Shown piece after piece: positions 1-64,000 of a stretch of 64,000 nt of DNA (position 1 is the stretch's first letter; each line of letters starts with the position of its first letter). This DNA is from Clostridiales bacterium. GTDB lineage: Bacteria > Bacillota > Clostridia > Oscillospirales > Ruminococcaceae. The notes under the pieces are model-generated. The model saw nothing but the letters and a program-made list of their open reading frames with translations, was not told the DNA's origin and made no database searches. The stretch spans positions 30,973-94,972 of the forward strand of contig QAMM01000016.1 of the NCBI GenBank assembly GCA_003150405.1. Reading direction: 5' to 3'. The position numbers and the translations under genes are program-made.

Positions 1-2
1 TT

Positions 3-227
3 GTTTGGTATGCGGCACTGCTGCTGTACGGCCTTGCCACCGAACAGCTCGGCAGTATGGGTGAAACGGTCGGCTGGATCCTGTTCAATGCGCTGGCATT
101 GGTGATTTCTTCCGGAATTGGCATCCTCATCGGCGAATGGAAACAGAAGCACCGGACCCGCCGCATTCTGCTGTGCGGCAACGGCTTGCTGATTATTGCG
201 TGGTTCTGCCTTGCATTTGTCCAGTAA
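3..227 (+). CDS. RhaT-like L-rhamnose/proton symporter, C-terminal fragment
   Basis: The reading frame is open from the left edge and ends with TAA at 225-227; about 74 residues are visible. Two hydrophobic segments flank a short basic loop: one segment of the type GWILFNALALVISSGIGILI, then GEWKQKHRTRR, then a last hydrophobic stretch ending in AFVQ. This layout, with the G-E-W-K motif between the last two helices, resembles the C-terminus of the RhaT family of DMT-type sugar transporters. The downstream fucosidase starts 45 bp later, so the two may share a transcript for deoxysugar uptake and use. The family call rests on a short fragment, and another DMT transporter remains possible. Confidence 0.6.
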   Translation, partial: VWYAALLLYGLATEQLGSMGETVGWILFNALALVISSGIGILIGEWKQKHRTRRILLCGNGLLIIAWFCLAFVQ

Positions 228-272
228 CACCACCTGTGGGTGGAAAATCAATACAGCAAAAGGAGTGGAACA

Positions 273-1775
273 ATGAGTAAAAAAGAGCATTATCAGGAAA
301 AGATCGACCGCTATTTGAAGCAAATTGACGAGGTCATCGCAAAGGGGCCTTACAAGGCGGATTGGGCCTCCTTAACCGGTATGGAGGTTCCGGACTGGTT
401 TCGCCGGGCGAAATTCGGTATCTTTATCCACTGGGGGCTGTACAGCGTGCCCGCCTTCAGCAATGAATGGTATTCCAGAAAGATGTATGAGCAGGGAACT
501 CCAGAATATCAGCACCATTTGGAGACCTATGGTCTGCACAAGGAGTTCGGTTATAAGGATTTTATCCCACTGTTTACGGCGGACGCCTTTGACCCGGAAG
601 CCTGGGCTGACCTGTTTGAAAGCGCGGGAGCCAAATACGTCGTACCAGTTGCGGAACACCACGACGGGTTCCAGATGTACGCCAGTGAATTATCCGACTT
701 CAATGCGGTTGATATGGGCCCAAAACGGGATATTGTGGGTGAGTTAAAAGCTTCCCTTGAAAAAAGGAAGCTGCTGCTCGGCGTTTCCAGCCACCGCGCG
801 GAGCACCTGTGGTTCATGGGGCCGGGCCGGGCATTTGACAGCGATGTCAAAGACCCGCAGGAGCCGGGTGACTTCTACTGGCCCGCGCTTGCCGAACAGC
901 CGGAAGTGCTGGAGGACGTCTGCGCAAAGCCCTATGCAGATGAAATGTTTCTCAACGACTGGCTGGTGCGCACCTGCGAACTTGTCGACCGGTACCGCCC
1001 GCGCATCCTGTATTTTGACTGGTGGATTCAGCATGAATCCTACAAGGAGCACCTCAAAAAAATTGCGGCGTATTACTACAACCGCGGGCTGGAATGGGGC
1101 ACACCGACCGCCATCTGCTATAAGCATGAGGCGATGGCCTTTGGAAGCGGCATTGTCGACATTGAGCGCGGCAAGTTTGCCGACAGCAAGCCATACTATT
1201 GGCAGACCGACACCGCCATCGGCTGGGATTCCTGGTGCTACACCACCGGCAATCGTTACAAGACCGGCCGTGAGCTGGTGTGCTATCTGGTGGATGTCGT
1301 CAGCAAAAACGGCAACCTGCTGCTCAATGTCGGTCCGAAGGCAGACGGTTCTTTTGCCCCGGAGGATGCCAAAGCCCTCAAAGAGATTGGCGCGTGGCTG
1401 AAGGTGAACGGAGAAGCCGTTTATGACAGTAAACCGTGGCGCTTTGCTCAGGAGGGACCGACCAAAGAGGCGGAAGGCAAATTCAGTGACGGCGTAGTCG
1501 ACTATACACCGGAGGATTTTCGCTTCACCGCCGGGAACGGATGCATTTATGCCATCTGCATGGACTGCCCTGCGGACGGGGCGTTTACCGTAAAATCGCT
1601 TGCCGCAAACAGCGATCACAACGGTTCCGGCTTTCAAGGGCTAATCATCGGGGTGGAGGCGTTAGGGCATCCCCAAATCTCAGCCGGTTTCCGGCAGGAT
1701 GAAACCGGACTTCATGTTTCGGTGCCGGGAATTGCCAGTGATTTCCCAGTGGTTTTAAAGGTTCGGATGAAATAA
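273..1775 (+). CDS. Alpha-L-fucosidase, GH29
   Basis: Predicted to release alpha-L-fucose from oligosaccharides or glycoconjugates by the retaining GH29 mechanism. The 500-residue protein has the family's N-terminal (beta/alpha)8-like part: WFRRAKFGIFIHWGLYSV near residue 42, AEHHDGFQMY near 128, and the expected nucleophile Asp in ILYFDWW near residue 249, followed by a small C-terminal beta domain. No signal peptide is visible, so it is probably cytoplasmic. The ATG at 273 is preferred because AAAGGAG lies 7 nt upstream; a GTG at 240 is in frame but lacks a good site. The upstream RhaT-like gene and the downstream sulfatase fit a mucin or algal/plant glycan programme. A strong terminator at 1791-1833 separates it from the sulfatase. 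Confidence 0.93.
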   Translation: MSKKEHYQEKIDRYLKQIDEVIAKGPYKADWASLTGMEVPDWFRRAKFGIFIHWGLYSVPAFSNEWYSRKMYEQGTPEYQHHLETYGLHKEFGYKDFIPLFTADAFDPEAWADLFESAGAKYVVPVAEHHDGFQMYASELSDFNAVDMGPKRDIVGELKASLEKRKLLLGVSSHRAEHLWFMGPGRAFDSDVKDPQEPGDFYWPALAEQPEVLEDVCAKPYADEMFLNDWLVRTCELVDRYRPRILYFDWWIQHESYKEHLKKIAAYYYNRGLEWGTPTAICYKHEAMAFGSGIVDIERGKFADSKPYYWQTDTAIGWDSWCYTTGNRYKTGRELVCYLVDVVSKNGNLLLNVGPKADGSFAPEDAKALKEIGAWLKVNGEAVYDSKPWRFAQEGPTKEAEGKFSDGVVDYTPEDFRFTAGNGCIYAICMDCPADGAFTVKSLAANSDHNGSGFQGLIIGVEALGHPQISAGFRQDETGLHVSVPGIASDFPVVLKVRMK

Positions 1776-1790
1776 ACGGATATATGGACA

Positions 1791-1833
1791 AAAAACGCTC
1801 TTCGCTCGGTTGAAAGCGAAGGGCGTTTTGTTT
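1791..1833 (+). terminator. Rho-independent terminator after fucosidase gene
   Basis: The inverted arms AAAACGCTCTTCGCT and AGCGAAGGGCGTTTT enclose a short loop, and the right arm runs into a T-rich tail. It starts 16 bp after the fucosidase stop codon. Confidence 0.9.
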
Positions 1834-1938
1834 GTACCTGCTGCGGCAATTTGAATACGATATTGTAAAAAAGGCAACGGGTCCTGCCTATTTTGGTCGG
1901 ATTGGGCCGCCCAAGTGGAATACGGCTGTTTTTGTTCG

Positions 1939-1967
1939 TTGAATTTTTCTGCAAAGACCGATATAAT
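1939..1967 (+). promoter_or_regulatory. Promoter of the sulfatase gene
   Basis: TTGAAT at 1939-1944 and TATAAT at 1962-1967 are spaced by exactly 17 nt, matching a housekeeping sigma factor promoter. The sulfatase ribosome-binding site AAGGAGG follows at 2013-2019. Confidence 0.8.
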
Positions 1968-2029
1968 GGGGGCATGCAAAACTTTCGGGCAGGCGGTCCG
2001 GAGGTTGATTTTAAGGAGGCATTCTTGAC

Positions 2030-3367
2030 ATGAAACCCAACATCCTGTTTTTCTTTTCCGACCAGCAGCGTTACGATACACTGGGCTGCAACGGGCAGCC
2101 CCTCCCGGTGACTCCAAACCTGGACAAGCTAGCAGAAGAAGGCGTGAATTTCGACTGCGCCTTTACTCCGCAGCCGGTATGCGGCCCTGCGCGTGCCTGT
2201 ATTCAGAGCGGTCTGTACCCAACTGAAACCGGCTGCACCATCAATGGCATTGCCATGCCGGTAGGGCAGGATACCCTTGCCAAACGGATGAGCGACGCGG
2301 GTTATCGCACCGCCTATGTTGGCAAGTGGCACCTCGCGTCGGATATGCGTACTGGGCACCATTACGAACATGCGCCGGTTCCGGTGGAACGCCGCGGTGG
2401 TTACAGCGATTACTGGTATGTAGCCGATATGCTGGAGCTTACCTCCCACGGCTATGACGGATATGTCTTTGACGGCGACAACAACAAGGTTGAATTTAAC
2501 GGCTACCGCGCTGACTGCATCACCGACTTTGCGCTCAACTATCTCCGGGATTATGACAAGGAAGAACCCTTTTTTCTCATGATTTCCCACATTGAGCCGC
2601 ACCACCAGAATGACCGAAATGATTTTGAAGGCCCGGAGGGCAGCCGGGAAAAGTTCAAGGACTTTCAAAAGCCGGACGACCTGCCGGACGGTGTTGGCGA
2701 CTGGGAGGAATACCTGCCGGATTACCTTGGCTGTTGCAACGCGCTTGATCGAAACCTAGGACGTATCATCGACCTGCTCAAAGAAAAAGAAATGTATGAA
2801 AACACCCTGATCATTTACGCGAGCGATCATGGCTGCCATTTCCGCACCATTGACGAGCGGGAGGGCAACGGCTTTGATGATTATAAGCGCAACAGCTTTG
2901 AAAACACCATCCATGTGCCGCTGGTCCTCCGCGGACCTGGCTTCCTCGGCGGTAAGCGGGTGGAAAACCTTGTCAGCCTAATGGATCTGCCGGCCACCAT
3001 TCTGGAGGCGGGCGGCGCAGAGCGGATGCAGGGCATGCACGGCCGCGCACTTCAGGCTGTTTTTACCGGTAAGGATTGGGAAAACGCCGTCTACATCCAA
3101 ATCAGCGAAAGCTATGTCGGCCGTGCGGTGCGGACTGACCGCTATAAATATGTGTTGCACGCGCCGGGCAAAATGCCGCGGCAGGAAGCGGACAGCGATT
3201 TTTATGAAGAGAAATACCTGTTTGACCTGAAAAATGATCCGCTGGAGCGCAATAACCTCATCGCAGATCCAGCCTATGCTGGAGTGAAAAAACAGCTTAG
3301 AGAGCGCCTGCTTGCCTTTTCAAAGGACGCAGGCGAGATCATTCTGGAAATTAAGGAAATCAAATAA
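2030..3367 (+). CDS. Type I (formylglycine) sulfatase, arylsulfatase family
   Basis: Predicted to hydrolyse sulfate esters on glycans. The 445-residue protein starts MKPNILFFFSDQQRYDTLG, containing the conserved metal-binding Asp, and has the maturation signature C-G-P-A-R with the cysteine near residue 51, which is converted to formylglycine. Other family landmarks are GKWHLA and ASDHG (metal-binding Asp-His). No signal peptide is seen, so it is probably cytoplasmic and acts on imported sulfated sugars. The start has AAGGAGG 10 nt upstream. Its probable activator, an anaerobic sulfatase-maturating radical SAM enzyme, is the convergent neighbour at 3566-4678. The exact substrate cannot be read from sequence. 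Confidence 0.93.
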   Translation: MKPNILFFFSDQQRYDTLGCNGQPLPVTPNLDKLAEEGVNFDCAFTPQPVCGPARACIQSGLYPTETGCTINGIAMPVGQDTLAKRMSDAGYRTAYVGKWHLASDMRTGHHYEHAPVPVERRGGYSDYWYVADMLELTSHGYDGYVFDGDNNKVEFNGYRADCITDFALNYLRDYDKEEPFFLMISHIEPHHQNDRNDFEGPEGSREKFKDFQKPDDLPDGVGDWEEYLPDYLGCCNALDRNLGRIIDLLKEKEMYENTLIIYASDHGCHFRTIDEREGNGFDDYKRNSFENTIHVPLVLRGPGFLGGKRVENLVSLMDLPATILEAGGAERMQGMHGRALQAVFTGKDWENAVYIQISESYVGRAVRTDRYKYVLHAPGKMPRQEADSDFYEEKYLFDLKNDPLERNNLIADPAYAGVKKQLRERLLAFSKDAGEIILEIKEIK

Positions 3368-3372
3368 TGTTC

Positions 3373-3408
3373 AAAGCGGCAGGGTGAACAATCCCTGCCG
3401 CTTTTGTA
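3373..3408 (+). terminator. Terminator of the sulfatase gene
   Basis: The perfect arms AAAGCGGCAGGG and CCCTGCCGCTTT surround an 8-nt loop, and the right arm ends in a T run. It begins 5 bp after the sulfatase stop. Confidence 0.9.
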
Positions 3409-3471
3409 TAGAGTTTTGTTTTTGTGCCGCGGTACAGAACTGCACGGTAACACCGGGAGAACCAAGAATAA

Positions 3472-3505
3472 AAGGCGCCCAGCGGATAATCCGCAGAGCG
3501 CCTTC
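3472..3505 (-). terminator. Terminator of the anSME gene
   Basis: On the minus strand AAGGCGC and GCGCCTT form the outer stem, with an inner TGCGGAT/TCCGC stem, followed by TTTTATT. It is the first hairpin downstream of the maturase gene and faces the sulfatase terminator in the convergent gap. Confidence 0.75.
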
Positions 3506-3565
3506 TGTGTCTTTTGTGTTTTGTGCCGAACTGTATTCCACATCCAATGCCGGAAAACCAGGGAG

Positions 3566-4678
3566 TTAAACCCCTTGGTATGCAAGCCCTTGCAGCCTGC
3601 GGATGGCATGGGAGAAAAACATCTGGTAAGATTTGCAGAAGTCGTTTTTTCCAAGCGGGCCGCCGTCAAAGCCATCCCGGTCGCGGCGGCACCCGCCCCG
3701 GCAGATGCTTTTCCATGGGCAGGTGAGACAGTCCGGGTGCATGGATTTGGACGCCTGCAAAAATCCGCTGTCCAGCCGCGCCTGATAAATTGCATCAAAC
3801 CCATCTTGGTTGAGATTGCCCAGCCGGTATTGGTCAAGGACGTAAAAGTCACAGGGGTAGACCGAGCCATCCGCCTCCACAACATTTTGCACCGAACAAA
3901 TTCCCATCATGCCGCAGCTTTCCGGCGGTGTGTCGCGGAGCATGAGCAGGAGGTTGTCAAAATAGCGGATGGAAACCCGCCGGCCTTTTTGAAGGTCGAG
4001 GTACCATAAATCGAATAAATCCATGAGGAATTTGCCGTAAGCCTCCGGAGTCAGCGAATAGGACTCGCCGCCGCGTTCCGCCCCGATGGCCTCCAGACAG
4101 GGGATGTACTGCTGGTAGGAAAAGCCGCTGCGGGCATAGAAGCTGTAAACCTTATGGATGTTCCGTGCAAGCTGTGCCGTCACCACCGTCAGGATATTAA
4201 AATCCGCGCCGCTCGCGCGCAAAAGCTGTGCCGCATGGGCCACCTTGGAAAAGGTTCCGCCGCCCGTATGATCCGGACGAAGTTGGTCGTGAATTTCTTT
4301 GACGCCGTCCAGCGAAAGCCCAACCAGAAACCGGTGCTTTGCAAAAAAGTCGGTCCACGCACGGTCGAGGACATAGCCGTTTGTCTGGATGGCGTAACTC
4401 ACTTTCAGACGCTTGGAGTTCCACTTCTCAACACGTTCAATGAACGCCTCAAAGAACGGCAGTCCCGCCAGGGTTGGCTCGCCTCCCTGGAAGGCAAAGG
4501 TCACCCTGCCGGTGGCAAATTCAAAGGTGCGTTGGATCAGATGTTCCATAGTTTCAGTATTCATAATGCCGTAAAAGCCTGTTTCGCGGTTTTCTGTTTC
4601 GTCACGGTAAAAACAGTACCGGCAAGCCATATTGCAGCTTCCGGACGCGGGCTTAATCAGCAGATTCATAGGTGGCAT
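3566..4678 (-). CDS. Anaerobic sulfatase-maturating enzyme (radical SAM)
   Basis: Converts the active-site cysteine (or serine) of sulfatases to formylglycine without oxygen. The 370-residue protein opens MPPMNLLIKPAS, as anSMEs do, followed by the radical-SAM cluster C-x3-C-x2-C (CNMACRYC, residues 15-22) and the SAM-binding FAFQGGEPTL. The C-terminal SPASM region shows the cysteine patterns CGMMGIC, VYPCDFY and CLTCPWKSICRGGC for two auxiliary Fe-S clusters. The frame is open further upstream to 4858, but the start at 4678 has GGAAGG about 11 nt ahead and matches the family N-terminus. It converges on the sulfatase it probably activates. Confidence 0.95.
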   Translation of the reverse strand: MPPMNLLIKPASGSCNMACRYCFYRDETENRETGFYGIMNTETMEHLIQRTFEFATGRVTFAFQGGEPTLAGLPFFEAFIERVEKWNSKRLKVSYAIQTNGYVLDRAWTDFFAKHRFLVGLSLDGVKEIHDQLRPDHTGGGTFSKVAHAAQLLRASGADFNILTVVTAQLARNIHKVYSFYARSGFSYQQYIPCLEAIGAERGGESYSLTPEAYGKFLMDLFDLWYLDLQKGRRVSIRYFDNLLLMLRDTPPESCGMMGICSVQNVVEADGSVYPCDFYVLDQYRLGNLNQDGFDAIYQARLDSGFLQASKSMHPDCLTCPWKSICRGGCRRDRDGFDGGPLGKNDFCKSYQMFFSHAIRRLQGLAYQGV

Positions 4679-4843
4679 TGGCTCACAAACCTTCCGTGTG
4701 GATTTAAAAACAGTATAGCACAACCGAAGCACAGGGACAAACCGGAGTACGAAAAAAGTGGAACGGAAGTGCAATTTTGTCGTTCTGAAACAAAGTTGTT
4801 GCTTTTTACAAAAAAGTATCTTGTTATTTATGCACAATTTATA

Positions 4844-4872
4844 TTGACAAATAAGCATAATATATATATATA
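4844..4872 (+). promoter_or_regulatory. Xylanase promoter with -10 inside the AT tract
   Basis: A perfect -35 TTGACA at 4844-4849 is followed by a 17-nt spacer and TATATA at 4867-4872. The -10 therefore lies within the dinucleotide repeat. AAGGAGG at 4968-4974 precedes the ATG at 4981. Confidence 0.65.
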
Positions 4873-4882
4873 TATATATATA
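4861..4882 (+). repeat. (TA)11 dinucleotide microsatellite
   Basis: Eleven uninterrupted TA units run from 4861 to 4882, immediately downstream of a TTGACA box and upstream of the xylanase gene. Such tracts change length by polymerase slippage; here the change would alter the promoter or initiation region. Confidence 0.95.
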
Positions 4883-4980
4883 CCATTTTTGGGGCGCTCG
4901 TGGTGGTAATGGAAACCGGTACAGAAAACAGCAGTTTGAGAGATCGGTTCATCTTTAACTGTGAGAGAAGGAGGAAAATT

Positions 4981-7032
4981 ATGCGAAGTTCTCCACTGAA
5001 AAAAAGGCTGCTCGCCCTTGTGGCGGCCTGTGCAATGGCCGTAACCTTTGTCCCGCTGACTATGGCGGCAGATATCCCGCCGGACTTTGGCCCTGTGACC
5101 TTTGAGGATCAGCAGCTGGGCCGAGCTGAACCGCGCGAGTTTGGCGAAACGGTTCAAATTGCGGCAAATCCGAGTAAAAGCGGCATTAACACCAGCGATT
5201 ACGTTGTTCAGGTAACCAACCGCAGCGTAACCCCGGACCCGTATGCGGGCGTAAAATTTAACATCAGTGAATTTATTGGCACACGCATCACCGTAACGGC
5301 AAAGGTTTATATGGGCGGCGGTCAAAATGCGTCGATCAAAGCGAATCTGGAGCAGATTGCGAGCGGCGCCTCCCAGTATGCGACGATTGCGACCTCGCAG
5401 AACGGCAATGGAACTTGGTACGAGGTTACTGGTGAATTTGAGGTCCCACCGTATATTGATCAGGCCTATTTGTACTTTGAAACCTCTGCAACCACCAACG
5501 ACTTCTATGTGGACGACGTTCAGGTTGTGGGCGCCGAGTCCCAGACCGTTTATGCGGATTATTCCGGTTATGCTTCCCTGAAAGACCTGTACGGCGATTA
5601 TTTTCTGATTGGCACCTGCACCCCGTATGCTTTACTGCGTTCGGAGGATTATGAGGGCCTTATCAGCCAGCAGTACAACAGCCTTACCAGCGAGAACGAA
5701 GCCAAGCCAGAAAACCTGCTTGATATTAACGCGTGCATAGCTGAACCGGAAAAGTACAACGAGTCTCCGGCTGTGAAGTTTGACACCATTGAGCCTACCC
5801 TGCAATACTGCCAGAAAAACGGTGTTAAATACCGCCTGCATGCGCTGGTATGGCACAGCCAGACCCCGACGGCCTTGTTCTATGAGAACTATGATACCTC
5901 TGGCAACCGGGTCAGCCCGGAATTGATGTCCAAACGCTTGGAAAACTACATCAAACAGATTCTTGAGTGGTGTGAAGAAAATTACCCCGGCGTTGTTTAT
6001 GCGGTTGACGTTGTCAATGAAGCGGCCTCTGCAGGCCAAAACAGCGAGTGGTACAGGACTTTTGGCGATTACAGCTTTATTACCAAAGCATTTGAGTATG
6101 CAGACAAATATGCTCCTGAAGATATGAAGCTGTTCTACAATGACTACGGTATGGCAAGTGCATCCAAACAGCAGAACGTTATCAACCTGCTCCGTGAAGC
6201 GAAAGAGGCGGGTTGGGTTGACGGCATTGGTATGCAGAGTCATTTGAGTGCTACGGACAACATGGATAATCATGTAAACGCCTTGAAAATTTATGCCGAC
6301 CTTGGCTATGAAATGCAGTTGACCGAGCTTGATATTACCGTTCCGTGGAGTGGAACCGAAGAAGAGAAGTTCGCCCAGCAGGCGACTGCTTACGAAAATC
6401 TGTTCCGCAACTTGGTAGAAGCGAAAAAGCAGGGTTACAACATCACCAGCGTTACCATCTGGGGTGTTGCTGATAACTTCTCTTGGAAAAATTCCCAGCT
6501 GCCAATTCTTTTCAACGCAGATTTGAGCAAGAAACCTGCCTTTGATGCGTTGGTTGCACTGGGCGAAGAGGCCAAGCTGGATGCTACTGTTTCCAATCTG
6601 CAAGCAATAGTAAATGATATGGAAGCGATGGATACAACCATGTATACCTCGGATTCCGTTGCAGCCCTGACCGATGCTGTGAACGCGGCGAAAGCCCTTC
6701 TGGCGGAAGGCGCGAACCCCACTCAAGCACAGCTCGACCAAGCGATTGCAGATATTGAAGCAGCTCAGGCCGGCCTAATTCCGAATACCCCGGAAGAGGA
6801 GAACCCTGGTGAGAATCCGGATCCCGGCGATACTCCGAACCCTGATGAGACCCCGGGTCCTGACGAGGACCCGAATCCAGATGCGTCTCCAGACCCGGAT
6901 AAGGCTCCGGATCAGGTAGAAGAACCCTCAAAGACCGGCGACAATATGCCGCTTGCTGCACTGACCGTCTTCTCTGTATGTGCGGCCGTTGCTGCTGGCG
7001 TGGTATTTGTGAAAAAGCGCCATCTCCGTTAA
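4981..7032 (+). CDS. Surface-anchored endo-1,4-beta-xylanase, GH10
   Basis: Predicted to cleave internal xylan bonds at the cell surface. The 683-residue precursor has a signal peptide (KKRLLALVAACAMAVTF, then TMAAD), a beta-sandwich carbohydrate-binding region at about 35-185, and a GH10 barrel at about 195-530. The acid/base Glu is in VVNEA near residue 347 and the nucleophile Glu in QLTELDIT near 449. A helical FIVAR-like segment (about 535-600) and a Pro/Asp/Glu-rich spacer follow. The C-terminus carries PSKTGDN, a hydrophobic helix and KKRHLR, a sortase-type signal with an atypical LPxTG. The ATG at 4981 has AAGGAGG at 6-nt spacing; an earlier in-frame GTG at 4900 lacks both site and signal peptide. 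Confidence 0.95.
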   Translation: MRSSPLKKRLLALVAACAMAVTFVPLTMAADIPPDFGPVTFEDQQLGRAEPREFGETVQIAANPSKSGINTSDYVVQVTNRSVTPDPYAGVKFNISEFIGTRITVTAKVYMGGGQNASIKANLEQIASGASQYATIATSQNGNGTWYEVTGEFEVPPYIDQAYLYFETSATTNDFYVDDVQVVGAESQTVYADYSGYASLKDLYGDYFLIGTCTPYALLRSEDYEGLISQQYNSLTSENEAKPENLLDINACIAEPEKYNESPAVKFDTIEPTLQYCQKNGVKYRLHALVWHSQTPTALFYENYDTSGNRVSPELMSKRLENYIKQILEWCEENYPGVVYAVDVVNEAASAGQNSEWYRTFGDYSFITKAFEYADKYAPEDMKLFYNDYGMASASKQQNVINLLREAKEAGWVDGIGMQSHLSATDNMDNHVNALKIYADLGYEMQLTELDITVPWSGTEEEKFAQQATAYENLFRNLVEAKKQGYNITSVTIWGVADNFSWKNSQLPILFNADLSKKPAFDALVALGEEAKLDATVSNLQAIVNDMEAMDTTMYTSDSVAALTDAVNAAKALLAEGANPTQAQLDQAIADIEAAQAGLIPNTPEEENPGENPDPGDTPNPDETPGPDEDPNPDASPDPDKAPDQVEEPSKTGDNMPLAALTVFSVCAAVAAGVVFVKKRHLR

Positions 7033-7045
7033 CTGTTTTTCCGGG

Positions 7046-7075
7046 CGGGACCGCTGATGCGGTCCCGTTCTTTTT
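7046..7075 (+). terminator. Terminator of the xylanase gene
   Basis: The arms CGGGACCGC and GCGGTCCCG surround TGAT and are followed by TTCTTTTT, 13 bp past the stop codon. Confidence 0.9.
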
Positions 7076-7095
7076 GCCACACGGTAAAAAATTGG

Positions 7096-7124
7096 TTGAC
7101 ATTATGAATTCTGCTGTATATAAT
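7096..7124 (+). promoter_or_regulatory. Promoter of the T-box/trpB transcript
   Basis: TTGACA at 7096-7101 and TATAAT at 7119-7124 are both perfect consensus hexamers at 17-nt spacing. Transcription should start near 7131, just ahead of the T-box leader. Confidence 0.92.
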
Positions 7125-7130
7125 AATGAC

Positions 7131-7410
7131 ATAAGGAAAACCGTTGAATAAGAAGAGTAGGCCAGAAAATGTGCTTACAGAGAGCCGTCGGGTGGTGTAA
7201 GGCGGCAGCGGCAGTTTGGCTGAATGGACTTATGAGGGCAGGACGAACGGCGTGTGCTCAGTAGTGCCTGACGGGAACTTCACCCGTTATCAAGGAAGCG
7301 CATATTTTGTATGCGGAGCGAGTGGGCATGTATATGCCAAGTAGGGTGGTACCGCAGAAGTGTTGAGCTTTTGTCCCAGTGAAAACTGTGACAAAGGCTT
7401 TTTTTATTGC
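7131..7410 (+). ncRNA. T-box riboswitch leader, probably tRNA-Trp responsive
   Basis: The conserved T-box segment GGGTGGTACCGC is at 7344-7355, and an AGTA motif typical of the base of stem I is near 7156. The likely specifier is TGG (Trp) at 7225-7227 in the context GAATGGAC. The transcript ends in a terminator formed by GCTTTTGTC and GACAAAGGC followed by seven T (about 7367-7407). Uncharged tRNA would pair with the T-box and favour the antiterminator. The gene downstream is a tryptophan synthase beta-type enzyme, which agrees with the Trp specifier; the secondary structure was drawn by eye only. Confidence 0.88.
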
Positions 7411-7462
7411 TTTTGTCCCTAGTCCGTTTGATGCAGCATAAACCAAAGGAAAGGTGAACAAC

Positions 7463-8839
7463 ATGAAAATTCCGCACAGACTGTATTTGACCGAAGACCA
7501 GATTCCGAAGCAATGGTATAACCTGCGGGCCGATATGAAAGAACAGCCGGAGCCGATGATCAACCCGGCGACTATGAAGCCCGCGACCGAGGAGGACCTC
7601 TACCCTGTTTTCTGCAAAAAGCTCGCCCACCAGGAAATGGATGCCGAGACCCGCTACATCGATATCCCGGATGAAATTTTGGAGATGTATAAAATCTACC
7701 GTCCATCCCCGCTCTGCCGCGCCTATAATCTGGAGAAAGCGCTTGGCACCCCGGCAAAAATTTACTACAAATTCGAGGGCAACAATACCTCGGGCAGTCA
7801 TAAACTCAATTCTGCCATTGCGCAGGCTTACTATGCAAAGGATCAGGGCTTAACCTCCCTTACCACCGAGACTGGCGCAGGCCAGTGGGGGACCGCCCTT
7901 TCCGAAGCCTGCTCCTATTTTGGCCTTGATTTGACCGTTTTTATGGTCAAGGTTTCCTATGAGCAAAAGCCGTTCCGCAAAGCGGTTATGCAGACCTTTG
8001 ATGCCAACGTTATCGCAAGCCCGAGCAATACCACCAATGTCGGCCGGCAAATTTTGGCCGATGACCCGAATACCGGCGGCAGCCTTGGCTGCGCTATTTC
8101 TGAAGCGGTGGAAAAAGCGGTCAGCACCGAAGGCTGCCGCTATGTCCTCGGCTCGGTGCTCAACCAGGTGCTGCTGCACCAGTCCATTATCGGGCTGGAG
8201 GCCAAGGTTGCAATGGATGAGCTCGGAGAGTACCCGGACGTTGTCATCGGCTGTGCAGGCGGCGGCTCCAACCTCGGCGGCCTGATTGCACCCTATATGC
8301 AGGATAAGCTCACCGGTAAGGCGGATCCGCGCATTGTCGCAGTGGAGCCGGCATCTTGCCCGTCCTTAACCCGCGGCAAATATGCCTATGATTTCTGTGA
8401 TACCGGAAAAATCACCCCGATGGCGAAGATGTATACTTTGGGCAGCGGTTTCATCCCCTCCCCGAACCATGCGGGCGGCCTGCGTTACCACGGAATGTCT
8501 CCCATCCTCTCCAAGCTTTACCATGACGGCTATATGGACGCTGTTTCGGTAGAACAAACCAAGGTGTTCGAGGCGGCGACCTTCTTTGCAAAACACGAGA
8601 CCATCCTCCCGGCGCCGGAGTCCGCGCATGCCATCCGCGCCGCAATGGATGAGGCCCTTCGCTGCAAGGAGACCGGGGAGGCTAAGACCATCCTGTTTGG
8701 CCTGACCGGTACCGGTTATTTTGATATGACCGCTTATACCGCTTTCCTGGAAGGGAAGATGAACGACTATATCCCCACCGACGAGGATCTGCAGAGAGGG
8801 TTTGACAGCCTTCCGCAGGTTCCGGAAACAAACGAGTAA
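7463..8839 (+). CDS. TrpB2-type tryptophan synthase beta chain
   Basis: PLP enzyme predicted to make tryptophan from indole and serine. The 458-residue length and the long N-terminal section (DQIPKQWYNLRADM, then YRPSPLCRA) identify the TrpB2 subgroup rather than classical TrpB of about 400 residues. The PLP lysine is in GSHKLNSA near residue 114; the phosphate loop is GCAGGGSNLGG. No trpA lies in the window, so it may act alone as an indole-salvage enzyme. The ATG at 7463 is chosen because AAAGGAAAGG lies just upstream and overlaps the alternative GTG at 7454. It is controlled by the tryptophan T-box in its leader. Confidence 0.93.
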   Translation: MKIPHRLYLTEDQIPKQWYNLRADMKEQPEPMINPATMKPATEEDLYPVFCKKLAHQEMDAETRYIDIPDEILEMYKIYRPSPLCRAYNLEKALGTPAKIYYKFEGNNTSGSHKLNSAIAQAYYAKDQGLTSLTTETGAGQWGTALSEACSYFGLDLTVFMVKVSYEQKPFRKAVMQTFDANVIASPSNTTNVGRQILADDPNTGGSLGCAISEAVEKAVSTEGCRYVLGSVLNQVLLHQSIIGLEAKVAMDELGEYPDVVIGCAGGGSNLGGLIAPYMQDKLTGKADPRIVAVEPASCPSLTRGKYAYDFCDTGKITPMAKMYTLGSGFIPSPNHAGGLRYHGMSPILSKLYHDGYMDAVSVEQTKVFEAATFFAKHETILPAPESAHAIRAAMDEALRCKETGEAKTILFGLTGTGYFDMTAYTAFLEGKMNDYIPTDEDLQRGFDSLPQVPETNE

Positions 8840-8858
8840 TTTTATCACAATGCCTCCG

Positions 8859-8902
8859 AACAGGCACGGCGCTGTTAAAGCGCCGTGCCTGTTTGTTTTT
8901 TT
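8859..8902 (+). terminator. Terminator of trpB2
   Basis: The arms AACAGGCACGGCGCT and AGCGCCGTGCCTGTT form a long perfect stem followed by TGTTTTTTT. Confidence 0.93.
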
Positions 8903-8961
8903 GACAGCGTTTTTTGGAGATACACCTCTGGATTCCCCCGATAAATTTTTTGTTGAAACAC

Positions 8962-8990
8962 TTGACAGGAATTTCAAAACAATGTATTAT
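8962..8990 (+). promoter_or_regulatory. Promoter of the GntR-ABC operon
   Basis: TTGACA at 8962-8967 and TATTAT at 8985-8990 are spaced by 17 nt. The -10 box lies inside the left arm of the operator palindrome. Confidence 0.88.
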
Positions 8991-9018
8991 TGTACTAGAT
9001 AATTAATACAATAATACA
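8983..9018. promoter_or_regulatory. Operator: 12-bp perfect inverted repeat over the -10 box
   Basis: TGTATTATTGTA (8983-8994) is repeated in exact inverse as TACAATAATACA (9007-9018) with a 12-nt gap. The left arm covers the -10 hexamer and the right arm abuts the ribosome-binding site AAAAGGAGG. YtrA-type GntR regulators bind long palindromes at their own promoters, so this is the probable autoregulatory operator. Confidence 0.85.
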
Positions 9019-9034
9019 AAAGGAGGTTGGGACT

Positions 9035-9406
9035 ACGAACTGGGAAATTGTAAGTGACCGACCCATTTATGCGCAGCTGCTCGAACAGGTGGAGCTTGCT
9101 ATTGTCACCGGGCAGTTTCTCCCTGGAGAGAAGCTGCCCGGCGTGCGGGATATGGCGGCCGAAGCGGGTGTCAACCCCAACACTATGCAGCGTGCGCTGG
9201 CAGAACTGGAACAGTATGGACTTATTTACAGCCAACGCACGAGTGGGCGTTTTGTAACGGAGAATGCAGCAATGATTGAAACGGTAAAAAACGAATTGGC
9301 CAAAGCTGTAGTGGAATCCTTCTATAAACAGATGGCCGCCCTGGGTTACAGCAAAGAGGAATCCAAGGAAATTATCCAACATACAGAGGAGGAAAACGGA
9401 AGATGA
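9035..9406 (+). CDS. GntR family (YtrA-type) regulator; probable ACG start
   Basis: A 123-residue DNA-binding repressor predicted to control its own ABC transporter operon. The winged-helix domain begins at PIYAQLLEQVELAI and continues through LPGVRDMAAEAGVNPNTM and ALAELEQYGLIY; a short helical tail follows, as in the YtrA subfamily. The first ordinary in-frame start (GTG 9089) would remove the first helix of this domain. The only codon at proper distance from AAAAGGAGG (9018-9026) in the right frame is ACG at 9035-9037, 8 nt downstream, giving a normal family N-terminus (NWEIVSDRPIYAQ). The stop overlaps the next gene's ATG (ATGA). Confidence 0.85.
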   Translation, partial: TNWEIVSDRPIYAQLLEQVELAIVTGQFLPGEKLPGVRDMAAEAGVNPNTMQRALAELEQYGLIYSQRTSGRFVTENAAMIETVKNELAKAVVESFYKQMAALGYSKEESKEIIQHTEEENGR

Positions 9407-10113
9407 ATCATCAGCAAAGCCCGGTGCTCATTGCAAAGGATTTGCAAAAAGGGTATGGCAGCAGAATGGCACTCATGGGAGTCGACCTTAGCCTGCCGCG
9501 GGGGCGAATCATTGGACTGCTGGGACCGAACGGCAGCGGTAAAACAACCTTAATCAAACTTGCATGCGGGCTGCTGCAGCCCAGCGCAGGGGAAATTCTC
9601 ATCAATGGAAAGCAGCCTGGAGTTGAGACCAAAAAGGTGGTCAGCTACCTGCCGGAACGAACCTATCTGCCAAGCTGGATGCGGGTGCAAAACGCACTGG
9701 ATGAATTTGAGGATTTTTACAGCGATTTTAACCGCCAAAAGGCGCTGGATATGCTGGCACGATTAAAGTTGGACCCTCGAATGCGCATTTCTTCCATGAG
9801 CAAGGGTACCCGGGAAAAGGTTCAGCTCATTCTGGTCATGAGCCGGGAAGCGGACCTTTACCTGCTGGATGAGCCCATTGGCGGCGTTGATCCGGCGGCG
9901 CGGGATTACATTCTTGAAACGATCATCGCGGGCTACCGGCAGGAGGCGACGTTGGTTTTATCCACCCACCTGATTGCCGATGTTGAAAAGATTTTAGACG
10001 ACGTTGTTTTTCTCAAAGAAGGCAGGGTTGTACGTGTCGCAAGCGTGGATGATATTCGCGAAACAGAAGGAAAAAGCGTGGATGCGCTGTTCCGGGAGGT
10101 GTTCAGATGTTAG
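9403..10113 (+). CDS. ABC transporter ATP-binding protein
   Basis: The 236-residue ATPase powers the membrane protein encoded next. Walker A is GPNGSGKTT at residues 41-49, and Walker B with D-loop is ADLYLLDEPIGGVDP. The signature is SMSKGTREK rather than LSGGQ, a degenerate form common in YtrB-like and BcrA-like exporters linked to GntR regulators. A switch His is in LVLSTHL. Its ATG overlaps the regulator's stop, and its own stop overlaps the permease start, so the three genes are translationally coupled. The substrate is unknown; cell-envelope stress or antimicrobial peptide export is the usual role of such operons. Confidence 0.92.
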   Translation: MNHQQSPVLIAKDLQKGYGSRMALMGVDLSLPRGRIIGLLGPNGSGKTTLIKLACGLLQPSAGEILINGKQPGVETKKVVSYLPERTYLPSWMRVQNALDEFEDFYSDFNRQKALDMLARLKLDPRMRISSMSKGTREKVQLILVMSREADLYLLDEPIGGVDPAARDYILETIIAGYRQEATLVLSTHLIADVEKILDDVVFLKEGRVVRVASVDDIRETEGKSVDALFREVFRC

Positions 10114-10919
10114 GAAAACTGATGAAATATGAATTCCGCGCCAGCGGCCGGCTCTTTTTGCCAATGTGGGCGGTTGCGGTTGGCATCTCATTGCTTTTGC
10201 TCGGCGGCGGTCAACTGGTCAATGCCATTGCCCAATCGGTTTCATCGGTTGATGTTCGCCCGGCTGTAGACGCAGTCACGGCGATTGTTGCGGCCTTGCT
10301 GATTGTTGGATTGTCTGTTTTAAGTGTGGTCGTCGTCATTGTACGGTTTTACCAAAACCTGATTTCCGATGAAGGTTACCTCTCTTTTACCCTTCCGGTA
10401 ACAGCCGCTCAGCATATTGCGGCAAAGTTGGCGGCCGGCATTCTTTTTTGCCTGGGCAGCGTTGTAGTTGTTTTTCTTTGTATGTTCATCATAAGTCCTG
10501 CAAATTCGCTCTTGTGCTGCGGACTGCTTTTTGAGCAGATAAATGGATTGCAGAATGGCTGGCCCTTTGTTCTTTGTCTGCTCGCCGCCGTACTGTTGGG
10601 AGCCATGGAAGCTGTGTGCAAGCTGTATGCCGCTATGGTCATTGGCAGCCAGTTTGGGCAGCACCGCATCATTGGCAGTGTTGTCGCTTACTATCTTTGC
10701 GGTATTGCAGAGACCATTCTTTTGCTGGCAGTTGCGCTGCCGATTCTTTTCCCCTGGGCAAATGAGCTTTCACAGGGAAGCGCCCCACTGATGTCAGGTG
10801 TGCTGCATCCTTTTCTGTTCCTCGCAGTAGGTGTTATGGCGTTGGTGTTTGCCCTTTTGTTGGCGGGTTACTTTTTGGTTTCCCGTTGGTTGCTGTCCAA
10901 ACGGCTCAACCTGCAATAA
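10107..10919 (+). CDS. ABC transporter permease (ABC-2 type)
   Basis: A 270-residue integral membrane protein with about six hydrophobic segments, the first at LFLPMWAVAVGISLLLLGGG and the last near LFLAVGVMALVFALLLAGYF. It begins MLGKLMKYEFRASGR, a common opening of ABC-2 permeases with a cytoplasmic elbow helix. The start overlaps the ATP-binding gene by 7 bp. It should form the membrane part of the GntR-regulated transporter. No solute-binding protein is present, which favours export or lipid II/peptide-related function over import. Confidence 0.88.
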   Translation: MLGKLMKYEFRASGRLFLPMWAVAVGISLLLLGGGQLVNAIAQSVSSVDVRPAVDAVTAIVAALLIVGLSVLSVVVVIVRFYQNLISDEGYLSFTLPVTAAQHIAAKLAAGILFCLGSVVVVFLCMFIISPANSLLCCGLLFEQINGLQNGWPFVLCLLAAVLLGAMEAVCKLYAAMVIGSQFGQHRIIGSVVAYYLCGIAETILLLAVALPILFPWANELSQGSAPLMSGVLHPFLFLAVGVMALVFALLLAGYFLVSRWLLSKRLNLQ

Positions 10920-10990
10920 CACAGTAGAGGCGGTTTTAACTCTCTGCTTTTTGCCAGTGTAAGGGAGACGGAGAAAATTTTTATAGAAGA

Positions 10991-11019
10991 AAAAGGCAGG
11001 AATTTCCCTGCCTTTTTTG
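10991..11019 (+). terminator. Terminator of the GntR-ABC operon
   Basis: AAAGGCAGG and CCCTGCCTTT form a stem around AATTT, followed by T residues, 72 bp after the permease stop. Confidence 0.85.
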
Positions 11020-11129
11020 TTTAGTAAAATTTTTATTGGCACTTTTTAGAGTTATTTCCTTTTTGTTACTGGCGTGTGACTTCGGATGATTATACTGAAA
11101 GCACGATAGTCACTGAAGGAGGTAACAAC

Positions 11130-14111
11130 ATGAAAGGAGAAGGTCGTGTGGTATCCAAAAAGCTCGTTGTCTTTTTGGTATCGCTGATGATGTTGATCGC
11201 CATGCTGCCGACAACTGCCTTTGCAGGATACGGCGGTGATCGTTGGCCGGGCGGCGGAGGATCATCAAAATTTAATCATCTTGATATTAAGCTGGACGGT
11301 TCGCTTGCTTATCTGAATCAGAACGATGAGCAGAAAACCGTTAAAATCACCTGGAACAAGCAGAATATGATGAAATACATGAAGATTTACATTGGGGAGG
11401 GGTCTACCACCAATGTTGTGCCTTCAAGTATTCATGACCCTGACTGGGGTTGGGGCGGCGGAAACGATGAGACCCGTATTGATGTCTCGGCGAAAAAAAC
11501 CGACCCGGTTCGTGTGGTTGTAGAAATTCCGGTGGAAGATTTAGGACTTAACGAGTGGGAAGTTTCTTCCCTGTATGACACCAATGCACAAGGTCAAAAA
11601 GTTCTTGAGTTTGAAAATGTTTACCACTGGGATGACAGAATTTCGGGCGTTTCCAATATCTGCCCGGACAAATCCGGCCTTGATGTGAAAATCAAGAGCG
11701 AGGCGATCATTGATTATGCCAAATACGGCACCATCGAGATCAAAAAGGTAGTTGAAAATGCAGACGGATCAACGTCAAGCGATAAAAACACCAGCTTCTA
11801 TTTCCGGATTACCAGTGCAGACGGCCGTTTTTCTGAAACTTTTACACTGAAAAACGGGGAGTCCAAGAAATATCAAAGCCTGCCGGTCGGCACCTATTAT
11901 GTTGACGAACTCAATGTTCCGTCCGGTTATACGGTAGAGGGTTACAACCGGGAGGTTGTCCTCAAAGAGGCGAATGAATACAAAACCCTGACGGTTACCA
12001 ACGTGAAAAAGGATACCCAAAAGGGTACTTTGACGGTTGGGAAAATCCTGGAGGAAAACAAAGATGCTGTCAACCTCCCGGAAGACGCCAGTTTTACCTT
12101 CACCGTCACCGGCAATGGTGTGAATACGAGTTTTACCCTGACCAAAGCGGATATTCTGCTGGGTAAGGATTCCTACACCTTTGCAAATCTCACCCCGGGC
12201 AGCTACACTGTAACCGAAACCGCTGCTTATACCAATGGCAGCATGGTCAAAACCACCACGGCTTCGGTTAAAGTAGGCAATGGGCAGGAGACCAATGTGG
12301 ATTTGGAAAACGACGGCCTGACTGCCTCAGTCCGCAAAGGTGAGGCAACTTCGGTTTGGTTCACCAATGCGTATGATGCCAAACCGCAGACCTTCCCAGT
12401 TATTGTCAACTACTACAAAGACAGTATAAGCAGCGCCAACTACCTTGGCACCACATCTCTTGGCGAATATGAGGCGAATACGCCAATTATCCTAAGTGCA
12501 GAGCAGCGGGATGCAAAGAAACCTGTAGAAGGTTACCTTTCCGGCGTGCAGCAGGGCGACGTACCGTATATCGTCGTATCTTCCGGTCGCAATGTCATCA
12601 ATGTCCTTTATGTAGCGGAGACCTTCCCGGTTACCGTCAATTACTACAAGGACAGTGTGACCAATCCGGACGATGGCAATTTCCTCGGTTCCCAGACGCT
12701 TGGCAATTATGAAAACAACGACACTATTGTCCTGAACGACGAACAGCTCAATGCCTACAAACCGGCCACTGGTTATGTGGACGGCGTACAGCAGGGTACC
12801 ATTCCGTACTTTGTTGTTAAAGGGGAAAACAACGTTATTAACGTTCTGTACGAGACCGAGAAATTCGACGTTATCGTCAACTACTACAAAGACGCAGTTA
12901 CCACCCCGGAGGATGACAACTACCTCGGCACCAAAAACCTCGGCAAGTTTGAAGCGGATGACGCCATCACTCTGAACGACGAACAGCTCAACGCCTACAA
13001 ACCGGCCACTGGTTATGTGGACGGCGTACAGCAGGGTGCAGTCCCGTATGTAGTCGTCTCTTCGGATGACAATGTGATCAATGTTCTTTATGTAACCGAG
13101 AAATTTGACGTTGTCGTCAACTACTACAAAGACGTAGTTACCACCCCGGAGGATGACAACTACCTCGGCACCAAAAACCTCGGCAAGTTTGAAGCGGATG
13201 ACGCCATCACTCTGAATGGTGAACAGCTCAACGCCTACAAACCGGCTACTGGTTATGTGGACGGCGTACAGCAGGGCGTAATCCCGTATGTGGTTGTTTC
13301 TGCAGAGGATAATGTAATCAATGTTCTCTACGTTGAAGAGACCTTCTCGGTAACGGTAAACTATTACAAAGATAGCGTTGCAGAGGGCAATCTGCTTGGC
13401 AGCGCGTCGTTCACCGACGAATTCACCGCTGGTTCTGAAATCACTCTGGCAGCCGGTGCTGAAAGCACCCAGCTTGATTTCTTGAAACCGGAAGGTTATG
13501 TATCCGGCGTACAGGTTGGCAGCATTCCGTATATTGTCACCAAGGGCGAAAACAATGTGATCAATGTTCTCTACGTCGCAGAGACTTATACGGTCACCGT
13601 CAATTACTACAAGGACTCCATTACCAATCCGAACGATGCAAACAATTTCCTGGGGAGCGCAACCTTTGAAACCCCGTTTGAGGCCGGCGATGCTATCACA
13701 CTCCTTGCCGGAATAGACGGTACCCAGTTAAACTTCCTTAAACCGGTACTCGGTTATGCAGACGGCGTACAGGCGGGCAGTGTTCCGTACATCGTTGTCA
13801 AAGATGGTGAGAATGTCATCAATGTTCTGTATACTGTAGTGGAAGAAGAACTGCCGGATGAAGAGCCGCCGTTGGTAGGCCCGGATGATCCGGACAACAA
13901 TCCAGACGAAGAAATTTCGGACGAGGAACCGCCGCTGGTAGGTCCGTCTGAGCCGACGGAGCCGGCTGGAAATGATGAAGTCATTGAAGACGAAGAAGTT
14001 CCGCTTACAGCGCCTAAGACGGGTGACAACAGCAATGCTGCTCTCTTGGCCGCAATTATGCTGGCTTCCGTTGCCGGGGGCATTTTCCTCCGCAGGAAAT
14101 TCAGTAAATAA
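11130..14111 (+). CDS. Large sortase-type surface protein with CnaB-like domains and six tandem repeats
   Basis: A 993-residue predicted adhesin or surface scaffold. It has a signal peptide (KKLVVFLVSLMMLIAMLP, then TAFAG), a novel N-terminal region, then two SpaA/CnaB-like beta domains (each ending in a YYVDELNVPSGY or SYTVTETAAY type motif). Six repeats of 77-81 residues follow, each starting x-V-x-V-N-Y-Y-K-D and ending N-V-I-N-V-L-Y, resembling MucBP-type modules. An acidic linker with repeated DEEPPLVGP leads to APKTGDN, a hydrophobic helix and RRKFSK, a sortase-type signal. The ATG at 11130 has GAAGGAGG 7 nt upstream; the frame opens earlier (11076) without signal peptide. The gene stands alone between terminators. 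Confidence 0.9.
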   Translation: MKGEGRVVSKKLVVFLVSLMMLIAMLPTTAFAGYGGDRWPGGGGSSKFNHLDIKLDGSLAYLNQNDEQKTVKITWNKQNMMKYMKIYIGEGSTTNVVPSSIHDPDWGWGGGNDETRIDVSAKKTDPVRVVVEIPVEDLGLNEWEVSSLYDTNAQGQKVLEFENVYHWDDRISGVSNICPDKSGLDVKIKSEAIIDYAKYGTIEIKKVVENADGSTSSDKNTSFYFRITSADGRFSETFTLKNGESKKYQSLPVGTYYVDELNVPSGYTVEGYNREVVLKEANEYKTLTVTNVKKDTQKGTLTVGKILEENKDAVNLPEDASFTFTVTGNGVNTSFTLTKADILLGKDSYTFANLTPGSYTVTETAAYTNGSMVKTTTASVKVGNGQETNVDLENDGLTASVRKGEATSVWFTNAYDAKPQTFPVIVNYYKDSISSANYLGTTSLGEYEANTPIILSAEQRDAKKPVEGYLSGVQQGDVPYIVVSSGRNVINVLYVAETFPVTVNYYKDSVTNPDDGNFLGSQTLGNYENNDTIVLNDEQLNAYKPATGYVDGVQQGTIPYFVVKGENNVINVLYETEKFDVIVNYYKDAVTTPEDDNYLGTKNLGKFEADDAITLNDEQLNAYKPATGYVDGVQQGAVPYVVVSSDDNVINVLYVTEKFDVVVNYYKDVVTTPEDDNYLGTKNLGKFEADDAITLNGEQLNAYKPATGYVDGVQQGVIPYVVVSAEDNVINVLYVEETFSVTVNYYKDSVAEGNLLGSASFTDEFTAGSEITLAAGAESTQLDFLKPEGYVSGVQVGSIPYIVTKGENNVINVLYVAETYTVTVNYYKDSITNPNDANNFLGSATFETPFEAGDAITLLAGIDGTQLNFLKPVLGYADGVQAGSVPYIVVKDGENVINVLYTVVEEELPDEEPPLVGPDDPDNNPDEEISDEEPPLVGPSEPTEPAGNDEVIEDEEVPLTAPKTGDNSNAALLAAIMLASVAGGIFLRRKFSK
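12393..13835 (+). repeat. Six tandem coding repeats of about 240 bp
   Basis: Units start near 12393, 12624, 12864, 13104, 13344 and 13587. Units 3 and 4 are the closest pair; 81 bp (12896-12976 and 13136-13216) are identical. High identity of adjacent in-frame units allows gain or loss of repeats by recombination. Confidence 0.92.
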
Positions 14112-14120
14112 AGAACCTTA

Positions 14121-14156
14121 AAAAAGAGGAAGGCGATTCGCCTTCCTCTTTTTTCT
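14121..14156 (+). terminator. Terminator of the repeat-protein gene
   Basis: AAAAGAGGAAGGCG and CGCCTTCCTCTTTT form a perfect stem with a short loop and T tail. Confidence 0.93.
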
Positions 14157-14164
14157 GTCGTAGA

Positions 14165-14196
14165 AATCCCGAACCGTTCAACAACAGTTCGGGATT
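14165..14196. other. Second hairpin in convergent gap
   Basis: ATCCCGAAC and GTTCGGGAT are perfectly complementary around a 14-nt loop. It has no clear T run on either strand; it could be a weak terminator for the convergent esterase gene. Confidence 0.5.
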
Positions 14197-14314
14197 CTTG
14201 AGAGAGCTCCCCCAGCTTGGGGGAAGAAATGAGCAATGTTTTTTTATTGTCTTGGAATACAAATCTTTTCAGCTAGATACAGACATTCCAAAGGCGCAGC
14301 TTCAGCCCAGCTTT

Positions 14315-15805
14315 TTATTGGATCCGCCCCAGGAAAAAGTCTTTCTGGAATTTCTGGTAAGGTGTTTCCTCTGCTGGTTTGAGCTCGCGGGTTACGCCGA
14401 GCTCCATGTAAACCGGGTCCTCTTTGGTGTAAGGCCGCCATTCCGGCTGCCCACTGCCATTCGGATTGCCGGTCTTTGCAAAGTTTGCGTAGTAATCTGC
14501 CATTGCGACAGACAGGTCAAAATCCACACCAGTAAAGGGACGCCAGCAGCGGGTCAGGGTTTCAAAGACAAACCACAGTTCTGCTGAATGGAAAGAACCT
14601 AAATCGTCGCCCGGAAGCCGCCGGGTGAAGTAGTAAAGGTACGGCGCTTTTTTGCCGTTTTCCTCCTGCACTTCTGCAAAGCCATGTACCGCGGAAATCA
14701 GGCGGTGAGAGGTTTTAAAGAATGCTGCTGCGTCCGCGTCGGTCTTGACATTGCCAATTTTAAGGAGTTCATCGACCTTGTCGCCAAAATTGACGGCTGC
14801 CGCCTGTTTGAGATCCTCAACCGTTTGAACCGGTGCCGAGAACGCCTGCCCCTCGTCCTGGTTGCAACCCATCATGTAATCAATATCGTGGTTTTTGCCC
14901 TCCAGGATGGTCTTGGACGGGTCATCATAGAGCACATAATTGTCTCGAATCAGGCCAAAGTGGAACCCGTGTTCCATCATATGGGCCTGTAACTGCTCCG
15001 CCGGAATTTTGCGCAGCTCGGCAATCGACCCGACGCCGACACTTTTCATAAATTCCACACCGTATGCCTCTGCCTCTTTCAGCGTTGGGAAGGTGCGCGC
15101 ATTGCCGTGCGGCCATAATCCGCCTCCGCTTTGCAGAATGGCGCGTTTGAACAGCCCTTTGGTGAGCGGCGAGCACATCAGCGCCTGGGTGCTGCCTGCG
15201 CCGGCCGACTGGCCGAATACCGTGATGTTCTCCGGGTCGCCCCCAAATGCCGCAATGTTGCGGGATACCCATTTGAGCGCCGCAATTTGGTCCTGCAGCA
15301 GCAGATTGCCGGAGGTGCCGCTCTCGCTCTCTGCCGTCAGTTCGGGATGCGCCAGCAGCCCCAACACGTGCATGCGGTAATTGATGGTAACAAGGATAAC
15401 CCCGCGTTTGCAGAAACCCTCGCCGTCAAATTCCGACTCGGATGCGTAACCGCAAACATACCCGCCCCCATGAATCCAGAACATAACCGGGAGCTTTGCA
15501 TCCGCCGCCTCCGCCGGCGTCCAGATGTTTAGGTAAAGGCAGTCTTCACTTTGCTCTTCCTCATTGTTATAGAATTCTTTGGTATAAAAATCGACCTCAG
15601 CGCGTTTTTGAATTTCAATGGCGCTGTATTGGTCCGCCACACGAACGCCGTCCCACGGTTTGACTGGCTGCGGTGCTTTCCAGCGCAGGTTGCCGACCGG
15701 CGGTGCGGCGTAAGGAACGCCTTTAAATACGGTAAACATGCGGTTGTTGCCCGGCACGCCGCGCAGCATGCCCGCTTCGGTTTTTACTTCGCGAATCGCA
15801 GACAT
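14315..15805 (-). CDS. Type B carboxylesterase
   Basis: A 496-residue alpha/beta hydrolase predicted to cleave carboxylic esters. Family landmarks are EDCLYLNIWTP near residue 88, the oxyanion-hole HGGGY, and the nucleophile elbow GQSAGAGS with the serine near residue 200; the C-terminal GSFHSAELWFVF region supplies the catalytic His. No signal peptide is seen. The start is preceded by GGAGG. It lies downstream of the SDR and AraC genes on the same strand, opposite the oxidoreductase cluster, so it might de-esterify the same family of compounds. That functional link is inference. Confidence 0.92.
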   Translation of the reverse strand: MSAIREVKTEAGMLRGVPGNNRMFTVFKGVPYAAPPVGNLRWKAPQPVKPWDGVRVADQYSAIEIQKRAEVDFYTKEFYNNEEEQSEDCLYLNIWTPAEAADAKLPVMFWIHGGGYVCGYASESEFDGEGFCKRGVILVTINYRMHVLGLLAHPELTAESESGTSGNLLLQDQIAALKWVSRNIAAFGGDPENITVFGQSAGAGSTQALMCSPLTKGLFKRAILQSGGGLWPHGNARTFPTLKEAEAYGVEFMKSVGVGSIAELRKIPAEQLQAHMMEHGFHFGLIRDNYVLYDDPSKTILEGKNHDIDYMMGCNQDEGQAFSAPVQTVEDLKQAAAVNFGDKVDELLKIGNVKTDADAAAFFKTSHRLISAVHGFAEVQEENGKKAPYLYYFTRRLPGDDLGSFHSAELWFVFETLTRCWRPFTGVDFDLSVAMADYYANFAKTGNPNGSGQPEWRPYTKEDPVYMELGVTRELKPAEETPYQKFQKDFFLGRIQ

Positions 15806-15932
15806 TGTAATACCTCCGTAATTGCTTTGTTGTATAGATGGTTACTTATAGAACTATTATAATCTTTTTTACGGACTTACCGAAAGGGGAAAAACCTCTA
15901 AAAATGCCCGGTTATTTTTGGGGAATTCGCCC

Positions 15933-16874
15933 TTAGCGTACCACGCCGTTTGCAATCATCCAGTCTAGAGCTTCACGAACGGCCTGTAAGCTGGAATAGC
16001 GCGGTACAAAGCCCAACAGGCGTCTTGTCTTTTCCATCGAGGCGTTGGGTGCGTGCAGAATGTGATCGCGGGTTGAGGCTGCATCCGCCTCTTCCACACA
16101 CTGCTTCCATTCGTCAAACGGTTGAAACACGAGGTTCGCCTCCTGTCCGAACCATCCGGCGACTGTTTCGGCGTAGCCGCGCAGGGTGAGAGCGCCGTCC
16201 GAGACTGCGTGGAAGGATTGTCCAAAGGAAACACTTCCTGCTGCAATCGCTGCCATGAATACCCCTGCAACATCCGCAGCGTGGACATGGTGGACGGTCT
16301 CCATCCCGAAGTTCGGCAAGGCCACCGGCTCACTGTGCATCAGTGCCTCAAACACCTTGGGATTTTTGTTGCCCTGCGGGTTGATAGGCAGATGCCCCGG
16401 CCCGACGATATGTCCCGGATGGACAATGGTACCCGGAAACTGGGAAAAGGCGCTGCGCTGTTCCAGTTCCCGCACCATTTTGAGCTTTTGGATGCCGTAT
16501 TCCCCAAAGGGAGTCAGGGCTTCATGTTCCTTACAGGGAACCCGGACGCTCTGCCCGTGAATCCAGACGCTGCCGCAGACCAGATAATGCTGAACGGTGC
16601 CGGCCAGCATGTCGATGAGCCGGCACATATCTTCGGCCTTGAAGCAGATCATGTCAATAACAATATCCGGGCGCAGGGCGGCGATCTGTTTTGAAAAATC
16701 CGGGCCGTTTCGGTCAAGGGCCACCTGCCGGACTGAATTCCAGCAGCCATGCGGCAGATAGGGCTTGGATTCCCCACGGCTGATGTTGGTGACACGGTAG
16801 CCCGCTTCACAGAGCATGGGGACGAGATAGGTGCCGACTTTGCCTTTCCCGCCAATGATCACGACATGTTTCAT
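15933..16874 (-). CDS. NAD(P)-dependent epimerase/dehydratase (extended SDR-like)
   Basis: A 313-residue Rossmann-fold enzyme beginning MKHVVIIGGKGKVGTYL, with the nucleotide-binding G-x-x-G-x-x-G. A Y-x3-K motif is at YGIQK. The closest family appears to be sugar-nucleotide epimerase/dehydratase type proteins, though some act on unrelated small molecules. The ATG at 16874 is preferred because AGGAGG lies 6 nt upstream; an upstream ATG (16892) falls before that site. It is between the esterase and an AraC regulator, all on the minus strand, and could belong to the same regulon as the divergent oxidoreductase operon. Confidence 0.85.
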   Translation of the reverse strand: MKHVVIIGGKGKVGTYLVPMLCEAGYRVTNISRGESKPYLPHGCWNSVRQVALDRNGPDFSKQIAALRPDIVIDMICFKAEDMCRLIDMLAGTVQHYLVCGSVWIHGQSVRVPCKEHEALTPFGEYGIQKLKMVRELEQRSAFSQFPGTIVHPGHIVGPGHLPINPQGNKNPKVFEALMHSEPVALPNFGMETVHHVHAADVAGVFMAAIAAGSVSFGQSFHAVSDGALTLRGYAETVAGWFGQEANLVFQPFDEWKQCVEEADAASTRDHILHAPNASMEKTRRLLGFVPRYSSLQAVREALDWMIANGVVR

Positions 16875-17014
16875 GTAATTCCTCCTATGCAATTTTATTT
16901 ATGGTACTGTTTTGCGCGTCGGTAGGCCGCGCCCTGTTTTCCGGTAAGCAACATTTGTTCTGCCTGTTTTTACGGAATATCGGATTTTACATATTTTTCA
17001 GCGGATCCCGCCGA

Positions 17015-17851
17015 CTATTTTTGCTCGTTTGCGGTATGATGAGAATCAGAAAAGTGGGATTGCTGAAACTGCTTGGGCGTTACGCCGTATCGCCGTTTAA
17101 AGGTGCGGATAAAGTTGTTCGTATCCGGAAAGCCGCAGCGGAACGCCACCGTTCCCACCGGGAGTCCGGTTTGCAGCAGCATCTGCCGGCCGTGAAGCAA
17201 CCGGTTCTCGGAAAGGTACTGTTTGGGAGAGTACCCGGTGAGTTCTTTAAAAGAGCGTGCCAGGTGGTCCGGGCTCACATACCGCTCTGCGGCGAGCGCG
17301 GCAATCGAGACCGACTCCGCATAGTGAGCTTCCAGATAACGCTGCACCTCCCAGACCTTGGTCGCCATCGCTGTTTCCGGCCGGAAAAAGTGCTCCGGGG
17401 ATTCCCGGTACAGGCAGATGAGCAGCGCCTCCAGCAAATCCAGCATCATCTGGTCGGCGTAGGGAGCGCGGTTTGCGTACTCCTGCTCCATCTGCCGCAG
17501 CAGTGTTTCTACCGCCTCTGGGTGTTTGAGTTTCAGGCAGTGGGAAAAATGGTATGGGCGGTTTTTAAACACCGTTGCCAGCGCAGGGTCAATGCCGCGC
17601 TGTTCCAGCGCCTGTGGGGAGAGGATGCAGAAGTACCGCACGTATGGCCGGGCGGTCACCGTAAGCTCATGCTGTTCGAGAGCGCCGAGCAAAACCAAGG
17701 AGCCCGGTCCCGCCTCGTACTCTCTGCCGCCGATGGTGATGCGCGCCGCCCCCTGCTTGACAAAGATGAGCTCGCAGGCCGGGTGGGTGTGGTTGCTGAG
17801 CGCCGGCTCGTCTTCGGCGTATTTCATCCGGATAATCGGAAAGGCCTCCAC
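17015..17851 (-). CDS. AraC family regulator with cupin sensor domain
   Basis: A 278-residue transcription factor. The N-terminal cupin-like half (about 1-150; NHTHPACELIFVKQG) probably binds a sugar or related effector, and the C-terminal half holds two helix-turn-helix motifs (SIAALAAERYVSPDHLARSF and VGTVAFRCGFPDTNNFIRTF) ending in the GVTPKQF signature. The start is GTG at 17851 behind GGGGGG. It is divergent from the five-gene oxidoreductase operon with only 66 bp between start codons, so it is the likely activator of that operon and possibly of the downstream SDR and esterase genes. Confidence 0.92.
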   Translation of the reverse strand: MEAFPIIRMKYAEDEPALSNHTHPACELIFVKQGAARITIGGREYEAGPGSLVLLGALEQHELTVTARPYVRYFCILSPQALEQRGIDPALATVFKNRPYHFSHCLKLKHPEAVETLLRQMEQEYANRAPYADQMMLDLLEALLICLYRESPEHFFRPETAMATKVWEVQRYLEAHYAESVSIAALAAERYVSPDHLARSFKELTGYSPKQYLSENRLLHGRQMLLQTGLPVGTVAFRCGFPDTNNFIRTFKRRYGVTPKQFQQSHFSDSHHTANEQK

Positions 17852-17917
17852 CTAGTTTCCCCCCAATCGTTAGTTTCATTGTATCCTGTCGTGGTATCAA
17901 AATCAAGGAGAGATTTT

Positions 17918-19270
17918 ATGGCAAATACAAAACACGAACGCTTTCATTACCAAACCGCTGCGGAGCTCAAAGCCGCCCTGGAAGCCTTTGGCTTGAACCT
18001 GCCCTTTTCGGAGGATTTAACGGTGCTCGGCGAACCGTTTACGCTCGGCGAAACCACCCTGAAAAACCGCCTTGGAATTCAGCCAATGGAGGGCTGCGAC
18101 GGCACCCGCGCCGGTGCGCCGGATGAACTCACCTTCCGCCGTTATGAGCGGTTTGCAAAAGGCGGCGCCGCCGTTCTCTGGATGGAAGCGATGGCGGTCT
18201 GCCCAGAGGGCAGGGCGAACCCACGCCAGCTCTACCTCAGCGCGGAAAATCTGGACGCTTTTACCCGCCTGAACGCCATGATTGCAGAACAGGCTGTTGG
18301 AGGCATTCCCTACCGGATTGCACAGCTCACCCATTCCGGCCGTTATTCCAAACCGAACGGCGTACCGGAGCCCAAAACCGCCCTGCAAATTCCGTTCCTG
18401 TTTGCCGACCATCAGGATGATTATACCCCGGTATCCGACGATTACCTCAAACGGCTGGAAGAGCAGTTTGTCGAGGCGGCAAAGCGTGCCAAACGCGCAG
18501 GCTTTGACGCCGTGGACATCAAAGCCTGCCACCGCTACCTGATTTCGGAATTGCTCGGCGCGTTCGAGCGCCCCGGCGCATACGGCGGTAGCTTTGAAAA
18601 CCGTACCCGGCTGCTGCTTAATATCATCGACGGTGTGCGTGCTGCCGTGGATATTGATGTCACGGTGCGGCTTAATATTTACGATTCTCTCCCGTATCCT
18701 TATGGCTTCGGCGTTTCCAAAGAGGACTTCCATATCCCGGATTTGTCCGAGCCCATCCGGCTGTTCCGTCTGTTGAAGGAGCACGGCGTCCGCTTTGTGG
18801 ATTTGAGCTGCGGCAATCCCTACTTCAATCCTCATGTCGGCCGCCCATACGATCAGGGCGGTTACCTGCCGTCGTCCCATCCGCTGGAGGACGCGGTGCG
18901 GATGCTGGCCCTTATCCGTGAGGTACAGGCGTCCTGTCCGGAGCTTCCGGTCATGGCCACCGGCTTCACCTGGTTCCGGGAGTTCGGTGCGAACATCGCT
19001 GCCGGCTGCATCAAAGAGGATTGGTTCCCGGTTGCAGGCTTTGGCCGGCAGGCCTTCGCTTATCCGGATTTTGCGAACGATATCCTGCGTGGCGGTATGA
19101 AGCGTGAGAAGTGCTGTATTGGCTGCTCCAACTGCACCGTCATGATGCGTGACGGCGGCGTTACCGGCTGCCCGGTGCACGATTCCGCGATCTATGCCCC
19201 GTTGTACCGGCAGGGCAGGGCCGGTAAAGGTTCGCCGGTTGGCAGTGAAGTAAAGGAGAGCCTGTTCTGA
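17918..19270 (+). CDS. Old yellow enzyme family NADH:flavin oxidoreductase
   Basis: A 450-residue FMN enzyme with the OYE-type TIM barrel: LGETTLKNRLGIQPMEGCDG near residue 45, and HSGRYS in the middle. The C-terminal CCIGCSNC with a later GC supplies a cysteine cluster similar to the 4Fe-4S site of 2,4-dienoyl-CoA reductase-type members. Family members reduce activated C=C bonds or oxidise hydrocarbons; the substrate here is unknown. The ATG at 17918 has AAGGAGAG upstream; the frame runs open far upstream to 16901 but that part is antisense to the AraC gene. The stop overlaps the next gene by ATGA. It is the first gene of the operon. Confidence 0.92.
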   Translation: MANTKHERFHYQTAAELKAALEAFGLNLPFSEDLTVLGEPFTLGETTLKNRLGIQPMEGCDGTRAGAPDELTFRRYERFAKGGAAVLWMEAMAVCPEGRANPRQLYLSAENLDAFTRLNAMIAEQAVGGIPYRIAQLTHSGRYSKPNGVPEPKTALQIPFLFADHQDDYTPVSDDYLKRLEEQFVEAAKRAKRAGFDAVDIKACHRYLISELLGAFERPGAYGGSFENRTRLLLNIIDGVRAAVDIDVTVRLNIYDSLPYPYGFGVSKEDFHIPDLSEPIRLFRLLKEHGVRFVDLSCGNPYFNPHVGRPYDQGGYLPSSHPLEDAVRMLALIREVQASCPELPVMATGFTWFREFGANIAAGCIKEDWFPVAGFGRQAFAYPDFANDILRGGMKREKCCIGCSNCTVMMRDGGVTGCPVHDSAIYAPLYRQGRAGKGSPVGSEVKESLF

Positions 19271-21345
19271 TGAAAACGATGGAAGCATACGGCTGGTCCG
19301 TTCCGGTGGAAATTCATGATGTGCTTATATTCGGCAGCGGCGCGGCAGGGCTTTGCTGTGCCAAACGGCTTGCCGATCTCGGCGTGCGGGATATCCTGCT
19401 CCTTACAAACGGCATCCGCATGGGCACCTCTCGCAACACCGGCTCGGATAAGCAGACCTATTATAGACTGAACGTCTCCGGTTCCACACCGGACAGCATT
19501 GCGGAGGTTGCTCAAACCCTGTTTGACGGCGGCGCGTGTGACGGCGACACTGCGCTGGTCGAGGCGGCGCTTTCGGCACGGTGCTTTTACCACCTTGTGG
19601 ATTTGGGCGTGCCCTTTGTCCGCAACGGATACGGCGAATTCGTCGGTTATAAGACCGACCACGACCCCAAGGCCCGCGCCGCCTCGGCAGGGCCACTCAC
19701 GGTGCAGGAGATGTGCGCCGCCCTGTTCCGGCAGGTGGAGCGGGCGGGAATTCCCGTCTGCGAGGGAATGACTCCGGTGAAAATTCTCACCGAGGATGGT
19801 CGGGCAATCGGCCTCCTTTGCCTGTGGCAGTCGGCTGATCGGAGGGAACAGGAGTTTCAGCTCTTTGCCTGCCGACACCTGGTCATGGCAACCGGTGCAC
19901 CTGCCTCCCTTTATGAGAAAAGCGTGTTTCCGGAATCCCAGGTGGGCGCCAGCGGAATCTGCTTTGAAGCAGGCGTCATGGGCAAAAATCTTACTGAATG
20001 GCAGTACGGCCTTGCCTCCACCGGGTACCGCTGGAACGTTTCCGGCTCCTATCAGCAGGTTCTGCCGCGGTATATCAGTACTGCGGAGGACGGCTCCGAT
20101 GTGCGTGAATTCCTGTTGGAAGGGTTCAATGACATCCCAGCTGCTCTGAACGCCACCTTTTTGAAGGGCTACCAGTGGCCGTTCGATGTAACCAAGCTCG
20201 ACCCCGGCGGTTCCTCCTGGGTGGATTTGCTGGTCTACCGGGAAACGGTGCTGCGCGGCCGTAAGGTTTATATGGATTTTACCCAGAACCCCTTTGGGAT
20301 GAAGCGGCTCGACCGTTCTTTACTTTCGCCGGAATGCCTGCATTACCTGGAATCTTCCGGCGCATTGCAGGATACCCCCTACGAACGCCTGATGGCACTA
20401 AACCCGGATGCCATCCAGCTTTACCGTAGCCACGGCATCGACCTGGAGCGTGAATGGCTCGCCGTGGATGTTTGCGCCCAGCACAACAACGGCGGCCTCT
20501 CTGCTGATATCTGGTGGGAGACGGAGGTTCAGAACCTGTACGCCATTGGGGAGCTAAACGGAAGCCACGGCATCCGCCGTCCGGGCGGATCCGCTCTAAA
20601 TGCAGGGCAGGTGGGCGCGTTCCGCGCAGCGGAACAGATTGCCGCCCGCCTGAAAACCAAACCTGTACCGGAACAGGGGAAAAGCGGTACAACTTCCAAC
20701 TGTGCTGAGTCTGCCCCACAGTGGGACACGGAAACTGCGGCTGGAGCCGGACAACTCAATTTGGCTTCTTCCGGCGCGTGCCAAAATTTTGGTGCGGAGG
20801 AGTGGAAGCCGGTAACAGAATTTAGAAAAGAGCAATGTCTCCCGCTGCTGGAGCGCGCAGCGCTCTGGTGTTCCCATGCGGAGGGGAGCGGAAACCTGCG
20901 GAAGCTGGCTTCATATTTTCAGCGGCGCAACAGCAGCTATGCGGGTTTTGTGAGAAACCGTACCGAAATTGAGCAAACCCTTGCGGAGGCGAAGGAACTC
21001 CTCAGCCATCCGGAGCGAATTCAAATTGCCCATGCGGTGGAGTTGCCGCAGGCGTTCCAGCTTTGGGATATGCTTGTCAGTACCGCCGCCTATCTCGGCG
21101 CGATGCTGGATTATATCCAAGACGGCGGATTGTCCCGCGGCTCCGCACTGATTGCGGAGCCGCTGCCCGAACCGGGCGATGTTGTTCCGGTTGATACGGA
21201 ACACCAGCATCAGATACAGGAAGTTACGCTGAAACGCGAATTTACCGTACAGGCAGGCTGGCGGCGCGTCCGGAAAATTCCGGACAGCCCGCAGTGGTTT
21301 GAGCAGGTCTGGAAGGATATGAAACAGAAAGGGGAATGCAGATGA
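19270..21345 (+). CDS. FAD-dependent oxidoreductase, fumarate reductase flavoprotein-like
   Basis: A 691-residue flavoprotein. The FAD-binding Rossmann motif FGSGAAGLCCAKRL is near residue 17, and TSRNTGSDKQTYYRLNVSG gives the succinate dehydrogenase/fumarate reductase-like fold. GELNGSHGIRRPGGSALNAG near residue 420 is the second FAD contact region. The C-terminal helical domain (about 510-610) resembles that of the same superfamily. No signal peptide or Tat motif is visible, so it is cytoplasmic. It is coupled by ATGA to the OYE gene upstream and to the alcohol dehydrogenase downstream. Together with the OYE protein it might form a two-component redox pair; this is inference. Confidence 0.88.
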   Translation: MKTMEAYGWSVPVEIHDVLIFGSGAAGLCCAKRLADLGVRDILLLTNGIRMGTSRNTGSDKQTYYRLNVSGSTPDSIAEVAQTLFDGGACDGDTALVEAALSARCFYHLVDLGVPFVRNGYGEFVGYKTDHDPKARAASAGPLTVQEMCAALFRQVERAGIPVCEGMTPVKILTEDGRAIGLLCLWQSADRREQEFQLFACRHLVMATGAPASLYEKSVFPESQVGASGICFEAGVMGKNLTEWQYGLASTGYRWNVSGSYQQVLPRYISTAEDGSDVREFLLEGFNDIPAALNATFLKGYQWPFDVTKLDPGGSSWVDLLVYRETVLRGRKVYMDFTQNPFGMKRLDRSLLSPECLHYLESSGALQDTPYERLMALNPDAIQLYRSHGIDLEREWLAVDVCAQHNNGGLSADIWWETEVQNLYAIGELNGSHGIRRPGGSALNAGQVGAFRAAEQIAARLKTKPVPEQGKSGTTSNCAESAPQWDTETAAGAGQLNLASSGACQNFGAEEWKPVTEFRKEQCLPLLERAALWCSHAEGSGNLRKLASYFQRRNSSYAGFVRNRTEIEQTLAEAKELLSHPERIQIAHAVELPQAFQLWDMLVSTAAYLGAMLDYIQDGGLSRGSALIAEPLPEPGDVVPVDTEHQHQIQEVTLKREFTVQAGWRRVRKIPDSPQWFEQVWKDMKQKGECR

Positions 21346-22430
21346 AAGCGCAAACGATGGTACTCCGTGAGTTCAAACAGCCGCTCGTGCCGGAGGAAAT
21401 TGAGATCCCGGCACTGAAGCCGGGCGAAGTTCTGGTCAAGCTGGAGGCTTCCGGCATCTGCGGGAGCGACGTCCACATGTGGCAGGGGGAGGATCCCCGC
21501 ACCCCGCTTCCCATCATCCTCGGCCATGAGGGAATCGGCCGCATCGCCGCCATGAACGGCGCGCACACCACGGTGGAGGGAGACCCCGTGCATGAAGGCG
21601 ACCGCATCCTTTGGAACCGCGGCGTCACCTGCGGCGAATGCTTTGCCTGCAAGGTGCTGCTGATGCCGTGGCTCTGCGAGCACCGCAAGGTGTATGGCAT
21701 CAACCGTTCGCGGGAGGAAGCGCCGTATCTCAATGGCTGTTACAGTGAATACCTCATACTCGCCCCGCGCACCGACCTCTTTCTGGTGGAGGATGATGTG
21801 GATCCGGCCATCCTTGTCAGCGCAAGCTGTTCCGGCGCCACCGCCGCCAACGCCTTTGACGCGGTTAAAATCGACCCCGGCGACACGGTTGTGATTCAAG
21901 GTCCCGGCCCGCTGGGCGTTTTCGGCGCCGCCTTTGCGCGCAAGGCGGGAGCGGAGCAGGTGGTGGTGATTGGAGGCTCCGAGGAGCGCCTTGCTCTTTG
22001 CCGGGCATTTGGAGCAACTCATACCATCAACCGCCGGGTGCATGACGCGGAACAGCGGCTTGCGTTTGTCCGTGGCCTGACCCACGGCCGCGGCGCCGAT
22101 ATTGTACTCGAAGCGGCCGGAAGCCGCGGCGCAGCGCAGGAGAGCCTCAATCTCGCTCGCTCGGGTGGAACCTGCCTCATGACCGGCTACGCCCAGCCGG
22201 TGGGTGCTGAGGAGATTGATTTTTACAGCCAGGTTGTGCGCAAGCATGTCACCGTAAAAGGCGTCTGGGTCAGTGACACACGTCATACCCGTCACGCCAT
22301 GCGGCTGGTCTTGTCACAGCCGGAACAATTTGGTAAACTGATTACACACCGTTTCCCGCTTGCCAGAGCAAATGAGGCGCTGGAAACCATGAAAGCAAGG
22401 CAGGCGCTTAAGGCCGTGCTGGAATTTTGA
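21342..22430 (+). CDS. Zinc-dependent alcohol dehydrogenase (MDR family)
   Basis: A 362-residue NAD(P)-dependent dehydrogenase. The catalytic-zinc Cys is in GICGSDVHMW near residue 42, with GHEGIGR following. A structural-zinc lobe of four cysteines is at CGECFACKVLLMPWLC, and the cofactor motif is GPGPLGVFG. Related enzymes oxidise secondary hydroxyls of sugars or polyols. The start at 21342 (MKAQTMVL) overlaps the previous stop in an ATGA and has GAAAGGGG at 7 nt; an ATG two codons earlier is possible. It is the third gene of the operon and probably oxidises a sugar-like intermediate. Confidence 0.92.
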   Translation: MKAQTMVLREFKQPLVPEEIEIPALKPGEVLVKLEASGICGSDVHMWQGEDPRTPLPIILGHEGIGRIAAMNGAHTTVEGDPVHEGDRILWNRGVTCGECFACKVLLMPWLCEHRKVYGINRSREEAPYLNGCYSEYLILAPRTDLFLVEDDVDPAILVSASCSGATAANAFDAVKIDPGDTVVIQGPGPLGVFGAAFARKAGAEQVVVIGGSEERLALCRAFGATHTINRRVHDAEQRLAFVRGLTHGRGADIVLEAAGSRGAAQESLNLARSGGTCLMTGYAQPVGAEEIDFYSQVVRKHVTVKGVWVSDTRHTRHAMRLVLSQPEQFGKLITHRFPLARANEALETMKARQALKAVLEF

Positions 22431-22449
22431 TGAATGGAGGAACGCAGCA

Positions 22450-23265
22450 ATGAAACTCGGAATTGTCAGTGATGAAGTCAGCCAGGATTTAAAAATTGCC
22501 TCCGAATGGGCCAAAGAACGGGGGATACGCCGGTTTGAGCTCCGCCATGTCTGGGGAAACCGTCTGCCGGACGTCACCAAAGAGCAGCTTCACGAGGTGA
22601 AATCCATGTTGGATGGCTATGGCATCGCTGTCACCGGAATTTCGCCCGGCACCTATAAATGCACCCTGTACGACCCGGACTGCCCGGAACAGACCGATCG
22701 CCTGCTCCGTACCATGGAGGCGGCGGACTATCTCGGCACGAAAAAGATCATCAGCTTTGGGGTCAAAAAAAGCCCGGAGGATAAACCTGGCGACGATAAA
22801 CGCGCCATCGAGCTGCTGAGCGATTTCTGCCGGAAAGCGAAGGAGAATGGCTTTACCATCTGCTTTGAAAATGAACCGGGCTTCTTTAACGGCCTGCCGG
22901 ACGAAATCGAGGCTGTTCATAAGGCGCTCGCCCCACTCGGCGGCAAGCTCAACTGGGATATGGGTAACCTGTTCATGTCCGGTTTTTCGGAATACAAGGA
23001 GCACTATGAGCGGTTTAAGCCCTACATTGGCAGCGTGCATATGAAGGATTATCGTCTCTCGGACGGCGCCTGTGTCCCCATTGGGGAGGGCTGCATCGAC
23101 TGGAAAGGGCAAATTGACGACCTCATCCGAGACGACCTGCATTTAGACGGTGCAGAGTGCGATATGAACATTGAAACCCACTGCTCGCCGGAATACGAGC
23201 AGGCAACTAAATGCTTCGCTTACATCAGGCAGATTATGGGGGAACGGCTCAATGGACTCTTATAA
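22450..23265 (+). CDS. Sugar phosphate isomerase/epimerase-like TIM-barrel protein
   Basis: A 271-residue AP-endonuclease-2/xylose isomerase-like barrel starting MKLGIVSDEVSQDL. Metal-ligand type segments are CFENEPG, LNWDMGN and VHMKDYR, in the order expected for the family. The family includes sugar isomerases, epimerases, inosose dehydratases and glycoside-cleaving lyases. The neighbouring Gfo/Idh dehydrogenase is typical of pathways in which a sugar ring is first oxidised to a keto form and then rearranged or eliminated. It starts 19 bp after the dehydrogenase with GGAGG upstream and overlaps the next gene. Confidence 0.9.
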   Translation: MKLGIVSDEVSQDLKIASEWAKERGIRRFELRHVWGNRLPDVTKEQLHEVKSMLDGYGIAVTGISPGTYKCTLYDPDCPEQTDRLLRTMEAADYLGTKKIISFGVKKSPEDKPGDDKRAIELLSDFCRKAKENGFTICFENEPGFFNGLPDEIEAVHKALAPLGGKLNWDMGNLFMSGFSEYKEHYERFKPYIGSVHMKDYRLSDGACVPIGEGCIDWKGQIDDLIRDDLHLDGAECDMNIETHCSPEYEQATKCFAYIRQIMGERLNGLL

Positions 23266-24424
23266 AAAAATCCGGCTCATGCTGGTGGGCACCGGCGGCT
23301 ACGCCCAGTTTTATCTGGAGACCCTTTCTCGTCCGGAACTGCTCCAAAAGGCGGAATTTGTCTGCGCTGCCGACCCGTTTATGTCTGCGGAGACCAAATC
23401 TGCTCTGGAGGCAAAGAGCGTGCGTACCTTTGACGATATGCAGAAGGCCTACAATGAGATGGGACCGATTGACCTGACCCTTTGCGTCACGCCGTTGCCG
23501 TACCACCTGGCTCACATCCGCACGGCGGTTCAGAACGGCAGCCATGTGCTGTGTGAAAAGCCGGCGGCTCCGGTGCTGGAGCAGCTTGAACCGATGATTG
23601 CGCTTGAGCAGACCTGCGGCAAAGGGATTGCCATCGGCTTCCAGTGGTCGTTTGCCCCCGCCATGCTCGCCTGCAAGCGGGATATTCTAAACGGAAAATT
23701 CGGGAAACCTCTGTATGCCAAGGCGCTGGTTCTCTGGCCGCGCCCGGAATCCTATTTTAGGCGTGGTTCCGGATGGGGCGGCAGGCGTTTTGGCAAGGAC
23801 GGCACTATCATTAACGACAGTGTCGCCTCCAATGCCACGGCGCATTATCTGCACAACCTTTATTTCATGCTTGGCGATGCTATGAATACCTCTGCCATGC
23901 CGGTGGAGCTTGAGACAAGCGTCGGCCGCGCCAACGACATTGAGAATTACGATACCGTATCGGTCAAAGCAAAGCTTGAAAATGGCGCGGAAATTCTTTA
24001 CCTTTCCTCCCACGCAGTGAAGCATACCCAGAATCCGCTCATTGAGTTTCACTTTGAGCGAGCGGTTGTCTCTTATGACTGTGATACCAACTGCCTGACC
24101 GCCAGCTGCGCAGATGGTTCCACCGTGGAATACGGCCCGGTGGACGGCAGTGTGGACACCAAGGTTCATACTGTTATCGACGCTGTCCGGGAGAACAACT
24201 GGAGCAGCGTTCCCTGCCTGCCCTCTACAGCAAAGCCGCACGTCTATACAGTGGACGCTTTGTTCCGCCGTTCAGAAATTGTTCCATTCCCGCAGGAGAT
24301 GATTGCCGTTTACGAACCGGACGATCCGGAGAAACGCGGCGTATTTGTACGCGGGCTGGAAGAGGCGTTCCATAAGGCGTACCAGGCAAATCGACCGATG
24401 GACTTTGCCGAGTGGCTGCGGTAA
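23252..24424 (+). CDS. Gfo/Idh/MocA family oxidoreductase
   Basis: A 390-residue NAD(P)-dependent dehydrogenase. The Rossmann motif is LMLVGTGGYAQFYLETL, and the family's cofactor/substrate signature is CEKPAA near residue 100. The C-terminal half has the alpha/beta domain of the family (NDSVASNATAHYLHNL, with the catalytic-type His). The ATG at 23252 overlaps the isomerase gene by 14 bp; a longer frame begins at 23171 without a ribosome-binding site. As the last gene of the operon it completes a set of dehydrogenase plus isomerase typical for unusual sugars, inositols or glycosides. Confidence 0.9.
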   Translation: MDSYKKIRLMLVGTGGYAQFYLETLSRPELLQKAEFVCAADPFMSAETKSALEAKSVRTFDDMQKAYNEMGPIDLTLCVTPLPYHLAHIRTAVQNGSHVLCEKPAAPVLEQLEPMIALEQTCGKGIAIGFQWSFAPAMLACKRDILNGKFGKPLYAKALVLWPRPESYFRRGSGWGGRRFGKDGTIINDSVASNATAHYLHNLYFMLGDAMNTSAMPVELETSVGRANDIENYDTVSVKAKLENGAEILYLSSHAVKHTQNPLIEFHFERAVVSYDCDTNCLTASCADGSTVEYGPVDGSVDTKVHTVIDAVRENNWSSVPCLPSTAKPHVYTVDALFRRSEIVPFPQEMIAVYEPDDPEKRGVFVRGLEEAFHKAYQANRPMDFAEWLR

Positions 24425-24479
24425 TATTCTGCATTTCTGTTTGCTTTAAAGCGGTACAATGCGCGGTTGAAATGACATA

Positions 24480-24528
24480 TAAAAATCCCCGTAGGAAGAA
24501 AAGTCTCTTCTCCTACGGGGATTTTTGT
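24480..24528 (+). terminator. Terminator of the oxidoreductase operon
   Basis: AAAAATCCCCGTAGGA and TCCTACGGGGATTTTT are perfect arms around a loop of about 15 nt, 55 bp past the last stop. Confidence 0.93.
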
Positions 24529-24677
24529 ATGTGTAAAATGGGAGACTCACGGTTTTATAAGGAAAAGCGGTGTGAAAGGACAGCATATACCAGCTTGAAC
24601 GCTTGAATGCGGCCGTACATACAATATGGAACTGTCCGATAATCTTTAAATTTTAACCGGAGGCGGCCAGCCGTATT

Positions 24678-25544
24678 TTAACTGTGATGTAGTTGCTTAA
24701 TTTGCGGCTGTTTTGCCCGTTTGCGAACAGAAATTGCACCGCCGATCGCGACAAAAATAATCCCCAGCAAAAACAGGCTGTAAACGGTAATTTTGTTGCC
24801 CAGTGAAATAGAAACCCAGTCGGTCAGGTCAAAATACCAGTAAAATTCTTCAAAGCTCTCTCCCAGCAGCAGATGGATAAATGGGTTAATAAAAGCTGTG
24901 AATAAACTGAGAAACAATCCGATCAAGCCGGTTTTAAAGGCCCAGTTGATTGGAAGATAACGGATGACCGCCAGCATAAACCATGGCGCCGTCATGCTGA
25001 CCGTGGTGACGAGAAACGCAAATGGATAAAACCAATCCCCGCCGGTATATAACCAGCAGGTGAAAACAAGCAGATAGGTAAGCACCGTTGCCGTGCCAAA
25101 AGTAATCAGCAGCCGGTGCTTGTGCAGCAGGGCCGGCAGTATGGTCAGGGAAAAGGCCAGCGCCAGGGCCGCCAGTACAATAAAAAACCAGGAAAGTGTG
25201 TGCTGAATGGCAAGATTGCAGATAAAGCAGGTGACCAAGGCAATGCCATAACCGGCACACAACCCAATCTGACAGGTTTTGACAAATCCGCGGTAACGTT
25301 TGGCCTGTTTCTTTTCCATTCGGGCGGCAGAGTCGTCCGACGCTGTAATGAATTCATGCTCGGTAATCTGCAAAATCTCACATATTTTTGAAATCAGCGT
25401 AATGTCCGGATAGGAGAGCCCCCGATCCCATTTGGATACGGTGCTGCTGTCTACATAAAGATGTTCTGCCAAATCTTTCTGGGTCAATCCGGCTGCAAGT
25501 CTCTTTTCCAACAGGAATTTTGCAAACGTTGTTTTGTCTTCCAT
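24678..25544 (-). CDS. XRE family regulator with C-terminal membrane domain
   Basis: A 288-residue protein. The N-terminal helix-turn-helix (residues 8-65; AAGLTQKDLAEHLYVDSSTV, then WDRGLSYPDI) is followed by a short linker and about six hydrophobic segments from residue 90 on. Such membrane-bound XRE regulators are frequent in Clostridia and their ligands are unknown. The ATG at 25544 has GAAGG 8 nt upstream; a TTG one codon earlier is in frame. It stands alone on the minus strand. Confidence 0.87.
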   Translation of the reverse strand: MEDKTTFAKFLLEKRLAAGLTQKDLAEHLYVDSSTVSKWDRGLSYPDITLISKICEILQITEHEFITASDDSAARMEKKQAKRYRGFVKTCQIGLCAGYGIALVTCFICNLAIQHTLSWFFIVLAALALAFSLTILPALLHKHRLLITFGTATVLTYLLVFTCWLYTGGDWFYPFAFLVTTVSMTAPWFMLAVIRYLPINWAFKTGLIGLFLSLFTAFINPFIHLLLGESFEEFYWYFDLTDWVSISLGNKITVYSLFLLGIIFVAIGGAISVRKRAKQPQIKQLHHS

Positions 25545-26052
25545 CAAAAGAACCTTCTTTCTAAATCTTATGCTTCAAGCATACATGCAGACTGTCTCAA
25601 ATGCAATGTTTTGCTGCTTTTTTTCAACTCGACTGTCGCGCCAGTCCCCATTCCATGGGATTTTCCCCCCCTTTTGCTCCGTTTTCGGACAAAGACTGCC
25701 TTTGCCCTTGTAAGGCTTGGTGAAGTGAGAGAAGCTGCACCAGATCTGCCGTTTTTTCAGTAGCTGTTTGCCTTTTGCGAGGAAGGATTTCACGGTGTCA
25801 GTCGGACAGCCGGAGCGATCCCAATTATTTTCGACCAGTATGAAATCTGGGGAAATGAGACCTTCGGCAGAATCTTTTCTGTCATTTACCGCCTGCAAAG
25901 CGTTTCTCTTACAAATATTTTTACTTTTCTGGTTTTTGTGTTATACTGTATCACAAGACAGCAAACGGACGGAAAGCGGCGTTTGCCGCCAGAAATCTCC
26001 CACAGTGGGGCGGCCGTCAGAATGGCCGGTGTTTGGAAGTGTGAAAAATAAA
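25545..26052. other. Intergenic region of about 508 bp
   Basis: This gap separates the divergent XRE and exonuclease genes. Short open frames are present but lack ribosome-binding sites and recognisable protein features. A TATACT near 25942 could be the -10 of the exonuclease gene, but no convincing -35 was found. Confidence 0.5.
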
Positions 26053-26964
26053 ATGAATTATATTGTTATGGATCTGGAATGGAATCAGCCCATGTCCCGC
26101 CAGAATCCGGCGCTGGCAAAAATCGGCGCCAAGCTGCCGTTTGAGATTTTCCAAATCGGGGCGGTCAAGCTCAACGAGCGGTTTGAGCAGGTGGATACCT
26201 TTCAGGTTGTAATTAAGCTCCGGTATTATAAAAAACTCCATTATATGGTGAAAAAGCTCACTGGTGTCAAGGAGCAGGAAATTGCAGACGGACTGGACTT
26301 CATTGCCGCCGTCTCCAAGTTTTACGATTGGTGCGGAGAGCGTTTTACCCTGTTGACCTGGGGGTATGACGATATTCCTATCCTGAGCCAGAATCTTGAA
26401 TTTTATGGGCTGGACGCCTCCTGGTGTGAACGGTGGTACAACCTGCAGGTCATCTTCAACAAAGAGCTTGCCCAGGGGAAAAACCAGCGTTCGCTGGAAT
26501 ATGCGCTTGACTATTTCGGCATCCCGCAGGAGGGGCGGCTACATGATGCATTGAATGACGCCTGCTATACGGCGCAGGTGGCCCAGCGGCTCGATATGCA
26601 AAACGGCCTTTCGGCTTATGAAAAAGCGGTTTGGGATATGCGCCCCAAAAAGATTACGCAGGTTAAGCGGATGGGGGTATTTGCTCAGAAACGGAAGGCA
26701 ATGGGGCACCCTAAGGTCAGCCGTATTTGCTGTCCGGTCTGCGGCAAGGAGCTTTCCCGCCGTGCCCGTTGGAGGCCGACCGGCAGCGGGGATTACCGAA
26801 CCGAGGTCACCTGCAAAACGCACGGCGATTTTGTAGGCATTCTCAAATTCAGCCGGTGTGAGGACGGTTGGCAGGTCACCCGCACCGTCAATAACAAAAA
26901 GAAACCGGTGTCCGGGGTTGTCCCGTCTCATGGGCAGCAGGTGCAGGAGTCCGTTAAAAATTGA
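26053..26964 (+). CDS. DEDD-type 3'-5' exonuclease with C-terminal zinc-finger-like region
   Basis: A 303-residue protein. Exo I is IVMDLEWN (Asp-x-Glu, residues 5-9), Exo II contains LLTWGYDDIPIL near residue 100, and Exo III is HDALNDACYTA near 165, matching the DnaQ-like exonuclease fold. The C-terminal part has CCPVCGKEL and CKTHGDF, a C-x2-C/C-x2-H pattern that could bind zinc. Relatives in Firmicutes (KapD-like and others) degrade RNA or DNA; the substrate is unknown. The start is not certain: ATG 26053 gives the family N-terminus, a GTG at 26041 is in frame, and the ribosome-binding site is weak. Confidence 0.87.
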   Translation: MNYIVMDLEWNQPMSRQNPALAKIGAKLPFEIFQIGAVKLNERFEQVDTFQVVIKLRYYKKLHYMVKKLTGVKEQEIADGLDFIAAVSKFYDWCGERFTLLTWGYDDIPILSQNLEFYGLDASWCERWYNLQVIFNKELAQGKNQRSLEYALDYFGIPQEGRLHDALNDACYTAQVAQRLDMQNGLSAYEKAVWDMRPKKITQVKRMGVFAQKRKAMGHPKVSRICCPVCGKELSRRARWRPTGSGDYRTEVTCKTHGDFVGILKFSRCEDGWQVTRTVNNKKKPVSGVVPSHGQQVQESVKN

Positions 26965-27025
26965 GCCGAACGGCTACGGTTTCATTTTAGCCATTTGCCC
27001 CGGAAAAAGAAAAATAAGTACAGTA

Positions 27026-27069
27026 AAATCCCCCAAGAGCAGGCTGACAGACGCACTTGGGGGATTTGT
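27026..27069 (+). terminator. Terminator of the exonuclease gene
   Basis: AAATCCCCCAAG and CTTGGGGGATTT are perfect arms around a loop of about 18 nt. Confidence 0.85.
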
Positions 27070-27104
27070 TCATGATCGGGTTGGGAAATGCCCATTTGTT
27101 GTGA

Positions 27105-27626
27105 TTAGACAGAATCTCCGGCAAAGGTACGGCGGTAGCGTACGCAGGGCAGCATTTTTCCCTGTTCAAGTTCTTTGCGGGCGCCGTCCAGAGAGAAACC
27201 ACAGTGCTCGTAAAACCCACAGGCAGAACGGTTGGCCTCCAGCGCCCAGAGGGTGACGCAGCGGAATCCGTTTCGCTGGAAATAACCGAGCATAGCGTCT
27301 ATCAATTCCCGGCCATAGCCATTCCCGTGGTATTGCTCCAACAGGTAAATGGCTACAATTTCACCTGTCGCGGCGTCAGCGTCTGCATCCCGGGAAGGAG
27401 CAAACCCAATTAATCCAATGGCGTTTCCGTTTAGGCGGACGAGGAACCGTGTTATTGTTTTGTCCAGCAGGTTTTTCCGGTACCGGGCCGCCCACCATTC
27501 CGGCGAAGCCGCAGCCAGGTAATCCACCGGCATAATGTCACGGTAGGCCTGCTGCCAGCAGGTGGAATGGATAGTCCCCAACAGCCCAGCGTTTTTGGAG
27601 GACGCGGGTTCCAATGTAATGCGCAT
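27105..27626 (-). CDS. GNAT family N-acetyltransferase
   Basis: A 173-residue acetyltransferase. The acetyl-CoA-binding motif Q-x3-G-x-G/A is seen as EQYHGNGYGRELI near residue 100, and WALEANRSACGFYEHCGF is the typical C-terminal beta-alpha segment. The N-terminal half (TIHSTCWQQAYRDIMP) is common among GNATs of unknown substrate. The start at 27626 is fixed by GGAGG 8 nt upstream and overlaps the rarA stop (TAATG), so it is probably co-translated with rarA. Confidence 0.9.
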   Translation of the reverse strand: MRITLEPASSKNAGLLGTIHSTCWQQAYRDIMPVDYLAAASPEWWAARYRKNLLDKTITRFLVRLNGNAIGLIGFAPSRDADADAATGEIVAIYLLEQYHGNGYGRELIDAMLGYFQRNGFRCVTLWALEANRSACGFYEHCGFSLDGARKELEQGKMLPCVRYRRTFAGDSV

Positions 27627-28966
27627 TAAAACGGCCTCCTTTCTTTTTTGGCGTGCTGCCTGCGCCATGCATCAATCTGCTCCATCCGTTCCTTAACCCG
27701 TTTTTCACTGCCTTGTACAGTCGGGGTATAATAGCGCCGTCCCAGCAGGGAATCCGGCAGACATTGCATGTCGGTGAGTTTATCCTCGGTATCGTGGGCA
27801 TACTGGTAGCCCTCGCCGTAATGGAGTTCCTGCATGAGCTTGGTCGGCGCATTGCAGATTTGCAGCGGTACCGGTTCGGCCAGCATTTCCAGCGCGTCTT
27901 TGCGGGCCTTCCCATAGGCGATATACAGCGCGTTGGACTTTGGTGCCAGCGTTAAAAAGGTGACGCAGTGGGTCAGGTTGACGTTGCACTCCGGCATCCC
28001 AATGAAGTGGCAGGCCTGGTAGGTCGCCACGGCAAGCTCCAGTGCACGGCTGTCCGCCATGCCGATGTCCTCGCTCGCAAACCGGATGAGTCTCCGCGCC
28101 ACATAAAGCGGATCTTCTCCGGCTTCCAGCATTCGGGAAAGCCAGTAGATGGCGGCATCCACGTCACTGTTGCGCATGGATTTATGGAGCGCGGAAATCA
28201 GGTTGTAGTGTTCCTCGCCGTTTTTGTCGTACAACAGGGACTTTTTGCTGGTGCACTGCTCCAGAATTTCTTTGGTTACGGTGGTTTTTTCCCTGTCAGT
28301 CTCGCCGTTGAGCACCACCATTTCCAGCGTACTCAGCGCCACCCGCGCGTCGCCGTTTGCAAAGTTTGCAATCATAGCGAGCATCCCGTCGGAAATGTCA
28401 ATCTGCTGCTCGCCAAAGCCGCGTGGGTCGGTGAGAGCGTGGCGCAGCAGCGCGGTTAAATCCTCCGCCGAGAGTGCTTGCAATACAAAGACCCGGCAGC
28501 GGGAAAGCAGCGCCGAATTGATTTCGAACGACGGGTTTTCGGTGGTCGCCCCAATGAGGATGATGCTCCCTTTTTCCACATAGGGGAGAAAAGCGTCCTG
28601 CTGCGCCTTGTTGAAGCGGTGGATTTCATCCACAAACAGAATGGTCTTTTCCCCCAACAGGCGGCTGCTTTCGGCGCGGCTCATCACTTCCTTGATCTCT
28701 TTGATGCCGCTCGTCACCGCGCTGAAATCAATAAAATTTGCCTTTGTACGCCCTGCAATGATACGCGCCAGAGTTGTTTTGCCAACGCCCGGCGGTCCCC
28801 AGAAAATCATGGAGGATACCTGATCGGAATCAATGAGCTTCCGCAGAACCTTGCCCTTGCCAAGCAGGTGCTGCTGGCCCACATAGTCCTCCAGCGTTTC
28901 TGGGCGCAGGCGGTTTGCCAAAGGCTGGCTTGTTTCACTGCTTTCAAAGAGTGACTGCTGGCGCAT
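27626..28966 (-). CDS. rarA: Replication-associated recombination protein A (AAA+ ATPase)
   Basis: A 446-residue RarA/MgsA/WRNIP1-type ATPase acting at stalled replication forks. Features in order: the N-terminal RP-x-T-L-x-D-Y-V-G-Q-x-H motif, Walker [10 protein letters not shown] near residue 57, Walker [10 protein letters not shown] near 113, sensor [13 protein letters not shown], and a long C-terminal tetramerisation region. The length matches the family. The ATG at 28966 has AAAGGTGG upstream. It is the first gene of a pair with the GNAT gene. Confidence 0.96.
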
Positions 28967-29161
28967 GGTGCATATCCACCTTTCTCTACATCTTTTTCAC
29001 TCTTATTCTAGCCTATTCCGGCAAGAAAGAAAAGGGGGCGCTGAAAACTGAATCTTTTCCTTTACAGCGGGTTTATATACCCGGGCAAACGGCGCGCCGA
29101 TGCGAGGCGTACTTGGTGGGGCGCCAAATAAAACGGGACTTATCGTTCTTCCAAAACAGGG

Positions 29162-29188
29162 AAGCCGGACGGATAAACCGCCCGGCTT
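29162..29188. terminator. Hairpin in the gap before rarA
   Basis: AAGCCGGACGG and CCGCCCGGCTT form a nearly perfect stem with a short loop. The T-rich tail is on the plus strand, but its position 16 bp past the DUF4491 stop suggests it ends that minus-strand transcript. Confidence 0.6.
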
Positions 29189-29204
29189 GTTTTGAGAAAC
29201 CCTG

Positions 29205-29531
29205 TTACAGGATGTTTGTGTGTTCGGCTTTTTTGCAGTCTGTTCGTTTTTTTCGTGCTGGATTGGCCGGAAACCACCCTTTTCGGACCCGTTCCTTTTG
29301 CTCCTTCAGCTCTCCAATGCTCCACAGACAGGTAAAGCCAAGAATGCTCAACAGAGCGGAGAAAAAAGTACTGCCGATAAAAAGGGAACCGCCCAGCGCC
29401 GCCAATCCCACGAAGAGAAAGGTCGGCCATATTTTCTCACTGAAGTAGTATTCACACTTGATGACCACTGGGTGGAATAATCCGATGATGAGAAAAGAGA
29501 ACAGCCCAATCAGAAGCCCTGTAAAATACAT
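29205..29531 (-). CDS. DUF4491 family membrane protein
   Basis: A 108-residue protein with three hydrophobic segments at about 5-22, 36-52 and 56-72. The conserved blocks GLFHPVVIKCEYYF and LWSIGELKEQKERVRKGWFP mark the DUF4491 family, widespread in gut Firmicutes and Bacteroidetes without assigned function. AGGAGG precedes the start. It follows the catalase gene by 15 bp on the same strand and could be co-transcribed with it. Confidence 0.88.
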   Translation of the reverse strand: MYFTGLLIGLFSFLIIGLFHPVVIKCEYYFSEKIWPTFLFVGLAALGGSLFIGSTFFSALLSILGFTCLWSIGELKEQKERVRKGWFPANPARKKRTDCKKAEHTNIL

Positions 29532-29546
29532 TTACATATCCTCCTG

Positions 29547-31187
29547 CTATTCCTTTTGATCCTGCATAGCGGCTTCCAACTGCCCGGCAAAGTCCTCGGA
29601 CGCTTTTCGGAAATACCCAAGTACGGTGCGGCGGGTATCCATCGGTGCAGTGCAAAGTTCGGAAGCAATGTTGCGGACAAGATGTTCCCGCTCTTGTTCG
29701 GAAAGAGAATCGTACCGCTCACCGGCTTGCAGGAAGTTTTCCGTCCTTTCAATTTCCGAACGCTGGATGGTTCCGTCTAAATGTCGTCCGTTTCCGCTTG
29801 TGACGACTACATTTGGCGTCCATCCCTTTTCGCTGTTGACCGGAATGCTTCGGAAATCCGGCCCTAGCCGGCGGCGCTGGGCGTCCCAGTAAATGTTGGC
29901 ACGTCCCTGGAGCATCTTATCGTCGGAAAGTTCCACCCCCTCCAGCAGGTTGTTCGGCGAAAACGCTAGCTTTTCCACCTGCGCCTTGTAATCCTCTGGA
30001 TTGCGATTGAGGGTGAGTTTGCCAACTGGTAAAAGCGGGAATTGTTCTTCGCTCCAGATTTTGGTGTCGTCCAATGGGTCGTAGGGAAGGCTTTCGGCGT
30101 CATCCGGATGCATGAGCTGCACCCGCAGCTCGAACTCCACCGTCTCCCCGCGTGCGAGGGTATCGTATAAATCCCATCCCGCAATATCCGGGCTTTCGCC
30201 TGCCAGTTTTGCCGCTTCCTCGGCGTCAATAAATTCCGTACCGGCTACCGGAATCCAGTGGTATTTGACATAACGCCGCACCCCATCAGCGTTTTTCCAA
30301 ATATAGGTGTTGACCCCATAGGCCCTTAAATGCCGCAGGCTTTTGATGGTTCCCACATCTGAGTACAGCCAGGTGATAAAATGGGTGGCTTCGGGTGCAC
30401 GTGCAGCGAATTCCCAGAAACGGCTCGAATCCATAAGATTGTTGACCGGAGAGGGAGAAAGCGCACCGATGGCCTCTGGAAACCGGAGGGCGTCCCGCAC
30501 GAGGAACACCGGAATATGGTTGCAGAGCAGGTCAAAATTGCCGCCTGGCGTATAAAATTTGGTGGAAAAGCCGCGCACATTGCGGGAGGTGTCCGGCGTG
30601 CCCTTATTGCTGACCGCCAGGGAAAAGCGGGATAGGGTCGGTGTGCGCTGGTTCGGGTTCTGCAAAAAGTTTAATGTGGTGTATGCTTTCATGGATTCAT
30701 AGGGCTGGAAAAAACCGAACGCCCCGTATCCCTTGACGTGTACCGCCCGTTCCAACAGTTTGCTATGTACAAAGGTTTCCAGTGTTTCATGTAGAACACC
30801 ATCCTGTTCCAGTACCGAGCCGCCTGGTCCCGCTGCCTGGGAGTGAGACATCTGCTGCCCCTTCCGGTAAGTGTCCGAATCTTTTATTTCTCGGCTTGAG
30901 ACAGGCGGTTGGGAGTTCCGGGGCGGCTGTACATTACCAAACCGGGGGATAGTCATCGCTGGACGGGTGTCGGTTCGGGGCTGGTACTCTGCGGCTGTCT
31001 GCGGCATGATGTCCGGCATCTCCCCATCGGTGCAGTCCCGTCCGTATTTTCGTCGGTCCTGCGAGGTTCGGGTGTGCATCTGCTGCATCCGTTCCATATA
31101 GGAACGCGGGGAGTAGTTCGGTGCTGTCCGTCCGGTACGGCTGCTGTTTTCCAGCCGGAACCATCCATTCTGTCCGTTTTGTTCCAT
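29547..31187 (-). CDS. Heme catalase with long N-terminal extension
   Basis: Predicted to decompose hydrogen peroxide. The 546-residue protein has the distal His in RAVHVKGYGAFGFF near residue 150, the distal Asn in CNHIPVFLVRD, the block LNRNPEDYKAQVEKLAFSP, and the proximal heme-ligand Tyr in ANIYWDAQRRRLG. The catalytic His normally lies near residue 55-75, so about 90 extra N-terminal residues, rich in Arg, Gln, Pro and Ser, are unusual. The start at 31187 is fixed by AAAGGAGG at 7 nt; the frame extends to 31289. Its length is close to that of the spore catalase KatX, but no sporulation promoter was identified. Confidence 0.92.
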   Translation of the reverse strand: MEQNGQNGWFRLENSSRTGRTAPNYSPRSYMERMQQMHTRTSQDRRKYGRDCTDGEMPDIMPQTAAEYQPRTDTRPAMTIPRFGNVQPPRNSQPPVSSREIKDSDTYRKGQQMSHSQAAGPGGSVLEQDGVLHETLETFVHSKLLERAVHVKGYGAFGFFQPYESMKAYTTLNFLQNPNQRTPTLSRFSLAVSNKGTPDTSRNVRGFSTKFYTPGGNFDLLCNHIPVFLVRDALRFPEAIGALSPSPVNNLMDSSRFWEFAARAPEATHFITWLYSDVGTIKSLRHLRAYGVNTYIWKNADGVRRYVKYHWIPVAGTEFIDAEEAAKLAGESPDIAGWDLYDTLARGETVEFELRVQLMHPDDAESLPYDPLDDTKIWSEEQFPLLPVGKLTLNRNPEDYKAQVEKLAFSPNNLLEGVELSDDKMLQGRANIYWDAQRRRLGPDFRSIPVNSEKGWTPNVVVTSGNGRHLDGTIQRSEIERTENFLQAGERYDSLSEQEREHLVRNIASELCTAPMDTRRTVLGYFRKASEDFAGQLEAAMQDQKE

Positions 31188-31520
31188 GTTGTTGCCTCCT
31201 TTGTACCATGAATTGCGTCGCCCGGAATACGCTGCCGCGTACGGGCGGTCATTTATTATTTTATGCAGAAAAGCTGCATAAGGTTCCAATTCAAAGTATG
31301 GTTTCTGGGAAGTGCCCCAGATTTATTTTCCAGCTTTCCTGCGTAAAGGAAACGTCAGGACTTTTCTCAACTAAGCTGTTGCTCCCTGCCGCCTTTCATG
31401 CCCGGAAAACCCGCTGCATTCGGGCCGCAACAAAACTTTGCTTGGCATTTAAGAGGCGATTTGCTACAATAACATCAAAGAAACCGGGCGTATTCTCCGG
31501 TGGAAATGAGGGGATTATGA
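31188..31520. other. Divergent gap, catalase / XRE regulator
   Basis: About 333 bp that hold the XRE promoter at its right end and probably the catalase promoter, which I could not place. Confidence 0.5.
31442..31470 (+). promoter_or_regulatory. Promoter of the XRE membrane regulator
   Basis: TTGGCA at 31442-31447 and TACAAT at 31465-31470 are spaced by 17 nt; the gene starts 51 bp downstream. Confidence 0.75.
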
Positions 31521-32528
31521 ATGGAAAAAGGTTCTGCAGAATCCGCATCTCCAGAGTCTTTCAGTGCACGTTTAAAGCGTCTTCGGGAACAGAACGGCTA
31601 TACCCAGGATATGCTCGGCGAAATCATGGGGGTTACCCGTCAAACCATCAGCAGTTGGGAACGGGGACGTACCGAGCCGGACATCGCCGCCCTCAAGATG
31701 CTGGCAAAGCTCTACAATGTTACGCTGGATGATCTGCTTGCCGGGTACCAGAACGGCCGCAGGGTGCGCGCTGTCACCCCGGCGTCGCTGACCCTTTATT
31801 TGGCGGGGCTTGTGCTGGTCCTGCTTGGAATTGCCGCGCTGGCTGCAGGAAAATTGGAAATTGGAACCCTGTTTGGCGCGGCGTTTCCCGCACTTTTTAT
31901 GAACAGCTTAGTCTTTATTACCTTTTCTTGTATGATCAAAAGCGGAAATTTTACCGCCCTTGCGGGCTATGACCCGGATTTACATTACAGTCTCCCCGCT
32001 ATGCGGCGAATGCTCGGCATCCTTCGTATTTGGTGGTGTGGATCGGGCGATCTGTGCACCTTGTTTCTGCTGGGAAGCGCTTTTGTCCCGGAGCGGCCTG
32101 ACTGGTTTGTCCCTTTTTTTATGGTATCTTACCTCATTGAGCTGGTCCTCAGCACCCTGGTTATCAGCAACCGCTCTCAAAAGGAGCTTTTACCGGACAA
32201 AAGGGATGACTGGGCGAGGAACACTAGTGCTCAGCCGCTGGTGCTGTTTTTTGCGTCATTTGCTGTGCTGCTGTTCACCTTTATCGGCAGTTTTGTGGGG
32301 TTTGGCCTTCGCAATAATACGCCGGAGGCTTTTGCGGCTTCAATTCCGCTGTTAATAAACATTACGGTGCTCATTGTCTGCCTACTCACTCAGCAGTCGC
32401 GTGCGGGCCGGATGGCGCGGGAAGAACGTGAGTTTCACATGCACCCCGCTGCTTGGGCGGGGTATGGCTCAACATTGCTGTTTGCCGTCTGGATTATTTT
32501 TGCCTGCGCTGTCGGCGTTCCGAAATAA
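31521..32528 (+). CDS. XRE family regulator with C-terminal membrane domain
   Basis: A 335-residue protein. The helix-turn-helix domain (about 14-70; YTQDMLGEIMGVTRQTISSW, then ERGRTEPDIAALKML) is followed by seven or so hydrophobic segments from residue 90. The architecture parallels the gene at 24678-25544, but the sequences are not obviously close copies. The start has GAGGGG at about 7 nt. The gene is divergent from the catalase, which it could regulate; no operator evidence was found. Confidence 0.88.
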   Translation: MEKGSAESASPESFSARLKRLREQNGYTQDMLGEIMGVTRQTISSWERGRTEPDIAALKMLAKLYNVTLDDLLAGYQNGRRVRAVTPASLTLYLAGLVLVLLGIAALAAGKLEIGTLFGAAFPALFMNSLVFITFSCMIKSGNFTALAGYDPDLHYSLPAMRRMLGILRIWWCGSGDLCTLFLLGSAFVPERPDWFVPFFMVSYLIELVLSTLVISNRSQKELLPDKRDDWARNTSAQPLVLFFASFAVLLFTFIGSFVGFGLRNNTPEAFAASIPLLINITVLIVCLLTQQSRAGRMAREEREFHMHPAAWAGYGSTLLFAVWIIFACAVGVPK

Positions 32529-32672
32529 GCGCAAACAATATCCGCCTTACTGCGGCAGTATACTGTTATGTGTATCGTTGTTGGAGCGCTTTCTAAATGC
32601 TGCTTCCTCTGGCCGGAAAAAAGGTTCTTATACGCCACCTCCCCACCATATACTGGAGAGAGGTGGTTTCCA

Positions 32673-33374
32673 ATGACAACAAATGACGTTCTTCACGCAA
32701 TGGAGCTTGCCGAGCTGGCCTATCTTGAGGATCAGCCCATGCTTTCCGACAGCGTTATGACCGTAATTGACGATGATCAAACCGGAGTGCAGTGTTACAT
32801 CCGCAAAACAGAGGATTTGTTAGACATTACCTTTCGTGGATCAAATTCCGCTAAGGACTGGCGCCATAACCTGATGTTTTGGAAAAAATGCATCCCTTAC
32901 GGCAACACCTGCTCTAAGATTCGCGTCCATACCGGTTTTTTAAACGCCTACAAGAGCAAACAGGTTCGAAACCGCCTGCTGAATATGGTTACGCCGGAGA
33001 TACGGCGAATTCATATCTGCGGCCATTCCTACGGAGCGGCGCTGTCCGTCCTCTGTGCGGTGGATTTGCAGTACAACTTCCCCGACCGCGACATCGAGGT
33101 GATTGTATTTGGCTGCCCCAGGATTGGCAACCGCGCATTTCAAAAATCTTATAACAGCCGGGTGTTTAAAACCCTCCGGGTGGAAAACGGAAACGATATT
33201 GTCACCAAAGTTCCCTTTGCTCTATGGGGATACCGGCATGTTGGCGCCAAGCTGCACGTCGGTGCGCCGCGTCTGCCCTGTTTGGTGTCCTTTGAACAGC
33301 ACCGCCAGCAGAGGTATTATTCGTCTTTGTTTCTGCGGCTGCTGCCGCCTGGTGTTTCACCGGAGGCTTGGTAA
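32673..33374 (+). CDS. Class 3 lipase-like alpha/beta hydrolase
   Basis: A 233-residue protein with the lipase class 3 signature: TFRGSNSAKDW near residue 53, the nucleophile elbow CGHSYGAALS (Ser near 119), the Asp in ENGNDIVTKVP, and a His in YRHVG. No signal peptide is visible, so the lipid or ester substrate is probably intracellular. The ATG at 32673 lies 9 nt after GAGGTGG; an earlier frame start at 32568 lacks support. Confidence 0.88.
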   Translation: MTTNDVLHAMELAELAYLEDQPMLSDSVMTVIDDDQTGVQCYIRKTEDLLDITFRGSNSAKDWRHNLMFWKKCIPYGNTCSKIRVHTGFLNAYKSKQVRNRLLNMVTPEIRRIHICGHSYGAALSVLCAVDLQYNFPDRDIEVIVFGCPRIGNRAFQKSYNSRVFKTLRVENGNDIVTKVPFALWGYRHVGAKLHVGAPRLPCLVSFEQHRQQRYYSSLFLRLLPPGVSPEAW

Positions 33375-33524
33375 TCATTGGAGAATTCCCAATGTTGGTC
33401 AAATGTTGGAGGTGGCGGCTCTGCCGGCAGGCGCTTTTTGACAACAAGCTGGATGTAACTGCTGGCTGCATTATCGTGTACCGATTTTTCCCTGCGGCAT
33501 AACATAAAGCAGGGGGAATCCAAT

Positions 33525-33656
33525 ATGCTGTTTGTGGTGATCCTCTGTATAACGGCGCTGATGGTCCTGCTGTTTGCTGTACGCAGGTGCATGCAGAAGC
33601 TGGCCGCACGTTACCGGGCAGATCTGCCGGACGAAGCCGTTGAGAAGAAAACCTGA
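33525..33656 (+). CDS. Small single-pass membrane protein, 43 aa
   Basis: The frame begins MLFVVILCITALMVLLFAV, a hydrophobic helix, then turns basic (RRCMQKLAARYRA) and ends in a charged tail. AGGGGG precedes the ATG at 8 nt, and a terminator follows at once. I do not recognise a family. Reality is supported by the ribosome-binding site, the helix and the terminator, but the gene is short. Confidence 0.6.
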   Translation: MLFVVILCITALMVLLFAVRRCMQKLAARYRADLPDEAVEKKT

Positions 33657-33692
33657 AAAGAGTCGGCGGGTTTCCGTCGGCTCTTGTTCGTT
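33657..33692 (+). terminator. Terminator after the small membrane protein
   Basis: AGAGTCGGCGGG and CCGTCGGCTCT pair around TTT with G-T wobbles, followed by TGTTCGTTATTTTTTA. Confidence 0.75.
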
Positions 33693-33753
33693 ATTTTTTA
33701 ATAGCTTCCTGCTTGGGGATATGTTATACTGTGAAAAAAGGAGGTGTTCTCCA

Positions 33754-35118
33754 ATGACACAGGATTTACTCGCACAACTTCAAAAATGGCATGAAGATGA
33801 CGAATTCCAGAAAATTATTGATACAATTTATGCCATCCCCGAAGCCGAATGGGATTACGAACTTCGGATGCATCTTGCGCGGGCGCTTAACAATGCGGGC
33901 GATATGAAAGGTGCCATAGAGCAGCTTCGGATCGTTGAGGAACAGGGAAAGGAGGATCCTTTGTGGCATTTCCGTATGGGATATGCTTATTATTATCTGG
34001 ATCGAGAGGAGGAAGCGATTCCGTACTTTGAACGTGCACAGCAATTGGACCCGAAAGACCAAGACGCCCCAATGTTTCTTGGTTTGTGCCGGGAAGAAAT
34101 GGAGCGCAAAGCGGGACAAGCTCAAGTGGATTTTGCTCCGGAACTTTATACCGACGCGGAAATTGAAGCGGTTGAAGCCCATATTGAACAGCACTTTGGT
34201 CATTTTTCCAACGTGTTTCATGAAATTGCTTCTCCGGATATCCATGTGGACATTGCCATTGTGGAACCAACCCCGGAGCGCAATTACTACACCCTTGTCA
34301 CCATGGGGATGGGTGCGCACCGCATGAACATCCCGGAAGAGCTGCGGGATAAAAAGCTCGACCGGGCAGAAATGCTCATCTGTCTGCCGCCGGATTGGGA
34401 AATCCAGGGGCAGGACGAGCGGTGGTACTGGCCGCTGCGATGGCTTAAAATCCTGGCGCGGCTGCCGGGGGAGGAGGATTCCTGGCTTGGCTGGGGGCAT
34501 ACCGTTCCAAACGGCGGTCCGTTTGCAGAAAATACCTATCTTTCCGGTGTGATGCTGGTATCCCCAGGCGGCTTCGGAGAGGCGGCTTCGGTCTGTCCGC
34601 TGCCGGACGGGGATGAAATTAACTTTTACCAGGTCATCCCGCTTTATGAGCAGGAAATGGACTTTAAAATTCAAAATGGCGCCGAAGCGCTGCTCGACCG
34701 AATGCAGAATATCCAAATTGGGGTTGTGGATTTAAACCGTCCAAACGCCTGCGGCTTTGAATCGGTAAAGCAGTTTACCCATGCGGCTGAGGAGATTAAG
34801 CCGCTGCTTGAACGCTGGGAAGGGCCGGAGGGCTGCATTGCAACCGACCGTATCCTGGTGGACGGCTGCAAGGTGGGGTATATGTACCGGGAGGAGCCGG
34901 ACGGAGACTTTCCGGACAGCGGTTGGCGTTTTACCGCCGGAGACGAAAGTGAGGAATATATGGCGAACCCGGATCACAGCGGTGTTTACGCGCTGAATAC
35001 CGTCTGCAATTACGACCCGGAAATAATTCCGCTGCTTCGCGCCCCCTATGGCACCGCTTACCTGCGGGATCAGCACGGTGCTTTCCGGCAGGTGGAATTT
35101 GACCCGGAAATTGAATAA
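33754..35118 (+). CDS. TPR / SUFU domain / DUF2185 fusion protein
   Basis: A 454-residue cytoplasmic protein with three parts. Residues 1-115 form tetratricopeptide-like helices (GDMKGAIEQLRIVEEQG; LDREEEAIPYFERAQQLDP). Residues 130-310 resemble the suppressor-of-fused (SUFU) domain (IDHIDIAIVEPTPERNY-like block, then DRAEMLICLPPDW and WLGWGHTVPNG). Residues 345-450 match DUF2185 (CKVGYMYRE, DSGWRFTAGDESEEYM, CNYDPEIIPLL). SUFU and DUF2185 domains occur as immunity proteins in polymorphic toxin systems, but no toxin is adjacent. AAAGGAGG precedes the ATG at 33754. Confidence 0.85.
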   Translation: MTQDLLAQLQKWHEDDEFQKIIDTIYAIPEAEWDYELRMHLARALNNAGDMKGAIEQLRIVEEQGKEDPLWHFRMGYAYYYLDREEEAIPYFERAQQLDPKDQDAPMFLGLCREEMERKAGQAQVDFAPELYTDAEIEAVEAHIEQHFGHFSNVFHEIASPDIHVDIAIVEPTPERNYYTLVTMGMGAHRMNIPEELRDKKLDRAEMLICLPPDWEIQGQDERWYWPLRWLKILARLPGEEDSWLGWGHTVPNGGPFAENTYLSGVMLVSPGGFGEAASVCPLPDGDEINFYQVIPLYEQEMDFKIQNGAEALLDRMQNIQIGVVDLNRPNACGFESVKQFTHAAEEIKPLLERWEGPEGCIATDRILVDGCKVGYMYREEPDGDFPDSGWRFTAGDESEEYMANPDHSGVYALNTVCNYDPEIIPLLRAPYGTAYLRDQHGAFRQVEFDPEIE

Positions 35119-35191
35119 AAAACAAGGGCCTATAAATTGCCACCGCCGCACAAGGACTTTGCTTTCTTGAAATTTCGTGAGGTTGTAATCT

Positions 35192-35665
35192 ATGGAAAAT
35201 CGGCTTGAAATATTACGCAATGAGATTGATCAGATTATTTTGAAGGGGAAATCAGAGCATATCCGTATGTATATTTCTCACATGTATGGCGTTGCACGAT
35301 TTTGTACGTTGTTGGCGATGAAACGGAATTTGAATGCTGAACTTGCTGCAACCTGCGGAATGCTTCACGATATTTTTTATATGTCCGGCGGTACCAGCGA
35401 TAATCATGCAACAAAGGGTGCGGAACAAGCAGAAATGCTCCTGAAGGCAATGAGATTATACAGCGATGACGAAATTAAAATAGTTGTTACCGCTATTTCA
35501 AGACACAGCGATAAAAGCCATATTCACGAACCATATGACGAATTATTGAAAGATGCAGATGTCATGGATCACTGCTTGTACAATACTGCGTTTCCCATAG
35601 CACAGCAGGAAATGGAACGGTATTGTAATCTGCTGGCAGAATTTGAAATGAACGATACTAGATGA
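35192..35665 (+). CDS. HD domain phosphohydrolase-like protein
   Basis: A 157-residue HD protein with metal-ligand residues in order: His in SHMYGVARF, LHDIFYM, HATKG, and DADVMDH. Relatives hydrolyse nucleotides or related phosphates; the substrate is unknown. The coding sequence is more AT-rich than its neighbours, which may indicate separate acquisition. The upstream site (GTGAGG) is moderate. It lies 73 bp after the SUFU gene. Confidence 0.85.
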   Translation: MENRLEILRNEIDQIILKGKSEHIRMYISHMYGVARFCTLLAMKRNLNAELAATCGMLHDIFYMSGGTSDNHATKGAEQAEMLLKAMRLYSDDEIKIVVTAISRHSDKSHIHEPYDELLKDADVMDHCLYNTAFPIAQQEMERYCNLLAEFEMNDTR

Positions 35666-35687
35666 GTGTGTTCTTGCATAAATCAAC

Positions 35688-35727
35688 ACCCCCCGAAGAA
35701 ATTAATTCTTTTGGAGGGTATTTTTTC
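35688..35727 (+). terminator. Terminator of the HD gene
   Basis: ACCCCCCGAAGAA and TTCTTTTGGAGGGT pair imperfectly around ATTAA and run into ATTTTTTCT. Confidence 0.7.
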
Positions 35728-35742
35728 TAAATTTTGTTATTT

Positions 35743-35764
35743 GGCTCTGTAAATTTACAGAGCC
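35743..35764. terminator. 22-bp perfect palindrome, possible terminator
   Basis: GGCTCTGTAAA is followed directly by its inverse complement TTTACAGAGCC. It lies between the ends of two convergent genes, with TTGGTTTTATT on the plus strand. Confidence 0.6.
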
Positions 35765-35799
35765 TTGGTTTTATTCAGCTATGGGAGGAGGCATGTCGA

Positions 35800-36030
35800 T
35801 TATTGGGAATCATCAGAGGCGTTTGCCCCCTCGAACAAAACACTGACTTCAATGCCCAGCATGTCTGCAATTCGTTCTAGAGTTGACAGGGTGGGGTTGC
35901 CCGCACCTTTTTCCAGGGTGCGCAGGTGCGAGGGATTCATTCCAAGCTCGCCTGCTAATGCTTCCTGTGACCAGCCTTCGGCGATTCGGTGTTTCCGAAT
36001 ATTTGCTCCAATGATTTCTCCATTTGTCAT
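35800..36030 (-). CDS. Small XRE family regulator
   Basis: A 76-residue single-domain helix-turn-helix protein (EGWSQEALAGELGMNPSHL, then RTLEKGAGNPTLSTLERIAD). AAGGGGG lies 8 nt before the ATG at 36030 but only 2 nt before the ATG at 36036, so the shorter form is preferred. No partner toxin is adjacent. It is divergent from the rhamnosidase gene, but 374 bp separate them. Confidence 0.87.
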   Translation of the reverse strand: MTNGEIIGANIRKHRIAEGWSQEALAGELGMNPSHLRTLEKGAGNPTLSTLERIADMLGIEVSVLFEGANASDDSQ

Positions 36031-36404
36031 ATTCATTACCCCCTTGATGTTATCTCTATTATAAATGAGCCAAATTTATTGCGCCAGACCAATCTATAGG
36101 CTTGTACCCAAAAAACGACATTCTTTTTACAGTTTTACCGCTTTTGTTGAATTGTATACTAGACTGGATTGTGGCCAGTCCGGCGTTATCCAAGTGGATA
36201 GCTCTGTATTCCATCGGCACAGGTTCGCTGAAATGAGGTGGAATTTGTCTGCGGCACCGTGTAAAACTACAACGGTTTTTGCAGCGAAACCATCGTTTCT
36301 TGCAATTTTGAACAAGGCGATGGAATTATTGGCCGGTTTGTGCTACACTTTGAGCAGAAGAACAGCACTGCTCTTAGGATAATGCGGCGAAAGGTTGGTT
36401 GAAA
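36031..36404. other. Divergent gap before the rhamnosidase
   Basis: About 374 bp with no supported gene. A TACACT about 60 bp before the rhamnosidase start might be a -10 box, with a weak -35 (TGGAAT) 17 nt upstream. Confidence 0.45.
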
Positions 36405-39086
36405 ATGAAAATTACCGAAATGAAGGCCAATCACATGACATCTCCTCTGGGGTTTGACCTCCGAAATCCAACATTTACCTTTCAGGTGGAAGAAAGTACC
36501 GGTTCCTTTTTAAAAGCAGCGCAGATCCGTGTGTCAGATACACCGGACATGTCCCATGTTTTGTATGACAGCGGCCTGCGGGCGGACATATCCGGCCTTG
36601 GTTTTACGCCTGGACTCGCGCTGGAAGGCGGCAAGCGCTATTACTGGACGGTGACGGCGCAGGCGGATGACGGCGATAGTGCAACAAGCGCCCTAGCCTG
36701 GTTCGAAGGCGGACGTAAGGAACAGGTGTGGGATCTCCCGTGGATCACTTCCCCTTTTCAGGAGGGTTCTCACCCGGTGTTTTACAGTAGTTTTGATCTG
36801 TCCTGCCCATTGGAGGAAATTGCCTCGGCGCGGCTTTATCTGGTGGGACTGGGCCTGTATGAAGCATATCTCAATGGTGGTAAGGTCGGCGAGGAGGTTC
36901 TCGCCCCGTTTTACAACGACTACCGCTATTGGATTCAGTACCAGACCTATGATGCAGCCGACCTGCTCCGCAGCGGCAGCAATACGTTGGCGGTTATGCT
37001 TGGCAACGGTTGGTACAAAGGCCGTTTCTGCTATTTGAACGATGCACAGGAAGAGAGCATTTATGGCGATCAGTTCCTCCTTTCTGCAGAGCTTGTCGTT
37101 ACAACTAAGGATGGACAAATCCAGCGTATTCGCACAGGAGAGGACTGGAGCTGCTTCCAGGGGCCGGTGCAGAGCAGCAATATTTATGACGGAGAGGTTT
37201 ATGATGCCGCAGTTTCGGTCTGGAACGGAAGTGAACTGTCGGCAGAAGCGGTACAGAAAGCGGTTCCGGCTTTTCCGGCTGATCCGCCGCAGGGAGAAAT
37301 TGTGGAACGCATGAGCCCGCCCCTGTGCATTCACGAGCGGTTCCAGCCAAAGCTCATACGCACTCCAGCAGGGGAACAGGTGCTGGATTTCGGGCAGGAG
37401 CTCACTGGCTGGGTAGAGTTTGACTGTGCAGCACCAAAGGGCGTTCAGGTGTTTTTACAGTATGGAGAGATTTTGCAGGACGGCTGTTTTTACCGTGAGA
37501 ATCTCCGGACAGCGCGTGCGGAATTCACCCATTATTCGGGTGGAAAAGTCGAGCATGTGCGCCCCCATTTTACCTTCTATGGATTTCGTTATGTCAAGGT
37601 CAGCGGGATAGAGCTGACTGAGCAAAATCTGGCTTCTTACCGGTTTGAGGCCTGTGCCATTTACTCCAGCCTGCAGCGTACTGGTACCATAGAAACCTCT
37701 GATCCAAAGCTCAACCGTCTGCTGGAAAATACCCTGTGGGGTCAAAAAGGCAATTTCCTTGACATTCCAACCGACTGTCCGCAGCGGGATGAACGCCTCG
37801 GCTGGACCGGAGATGCACAGGTGTTCTGCGCAACGGCCTGCTACCACATGGATACCGCCGGATTTTACCGCAAGTACCTGCGGGATATGCTTTACGAACA
37901 GCGTGAGAATCTAGGCGCCGTGCCTTATGTTGTCCCGGATGTCCTTTCAGTGGTGCGCAGGAGCCTGGGCCAGCCCGATCCTGTATTTACCGATTCTTCC
38001 TGGGGTGAAGCCGGTTCCTGCGCCTGGGGCGACGCGGCAACCATCATCCCTTGGACGCTGTACCAGTTTTACGGCGACCGAGTGTTGCTCTCGGAGCAGT
38101 ATGAAAATATGAAGCGATGGGTCGACTTTATCATTTATATGGATGAAACCCACTGTGACGGAAAGCGCCTGTGGACGGTCGGCTTCCATTTTGCCGATTG
38201 GCTTGCGCTGGATAATCCCGATCCGGAAAGCCGGTTTGGACGGACCGATCCTTACTACGTTGCTTCGGTCTATTATCTGTATTCTTCCGAACTTACTGCC
38301 AAAGCAGCCAAACTTCTCGGCAAAGAGGCGGACGCCGCTTACTATGCTAAAATTGCGGATGAAGTCCGTGCGGCAATCCGCGCGGAGTACCTCACCGCCA
38401 CTGGCCGACTTGCCATTGATACCCAGACCGCACTGGTGTTGGGACTTTATTTTGACGTTATCCCCGAACCGTTTCGGGAAAGAGCGGCGCGGGAATTGCA
38501 CCGCAAGCTGGAAGAGCGGGGCATGCACCTTGATACCGGCTTCGTAGGCACGGCTTACCTCTGCAAGGCATTGACCAAGGCGGGGCTTACCAAAGATGCA
38601 TACGACCTTTTGTTTCAGGAGGATTATCCCGGTTGGCTGTACGAGGCCAATATGGGCGCTACTACTATTTGGGAGCGTTGGAATTCTGTGCTACCAAATG
38701 GAAAAATCAGCGGCACCGGTATGAACAGCCTCAACCATTACGCCTACGGCGCGGTGGCGGAGTGGGTTTACCGCACCGTTTGCGGCATTGCACCGGACGA
38801 AAGCGGCGTTGGCTTTAAAAAGGCGCTGCTTGCCCCGGTGCCGGATCGGCGGCTGGAGCATGTTTCCTGCGAATACCGCTCTGCTTCGGGAATATACCGC
38901 ATTGGTTGGGCGTATGAGGGTGACAATGTCCGCTTTGAAGTAAAGGTTCCGTTCGATTGCAGCGCGCATTTTGTAGCTCCGCAGGGTTTCCGGCTAGTAT
39001 CGGTCAACGGTGTGCCCGCTTCGGACACAAACGGAATGGATTTGCATAAGGGGGATTATGTCCTGGTAGCAGCCCCAGCGGAATAA
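36405..39086 (+). CDS. Alpha-L-rhamnosidase, GH78
   Basis: An inverting hydrolase releasing terminal L-rhamnose from plant glycosides or pectin side chains. The 893-residue protein has the N-terminal beta-sandwich domains of bacterial rhamnosidases (about 1-330), then the (alpha/alpha)6 barrel. Catalytic regions are DCPQRDERLGWTGDAQVF near residue 453 with the acidic pair, and TTIWERWNS near residue 755 with the Glu base. A C-terminal beta-sandwich follows. There is no signal peptide, so it works in the cytoplasm on imported glycosides. The ATG at 36405 follows GAAAGG by about 10 nt; a TTG two codons earlier is possible. Confidence 0.95.
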   Translation: MKITEMKANHMTSPLGFDLRNPTFTFQVEESTGSFLKAAQIRVSDTPDMSHVLYDSGLRADISGLGFTPGLALEGGKRYYWTVTAQADDGDSATSALAWFEGGRKEQVWDLPWITSPFQEGSHPVFYSSFDLSCPLEEIASARLYLVGLGLYEAYLNGGKVGEEVLAPFYNDYRYWIQYQTYDAADLLRSGSNTLAVMLGNGWYKGRFCYLNDAQEESIYGDQFLLSAELVVTTKDGQIQRIRTGEDWSCFQGPVQSSNIYDGEVYDAAVSVWNGSELSAEAVQKAVPAFPADPPQGEIVERMSPPLCIHERFQPKLIRTPAGEQVLDFGQELTGWVEFDCAAPKGVQVFLQYGEILQDGCFYRENLRTARAEFTHYSGGKVEHVRPHFTFYGFRYVKVSGIELTEQNLASYRFEACAIYSSLQRTGTIETSDPKLNRLLENTLWGQKGNFLDIPTDCPQRDERLGWTGDAQVFCATACYHMDTAGFYRKYLRDMLYEQRENLGAVPYVVPDVLSVVRRSLGQPDPVFTDSSWGEAGSCAWGDAATIIPWTLYQFYGDRVLLSEQYENMKRWVDFIIYMDETHCDGKRLWTVGFHFADWLALDNPDPESRFGRTDPYYVASVYYLYSSELTAKAAKLLGKEADAAYYAKIADEVRAAIRAEYLTATGRLAIDTQTALVLGLYFDVIPEPFRERAARELHRKLEERGMHLDTGFVGTAYLCKALTKAGLTKDAYDLLFQEDYPGWLYEANMGATTIWERWNSVLPNGKISGTGMNSLNHYAYGAVAEWVYRTVCGIAPDESGVGFKKALLAPVPDRRLEHVSCEYRSASGIYRIGWAYEGDNVRFEVKVPFDCSAHFVAPQGFRLVSVNGVPASDTNGMDLHKGDYVLVAAPAE

Positions 39087-39173
39087 CCATGCTTTTGCCG
39101 CACAAGAGGCTTGAGCAATGGAGAATCTTTTTAAACTTTTGCTGGTTGTTATTCCCAGCACATTTTTTGGATG

Positions 39174-39214
39174 CAGCGGCGTCCGGCAGTTTAACTGCCG
39201 GACGCCGCTTTTTA
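39174..39214 (+). terminator. Terminator of the rhamnosidase gene
   Basis: AGCGGCGTCCGGCAG and CTGCCGGACGCCGCT are perfect 15-bp arms around TTTAA, followed by TTTT. Confidence 0.95.
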
Positions 39215-39222
39215 GAGCGTGT

Positions 39223-39251
39223 TTGCATCCGGCCTTTTTTTGTGCTAGGAT
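39223..39251 (+). promoter_or_regulatory. Promoter of the serine hydrolase gene
   Basis: TTGCAT at 39223-39228 and TAGGAT at 39246-39251 are spaced by 17 nt, 27 bp before the start codon. Confidence 0.65.
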
Positions 39252-39277
39252 AGAGAAAAATGCCGGGAGGGATTGTC

Positions 39278-40465
39278 ATGCCAAACATTCATCACGCCAA
39301 CCAGGGACTGAACCCAAACGCACTGGAGCATGTAACCCAGCTTCTCAACCGTTATGTCAGAGAGAAAAAGGTTGCCGGATGCTCGATGTATATCACCTGC
39401 GGTGGTTCTGAGTACCGAAAAAATTTTGGCTTTGCCGATCTTGCAGAGAAAAAGCCCATTGCGGATGATACCATTTTCCGTATTTACTCCATGAGCAAGC
39501 CCATTACTGTGGTCGCTGCATTAATGTTGTATGAGCGCGGCCTGTTTTCCTTAAACGATCCGCTCTCGGCTTATATTCCGGAATTTGCGGAGCAAAAGGT
39601 GGTGCTTCTGGACAAAGCGGGGAACAAGTATTACGAGACTCCAAAAACGCCCATCACCATCCGCCACTTGTTTACCATGACCTCCGGCCTTGCCTGGATG
39701 GAGGACAGCGGTCCTGCCGCCGAGGAAATGGGTGCTCTAATGCGCAGCTCTGCTATAGAGGGAAAAGGAACCTTGGAGGTAGCGAAATTGGTTGCAAGAC
39801 GGGTAGGGCTTGCATTCCATCCCGGTGAAAAATGGCTGTACGGCTATTCGCATGATGTTTTAGGCGCGCTGATTTGTGCGCTGACCGGTAAAACCTTTGG
39901 CGAATTTTTAAAAGAGGAGCTCTTTGAGCCGCTTGGAATGGAGGATACCGGCTTCTGGGTTCCGCGTAGCAAAGCGGAGCGGCTCGCCAACATTTACTGT
40001 ATTGCAGACGATGGAAGTCTGCAGCCCGCAGAAGGATATACCAGCGGCCTATTTGAGCCAAAGCTGCTGGAATCGGGCGGGGGTGGCATGCTCTCTACGC
40101 TGGGTGATTACGCTCGCTTCTGCCGTATGCTGTTAAACGGAGGAACCTTAAACGGCGAGCGTATTTTGGGCCGTAAAACACTGGAACTGATGGCGGCTAA
40201 TCAACTAAATGACCATCAACTAAGCTATTTTAAACAAGGTGCACTGGGGTACGGATACGGTCTTGGCGTGCGCACCATGATGAATCCGGCCTGCGGCGGG
40301 CACAACGGTTCTGTCGGCGAATACGGCTGGTCCGGTATGGCGGAAACCTGGTTCTGCATTGACCCGGCAGAGGATATGGCAGCAGTCTTTATGACTCAGA
40401 TGATTCCGGGGAAATTCGACCCCATTCCCCGGCTGCTGCCCGCGCTGTATTCGGCGTTGGAATAG
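39278..40465 (+). CDS. Class C beta-lactamase-like serine hydrolase/esterase
   Basis: A 395-residue penicillin-binding-protein-fold enzyme. The nucleophile motif S-x-x-K is SMSK at residues 71-74, the second motif is a Tyr in YGYSHDVLG, and the third region is HNGSVGEYGW. There is no signal peptide, which fits intracellular EstB-type esterases better than a periplasmic or secreted beta-lactamase. Substrate unknown. The start at 39278 has CGGGAGG 7 nt upstream; an ATG at 39260 is in frame but precedes that site. Confidence 0.9.
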   Translation: MPNIHHANQGLNPNALEHVTQLLNRYVREKKVAGCSMYITCGGSEYRKNFGFADLAEKKPIADDTIFRIYSMSKPITVVAALMLYERGLFSLNDPLSAYIPEFAEQKVVLLDKAGNKYYETPKTPITIRHLFTMTSGLAWMEDSGPAAEEMGALMRSSAIEGKGTLEVAKLVARRVGLAFHPGEKWLYGYSHDVLGALICALTGKTFGEFLKEELFEPLGMEDTGFWVPRSKAERLANIYCIADDGSLQPAEGYTSGLFEPKLLESGGGGMLSTLGDYARFCRMLLNGGTLNGERILGRKTLELMAANQLNDHQLSYFKQGALGYGYGLGVRTMMNPACGGHNGSVGEYGWSGMAETWFCIDPAEDMAAVFMTQMIPGKFDPIPRLLPALYSALE

Positions 40466-40813
40466 CCGGAAAGGGTAGCAGAACCGCTGAAAAACGGAGT
40501 TGTTTTTGGCGGAATGTGCCGTCTGGTGCAAATTTGCCTCTGTGTGAAACGGTGCTGGGCCGAAGAACCGGGGGAATACCAGAGCTTTAAAAAAGTTTAA
40601 AATGGTCTGCTGTTCTCCCGGAAACAGTGGGATTGACTCGGGGGCGGTTTGAGCGAAGCTCCTTTTTTGAGGGTATCCGGCTGGACATGCGATCACAGTT
40701 CGGTCAAATCTTGTTCTAGGTTCTGCCATTTCTTTTGGCTTGATGATTCCCAGAGCCATGTGGTATACTAAAGATAATCCGGACAATGAATATAAGACAA
40801 AGTCGGTGATATT
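40466..40813. other. Intergenic region before the DtxR gene
   Basis: About 348 bp with no supported gene. Only the promoter at its right end was recognised. Confidence 0.5.
40740..40769 (+). promoter_or_regulatory. Promoter of the DtxR-family gene
   Basis: TTGATG at 40740-40745 and TATACT at 40764-40769 are spaced by 18 nt. Confidence 0.6.
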
Positions 40814-41188
40814 ATGAAGATTCAGGAATCTGCAGAAAACTACCTTGAAACGATCCTTATCCTGCACAATCGAAAAGGTTATGTGCGCTCCATTGATATT
40901 GTCAACGAGCTGGAGTACTCCAAACCGAGTGTCAGCGTTGCCATGAAAAACCTGCGGGAAAATGGCTATATTGAAATGGATCCGAACGGATACATTTCGC
41001 TGAGGGACAAAGGACGTGAAATCGCGGAGAAAATGTACGAACGCCACACGCTTCTTTCAGACTGGCTGACCGCACTGGGTGTTTCCCGTGACGTTGCCAT
41101 TGAAGACGCCTGCCGGATTGAACATGTCATCAGTACCGAAAGCTTTGAAGCCATTAAGGCGCACGCAAGGCAAAATGGGAAAGGATAA
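40814..41188 (+). CDS. DtxR/MntR family metal-dependent regulator
   Basis: A 124-residue regulator that should bind DNA when loaded with Mn(II) or Fe(II). The winged helix covers MKIQESAENYLETIL through SIDIVNELEYSKPSVSVAMK and NLRENGYIEM; the dimerisation helices with metal ligands include ERHTLLSDWL and DACRIEHVIS. It lacks the C-terminal SH3-like domain, as in MntR-type proteins. The start has only a weak GGTGA site. It is alone at the left edge of the metal region. Confidence 0.92.
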   Translation: MKIQESAENYLETILILHNRKGYVRSIDIVNELEYSKPSVSVAMKNLRENGYIEMDPNGYISLRDKGREIAEKMYERHTLLSDWLTALGVSRDVAIEDACRIEHVISTESFEAIKAHARQNGKG

Positions 41189-41277
41189 TGGCTGGATGCC
41201 GAAAAAGAGTGGCAGTTAGAGAGTATGCACCGCTTGGGCTTTTGCCGGTGTGCATTTGGTGAATATGTAAAAACAGA

Positions 41278-41315
41278 AAACCCGTGCATCATTTTATGCA
41301 CGGGTTTGTTTTGTA
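41278..41315 (+). terminator. Terminator of the DtxR-family gene
   Basis: AAACCCGTGCAT and ATGCACGGGTTT are perfect arms around CATTTT, followed by GTTTTG. Confidence 0.85.
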
Positions 41316-41607
41316 GCCGTTTCGCCGGCACAAGGAGCAGGCAGTTAGAAAGAAAGTTTGATACCTGCTCACAATCTAAAAACGGACAGTCCAAAAGGCT
41401 GCGGTTTTACTTTTGGTATCCCAGAACAGCCTGGATAGATTGGACCGCTTTTTTACTCCCCCGTTTTCCTTCTTACCTATCGGTGGGGGTTACTGGCGTT
41501 TTGAAGCTCTTTGGCTCCTTACAGCTTGATTGTATTCCGGCGGCCGGGCGGGTTCCGCTCCATTTATACGCAATCCGGCTCCATTCGGACAGAAAGAATG
41601 ATTTTAA

Positions 41608-41647
41608 ACAAAGAAAACAGGCCCCATGCCATTTCGGAGGGGCCTGA
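41608..41647 (-). terminator. Terminator of the flavodoxin operon
   Basis: On the minus strand CAGGCCCC and GGGGCCTG pair around 13 nt, followed by TTTTCTTTG. It begins 25 bp after the flavodoxin stop. Confidence 0.85.
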
Positions 41648-41671
41648 ACAGATTTGTACGAAAATGGCGGA

Positions 41672-42097
41672 TTAACCGGCAAGCGTTTCGCCGAGCACAC
41701 GGCAGGCGGCAATCGCGTCGTCATCCGGAGAATCGGTACAGATGACACTGTCACAAGCGAGGACCGCGCCTGCTGCAGAGCAGGTTTGCTCCCAGTTGCG
41801 CATCCATTCGCCGTCACCCCAGCCGTAGGAGCCGAACAATGCAATTTTTTTGCCGCTCAACTTGGCTTCACAGGAGGAGAACATGGGTTCAAATTCACTT
41901 TCCTCCAGAACCTCATCCCCCATGGCTGGGCAGCCAAAGGCAATGGCGTCAAATTCATCCATCATAGAAGCGTCAAATGCGGAAGAGGTAAATACCGAGG
42001 CCTCGGCTCCTTTGCCTTTTGCGCCCTGCTCGACGGCGTAGGCCATTGCCTCGGTGTTTCCGGTGCCGCTCCAATAAACCACTGCAACTTTACTCAT
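41672..42097 (-). CDS. Flavodoxin
   Basis: A 141-residue FMN electron carrier. The FMN phosphate loop is YWSGTGNTEAM at residues 8-18; the isoalloxazine loops contain FGCPAMGDE and FGSYGWGDGEWM. Flavodoxins replace ferredoxin under iron limitation, which suits its operon with DUF2325 and DUF3793 and the palindromic operator upstream at 43003-43019. The start at 42097 gives the usual MSKVAVVYWSGTGNTE; a TTG three codons earlier is possible. Confidence 0.94.
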   Translation of the reverse strand: MSKVAVVYWSGTGNTEAMAYAVEQGAKGKGAEASVFTSSAFDASMMDEFDAIAFGCPAMGDEVLEESEFEPMFSSCEAKLSGKKIALFGSYGWGDGEWMRNWEQTCSAAGAVLACDSVICTDSPDDDAIAACRVLGETLAG

Positions 42098-42136
42098 TTG
42101 TTTCAATCAACCTTTCTGAATGGAATTATCGATCAA

Positions 42137-42688
42137 TCAAACGGCTACGGTGAGCCGTTCGATGGATGTTCCTTTGGACCAATGCGCATAGTAAACATCG
42201 GTGCATTTTTTATATTGGCGGAAGAGCTTCTGCGCCCGTTCCGGGTCTCCGTACACCTTCCAGTAGCCGGTGCATTTGCAGCACCCGGTTGTGTCCTGGA
42301 TAAACCCTTGCACATCTTCGGGCGGATAACCTAGAAACAGCCCAATCTCATGGGGAAAATCCTTACTGTCCCGCAGGTTCCGTATGAGTTGTGCAACACA
42401 GCGCTCCGGGTGGCCGCAGGGATATCCCTTTTCCCGCAGCAGGCTGCAGGCAAAATAATTGGTCAAATCCTGTTGGAGCCGTGCGGGGCGGTAGACATAG
42501 ATTAATGCCTTTCCGCCGGCATAACGCAGCGGGAGGATACGAAGCCCTTTAGGAACCAAAAGGCGGTTGAGCCTGCGTACACTTGTTTTGATTTCTTCTT
42601 TTGAAGAATAGAAACTGGTGAACAGATTCCCAGTTTTTAACCCTGCAAGGGTGGGGGAACAATGCTGGATAACCAATTCTTCCGGCAT
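42137..42688 (-). CDS. DUF3793 family protein
   Basis: A 183-residue soluble protein with conserved blocks VIQHCSPTLAGLKTGNLF near the start, GLFLGYPPEDVQGFI in the middle and CCKCTGYWKVYGD near residue 130. In Clostridia this family is regularly encoded with flavodoxin, DUF2325 and Feo genes; the biochemical role is unknown. The cysteine-rich block CCKC might bind metal. AAGGGGGG precedes the ATG at 42688; the DUF2325 stop is 10 bp upstream, so the genes are one operon. Confidence 0.88.
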   Translation of the reverse strand: MPEELVIQHCSPTLAGLKTGNLFTSFYSSKEEIKTSVRRLNRLLVPKGLRILPLRYAGGKALIYVYRPARLQQDLTNYFACSLLREKGYPCGHPERCVAQLIRNLRDSKDFPHEIGLFLGYPPEDVQGFIQDTTGCCKCTGYWKVYGDPERAQKLFRQYKKCTDVYYAHWSKGTSIERLTVAV

Positions 42689-42698
42689 AGAGCCCCCC

Positions 42699-42980
42699 TT
42701 ATCCGGCGTGAGTCTCAAGAATATCCTTGAGTGCCGACATAGAACTGGAGTGGGAGCGGGCTATAATGGTACCGCGTCCTTTGGTTTCGCTCAAAGCACA
42801 GCGCATCATTTTATGGGACATGGTGCCCGTGAAGAGTACAAGTAAATCCGGCGAACCAATTTTATTTTTCAGCCCGTCCTTCATTTTGGTAAAAACTTTG
42901 GCACGGCAGCGATAAGCACGGCATAGGTCGGTGTACTGACGTACCATGCATTCGTTGCCGCCAATGATGACAACACTCAT
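42699..42980 (-). CDS. DUF2325 family protein
   Basis: A 93-residue protein beginning MSVVIIGGNECMVRQYTD, with LLVLFTGTMSHKMMRCAL and a C-terminal RSHSSSMSALKDIL. This arrangement (nucleotide-like Rossmann opening and a conserved T-x-x-x-x-H-x-M region) is the DUF2325 pattern. Family members accompany iron-uptake genes in anaerobes; function unknown. AAGGAGAT precedes the start. It is the first gene after the palindrome at 43003-43019. Confidence 0.88.
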   Translation of the reverse strand: MSVVIIGGNECMVRQYTDLCRAYRCRAKVFTKMKDGLKNKIGSPDLLVLFTGTMSHKMMRCALSETKGRGTIIARSHSSSMSALKDILETHAG

Positions 42981-43002
42981 AGAATCATCTCCTTACGCTT
43001 TT

Positions 43003-43019
43003 GTTAGTTGAAACTAACC
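43003..43019. promoter_or_regulatory. Metal-type operator palindrome, DUF2325 operon
   Basis: On the minus strand the site reads GGTTAGTTTCAACTAAC; GTTAGTT and AACTAAC are perfect 7-bp arms. It lies 22 bp upstream of the DUF2325 start and matches three other sites in the Feo region. Confidence 0.75.
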
Positions 43020-43135
43020 TTTGACATTAAAAGAAAACGCTTTCAATAGCGTCATGCTTCACAAGTTTGAGTATAACCAAAAAAAGGAGCCTTCTCCGCT
43101 CCATTCAGGCGGGAAAAGGCTCCAAACGGACACAT

Positions 43136-45211
43136 TCAGTTGAGCAGATTGGTCATGCTCTTTAGGCTGATACCAAGTGTTGAGGCATTATGCAGCAGTG
43201 CTGACATAGCTGGTGGCAGCACTCCGGTGACGCCGAGGCAGATGAGCAGAAGGTTAAAGGCAATGATAAAGCGGTAATTTTTCTGAATACGCTCCATTAA
43301 GGCATCACTGATGGATTTTAGGGTGATCAGAGCGAAGAGATCATCGGCAGAAATGGTGATATCGGCAATCTCCCGTGCAATGGCGGCGCCGCTGCTAATG
43401 GCGATGCCCGCATCGGATTCAGAAAGAGCGGGAGAGTCATTGATACCGTCGCCAATCATAAGCACCTTTCGTCCGGCGGCGTGCTCTGCCTTAATGAAGT
43501 TAGCCTTGTCCTCTGGGAGAACTTCGGCGTAGTATTCGTCGACGCCAACTGCCTTTGCCACCGCTTTGGCGGTGCGCTCGCTGTCGCCGGTCATCATGAC
43601 GACCTTGCTCACGCCGAGCTTTTTCAGGCTGGTGATGACGGCGGGAGCTTCCTCCCGCAGCGGGTCCTCAATGCAGATGACCGCCGCCAAGCGCCCGGAA
43701 ACTGCCAGATAGAGATGGGAATATTCTTCCGGAAGAGTGTCAAAAATTTTCTGGTCTTCTTCAGGCACATGGCAGTGCTCATCCTGAAAAATAAAATGAT
43801 AGCTGCCGATGACTACCTTTTGTTGTTCTACTACGCTGGAAATGCCGTGTGCAACAACATATTCCACCTTGGAATGACGCTCTTCATGGCGGAGCCCGCG
43901 GCGCTTTGCTTCTGCAACAACAGCATTTGCCATAGAATGGGGATAGTGCTCCTCCAGGCAGGCGGCCAGCCGCAGCAGTTCATTTTCGTCCTGTCCGCCA
44001 AAAGGGATTATTTTTGCAACCCGCGGCGAGGCATGGGTTAAGGTGCCGGTTTTGTCAAAAACAATGGTGTCTGCCTGCGAGACCGCCTCCAGGAAACGGC
44101 CGCCTTTGACCGAAATGTTATAGTAACTGCTTTCCCGCATAGCCGAAAGAACAGCAAGCGGCATAGAGAGCTTCAAAGCACAGGAGAAATCCACCATTAG
44201 GATGGAGAGCGCCTTCGTCACGCTGCGGGTCAGAAAGTAGGTGAGAAGGGTGCCGCCCAGACTGTACGGAACCAGTTTATCCGCCAGCTTTGCAGCCTTG
44301 TTCTCGGTCGTGGATTTTAGCCGTTCGGATTCTTCAATCATTCGGACAATCTTGTCATACCGGCCGTCGCCGGAGATTTTATCCACCGACAGGACAATTT
44401 CGCCCTCTTCTACAACGGTACCAGCATAAACATAGCTGCCTGGCTCCTTCCGTACCGGAAGGGATTCGCCGGTGATGGAAGCTTGGTTAATACTTGCCTC
44501 TCCATCCGCCACTTTGCCGTCAAGCGGGACCATGTTGCCGGTGCGCACAACAATGAAGTCGCCCACCTGCACTTCATGAAGCGGCACCAGAACTTCCTGT
44601 CCATCTGCCTTGAGCCAGACCTGGTCGACCTTCAGCGACATGGTGCGCGCTAGGTCATCGACCGATTTTTTGTGAGTCCATTCCTCCAAAATTTCCCCAA
44701 TTTTGAGCAGAAACATAATGGAGGCAGCGGTGTTATAATCGCCGCGCAGCATGGAAACAGTCACGGCGGTGGCGTCCAGTACCGCAACATCGAGTCGGCC
44801 GTGCAGCAGCGCTTTGATCCCTGTCCAAAGGTAGCGGATCGATTTGCAGGCCGCAAGTGCAATACGGATCGGCATGGGCAGGAACAGCCGGCTGAAAGCA
44901 CGCCACAGGACGGTGGAAACGAGTTTATCCTCGTATTTGCGGTTGAGCGCGCGTCCGGTATGTTCCGGAACAAGGGCCTGAATGTCGGCCGAGTCGTAAG
45001 AAAAGGCGGCGAGGGCATGCAGCACAACTTTGCGCTCTGCAAGGTAGGAGATGACGGCATCCCCCGTGCGGTCGTAGACCTTGACGTCAACAACACCGTC
45101 CACCTTTTTCATATAGTATTCCAGCAGATCCGCTTGGCGAAGGGTCATGCGGGGCTGCACGATATGCACCCGGAGCCGACCGGCGGATTCATGGAGTACT
45201 TTACATTTCAT
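43136..45211 (-). CDS. P1B-type heavy-metal ATPase with S-C-A-x-K-x-S motif
   Basis: A 691-residue metal-transporting ATPase. Features in order: an N-terminal ferredoxin-like segment without a CxxC metal motif (KCKVLHESAGRLRVHI), membrane helices, the actuator TGES loop, the metal-site helix with SCALKLSMP in place of the usual CPC, the phosphorylation site FDKTGTLTH, and MIGDGINDSPALSESDAG. The SCA/K type resembles CtpC-like transporters associated with manganese or zinc; the substrate is not certain. GGAGG precedes the ATG at 45211. It is the last gene of an operon with DUF6110 and a 26-residue protein. Confidence 0.92.
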   Translation of the reverse strand: MKCKVLHESAGRLRVHIVQPRMTLRQADLLEYYMKKVDGVVDVKVYDRTGDAVISYLAERKVVLHALAAFSYDSADIQALVPEHTGRALNRKYEDKLVSTVLWRAFSRLFLPMPIRIALAACKSIRYLWTGIKALLHGRLDVAVLDATAVTVSMLRGDYNTAASIMFLLKIGEILEEWTHKKSVDDLARTMSLKVDQVWLKADGQEVLVPLHEVQVGDFIVVRTGNMVPLDGKVADGEASINQASITGESLPVRKEPGSYVYAGTVVEEGEIVLSVDKISGDGRYDKIVRMIEESERLKSTTENKAAKLADKLVPYSLGGTLLTYFLTRSVTKALSILMVDFSCALKLSMPLAVLSAMRESSYYNISVKGGRFLEAVSQADTIVFDKTGTLTHASPRVAKIIPFGGQDENELLRLAACLEEHYPHSMANAVVAEAKRRGLRHEERHSKVEYVVAHGISSVVEQQKVVIGSYHFIFQDEHCHVPEEDQKIFDTLPEEYSHLYLAVSGRLAAVICIEDPLREEAPAVITSLKKLGVSKVVMMTGDSERTAKAVAKAVGVDEYYAEVLPEDKANFIKAEHAAGRKVLMIGDGINDSPALSESDAGIAISSGAAIAREIADITISADDLFALITLKSISDALMERIQKNYRFIIAFNLLLICLGVTGVLPPAMSALLHNASTLGISLKSMTNLLN

Positions 45212-45279
45212 ATCGTCCTCCGCGAGAAAAGGGAAGCCGCCCATTGGCAGCTTCCCCTGGTATTTTACGATTTTTTCCT

Positions 45280-45561
45280 CTAAGCTTTGAAAGCGGATTC
45301 TCCGTTCGCAGCGTCCTCAATAATTTCCGCTTCTGTTTCTGCGCGTTTTTCATTGATTTCTTTTGCATCGGCGAGAATGTCATCCGCATTTTCTCTCATT
45401 TTCGTTACAGTCGTCATAACCGACTCTTTTGCCCGGAGAGCTGCGGCCGTGGCATGTGTATAGGCCTTTTTAGCGTCTTTGCTGCTTAAAAGTTTTACAC
45501 CTGCCGTTCCAAATAAAACGCCGCCTGCAAACAGCGCAGCTTTTCCCCAAATTGCTTTCAT
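45280..45561 (-). CDS. DUF6110-like small membrane-associated protein
   Basis: A 93-residue protein with an N-terminal hydrophobic helix (IWGKAALFAGGVLFGTAGV) and a long charged, coiled-coil-prone tail rich in Ala, Lys and Glu. The start LWGKxALFxGGxLFGTxG pattern is that of the DUF6110 family commonly next to P1B-ATPases in gut Clostridia. Function unknown; it may help or shield the transporter. AGGAGG precedes the start, and the ATPase follows 68 bp downstream. Confidence 0.78.
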   Translation of the reverse strand: MKAIWGKAALFAGGVLFGTAGVKLLSSKDAKKAYTHATAAALRAKESVMTTVTKMRENADDILADAKEINEKRAETEAEIIEDAANGESAFKA

Positions 45562-45573
45562 AAAAGATTCCTC

Positions 45574-45654
45574 CTAACGTCTTTTGTACCCGGTTAAGAT
45601 TGTGGCTAGAAAACAAGCCACCGTGAGCCAGGCGAAAATCTTATGTTTTTTCAT
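45574..45654 (-). CDS. 26-residue microprotein, one transmembrane helix
   Basis: The frame encodes MKKHKIFAWLTVACFLATIL followed by TGYKRR. GGATGGTGG lies just upstream of the ATG, and the DUF6110 gene starts 12 bp after its stop. The K-x-H-K-x-x-A-W...C...T-G-Y-K pattern is similar to small clostridial proteins such as DUF6219, as far as I recall. Its place at the head of the P1B-ATPase operon suggests a transporter-associated peptide. Confidence 0.7.
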   Translation of the reverse strand: MKKHKIFAWLTVACFLATILTGYKRR

Positions 45655-45745
45655 AAAACCACCATCCTCATCTCATAAATTATAGGGACGTTTGAAAGAA
45701 AATTCTGCTCCATTCAGACAAAATTTTACAAGTTGTAAATGCTTT

Positions 45746-46738
45746 CTACACAACGTTGTTGGAAAAATTGCCGCTCTGCAGTTCACGGGCGTTCTGCCGG
45801 AACTGGTGTGGGGTCATTCCCATAACGGCGCGGAAGGCATTTGCAAACTTACTGCCGTTGTCGTAGCCGAAACGGCCGGCAATATCCAGAATGGTATAAT
45901 TGGTTTGCTTCAGCATGAGAGCGGCTGCATGCATCTTTTGGGCGCGGATGTAGGCGTAAACCGAACCCCCGAATACCCCTTTGAAACTGTTTTTGAGCTG
46001 GGTGGGTGAAACGTGAAATACCTCAGACAGTTGGTCAATGGTGATATGAGCGCCTAGATGGGCAGAGATAAACTTGCAGGCCTGTTTTGCCAGCAGAACC
46101 TGTGTTTTGGAAATGCTGCGCTGTTCCGCCTGGTTTTCAGCAAGATCCAGGCTGCTCAAAAAGAGCAGGAGTTCCAGCACTTTGACCTTAAAGTAACCTT
46201 TGCGAATACATTCCGGCACCGAATACAGCTCGGAAAAAATATGTTCCAGGCAGGGCTTGGCGCGCATGACAAAACAGGCAGTGCCGCTGCAAAACTTTTG
46301 AATGAGGACAGAAGGTTCGACATTGACATCGTCCAAAAAACAGGAAAGACAGGGTGGTGCACGGTCGGCGTCGATGAGAATGGAGACACCATGGTAATGA
46401 CTGATGGGAAAGTAGGAGGAATTCCCAGTGTCATTTTTGCGGTTGATAGAGACGTCGCCGGGAGAAAGGTAAAAAAATTCGTTTTTGACCTCGCATTCAA
46501 TCCGCCCTTCGCGGCAGTGATTGATTTCAAAGGCGTTTCTGAATTTGTGGTGCTCCATGCAGTACTGCTGCATATGAACATTGTTGTAAATTAGATGGAT
46601 GCCGGGAAACACCTGGTAGCTCGTCATAACAACGCTTCCGGTTTCGTCGGCAAGCCGGTAGATGGTGCATTCGGCATCTTTGATGGTAACCTGTACGTCG
46701 TTGCCATAGAAGATTGGCTGGTTCTGGGTTGATTTCAT
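45746..46738 (-). CDS. AraC family regulator
   Basis: A 330-residue transcription factor. An N-terminal sensing region (about 1-200) contains the cupin-like FYLSPGDVSINRK; the C-terminal domain carries the helix-turn-helix motifs ITIDQLSEVFHVSPTQLKNS and YTILDIAGRFGYDNGSKFAN, closing with GMTPHQFRQN. Regulators of this type often sit beside P1B-ATPases and ferric siderophore genes in Firmicutes. The start at 46738 is supported by GGAGA upstream; the frame is open to 46921. Its own target could be the adjacent ATPase operon. Confidence 0.9.
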   Translation of the reverse strand: MKSTQNQPIFYGNDVQVTIKDAECTIYRLADETGSVVMTSYQVFPGIHLIYNNVHMQQYCMEHHKFRNAFEINHCREGRIECEVKNEFFYLSPGDVSINRKNDTGNSSYFPISHYHGVSILIDADRAPPCLSCFLDDVNVEPSVLIQKFCSGTACFVMRAKPCLEHIFSELYSVPECIRKGYFKVKVLELLLFLSSLDLAENQAEQRSISKTQVLLAKQACKFISAHLGAHITIDQLSEVFHVSPTQLKNSFKGVFGGSVYAYIRAQKMHAAALMLKQTNYTILDIAGRFGYDNGSKFANAFRAVMGMTPHQFRQNARELQSGNFSNNVV

Positions 46739-47121
46739 CCTGCTTTCTCCATGCAGTGCCGATTGTTCTGGATATCCAGGGATACGGATAAACAAGAAAA
46801 AGGAGTAAATAGCCTCCTGGGAAAGTGGGAGGCTATTTTCGTTATTATTGAAAGGGACAGAAGGGATGAAAGATGAACAAGAAATTGACCGGTTGTTCGC
46901 ATACAAAGGACCTCGATTCACTGCTGTTTTTCAAGCTGCATTTTAGGGAAATAACGGAATGGCGACTCTGCTTCCCGGATAAAACCGTCGTTTAGGAAAG
47001 GCAGTGTTCCAAGTTAATGTGTGGAAACCATTCGATTCGAGAAATGGCGCCTAGAACTAGACAGTCGATTCGGAACGCCCCAAATCAATTAGCGTCACGT
47101 GCGTGCGCTCAGCTGCTGTGT
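46739..47121. other. Gap between HMA-protein gene and AraC gene
   Basis: About 383 bp without a supported gene; one hairpin is present (46807-46838). Confidence 0.5.
46807..46838 (-). terminator. Possible terminator of the Feo operon
   Basis: AAATAGCCTCC and GGAGGCTATTT are perfect arms around 10 nt. On the minus strand the stem is followed by ACTCCTTTTTC. It is the first hairpin past the HMA-protein gene, but lies 280 bp beyond it. Confidence 0.5.
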
Positions 47122-47550
47122 TTAATGTACCACCGGCTGGGCGATCCGATTTTCTTCCCAGAGGATCCGCATGACGGTATAACCCCCAATATAATTGACA
47201 GTATCCCGCAGCATTTGATCGCTTAGAGGATGTTTCATCCGTACAGTAGCCTGCTTTGCAGAGACATCCACGCTCGCCCAAACACCGTCTATTTTGTTGA
47301 GGGCGTTTTCAATACGACGGGCGCAGCTGCCGCAAACCATACCGTCAATGACCAGTTTGGCGATATAGGGATAATGTGATTTGTCCCGGTCCCTAACCTT
47401 GACCTTTTGTTCGGTTCCGTCACCACCGCTTCCACAGCATCCCCGCGCGAGTTTTTTCATATAGCTTCGGATGACAAAGATGGCAAAAACAACGAGTACA
47501 ACAGCAAAAAGCGCATACCAAAGGCCTGTGTTCTGTAAAAAATCCGGCAT
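47122..47550 (-). CDS. Membrane-anchored heavy-metal-associated (HMA) domain protein
   Basis: A 142-residue protein. An N-terminal membrane helix (LWYALFAVVLVVFAIFVI) is followed by a Cys/Gly segment (GCCGSGGDG) and a C-terminal HMA ferredoxin-like domain with the metal motif GMVCGSCARRIENAL. It resembles FeoB-associated membrane proteins fused to a metallochaperone domain. GGAGG precedes the ATG at 47550. It is the last gene of the Feo operon. Confidence 0.85.
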   Translation of the reverse strand: MPDFLQNTGLWYALFAVVLVVFAIFVIRSYMKKLARGCCGSGGDGTEQKVKVRDRDKSHYPYIAKLVIDGMVCGSCARRIENALNKIDGVWASVDVSAKQATVRMKHPLSDQMLRDTVNYIGGYTVMRILWEENRIAQPVVH

Positions 47551-47634
47551 TGCAATTCCTCCAATTCTTGAATGAAGCATGAAATGGGCATCAGCCTGCC
47601 TGCAGTGGGCTGTAAAGACAAAGAAGGTATGGTG

Positions 47635-48075
47635 TTAGGCATTTGGGGAAAGCCGGATGGACGAAAGTGCCGATCCGGTCTCGGTACGCCTTTGCATTTC
47701 AACCTCCATACGGCTGCACATGGCGGCAATGCTGTCCAGCGGTATTTCGGCGAGCAGTGCAAAGGCGGCAGCTTTTTTATCCGTTTCCTCCAGCAGGACA
47801 GCAGCAAAATAGCGGCAGACAATGCAGTAGTAGATGCTGTACTGTTCGGCAAGAACCTGTCCCTGTCTGGTGAAAAATACCATACCGTAACGGCTTTTTT
47901 GAACCAGCCCTAGTTCTTTGAGGGTGTCTATCATGCGGTGGACACTGGGCCGGGAAACGCCAAGGGCTTCCGCAATACTGGCGCAGCGTACGCCGCCGTC
48001 TGTCTGGTTTAATTCTTTGAGCACAAGCAGGTATTTAATATTTGATGCTGTCAGCGTTATATGTGGGTTAGCCAT
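47635..48075 (-). CDS. DtxR-like metal-dependent regulator
   Basis: A 146-residue winged-helix protein: LTASNIKYLLVLKELN, then CASIAEALGVSRPSVHRMID and LKELGLVQKSRYGMVFFT give the DNA-binding domain, and EQYSIYYCIVCRYFAAVLL starts the dimerisation helices. It is a divergent DtxR-family member. Its position inside the Feo operon makes it the best candidate to bind the GGTTAG-N5-ACTAAC palindromes. A weak AGAGGT site precedes the start. Confidence 0.82.
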   Translation of the reverse strand: MANPHITLTASNIKYLLVLKELNQTDGGVRCASIAEALGVSRPSVHRMIDTLKELGLVQKSRYGMVFFTRQGQVLAEQYSIYYCIVCRYFAAVLLEETDKKAAAFALLAEIPLDSIAAMCSRMEVEMQRRTETGSALSSIRLSPNA

Positions 48076-48095
48076 AACTTACCTCTGGGGAAAAA

Positions 48096-48135
48096 GATAA
48101 GGGAGGTGCAGGAACAGGATCCCGCATCTCCCTTA
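48096..48135 (-). terminator. Intra-operon terminator before the DtxR-like gene
   Basis: On the minus strand AAGGGAGATGCGGG and CCTGCACCTCCCTT pair around ATCCTGTT and run into ATCTTTTT. It may reduce read-through from feoB into the downstream regulator. Confidence 0.8.
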
Positions 48136-48138
48136 CAG

Positions 48139-48312
48139 TTACTTTTTTTGATGACAACAGCCGTTCATGGAGCAGCCGGCGCATCCGCAGCCGCAGGAGG
48201 ATTTTCCCTTCTTCTTGTTCCTTACCATATAGAGGATGACCACCGCAACAACGGCTAGAAGCACAACACCAATGAGGATGGAAGATATGTTTTCAGACAA
48301 CCAGGTAAGCAT
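48139..48312 (-). CDS. FeoB-associated Cys-rich membrane protein
   Basis: A 57-residue protein: an N-terminal helix (ISSILIGVVLLAVVAVVILY), basic residues NKKKGK, then the cysteine cluster SCGCGCAGCSMNGCCHQ. This is the standard form of the small protein found just after feoB in Firmicutes, thought to assist ferrous iron uptake. AGGAGG precedes the start, which lies 33 bp after the feoB stop. Confidence 0.9.
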   Translation of the reverse strand: MLTWLSENISSILIGVVLLAVVAVVILYMVRNKKKGKSSCGCGCAGCSMNGCCHQKK

Positions 48313-48345
48313 AGGTTTCCTCCTTTCAGGCTTACTATGGTTATG

Positions 48346-50799
48346 TTAACCTACTTTTACCGGTTTTGTCAATTTTTCAGACTCTTTATACGGTTTGAAC
48401 AGCATAAAGAGGATGAAGGCGACAATGACGAAGGCGACAATGGAACCGATGATGTTGCCCTGTCCGGTAAAGAGCATGCCCAGCTGGTAAACCACCAGCG
48501 CCATTGCATATGCAAAGATGCACTGATAACCAATGGCAAAGAGGGTCCATTTTGCAGAGTTCATCTCGCGCTTAATGGCGCCCATTGCTGCAAAGCAAGG
48601 TGCGCAGAGCAGGTTGAAAACGAGGAAGGAGTATGCCGAGAGGGTGGTGAAGGAGGCCTGCATGTTGGTCCAAATCTGCCAACCATTCTCTGCAACTTCG
48701 TCGAATCCGCCAAACAGAACGCCAAAGGTGCCAACAACGTTTTCTTTTGCGATAAGGCCGGTAACGGTAGCAACCGCACTTTCCCAGTTGCCGAAGCCAA
48801 GTGGAATAAAGATCCAGGCAATGGCATTGCCAATGTTAGCCAGAATGGAGTTGTTCAGGTCGCCGACCATGCCAAACCCGCCGTTTTCAAAGCCAAAGTT
48901 CATGAGGAACCAGAGCAGGATTGCGGAAAGCAGGATGATGGTACCTGCCTTTTTGATGAAGGACCACGCCCGTTCCCACATTGAGCGGAGGACATTACTG
49001 ATAGTCGGCAGATGGTAAGCCGGCAATTCCATGACGAAGGGCGCCGGATCGCCTGCGAACATCTTGGTTTTCTTTAACATAATACCGGAGATAATAATAG
49101 CCGCAATGCCGACAAAGTAGGCGCTTGGCGCAACCCACCAGGCTCCGCCGAAGAGTGCGCCGGAAATGAGAGCAATAATTGGGAGCTTGGCGCCGCAGGG
49201 GATAAAGGTGGTAGTCATAATGGTCATACGGCGGTCGCGTTCGTTTTCAATGGTACGTGAAGCCATAACGCCGGGAACACCGCAGCCAGTGCCAATAAGC
49301 ATTGGAATAAAGGATTTACCGGAGAGGCCAAACTTGCGGAAGATACGGTCCATAACAAAGGCAATACGCGCCATGTAGCCACAGCTTTCAAGGATAGCGA
49401 GGAAGATAAAGAGAACAAGCATCTGCGGGACGAAGCCGAGAACTGCACCGACGCCGCCGACAATACCGTCAAGAATGAGGCCCTGCAGCCAGTCAACACA
49501 GTTGATGCTGTTCAGGCCGTTTTCAATGAGGACCGGAATACCGGGAATCCAGACGCCGTAGCTTGCCGGATCAGGCTCTTCCATTTCGGCAACTTCCAGG
49601 TAACTCTGGTATGTAACTGGAATTTCTTCCTCTACGTTGCCCTCGTCATCATAAAGAACAGCGGTAGTAGTAACCGCTTCCGCTTTGTCTGGAATCAGCA
49701 CGGTTTCTTCGTCGGTGGATTGTTCTTCATCCACAGCGCCGGCTTCCGCGGCTGCTTCCAGGAAAGCGTCCTTGATTGCACCGGGTTCAACGTATTCTTC
49801 TGCCGCTTCTTCATAAGCAGAGGTACCAATGCCGAAGAGGTGCCAGCCATCGCCAAAGACACCGTCGTTGGCCCAGTCGGTTGCCCAGGTGCCAACCGTA
49901 GTGACTGACACATAGTAAACAATGAACATGACAACCGCAAAAATGGGAAGAGCCGCCCAGCGGTTGGTAACAACTTTATCAATTTTATCTGAGACCGAGA
50001 GCTTTCCAGCACTTTTCTTTTTGTAGCAGCCCTTCATGAGGGAGGCAATGTAGACATAGCGCTCGTTGGTGATAATGCTTTCAGCATCGTCGTCCAGTTC
50101 CTCTTCCGCTGCTTTGATGTCCTCTTCAATATGGCCGCTAACGTCGCTGCTCAAGTTGAGCTGGGCAAGGACCTTATCGTCGCGTTCAAAGATTTTAATG
50201 GCGTACCAGCGCTGCTGTTCTGCCGGAATGCTGTTCAGAGCAGCTTCTTCAATGTGTGCAAGAGCGTGTTCAACGACGCCGGAGAAGGTGTGCATGGGAA
50301 CAGTTTTGGCGGTTTTAGCAGCCGTGATAGCAGCTTCTGCAGCCTCCATGACACCGGAGCCTTTCAGCGCTGAAATCTCAACGATCTTACAACCGAGCTC
50401 ACGGGACAGCTCCGCAATGTTGATACGGTCTCCGTTTTTCCGAACGACGTCCATCATGTTAATGGCGACAACCACCGGAATGCCAAGCTCAGTGAGTTGG
50501 GTGGTGAGGTAAAGGTTGCGCTCCAGGTTGGTGCCGTCCACAATATTAAGGATGGCATCCGGACGCTCTCCAATGAGGTAATTACGCGCGACGACTTCTT
50601 CCAGGGTATATGGGGAAAGGGAATAAATACCCGGAAGGTCGGTAATGGTGACACCGCTGTGCTTTTTCAGCTTGCCTTCCTTTTTCTCAACGGTTACCCC
50701 CGGCCAGTTGCCGACGAACTGATTGGAACCGGTGAGCGCGTTGAACAGGGTAGTTTTACCACTGTTCGGGTTGCCCGCCAGGGCAATTCTCAAGTCCAT
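48346..50799 (-). CDS. feoB: Ferrous iron transport protein B
   Basis: An 817-residue Fe(II) transporter. The N-terminal G domain has GNPNSGKTT (G1) near residue 9, DLPGIYSL (G3) and NMMD (G4). A helical GDI-like region leads to the Gate-containing membrane core (LMIGTGCGVPGVMASR; FIPCGAKLPII). Between the first and second membrane helices is an atypical acidic loop of about 85 residues, rich in Glu, Ala and Asp. The ATG at 50799 gives the normal MDLRIALAGNPNSGK; the frame opens 7 codons earlier. It follows two feoA genes. Confidence 0.97.
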   Translation of the reverse strand: MDLRIALAGNPNSGKTTLFNALTGSNQFVGNWPGVTVEKKEGKLKKHSGVTITDLPGIYSLSPYTLEEVVARNYLIGERPDAILNIVDGTNLERNLYLTTQLTELGIPVVVAINMMDVVRKNGDRINIAELSRELGCKIVEISALKGSGVMEAAEAAITAAKTAKTVPMHTFSGVVEHALAHIEEAALNSIPAEQQRWYAIKIFERDDKVLAQLNLSSDVSGHIEEDIKAAEEELDDDAESIITNERYVYIASLMKGCYKKKSAGKLSVSDKIDKVVTNRWAALPIFAVVMFIVYYVSVTTVGTWATDWANDGVFGDGWHLFGIGTSAYEEAAEEYVEPGAIKDAFLEAAAEAGAVDEEQSTDEETVLIPDKAEAVTTTAVLYDDEGNVEEEIPVTYQSYLEVAEMEEPDPASYGVWIPGIPVLIENGLNSINCVDWLQGLILDGIVGGVGAVLGFVPQMLVLFIFLAILESCGYMARIAFVMDRIFRKFGLSGKSFIPMLIGTGCGVPGVMASRTIENERDRRMTIMTTTFIPCGAKLPIIALISGALFGGAWWVAPSAYFVGIAAIIISGIMLKKTKMFAGDPAPFVMELPAYHLPTISNVLRSMWERAWSFIKKAGTIILLSAILLWFLMNFGFENGGFGMVGDLNNSILANIGNAIAWIFIPLGFGNWESAVATVTGLIAKENVVGTFGVLFGGFDEVAENGWQIWTNMQASFTTLSAYSFLVFNLLCAPCFAAMGAIKREMNSAKWTLFAIGYQCIFAYAMALVVYQLGMLFTGQGNIIGSIVAFVIVAFILFMLFKPYKESEKLTKPVKVG

Positions 50800-50836
50800 A
50801 CTGTTGTTCCTCTCTTTCATGGTTAGAAGCGGTGCG

Positions 50837-50853
50837 GTAAGTTCAAACTAACC
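50837..50853. promoter_or_regulatory. Metal-type operator-like palindrome between feoA and feoB
   Basis: On the minus strand it reads GGTTAGTTTGAACTTAC, differing from the DUF2325 site by two bases. It lies 40 bp after the feoA stop and 38 bp before the feoB start. Confidence 0.6.
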
Positions 50854-50892
50854 GCATGCTGAAAAAAATGGGGATTCCCCCAAGATGCCGGA

Positions 50893-51114
50893 TTATTCAA
50901 CTTCGACCATCTCTGCGTCCGCTTTACGGATGGAAAGCTCATAGCCGCGGACAGTAATTTCAACCGGATCGCCAAGCGGCGCCACCTTGCGGACGTGAAC
51001 CTCCACGCCTTTAGTGAGCCCCATATCCATGATACGGCGTTTAACAGCGCCTTCCCCATGAAGCTTGACAACCTTGACGGTATCGCCGATTTTTGCCTGC
51101 CTGAGTGTTTTCAT
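50893..51114 (-). CDS. feoA: FeoA domain protein (proximal to feoB)
   Basis: A 73-residue SH3-like protein needed for FeoB function. The typical opening KTLRQAKIGDTVKVVKL is followed by RRIMDMGLTKGVEVHV and APLGDPVEITVRGYELSIRK. The start has AAGGAGGATAATCCAG upstream. It is the second of two feoA genes in the operon. Confidence 0.94.
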   Translation of the reverse strand: MKTLRQAKIGDTVKVVKLHGEGAVKRRIMDMGLTKGVEVHVRKVAPLGDPVEITVRGYELSIRKADAEMVEVE

Positions 51115-51155
51115 GCTGGATTATCCTCCTTATCGAATCATTATCTGCAAAACCA

Positions 51156-51368
51156 TTAAATCATGATTTTTTGTGCCATTTCCCTGCTGATAGCAACGCG
51201 GGATTCTTTTACATTGACAATGACATTTCCGCCCAGTGTGGTAATCACCGTAACGTTTCCCCCAGCTACGAAACCGAGATTCTCCAGATGCTTTTTCACC
51301 TCCGGCTTACCGCCGACCTTTTTAATGGTATTCTCTTCACCAATATTCGCAAGTGTCAAAGGCATCAT
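51156..51368 (-). CDS. feoA: FeoA domain protein (operon-leading)
   Basis: A 70-residue FeoA-like protein: MPLTLANIGEENTIKKVGG, then HLENLGFVAGGNVTVIT and GGNVIVNVKESRVAISREMA. Two ATG codons (51368, 51365) follow AAGGAAGG; the first is listed. It is the first gene of the Feo operon, directly downstream of the metal-responsive promoter. Firmicutes with two feoA genes commonly show this order. Confidence 0.92.
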   Translation of the reverse strand: MMPLTLANIGEENTIKKVGGKPEVKKHLENLGFVAGGNVTVITTLGGNVIVNVKESRVAISREMAQKIMI

Positions 51369-51429
51369 GTTACTTCCTTCCTTACATGAAGATAAATTCG
51401 TAATAACGAAACATTGAACCAAAGAAGTA

Positions 51430-51446
51430 GTTAGTGTTTGCTAACC
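51430..51446. promoter_or_regulatory. Metal-type operator over the feo transcription start
   Basis: On the minus strand it reads GGTTAGCAAACACTAAC; the outer halves are identical to the DUF2325 site. It begins 7 bp after the -10 box, where a bound repressor would block initiation. Confidence 0.75.
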
Positions 51447-51453
51447 ATTAAAA

Positions 51454-51482
51454 ATAATAATGATTTATGGACAAAATGTCAA
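51454..51482 (-). promoter_or_regulatory. Promoter of the Feo operon
   Basis: TTGACA (minus strand, 51477-51482) and TATTAT (51454-51459) are spaced by 17 nt. Confidence 0.85.
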
Positions 51483-51515
51483 TAGCTTTTTAAGAAATTT
51501 GACATTTCGACCATG

Positions 51516-51532
51516 GATTAGTCTAGACTAAC
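51516..51532. promoter_or_regulatory. Second palindrome upstream of the Feo promoter
   Basis: TTAGTCTAGACTAA at 51518-51531 is a perfect palindrome; on the minus strand the wider site is GTTAGTCTAGACTAATC, similar to the other three. It lies 33 bp upstream of the -35 box. Confidence 0.65.
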
Positions 51533-52328
51533 AATAGACTTGTGCATATTACCGAAATTGTCAGTAAATCGGATCGGAAATGCCGCCTTTTTGGTCTGAA
51601 GAAACGGGATAAAACGTATTTGAATTCCTAAGAAAGAAAAAATGCAGCTTGAAATGTGCGGTCACGGCTTTTTATTACGGATAGAAACCCGCGCTATTTT
51701 GCTGGTTCCAAGATTTATTCAGCTTGGTAACCGGCTTGGCTGACCACCTGAGCCAAATAATGATTGTTTATTAAGGCTCTGCCATATAGGCAGTGGCTGT
51801 GTTGGAACGGTAGTCTGTCTTTGCACGCATGATGCTGGTTGGGTTGAAGGTGCGTTCCGGCCAGTTAACGCGGTCATTGCAGTGCAACCCTTCCATACAA
51901 ATTTTACGACGCTATTTTGTGTGCATTCTCTGACGCAATGGGTTTTTGCCTAAAGCAATGTACAGTATATGGAAAACTCAAATGCCGGCGAGTACGATTG
52001 GATCAATAGGGACGCGGCACATAAGAAGGAACCCAGCGGCCATTGTGATGGTAATCATGACCATCGTACAAATTTGTTTTCCCAGGTCATTCCTCTTGCT
52101 TTAATGTAATTTTCCAGGCTGTTTTTATACAGCCTGGTTCTTGTAAACTCGCTGAGCAGCAGTTCGGAGCTTTTGGCAAAACAGGATGCTGCCGGTACTT
52201 AAAGCAGAAACGTGCAGCGGGAGAACGATGCTGATTCAGCTGAATACGATATCGCTATAGAAGCGCTAAGTCGCCGCAGCTTTTTATAAATCAAGTTCCC
52301 GTAAGGGTTTTGCATTGTTTTTTACAAG
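51533..52328. other. About 800 bp without a recognised gene
   Basis: No frame with a plausible start and family features was seen. The only structure is a 9-bp perfect stem (CCAGGCTGT/ACAGCCTGG, 52114-52137). It could be decayed sequence or hold an unannotated RNA. Confidence 0.5.
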
Positions 52329-52381
52329 GAAAACGAAAACCGCAGAGAATTCATTTTAGGCAAATCCTCTACGGTTTTCAT
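52329..52381 (-). terminator. Terminator of the 52421-52903 gene
   Basis: On the minus strand GAAAACCGTAGAGGATT and AATTCTCTGCGGTTTTC pair with one or two wobbles, followed by GTTTTCC. Confidence 0.75.
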
Positions 52382-52420
52382 TTACGCATAAATGGAACAG
52401 AAGGAATGCGAAACGGCTTT

Positions 52421-52903
52421 TTAAAGAGATGCGGCACTGTTTTGACTGGACTCTTCGGTGTGGACTGCCTCAAGAAGCAGGTAGAGAAGTTCAAAAGCGC
52501 TGCGGAAATTCATCTCTTTTTCGGTTTCACACCAGCGTACCCTACCTTGCCAGCTCCCGTGCTGACGGTACAGAACATGAAGCTGAAAATGACAGAGGCT
52601 GGGTATTCCTATAGCATCTTCAGAGTGGGAATATACCGGAATGTTCTCCGGCCGCAGCGGTGTATTGTCGCCGGGTGCATACTTCCGAGGACGGCCGGGT
52701 GGATTGACAAAACGCCGGTGTTCTAAAAAGGACTGTGGGAATTGAATGGAATCAAACAAAGCGTCTGCCTGAATCAGCAGATCGGAAAAGCTAGAAAACG
52801 GAATGGGGTTTTGTACAAGCGAACTGTAAAAACAACCATAGATGTCGTTTTTTCGTTTTCCCTGCACAAAGACTTGCATGACCGTTGCGGTGGCTGTTAT
52901 CAT
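52421..52903 (-). CDS. Conserved hypothetical protein, 160 aa
   Basis: No function is assigned. The C-terminal part reads FQLHVLYRQHGSWQGRVRW and then NFRSAFELLYLLLEAV, a W-Q-G-x-x-x-W plus F-R-S-A-x-E-L arrangement that I recognise from uncharacterised clostridial proteins. The protein has no membrane segment or signal peptide. TTGGAG lies 8 nt upstream of the ATG. It follows the surface-protein gene on the same strand after about 70 bp, so it could share its transcript. Confidence 0.65.
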   Translation of the reverse strand: MITATATVMQVFVQGKRKNDIYGCFYSSLVQNPIPFSSFSDLLIQADALFDSIQFPQSFLEHRRFVNPPGRPRKYAPGDNTPLRPENIPVYSHSEDAIGIPSLCHFQLHVLYRQHGSWQGRVRWCETEKEMNFRSAFELLYLLLEAVHTEESSQNSAASL

Positions 52904-52972
52904 AAGAAAACTCCAATTAGTTACGACGATTAAAAGAAAGGGGGCCAGTTATTAGCCCCCTTTTGCGGACAG

Positions 52973-54820
52973 CTATTTATCAGCCTTCCGACGGATAATG
53001 AGCAAAGATGCGAGCGCTGCCCCTGCTGCAAGTATGCTCAGAGCCAAGAGATTTGAAACATTAGAGTCACCGGTTTGTGGTGCTGCATTGCCACTGCTGG
53101 AGTTACCAGTATTGTTTGTATTTGGTAGTTCTACAGAACCAGTTGCCGGAATGCTTTCGGTTTTTAAAACTTTGCCGCAAATGGTGCAGGTATATGTTTT
53201 TTCACCATTTTCGGTCTCCGTTGCCGGTTGAGTGACAACACCTTCGTCGCTTATGTGAGCGGCTGCACCAGTGTGGTCGCCGCAGACAGTGCATTCATGC
53301 CAGTGGGATCCATCGTCAGAGGTCCATGCATCTGCATAATTATGACCGAGAGCAGGCCGTTCAATTTTGGTGATCTCGGTAATGCCTTCATCGCTGAAAT
53401 ATTTGCCGCAACCGGCACAATACCAGTAGGCAACATTACCTTTTTCGGTGCAGCTGGGAGCTTTGGCTTCTGTTTTCTGGAGTTGGTGAATATGAGTTAC
53501 AACATCCGTGTTTTCATCCACTGTTTTGTCGTTGACAGTTACATTTCCGCCGCCAGGATTGGTGACAGTGACGCCGTCAACCGGGATGGAGAACGAAACG
53601 TCGCCCTTTAAAACTTCAATTTGCGAACCGGTTGGTGCAGAAGCAAGTCCTTGACCAACTTCTTCGCCTGTACCGACTAGAAAAACCTTATCCTTGCCGA
53701 CTTCAGTATAACCGACTGCGGTACGATCAGCGGTGATATATTCGACCGGGGAAGTGGTGTAGGAACCACCTGTGATGACCGTTTTGGATGGAGTATCACC
53801 GGGTTCATCCGAAGTATAGGCTTCTTTAATGTTTGGGGCGTCAAAATTACCGCCATTAATCTGGTTGTCTGAACCATCTCTCAAAGTGTGAAAAATTGCT
53901 TTTCCGGCGGTTACATTTACACTGTTTTCTCCCTGCGGTGTTATGGTCGTGTGGCGGGTCTGGAAAGCATAGGTTTGAACATCAAATGTACCACCGGTAA
54001 CGGTAATTGGCGCGGAATCCGCCTCAATTCCTACGGCGTTTGAGGTAATAGAGCCTCCGGAAATGACAATGGGCTGGTCGCCGTCTTTGGGAGTGCCGGT
54101 GTTAACCATTATGGCAGAGGACGAACTATACGTACTTTCCTGCATGACGCGGCCGCCTTCCATAGAGAGGGATGCATTCGAGGCATTACCGCCATTTATT
54201 TGAAGCGCCTTGCCGCCGTCAATCGTATTTTTAATTTCACCATCACCAGACAAGGTCAAACTGCCGCCCTTTTTGCCAGATTCACTGGTGCCATTTACAA
54301 AAGCCGCATACCCGGAACTCCCACTGTTCACAATGGTTCCGCCGGAAATAGAAGCAATGCTGTTTCCGTTTACATGCAGAGCATAGCCCATCTTTGTCGT
54401 ATTTTCCAGCGTTCCGCCTGTCATTGTAAAGGAGCCGCCGTTTACCTGTACCAGCGTTTTCATACTTCCGGCGCCAGCATTGGTGATTTTGCCGCCGCCC
54501 TTGTTGTCTTCAATGGTTAAACCGCCGGTTACCTGCACAAAAAATGCTTCTCCGCTGGCTGCTGTAATAGTATGGCCGTTTAAATCCAGCACCAGGGAAG
54601 ATTTTGGGGTTTCTGGACGGGAAGAACCCCAACTGCCAATGGTAACCTCTTGGGATAATGTAACATTCGTTGTCAACCGGTAGACGCCGCTTGACGGCAA
54701 AGATGTGCCACTTGCCCAGTCAGTGTACTCCTGTCCACCTGCCAAGACCGTCATGTTGCTCAGGGAAATCAGCAGCACAAGACTGAGAAGCAGGGGCAGA
54801 AAACGTTTGAATGCCTTCAT
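52973..54820 (-). CDS. Sortase-type surface protein with beta-helix-like repeats
   Basis: A 615-residue secreted protein. The signal peptide (FLPLLLSLVLLISLSNMTVL, then AGG) is followed by about 330 residues of short Gly/Thr/Asn-rich repeats (SMEGGR, ISGGSITSNAVGI, VTGGTFDVQ), typical for right-handed beta-helix surface proteins. Near residues 450-550 two C-x-x-C pairs per module occur (YCAGCGKYF, CTVCGDH, CTICGKV). The C-terminus has APQTGDSN, a hydrophobic helix and RRKADK, a sortase-type signal. GGAGG lies 8 nt upstream. It follows the HD-GYP gene by 43 bp and so lies downstream of the invertible promoter. Ligand unknown. Confidence 0.9.
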   Translation of the reverse strand: MKAFKRFLPLLLSLVLLISLSNMTVLAGGQEYTDWASGTSLPSSGVYRLTTNVTLSQEVTIGSWGSSRPETPKSSLVLDLNGHTITAASGEAFFVQVTGGLTIEDNKGGGKITNAGAGSMKTLVQVNGGSFTMTGGTLENTTKMGYALHVNGNSIASISGGTIVNSGSSGYAAFVNGTSESGKKGGSLTLSGDGEIKNTIDGGKALQINGGNASNASLSMEGGRVMQESTYSSSSAIMVNTGTPKDGDQPIVISGGSITSNAVGIEADSAPITVTGGTFDVQTYAFQTRHTTITPQGENSVNVTAGKAIFHTLRDGSDNQINGGNFDAPNIKEAYTSDEPGDTPSKTVITGGSYTTSPVEYITADRTAVGYTEVGKDKVFLVGTGEEVGQGLASAPTGSQIEVLKGDVSFSIPVDGVTVTNPGGGNVTVNDKTVDENTDVVTHIHQLQKTEAKAPSCTEKGNVAYWYCAGCGKYFSDEGITEITKIERPALGHNYADAWTSDDGSHWHECTVCGDHTGAAAHISDEGVVTQPATETENGEKTYTCTICGKVLKTESIPATGSVELPNTNNTGNSSSGNAAPQTGDSNVSNLLALSILAAGAALASLLIIRRKADK

Positions 54821-54863
54821 TTTTACTACCTCCTATTTTTATAGCCGTTCACAGCGGCTTTTG

Positions 54864-55502
54864 TTACAGAAGTTGATATGAGTGCTGACGCAAGATAGAG
54901 CAAAAACGCTCAGCCAACATAGGATCAAACTGAGTACCTGCGCCGTTCTGAATTTCCAGCAAAGCATCCTGCACAGAGATTCCACGGTGGTAGGGCCGGT
55001 TGGACGTCATGGCATCAAAGGCGTCAGCAATTCCGACCATTCGAGCGAAATAGGGAATTGTTTTACCGCTCAATCCGAAGGGATAGCCGCTTCCATCCCA
55101 GTGTTCATGATGATACAGACAGCATTGCGCCAATGTATCACGCAGGTTTGGGATACCATTGTCACCGCCGGGAAAAGGCAGTTTACCAAGAATGAGATAT
55201 GCCCCGAGAATGGTATGAGACTGAGCAAGTTTTCGTTCCTCTTGGTTAAGAGCACCGGTATAGCTCCAAATGCTGTTTGCAATGCCGGATTTTCCAATGT
55301 CGTGGTAAAAACCAAACCCCAAAAAGTCTGAAAGACTCCAGCTTTGTGCGTATAAAGGAAATTCAACAGATGATTCGGCTAAAACTTCACGTGCCAGAAG
55401 TTGGGTGTATATCCCAACCATTCGACTGTGCTGTTGTAAAAAAAGAGGAAGCGAAGCAAAGTAAGAGTTAAGCTCTTGGAGGCATATATTTTGCAGCAAC
55501 AC
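54864..55502 (-). CDS. HD-GYP domain protein, predicted cyclic-di-GMP phosphodiesterase
   Basis: A 212-residue protein consisting almost only of the HD-GYP domain. The metal motif HDIGK lies at residues 67-71, HHEHWDGSGYPFG at about 131-143 with the GYP triplet, and ADAFDAMTSNRPYHRG follows; all canonical residues are present. No sensor or receiver domain is attached. The GTG at 55502 is chosen because GGGAAGGAG ends 7 nt upstream; the ATG at 55538 lies inside the inverted repeat and has no such site. The gene is the first one read from the invertible promoter and precedes the surface-protein gene by 43 bp. Confidence 0.9.
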   Translation of the reverse strand: MLLQNICLQELNSYFASLPLFLQQHSRMVGIYTQLLAREVLAESSVEFPLYAQSWSLSDFLGFGFYHDIGKSGIANSIWSYTGALNQEERKLAQSHTILGAYLILGKLPFPGGDNGIPNLRDTLAQCCLYHHEHWDGSGYPFGLSGKTIPYFARMVGIADAFDAMTSNRPYHRGISVQDALLEIQNGAGTQFDPMLAERFCSILRQHSYQLL

Positions 55503-55530
55503 AGCTTCGCTCCTTCCCAGTGAAAAGGAC

Positions 55531-55556
55531 AACAACATAATGGTGATTCTGTTGTT
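55531..55556. repeat. Left 26-bp inverted repeat (recombinase site)
   Basis: It is composed of arm AACAACATAA, core TGGTGA and arm TTCTGTTGTT. The two arms are inverted copies with 9 of 10 matches. It is the exact reverse complement of 55782-55807. Confidence 0.97.
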
Positions 55557-55781
55557 ATTCTTTTTTTGTTTATAGATTTATACACCATTTACAAATTTAT
55601 ACTAGCACGAAACTGCCTGTACTGCAAGAGTATTTAAAGGTCTAACCTTAAAAATACGCATGAAAAATACGCTGGGGCTCAATGAAAAGGAGTGCCAGTT
55701 TATTTGCTGTGCGCATTTTTTTGAATTCTGTAATTGTATGTAGGCACGTTTTAGCTTCTTTTTATATTTGTTGAATTTTTC
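55557..55781. mobile_element. Invertible promoter segment, about 225 bp between the repeats
   Basis: The segment is AT-rich and has no coding frame. It carries one good promoter (55599-55627) that points left, toward the HD-GYP gene, in the given orientation. An AAGG/CCTT short palindrome lies at 55637-55649. Flanking inverted repeats, adjacent tyrosine recombinase and enclosed promoter are the features of a DNA inversion switch. Inversion itself has not been shown here. Confidence 0.88.
55599..55627 (-). promoter_or_regulatory. Promoter inside the invertible segment
   Basis: On the minus strand TTGCAG (55622-55627) and TAGTAT (55599-55604) are spaced by 17 nt. Initiation near 55592 would produce a leader of about 80 nt through the left repeat to the GGGAAGGAG site (55510-55518) of the HD-GYP gene. 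Confidence 0.8.
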
Positions 55782-55807
55782 AACAACAGAATCACCATTA
55801 TGTTGTT
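55782..55807. repeat. Right 26-bp inverted repeat (recombinase site)
   Basis: It is composed of arm AACAACAGAA, core TCACCA and arm TTATGTTGTT. It overlaps the last codons and stop of the recombinase gene (minus strand ACA ACA TAA), which lie outside the core and so are unchanged by inversion. Confidence 0.97.
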
Positions 55808-56625
55808 AGAGTGAGTTGCATTTGTTCCAGACGGCTGATGTGCTGTCGGCCGGTTTCCATGATATAAATGCGGGTGGTGTTGATACTGCTGTGGCCGAGC
55901 AGGTCCGCCAGTTTGGCAATGTCATGCTCAAGACTGTAAAAGGTGCGCGCAAACAGGTGCCGGAGGTTGTGTGGATAAACCTTGCTGGGAGAAACACCAG
56001 CTTTCTGGCACAGAGCTTTCATGTCGCGCCAGATATTGCTCCTGTTAAGGGGTTTTCCGGTTCTGCTGACAAACACCGGGCCGGTTTGAACGCCGGTTTT
56101 TCTAATATAAGCAATAAGCAGTTTTTGAAGCGGTGCAGGGATAAAAATGACCCGTGTTTTATTTTTGCAGTTTACCACTGCTTTGCCGCAGCGGACTGCT
56201 TCCACAGAAATATAGTTTAGTTCACTTACTCGAATACCAGTACAACAGATGGTTTGAATGATCAGTGAAATCCGGGAGTTTTTCGCGGCTTTCAGCAGGC
56301 GCTGGTACTCTTGTTTGCAGAGTTCTTTTTCTTCAGCACAAAAAATTTGCCGCTGAATTTTCAGCAGTTTTACGCAGTATCTAGGGTACCCTATAAAGCG
56401 CAGAAAACTGTTTAGTGCAATCAACATAGAGTTGACGCTGACGGCGGCGTAGCATTTGCAAAGCATGGACTTGTACTGAAGAACCAGCGCTTTATTGAGC
56501 GTCTGATTTGCGGCGAAACGGATAAAACGCCGAACGTCGCGCAGATATTTTTCAATGGTAGCCGGGCTTTTTTCCTCGTCGGCTAAATATTGCGCGAATC
56601 GGCGTACCTCTTTTTCTTGAAACAT
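55798..56625 (-). CDS. Tyrosine recombinase, probable DNA invertase of the adjacent switch
   Basis: A 275-residue XerC/D-type site-specific recombinase. The N-terminal SAM-like domain (about 1-90) is followed by the catalytic domain with Arg132 (GIRVSEL), Lys near 156, His219 and Arg222 (HNLRH), His245 (LGHSS) and the nucleophile Tyr254 (RIYI). All catalytic residues are present. GGAGGG lies upstream of the ATG. The gene ends inside the right repeat, so it and the repeats form one unit. It may also serve a phage or element, but no other such genes are nearby. Confidence 0.93.
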   Translation of the reverse strand: MFQEKEVRRFAQYLADEEKSPATIEKYLRDVRRFIRFAANQTLNKALVLQYKSMLCKCYAAVSVNSMLIALNSFLRFIGYPRYCVKLLKIQRQIFCAEEKELCKQEYQRLLKAAKNSRISLIIQTICCTGIRVSELNYISVEAVRCGKAVVNCKNKTRVIFIPAPLQKLLIAYIRKTGVQTGPVFVSRTGKPLNRSNIWRDMKALCQKAGVSPSKVYPHNLRHLFARTFYSLEHDIAKLADLLGHSSINTTRIYIMETGRQHISRLEQMQLTLTT

Positions 56626-57081
56626 GGCATTCCCTCCAGCGTTGTTTGTATGGATAGTATGCCGCTTTATTATTGAATGTTCTACAGGAAAATTATGGGA
56701 AATAATCGGAGACAGATAGAAACTTCAATTTTCTGCATGAATTGAACCCACACAAAGAACAAACCGCCTCTTTTCGCAAAGGGCGGTTTGTTCTTTGTGT
56801 GTCAAGGAGGTTTGGTACAGCCGTCAAAGTAAAAAGCAGACGCTCGCTCTGTTGAAATTCGGGGAAATTCGCTTTTTGGCTGCACAAAAGGCTCATATTC
56901 CGCTTGAACGAGGATGGCAGCGTTAATAAAATGCGGAAAACTGCGGTTGTACGAAGCGCTCAATCCATTTTGAAGTGAAGCCGAAAAAGTGTCTGCCGGA
57001 AGAAAAGAAGCCGCTCTTTTTTCTAGTGGTGGTAAGAGAACATTTAGCCGCTGATTTCTATTCGTAATGAATGCTGTGGGC
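56626..57081. other. Gap between recombinase and UvrA-like gene
   Basis: About 456 bp with no supported gene; it holds the long hairpin at 56749-56801. Confidence 0.55.
56749..56801. terminator. 20-bp perfect hairpin
   Basis: CACACAAAGAACAAACCGCC and GGCGGTTTGTTCTTTGTGTG are exact inverse complements around 13 nt. There is no long T run on either side. It is probably a terminator of the UvrA-like gene (minus strand) although it lies 280 bp past that stop. Confidence 0.7.
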
Positions 57082-59559
57082 TTACAAATAATGTCCGGTA
57101 CAGCTTTGAGGATTGTTTTTTATTTCTTCCGGGGTACCGGCTGCAACAACCCTGCCACCCTCTTCACCACCGCCAGGCCCCAGATCGATGACGTAATCGG
57201 CGTTGCGGATGACGTCCAGGTCATGTTCAATGACAAGGACGGTTGCGCCGTTTTCAACAAGTGTCTGAAAAATGCCGAGCAGGGTTTGCACATCCAGCGG
57301 GTGAAGCCCTATGGTTGGTTCGTCAAAAACAAACACGGAGGCCGATTGGCTTTTTCCCATTTCGCTTGCCAGCTTTAGGCGCTGTGCTTCTCCGCCGGAC
57401 AGCCTGGGTGTTTCCTCGCCGAGAGTCAGGTACCCCAGGCCAAGGCGCTGTAAAATCTCCAGCCGCTGGCGCACAAGCTTTAGGTCACAGCAGGCGTGCA
57501 GTGCCGTGTCGATATCCATCGCCATCAGTTCAGGCAGAGAATACACATTGCCTACGCTATTTTGGTATTGGATCCGGTCAGCCTCTTTGGAATACCGGGA
57601 GCCGCGGCAGTCCGGACAAGGAACTTCGACATCCGGCAGGAACTGCACGTCAAGACTGATGACGCCCGTTCCATCGCATACAGGACAGCGCAGCTTTCCG
57701 GTGTTGTAAGAAAAGTCCCCAGCCTTGAGACCAAGCTGTTTTGCCTGCTGCGTTTTTGCAAACAGTTTACGCAGTTCATCGTGTATATTTGCATAGGTTG
57801 CAACCGTAGAGCGGACGTTGATGCCGATTGGTGTAGCGTCAATTAATTGAACCCGTTCAATCCCATCCGCATCCAGCGCCTTGACATGCGTTGGAAGTTT
57901 TTTACCGGAGGTTGCAGCCTCCAGCGCGGGAACCAGGCTTTCCAGAATCAAGGTGGTTTTACCGGAACCGGACACACCGGTTATCGCCGTCAGTTTTCCT
58001 TTCGGAATTGTAACAGTGAGCGGTTTGACTGTATGAAGGGCGTCTGTGGAGAGCCGGATTTGCCCAAGCGAAAAAATTGCGGAGGTATCCGGGTGCTTTC
58101 CTGTTGTGATTTGGGAATTGCCGAAGAGGAACGGCCCTATGAGGGAATGAGCGTTTTGTGAAAGATCATTGGGGGTTCCCTGCGCAATGACAGTTCCGCC
58201 GTTTGCCCCTGCCTGCGGCCCTAATTCAAGGAGCCAGTCGGCCTTGGATAAAACCTGTGTATCGTGATCCACCAATAAGACCGAGTTGCCGTCTGCAATT
58301 AAATCCCGCATGACCGCCTCCAGCCCCTGAATGTTGGAGGGGTGCAGGCCGATAGACGGTTCATCCAGTACATACAGAACTCCAGTTGTTCGGTTGCGCA
58401 CGGCACGGGCGAGCTGCATCCGCTGCCGTTCCCCGGTGGAAAGGGTAGACGCCGCCCGGTCGAGGCTGAGGTAACCAAGCCCCAGCTCCATAAGACGCTT
58501 GGCAATGGTCTGAAAGGATTCGCAAATGCTTTCCGCCATTGGGCGCATCTCTCCCGGCAGGAAGCTTGGCACGCTGGACACCCAACTCGTCAGCTTGAAA
58601 AGGGACATGCTGCAGGCTTCATCCAGAGAAATTCCGCGCAGTTTTGGCTGCCTTGCCGCTGCAGACAGACGGGTGCCGCCACATTCGGGACAGAGATCCT
58701 CGCGTAAAAATTTTTCAACGCGCTTCATGCCTTTTTCATCCTTGACCTTCGCCAGCGCATTTTCAACGGTGTAGACCGCGTTGTAATAGGTGAAATCCAG
58801 CTCTCCCGCTTGGTTGGAATTTTTGGCCTTGTATAAAATATGTTTCTTTTCAGCGGGGCCGTGGAACACGATTTCCCGCTCCTGTTCGGTTAAATCACGG
58901 AATGGCAGATTAGTGCGGACACCCATTTCACGGCAGACGTCAACCATCAACGACCACATGAGCGAATTCCATGGGGCGACTGCACCCTGTTCGATTGTAA
59001 GTGATTCATCTGGGACAAGGGTGGTTTCGTCCACCGTACGGACCTTTCCCGTCCCGCTGCAGGTACGGCAGGCGCCCTGACTGTTAAAGGCCAGCTCCTC
59101 TGCCGACGGCGCGTAGAAGTGTGCGCCGCACTCCGGGCAGACAAGCTCTTTGTCGGCTGCAACGGCGAGGGTTGGCTTTTGAAGATGCCCGTTTGGACAG
59201 AGATGATTTGCAAGCCTGGAAAACATTAGCCGAAGGCTGTTTAACAGCTCGGTTCCGGTGCCGAATGTACTGCGGATGCCCGGAACACTAGGCCGCTGAT
59301 GCAGGGCAAGTGCGGCGGGAACGTACAGCACTTCATCCACCTGGGCTTTGGCGGCCTGGCTCATTCGTCGTCTTGTATAGGTGGAAAGTGCGTCTAGGTA
59401 GCGCCGGGAACCCTCTGCATATAAGACACCCAGGGCAAGTGAGGATTTTCCGGAACCGGATACCCCGGCGACACCGACAATTTTGTTGAGCGGAATATCA
59501 ACATCAATGTTTTTTAGGTTGTGTACCCGTGCACCCCGTACCTTGATTTTATCGATCAT
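57082..59559 (-). CDS. UvrA-like ABC ATPase (UvrA2-type)
   Basis: An 825-residue duplicated ABC ATPase. Walker A motifs are GVSGSGKSS near residue 33 and GVSGSGKTT near 520; signature regions are [14 protein letters not shown] and [14 protein letters not shown]; Walker B regions are [13 protein letters not shown] and [13 protein letters not shown]. Zinc-module cysteines are [24 protein letters not shown] and CPDCRG. The length is about 110 less than repair UvrA, which suggests a UvrA2/drug-resistance-type paralog lacking the full UvrB-binding region. AGGTGA precedes the start. The gene is monocistronic. Confidence 0.93.
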
Positions 59560-59931
59560 ATTGTTTCACCTGTTTAGTTTTGTAATACCGCGGCTACAAT
59601 ACCACAGTCCAATTTTCCAGAAAAAATAGCTCCCATTGCTTGCCAGCAGGTTCGTCCTTTTGCAGTTAAAGAGACAAGTTGATTTATAGCATGCAGGGGG
59701 ATTTTTTCTATGCAGAATAATGTTGTTTCAGTATTTTGAGTATGGGAGTCTTTGTCGCCCGAACCTGCTTCTTGAATTTTTCGAAATATAAGTTCTGTTA
59801 AGGGTAGGGCGGATGTCCCCTACCGCTGATGAACCAATCATCAAAGGCAATCTGCATTATAGTCCCGTTGAAACAATAGTCCTCTGCCGAAGCTGATACC
59901 CACCGTATTTCCTGAAAGATTTGCCGCTTTA
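59560..59931. other. Gap of about 372 bp
   Basis: Nothing with a start, ribosome-binding site and recognisable protein was seen between the UvrA-like and Nim-like genes. Confidence 0.5.
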
Positions 59932-60423
59932 TTAATTTTCTGCCTTCACCAATTCAATGGCCTGTTTTCCTGTTTGATATTCCGGCGTCATTTCCAGCAT
60001 ACACAGAGGCTCCCATTCGCGCTGAATGGCTCTCTGCCTGTTTTCGGCGGAATCCCCCGGTGCATATTTTACAGCTAGTTTTTCAATGGCAGCTCGTTTT
60101 TCCTGTTCATCCTCCAAAATTCGGATGGTGCCAAATACAATTACACTTCGAAAATAAGTGGTATATTCTTCCGGTACAACCTGGTCCTGATCAATAACGC
60201 AGAAAGATGCTTTGGGATTCTGCCGGAGAGCATCCAGCTTGTGGCCGGATTTTGCGCTGTGAAAATAGATTTTTTGGCCGTCATAGACATAACTGAGGGG
60301 TACCGTATAAGGGCAGCCCCCGTCGCCTGATAATGCAAGGACACCGGAGAAACACCGGAATAGGACGGATGCGCATTCTTCTGGCAAAAGCGCCTGTTTT
60401 TTGCGCCGCATTTCTCGAAACAT
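59932..60423 (-). CDS. Pyridoxamine 5'-phosphate oxidase-like flavoprotein (NimA-like)
   Basis: A 163-residue FMN-binding split-barrel protein: REMRRKKQALLPEECASVL at the start, then YTVPLSYVYDGQKIYFHSA and GHKLDALRQNPKASFCV, and a final CMLEMTPEYQTGKQAIEL. This order is typical of the nitroimidazole-resistance (Nim)/pyridoxamine oxidase-related family in anaerobes; the activity cannot be settled by sequence. GAGGGGG lies 6 nt upstream of the ATG at 60423. Confidence 0.9.
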   Translation of the reverse strand: MFREMRRKKQALLPEECASVLFRCFSGVLALSGDGGCPYTVPLSYVYDGQKIYFHSAKSGHKLDALRQNPKASFCVIDQDQVVPEEYTTYFRSVIVFGTIRILEDEQEKRAAIEKLAVKYAPGDSAENRQRAIQREWEPLCMLEMTPEYQTGKQAIELVKAEN

Positions 60424-60557
60424 TTTTGTCCCCCTCTTTCTCTGCTTACCGGTTGCCGGCAGAAAAAAGCACTGGCCTGCGTATCCCGAACAGCCCGATG
60501 ACACGCGGCCAATGCACTGTTGGCTCAGCTGTGAGCGGTCCCCGTTTTTATGGCCGT

Positions 60558-60586
60558 ATTATAGCATGCGGCTTTGAAAATGGCAA
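60558..60586 (-). promoter_or_regulatory. Promoter of the NimA-like gene
   Basis: TTGCCA (minus strand, 60581-60586) and TATAAT (60558-60563) are spaced by 17 nt; the leader is about 130 nt. Confidence 0.75.
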
Positions 60587-60663
60587 ATCGAATTTAAGAC
60601 ACCTGTCTTGACGGAAAGGCGGGAAGAAACAGCATTTTTCATGTGTATTGATCTCCCTGGACA

Positions 60664-60713
60664 GAAACAAAAGCCGGGAAACAGAAGCTGCGGCGCCTCT
60701 GTCTCCCGGCCTT
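60664..60713 (-). terminator. Terminator of the right-hand xylanase gene
   Basis: On the minus strand AAGGCCGGGAGACAGAG and CTTCTGTTTCCCGGCTT form a long stem with few mismatches, followed by TTGTTTC. Confidence 0.8.
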
Positions 60714-60772
60714 AATAAGCCGATGACAATTTACCTGTTTGCAGTATTGTTTACTATTTGGGCAGGTAAAGT

Positions 60773-63700
60773 CTACTTAGTTATTCCTTTCTTTTTGCGG
60801 TAGGCAGACAGTACTACACCTGCACCGGCGCTGACAAAGATGACAGCAATCCAGAAAATTACGCTGCTTTCACCGGTTACGGGAACGTCCGGTTTTGTGG
60901 TTTCCGCCTGAACCGTGAATTCACCGGAAGCTTCACCGTCGGCAAAGACAATATCAATTCGATGTTCGCCGACCGACAAGGTGTTCAGATAAGAGGCTTT
61001 CAGTGTGACAATGGTACTTCCGGATTTTGCCTCATAGCATTGTGCGTCCAAATCCTTGCCGTCAATGCGAACGCCCTCAAACTTACGGAGCGGCCCGTTC
61101 GCAGCAAATGTCAAGCCTTTGTCAGATCCATGCATCCAGCTGCACCCGCTGCCCTCCGTAATACGGTAGGCGTTCAACGCCTTAACCAACGCGTCCAATT
61201 TTGCCTTGGCATCTTCGCTGATAAAGCTCTTTTCATAATCGCTCAGAGCGTCATAAGCGGCTTTGGCATCGGCAACTGCCTGAATATGCTCCTCATTATC
61301 GATTGCAATCTCGTCAACAGAAGGAAGGGCGTTGATTTGTTCTTCCACCGCTTCCGCCCGGCTGAGATCAGGGTTGACTGTGATTGGAAGCATTGCGGTT
61401 TTGGTTACACCGTTTTCGGTATAGGAAATGGTGACAGAGGTATCGTCAGTTGTCAGAGCGTCGTCTGGTGAAATGGTATAGCCTGTTATGGTTTTTTGGT
61501 TCCCGTTTGCGTACACTGCGTTTACCACCAAACCGGTTGGGTCAAAGCGTTCACCGGCGGTGTAGGCTGTTTTATCCGGCGCAGCCGTAATATCAATCGA
61601 CGAAAGGACGCTTCCCTTTGGCAGGAAGGTGCCGAGATCGCCGAGGTCAATGGCATAGCTGTCCTGAAGTTTTTCGTACTCGCCGTCAAAATAATCATCC
61701 AGATAAGAATGCCCTAAAATATACCGGTCAGGGTCGGCTGCGCCGTAGTAACCGGCATTTGCATTACCCTGCGTGTCAAACAGAACGTAGCTGCCCTGCC
61801 ATCCGGAACCGGATACGCCCCAGCTAATAATGTGGTCTATATATGGGGCAAACCGGGTGAACAGCTTATACATCAGTGCATACTGGTAACCGAGCGCATC
61901 AGACTGCCTGATATTGAGCGCTGCAGGGGCGGTCGCACCGCCTCCGGGAGCATCCGTTAACAGCTTTAAGTCAAACTCGGAGAAGGAAATCCCGGAAAGG
62001 AGTCCTTCGTCGATTAAAGAGGCGTAAAGTGCCATTGCGTACTGATTGTCGCTTGCAAGGGTTTCGTTGACCGAATCGTGTCCCTGGAAACCGACGACTT
62101 CAATCAGCGGCCTTCCGTCATACAATGGGTCGGACTCCCACGCGGTATTCAGGTCGCGGACCATGTTATAAATAGTGCGCGCCTTGCTGCGGGTTGCAGT
62201 GCCATAATCGTTGTAGGTGAGTTTGGGAGGATTGTCAACAACATAGGCATCGATGCTGCCTGCGTTGTCGTGTCCGTCCAGTTTCATATACTCCGGAAGG
62301 CTGTCGTAGTTCGCTTTGTAAGCTTCTGCCATCTGAGCATTCGGGACGGCAATGTGTGCATATTTAAAGAGCAGATAAATATAATGCTCGGTGATATCGC
62401 CGGTAATGTCGTCATCTGACATGGCAACCAGCCAGTTGGTGTGCTTGAGGCTGTTTCTCCAGTTGTTGGCATCCTGCAGAATCAGTTCGCTGTGCCGGCT
62501 TTCGTGAACCTCTTCGTTCAGAACATCCCACGAATGGAAGGGGATGATTCCGCGGTCTTCACTGGAGCCGTATTTCGCGTCTGTTGTCATGAAATGGCGC
62601 ATGACATACATAATGTGGTTGTACTGAACCCTTCTGGCGCTGTCTTTGTCGACCTTCACCGTATTGGTAACGCCGTTGCCCAGACCATAGAATTCGGCCG
62701 TGCCGGTGTACCCGGAAGGAAGATGTTCTGGGATGATCTGCCGCATCCATGCGGGGGCCTGGTTATACCATGCCAGGACATGGCCATGCATTTTATATTC
62801 GCCTGGTTCACCGGAATCCCGGATGGCCAAATAGGAATTGGTTGGAAAACGATATTCCGCCAGTCCAGGTTCGGCGTTTGCGCCGCTTAACGGAGCGCCG
62901 TCAACGCTTTTCAGCCAATTCGGCCCGGTGGGATGGGTACTGTCCGCTTTCAGGTTGTTGCCGTCAACAAAAATTTCGTAGTGCCGGGCTCTGGTACCAG
63001 TCACGGAACCGGTTCCAATAGAGCCGACCATAAAAAGACCGTTTTCTGGGTTGTAAATTTCTTTTAATGGGGTGACTTCACTCTGGTTTTCGTTATTGAC
63101 AACCTCAGGAAGCGGAACACCGTCCGGATCAGGGGCTGTTATTTTAATATCGGAAACCAGAAGCATGCCGCTCTCTGCGGGACGTGCATTTTCACCGTGC
63201 AGCTCAAGAATGAGCTTGGAAGCAGTACCAGTTGTGGCCACAATGCTGTGGTGGGTTTTTAGCCAGGTTTCGTTGTCCCAGTAGCCCTGCCAGTCCGGGT
63301 TGAGGTTGGTGTAATCATAATCTCTGAGATAGCTGTCGGTTGTGGAACGGCCGCTGTCAGAGCTGATTCTCCACCGCATGTACTTTCCCTGTGCGCTCTT
63401 AGGGTAGTAGACGTCGAATTCAATGGTTGAACCGTCGGGAATTTCTACCGCAGGATCCAGTGCGGACTCAATGCTAATTCCGCCAAAGGTGCTTGTTCCG
63501 TTGTGTTTGTAATTGATTTGGAGTACATCTGCTTTTCCCTCAGAATCTGCGAACGGATAAGCAATCATTTGAACTGTACTGCCGGCAAAATCGGAAGGAA
63601 CACGGTAATCCAAAGGAGCCCTTGTCGTCCAATTATTATCAGGAGCCGTAATTTCGATTGGCACGCTGCCAAGCCCGGGATCGAGCCGAAAATAAGGATC

Positions 63701-64000
63701 GGATCCGTCTGCTTTGACCTTTCCCATGGCTTCTTCAAGGCGGATAATTGCCGTTTCGGCCTCAGACGCAGAGGCGCTACGGGCAAATTCAATCGCATTG
63801 TTCAATTCTTCCAGTTCGCTGGCGTACATCCAGGGGAACGCCTGGTTGACGTCGGAGCCATCATCGGTGTGGCTGACCTGAAGCTGAAATTCTTCGTTTC
63901 CGGTCTTCAAGGCTTCTGCCTGAGCAATCAGTTCATATAGTTCAGCAACCGCTTCACTTTGACTGTTTTCGGCGGCGGAGGCAGTTACCCCCCCCCCCCC
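60773..64000 (-). CDS. Surface-anchored GH10 xylanase, N-terminus beyond the window
   Basis: The frame runs off the right edge; at least 1075 residues are visible. At the N-terminal side VTASAAEN looks like the end of a signal peptide. A beta-sandwich region (about 100-270) is followed by the GH10 barrel with WDVLNEEVHE (acid/base Glu) and ISFSEFDLKLL (nucleophile Glu). Then come a bacterial Ig-like domain (AAPDKTAYTAGERFDPTGL), a helical segment, a further beta domain, and the sortase-type signal DVPVTGESS with hydrophobic helix and RKKKGITK. The codons at the window edge are all GGG, from the 13-nt homopolymer. Confidence 0.92.
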   Translation of the reverse strand, partial: GGGGVTASAAENSQSEAVAELYELIAQAEALKTGNEEFQLQVSHTDDGSDVNQAFPWMYASELEELNNAIEFARSASASEAETAIIRLEEAMGKVKADGSDPYFRLDPGLGSVPIEITAPDNNWTTRAPLDYRVPSDFAGSTVQMIAYPFADSEGKADVLQINYKHNGTSTFGGISIESALDPAVEIPDGSTIEFDVYYPKSAQGKYMRWRISSDSGRSTTDSYLRDYDYTNLNPDWQGYWDNETWLKTHHSIVATTGTASKLILELHGENARPAESGMLLVSDIKITAPDPDGVPLPEVVNNENQSEVTPLKEIYNPENGLFMVGSIGTGSVTGTRARHYEIFVDGNNLKADSTHPTGPNWLKSVDGAPLSGANAEPGLAEYRFPTNSYLAIRDSGEPGEYKMHGHVLAWYNQAPAWMRQIIPEHLPSGYTGTAEFYGLGNGVTNTVKVDKDSARRVQYNHIMYVMRHFMTTDAKYGSSEDRGIIPFHSWDVLNEEVHESRHSELILQDANNWRNSLKHTNWLVAMSDDDITGDITEHYIYLLFKYAHIAVPNAQMAEAYKANYDSLPEYMKLDGHDNAGSIDAYVVDNPPKLTYNDYGTATRSKARTIYNMVRDLNTAWESDPLYDGRPLIEVVGFQGHDSVNETLASDNQYAMALYASLIDEGLLSGISFSEFDLKLLTDAPGGGATAPAALNIRQSDALGYQYALMYKLFTRFAPYIDHIISWGVSGSGWQGSYVLFDTQGNANAGYYGAADPDRYILGHSYLDDYFDGEYEKLQDSYAIDLGDLGTFLPKGSVLSSIDITAAPDKTAYTAGERFDPTGLVVNAVYANGNQKTITGYTISPDDALTTDDTSVTISYTENGVTKTAMLPITVNPDLSRAEAVEEQINALPSVDEIAIDNEEHIQAVADAKAAYDALSDYEKSFISEDAKAKLDALVKALNAYRITEGSGCSWMHGSDKGLTFAANGPLRKFEGVRIDGKDLDAQCYEAKSGSTIVTLKASYLNTLSVGEHRIDIVFADGEASGEFTVQAETTKPDVPVTGESSVIFWIAVIFVSAGAGVVLSAYRKKKGITK
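63988..64000. repeat. Poly-C/poly-G tract at the window end
   Basis: Thirteen consecutive C (G on the coding strand) reach the window edge, so the full length is unknown. They encode Gly codons in the signal-peptide end of the xylanase. Confidence 0.9.

What the first reader, a model, noticed from the sequence alone, without database searches (positions are those of the whole stretch)
55531..55807. Self-contained invertible promoter switch
A perfect 26-bp inverted repeat (55531-55556 and 55782-55807) encloses 225 bp holding a TTGCAG-17-TAGTAT promoter that faces the HD-GYP gene. Each repeat has two 10-bp arms (9/10 matched) around a 6-bp asymmetric core, the layout of a tyrosine-recombinase crossover site, and a complete tyrosine recombinase lies next to it. 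The asymmetric core dictates inversion rather than other outcomes for inverted sites. In the state shown the switch should be ON for the leftward operon.
Basis: partly seen in the sequence, partly recalled or inferred. Interest (0 to 1): 0.95.

Follow-up and report, generated by a model that had tools for sequence, protein, structure and literature searches.

The report
Invertible promoter for a signalling operon
In a bacterium of the gut Clostridia kind, a short DNA segment with a predicted promoter lies between two perfect mirrored repeats next to a recombinase gene, whose enzyme likely flips it and so would switch a predicted signal-degrading enzyme and a predicted surface protein on or off; across many relatives the distance between the two repeats follows the turn of the DNA helix, as expected if the repeats meet and recombine.

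Summary
In detail: a perfect 26-bp inverted repeat with the reported 10-6-10 layout lies between a tyrosine recombinase and an HD-GYP gene and encloses a promoter-like element facing HD-GYP. The reading as an invertible promoter is strongly supported by comparison; inversion itself was not observed. Of 91 recombinase loci with enough downstream sequence (window included) 86 carry two such sites in inverted orientation, and 77 of 98 in a second set. The central core bases vary freely between loci, yet the two copies in a locus are reverse complements in 78 of 79. The predicted promoter sits at a characteristic place and faces either the gene or the recombinase; where homologous segments could be compared, their relative orientation agreed with the promoter call in 25 of 25 pairs, 11 of them inverted. 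The nearest orthologue reads like the opposite state, and contigs tend to break inside the switch. Site spacing follows the 10.5-bp helical repeat, a prediction noted beforehand and met on loci fetched afterwards (n=46, p 1.5e-6); the window's 251 bp fits. Corrections: HD-GYP likely starts at GTG 55502, outside the repeat, and the operon includes a predicted sortase-anchored protein. The kind of system is known; private cores with helical spacing look new.

The parts
55531..55556 (+). Predicted crossover site next to the HD-GYP gene: arm 55531-55540, core TGGTGA 55541-55546, arm 55547-55556
   Evidence: family layout
55782..55807 (-). Predicted crossover site next to the recombinase gene, exact inverted copy; core 55792-55797; contains the recombinase stop codon
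   Evidence: core-to-core distance 251 bp
55557..55781 (.). 225-bp segment between the repeats, predicted to invert
   Evidence: relatives with homologous segments in both orientations; orthologue P0122 junction
55599..55627 (-). Predicted promoter TTGCAG-17-(TGC)TAGTAT facing HD-GYP (predicted ON state)
   Evidence: 52 bp from core edge, family cluster 52-56; weak by consensus
55510..55515 (-). Shine-Dalgarno-like AAGGAG ahead of GTG 55502
   Evidence: sequence; P0121 start
54864..55502 (-). HD-GYP protein (212 aa from GTG; the ORF from ATG 55538 is 224 aa), predicted c-di-GMP phosphodiesterase
52973..54820 (-). 615-aa predicted sortase-anchored surface protein, 43 bp after HD-GYP, predicted second gene of the operon
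   Evidence: LPXTG_anchor 19.5 bits against cut-off 15.9; Pfam Gram_pos_anchor 13.8 against 20, not met
52937..52963 (-). Terminator-like hairpin (11 pairs) just after the surface-protein gene
   Evidence: 10 terminator-like sites found in the stretch, 5.7 expected from shuffles
55798..56625 (-). Tyrosine recombinase (275 aa), transcribed toward the switch, predicted inverting enzyme
   Evidence: association with paired sites; NCBIfam cut-offs not met
56749..56801 (.). Perfect 20-bp hairpin arms between the UvrA-like gene and the recombinase, possible terminator isolating the cassette
   Evidence: termination inferred, not listed by the terminator scan

Best explanation
This is a segment with a predicted promoter between two perfect inverted repeats beside a tyrosine recombinase gene, and it is predicted to be flipped by that recombinase so that an HD-GYP protein (a predicted c-di-GMP phosphodiesterase) and a predicted surface protein would be made in one orientation and not in the other. 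Shown by the sequence: the repeats, the promoter-like element, the gene order and the terminator-like hairpin. Shown by comparison: the site pair accompanies this recombinase family, its core is matched within a locus and free between loci, the promoter-like element takes either of two mirror positions, and the two sites keep a near-integral number of helical turns between them. Inferred: recombinase molecules bind both sites, the DNA between them loops so that both cores face the same way, strands exchange across the 6-bp core, and because the cores are asymmetric and inverted the product is an inversion. In the window the promoter faces HD-GYP (predicted ON). In the opposite state it would face the 3' end of the recombinase gene, leave the operon without this promoter, and would transcribe antisense to the recombinase.
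For: Inverted pair in 86 of 91 loci with 500 bp or more downstream, window included (112 non-duplicate loci in all); shuffles 2 of 1720, control stretches in the same loci 0 of 214. Second set 77 of 98, of which 66 of 84 fetched after the prediction. Cores ignored when calling sites: first and last site carry reverse-complement cores in 78 of 79; the four central core columns carry 0.04-0.16 bits, the six-base arms 1.39-2.00. Best promoter 30-60 bp from the core edge that it faces in 73 of 86 (shuffles 64 of 430) and 58 of 77. Homologous segments (matches of 80 bases or more): orientation agrees with the promoter calls in 25 of 25 callable pairs, 11 of them inverted, one further pair ambiguous. 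Orthologue P0122: N-terminal extension matches the flipped junction at 6 of 13 residues (score 20), the window's junction at 0 of 13 (-16). Contig ends within 330 bp after the recombinase: 13 of 80 loci against 1.65 expected, p 2e-8. Core-to-core distance: R at 10.5 bp 0.54, n=72; prediction noted; loci fetched afterwards n=46, R 0.49, phase 9.37 against 9.35 bp, p 1.5e-6; control distance R 0.13, n=141.
Against: No reads, transcripts or second assembly of this species were at hand. The window's promoter is weak by consensus and only 0.8 ahead of the best opposite-facing candidate, so it counts as ambiguous by my margin. No inverted pair was found in 5 of 91 loci (L037, L065, L067, L069, L128) and in 21 of 98 of the second set; L128 lies in one of the two genomes, of 22 compared, whose UvrA-like gene is closest to the window's, though the other, L126, has a pair. 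One of 55 within-genome pairs of switches shares a core. Contig breaks can come from repeats, and breaks are also raised from 330 to 1000 bp (9 more). P0122's DNA was not seen. HD-GYP activity is predicted only; a metal-ligand glutamate recalled from solved HD-GYPs appears to be phenylalanine (F33).
Confidence: 0.9

Rival explanations
1. The two sites are paired operators for a DNA-looping regulator, and the segment never inverts.
For: Helical phasing and a characteristic promoter position are also expected of a looping repressor.
Against: A looping operator does not explain cores free between loci but matched in 78 of 79 loci, the recombinase association, or homologous segments found inverted (11 pairs).
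Confidence: 0.04
2. The segment inverts, but the main switch is not the promoter: read-through from the recombinase promoter, a 5'-leader effect or antisense RNA sets HD-GYP expression.
For: The recombinase is transcribed toward the operon and no terminator-like site was found in 55300-56000; the orthologue's frame is longer (P0122); the window's promoter is weak.
Against: Extended -10 promoter at a characteristic place in 73 of 86 and 58 of 77 segments; first downstream ORF in line with it in 77 of 82 loci that have one of 100 aa or more.
Confidence: 0.08
3. It is a relic: integrase and leftover attachment sites of a mobile element, no longer inverting.
For: Relatives occur on contigs of the viral collection; 26 of 189 searched loci lack a detectable pair.
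Against: Open recombinase frame with the recalled catalytic residues, 26 of 26 identical arms, spacing on the helical comb, orthologue reading like the other orientation.
Confidence: 0.03

Closest known systems
E. coli fim switch (fimS with FimB and FimE)
   Same: Short invertible promoter segment between inverted repeats, moved by recombinases FimB and FimE (PMC2845655, passages: 314 bp, 9-bp repeats). That the enzymes are tyrosine recombinases encoded beside the switch, and the gene order, are recalled.
   Different: Two recombinases there; here one adjacent recombinase, longer sites with private cores, and a signalling enzyme as first target.
C. difficile pdcB (Cdi2) and pdcC switches
   Same: Invertible promoter ahead of a c-di-GMP phosphodiesterase gene in a gut member of the Clostridia (PMC9286219, passages; review PMC11868660, passages).
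   Different: EAL, not HD-GYP; imperfect 19-bp repeats, 174-bp element 840 bp upstream of the gene; recombinase for pdcB not identified in that paper.
Inverton group 139 with invertase group 35, gut Clostridia (PMC11892184)
   Same: Tyrosine-type recombinase near invertons, 32 of 33 from Clostridia; orientation shifts reported. From the coordinates printed for two of them I get repeat start-to-start distances of 231 and 241 bp, like this family's (passages). Probably overlaps this family.
   Different: The motif is not printed in the passages that I read and the supplement could not be read, so identity is untested; those passages mention neither helical spacing nor private cores.
Desulfitobacterium dehalogenans inversion near an HD-type phosphodiesterase (PMC5903667)
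   Same: Inversion signature next to an HD-type phosphodiesterase gene in Clostridia (section 13 read).
   Different: Site, recombinase and promoter of that case are not described in the parts read.
Hin inversion system (PMC3798978)
   Same: DNA inversion for which helical phasing experiments exist (passages).
   Different: Serine recombinase; the phasing concerns the Fis enhancer, not the distance between the two crossover sites.

Membership tests
Invertible promoter switch (inverton) | Inverted repeats bounding a segment with a promoter that can face a gene | tested here: met
   promoter by sequence only
Invertible promoter switch (inverton) | Both orientations occur | tested here: inconclusive
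   Relatives in both orientations and orthologue junction; not seen within one strain
Invertible promoter switch (inverton) | Orientation changes expression | not testable with these tools
   No transcript data
Tyrosine recombinase | Catalytic R, K, H, R, H, Y and the integrase family | tested here: met
   residue roles recalled
XerC, XerD, XerA or the tyrosine-type DNA invertase models of NCBIfam | Score at or above the curated cut-off | tested here: not met
   XerA 146.9 against 220, XerD 108.3 against 329.6, XerC 108.2 against 335.15, invertase models 28.9 against 221 and 28.1 against 222
HD-GYP phosphodiesterase | HD and HHExxDGxGYP signatures with metal ligands | tested here: met
   ligand roles recalled, one recalled ligand (a glutamate) seems replaced by F33
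HD-GYP phosphodiesterase | Hydrolyses c-di-GMP | not testable with these tools
   No assay
Inverton group 139 / invertase group 35 | Shared repeat motif and invertase cluster | not tested
   Motif not in the passages read; supplement not readable

The most novel reading that the evidence does not exclude
A portable one-recombinase, one-switch cassette in gut Clostridia: each copy carries a private code in its core that keeps sister switches from crossing over with one another, and the two sites are locked to the same face of the helix so that a tight loop of roughly 18 to 35 turns can bring them together. In the OFF state the promoter would fire back into its own recombinase gene and so quiet the enzyme, which would explain why most assemblies show OFF.
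Probability: 0.4. Interest if true: 0.82.

Novelty: new variant of a known kind. Interest (0 to 1): 0.7.

Why it matters
If true, it ties c-di-GMP turnover and a surface protein to a heritable coin-flip in a gut commensal, with a recombinase of its own. At family level it gives a natural experiment on recombination geometry: 125 switches with site distances of 150 to 300 bp show the helical repeat, so models of short DNA loops and recombinase synapsis can be tested from sequence. It also gives a simple rule (recombinase 3' end, ACATAA-N6-TTATGT pair, extended -10 promoter some 41-56 bp from the core) for finding and reading the state of such switches in metagenomes.

Tried and rejected
HD-GYP relatives: in 394 genomes of one order 52 matched, the best at 47% identity, and none of the 30 loci fetched (L096-L125) holds the recombinase; the one genome of a near genus had no match, which by the tool's own note shows nothing; in 378 genomes of another family 245 matched, but only the Cuneatibacter copy already seen as L005 stood out (E 1e-97, next 3e-49). 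The exact 26-base site is absent from viral contigs and the region from plasmids by near search. Viral-collection relatives at 33-36% identity (L201-L205, 5 of 5) show no paired repeats, which marks an edge of the family. Rejected: HD-GYP start inside the repeat. Rejected as proof: the promoter scan alone. The second promoter prediction was only half met: position confirmed, but the gap between the 41-46 and 52-56 clusters (2 of 86 in the first set) was partly filled in the second (10 of 77). Phasing of the promoter distance by itself was not significant after thinning (n=14, p 0.13). On helical spacing, three literature searches gave two papers: Hin and its enhancer (PMC3798978, passages) and a phage paper (PMC13418256, listing only); neither is about the site distance as far as seen. 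That is no proof of absence.

Full report
WHAT IS THERE. The repeat is exact, 26 of 26 bases with 225 bp between the arms, and unique in the window (100 shuffles, none). The layout is 10-6-10 with asymmetric core TGGTGA. To the right, on the minus strand, a 275-aa tyrosine recombinase runs toward the switch and its stop codon lies in the right repeat. To the left, on the minus strand, is an HD-GYP gene. Its likely start is GTG 55502, with AAGGAG seven bases upstream (sequence; P0121 begins there), so the left repeat lies in the leader. Forty-three bases after it follows a 615-aa protein that passes NCBIfam's LPXTG_anchor cut-off (19.5 against 15.9) but not Pfam's (13.8 against 20), then a terminator-like hairpin with 11 pairs. 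The unit is thus predicted to be a two-gene operon behind the switch.

THE FAMILY. With 31 further non-duplicate loci from whole genomes and the window, one search examined 112. Of these, 91 have at least 500 bp after the recombinase, and 86 of the 91, the window among them, have two ACATAA-N6/7-TTATGT sites with reverse-complement cores. Shuffled sequence gave 2 of 1720, other stretches of the same loci 0 of 214. The five without a pair are L037, L065, L067, L069 and L128. None of the cores is palindromic. Of the 21 loci with less downstream sequence, 20 show no pair and one a direct copy. Homologues of the recombinase were found in 80 of 396 genomes of one family (E up to 1e-60) and in 63 of 378 of another (E up to 1e-70), both drawn from larger groups.

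CORES. When sites are called by their arms alone, the first and last site have reverse-complement cores in 78 of 79 loci; the exception, L144, is a direct copy. The four central core columns carry 0.04 to 0.16 bits, while the six-base arms carry 1.39 to 2.00. So the letters between the arms vary freely between loci but agree between the two copies of a locus, which is what strand exchange would require. Switches within one genome carry different cores in 54 of 55 pairs (24 genomes; the exception is L331/L340), but between genomes sharing is also rare (28 of 3950), so avoidance of cross-talk is only suggested.

PROMOTER AND STATE. A weighted search placed the best promoter 30 to 60 bp from the core edge that it faces in 73 of 86 segments, against 64 of 430 shuffles. 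Of the 73, 59 have an extended -10 and 69 a 17-bp spacer; the score rewards both, so these two counts are biased upward. It faces the controlled gene in 16, the recombinase in 60, and is ambiguous in 10, the window among the last by my margin (10.2 against 9.4). In the second set the counts are 6, 55 and 16 of 77. The window's promoter is 52 bp from its core edge, inside the cluster at 52-56. Against it: the -10 matches 4 of 6, the simple scanner missed it, and a 9-of-12 site faces the other way, at an unusual distance of 23.

SIGNS OF INVERSION. Among segments of the first 80 loci and the window, 26 pairs match over 80 bases or more. In the 25 where both promoters could be called, the relative orientation of the match agrees with the promoter calls in 25: 14 in the same state and matching directly, 11 in opposite states and matching inverted, such as L029 and L041 (79% over 187 bases) and L014 with L007 and L053. 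The pairs share members, so they are not independent, and some segments also hold shorter matches in the other sense (L007 and L014, 67 bases; L007 and L053, 94 bases). Contigs of the 80 loci end within 330 bp after the recombinase 13 times against 1.65 expected (p 2e-8), as when an assembler meets both orientations; repeats can also do this, and 9 more end between 330 and 1000 bp.

HELICAL SPACING. Core-to-core distances below 300 bp in the first set (n=72, window included) clustered with a period near 10.5 bp (R 0.54; after thinning below 70% identity n=39, R 0.53). I noted the comb as a prediction and then fetched 100 regions from another family. After removal of duplicates 96 remain, 84 with 500 bp or more, and 66 gave a pair with a caller that does not use the arm sequence (it reproduces 75 of 85 of the first set). 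For the 46 distances below 300 bp, R is 0.49 with phase 9.37 bp against 9.35, p 1.5e-6; without L339, which is probably off-centre, p 5e-7; restricted to loci below 70% identity to the first set and to each other, n=29, R 0.44, p 5e-4. Eleven further calls come from regions fetched before the prediction (eight of them below 300 bp, R 0.61); with these the set is n=54, R 0.51, p 8e-8. All together 101 of 125 distances lie within 2 bp of the comb (59.5 expected); 31 distances from 300 to 380 bp give R 0.43; recombinase-to-site distances, as control, give R 0.13 (n=141); thinned below 60% identity, n=38, R 0.54. The window's 251 bp fits. A near-integral number of turns puts both cores on the same face, which should matter only if the two sites meet over a short loop.

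TARGETS. The first downstream ORF of 100 aa or more is on the recombinase's strand in 77 of 82 loci that have one (a laxer rule gave 81 of 85). For 61 of these loci (the second gene in six), the most frequent Pfam families are TetR (7), LRR_5 (5), List_Bact repeats (4), InlB-like repeats (4) and signal peptidase S26 (4); HD-GYP occurs in 2 (the window, and L005 of Cuneatibacter, 52% identical), and a GGDEF-EAL protein stands behind the switch at L030.

WHAT IS KNOWN. fim in E. coli (PMC2845655, passages), the C. difficile pdcB and pdcC switches for EAL phosphodiesterases (PMC9286219, passages), a Desulfitobacterium inversion near an HD-type phosphodiesterase (PMC5903667, section 13) and inverton group 139 with invertase group 35 in gut Clostridia (PMC11892184, passages) make the kind well known. 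The last probably includes this family; two of its invertons have printed coordinates from which I get 231 and 241 bp, near the comb, if their cores are central. Three searches found nothing on the helical spacing of crossover sites in such switches (Hin enhancer phasing is another matter). I therefore call this a new variant of a known kind: a cassette with its own recombinase, private cores and helically spaced sites, here on an HD-GYP and surface-protein operon.

Noticed in passing
L284 (G413:C19:7700-10200): Two recombinase copies with equal match scores face each other across one switch segment (83-bp perfect repeat); perhaps an assembly chimera made by a population with both orientations.
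   Followed up: partly
L007, L014, L017, L024, L042, L074: Some switches carry an extra nearby copy of a site with the same core, so nested or alternative inversions are possible.
   Followed up: no
window 57082-59559 (-): Short UvrA-like protein (825 aa) below NCBIfam's UvrA cut-offs, 80-82% identical in two of 22 genomes compared and otherwise matched at 35-41%.
   Followed up: partly
window 60773-64000 (-): Large protein with a glycosyl hydrolase family 10 domain (xylanase-like) running off the window's end.
   Followed up: no
L185-L200 (viral contigs): Relatives of the recombinase at 40-62% identity on viral-collection contigs; 11 of 16 show paired inverted repeats after the gene, the other five have under 200 bp there. 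Prophage cargo or host DNA.
   Followed up: partly
G614: Four recombinase matches, each with one in-frame TAG, in one genome: possibly a lineage that reads TAG as an amino acid.
   Followed up: no
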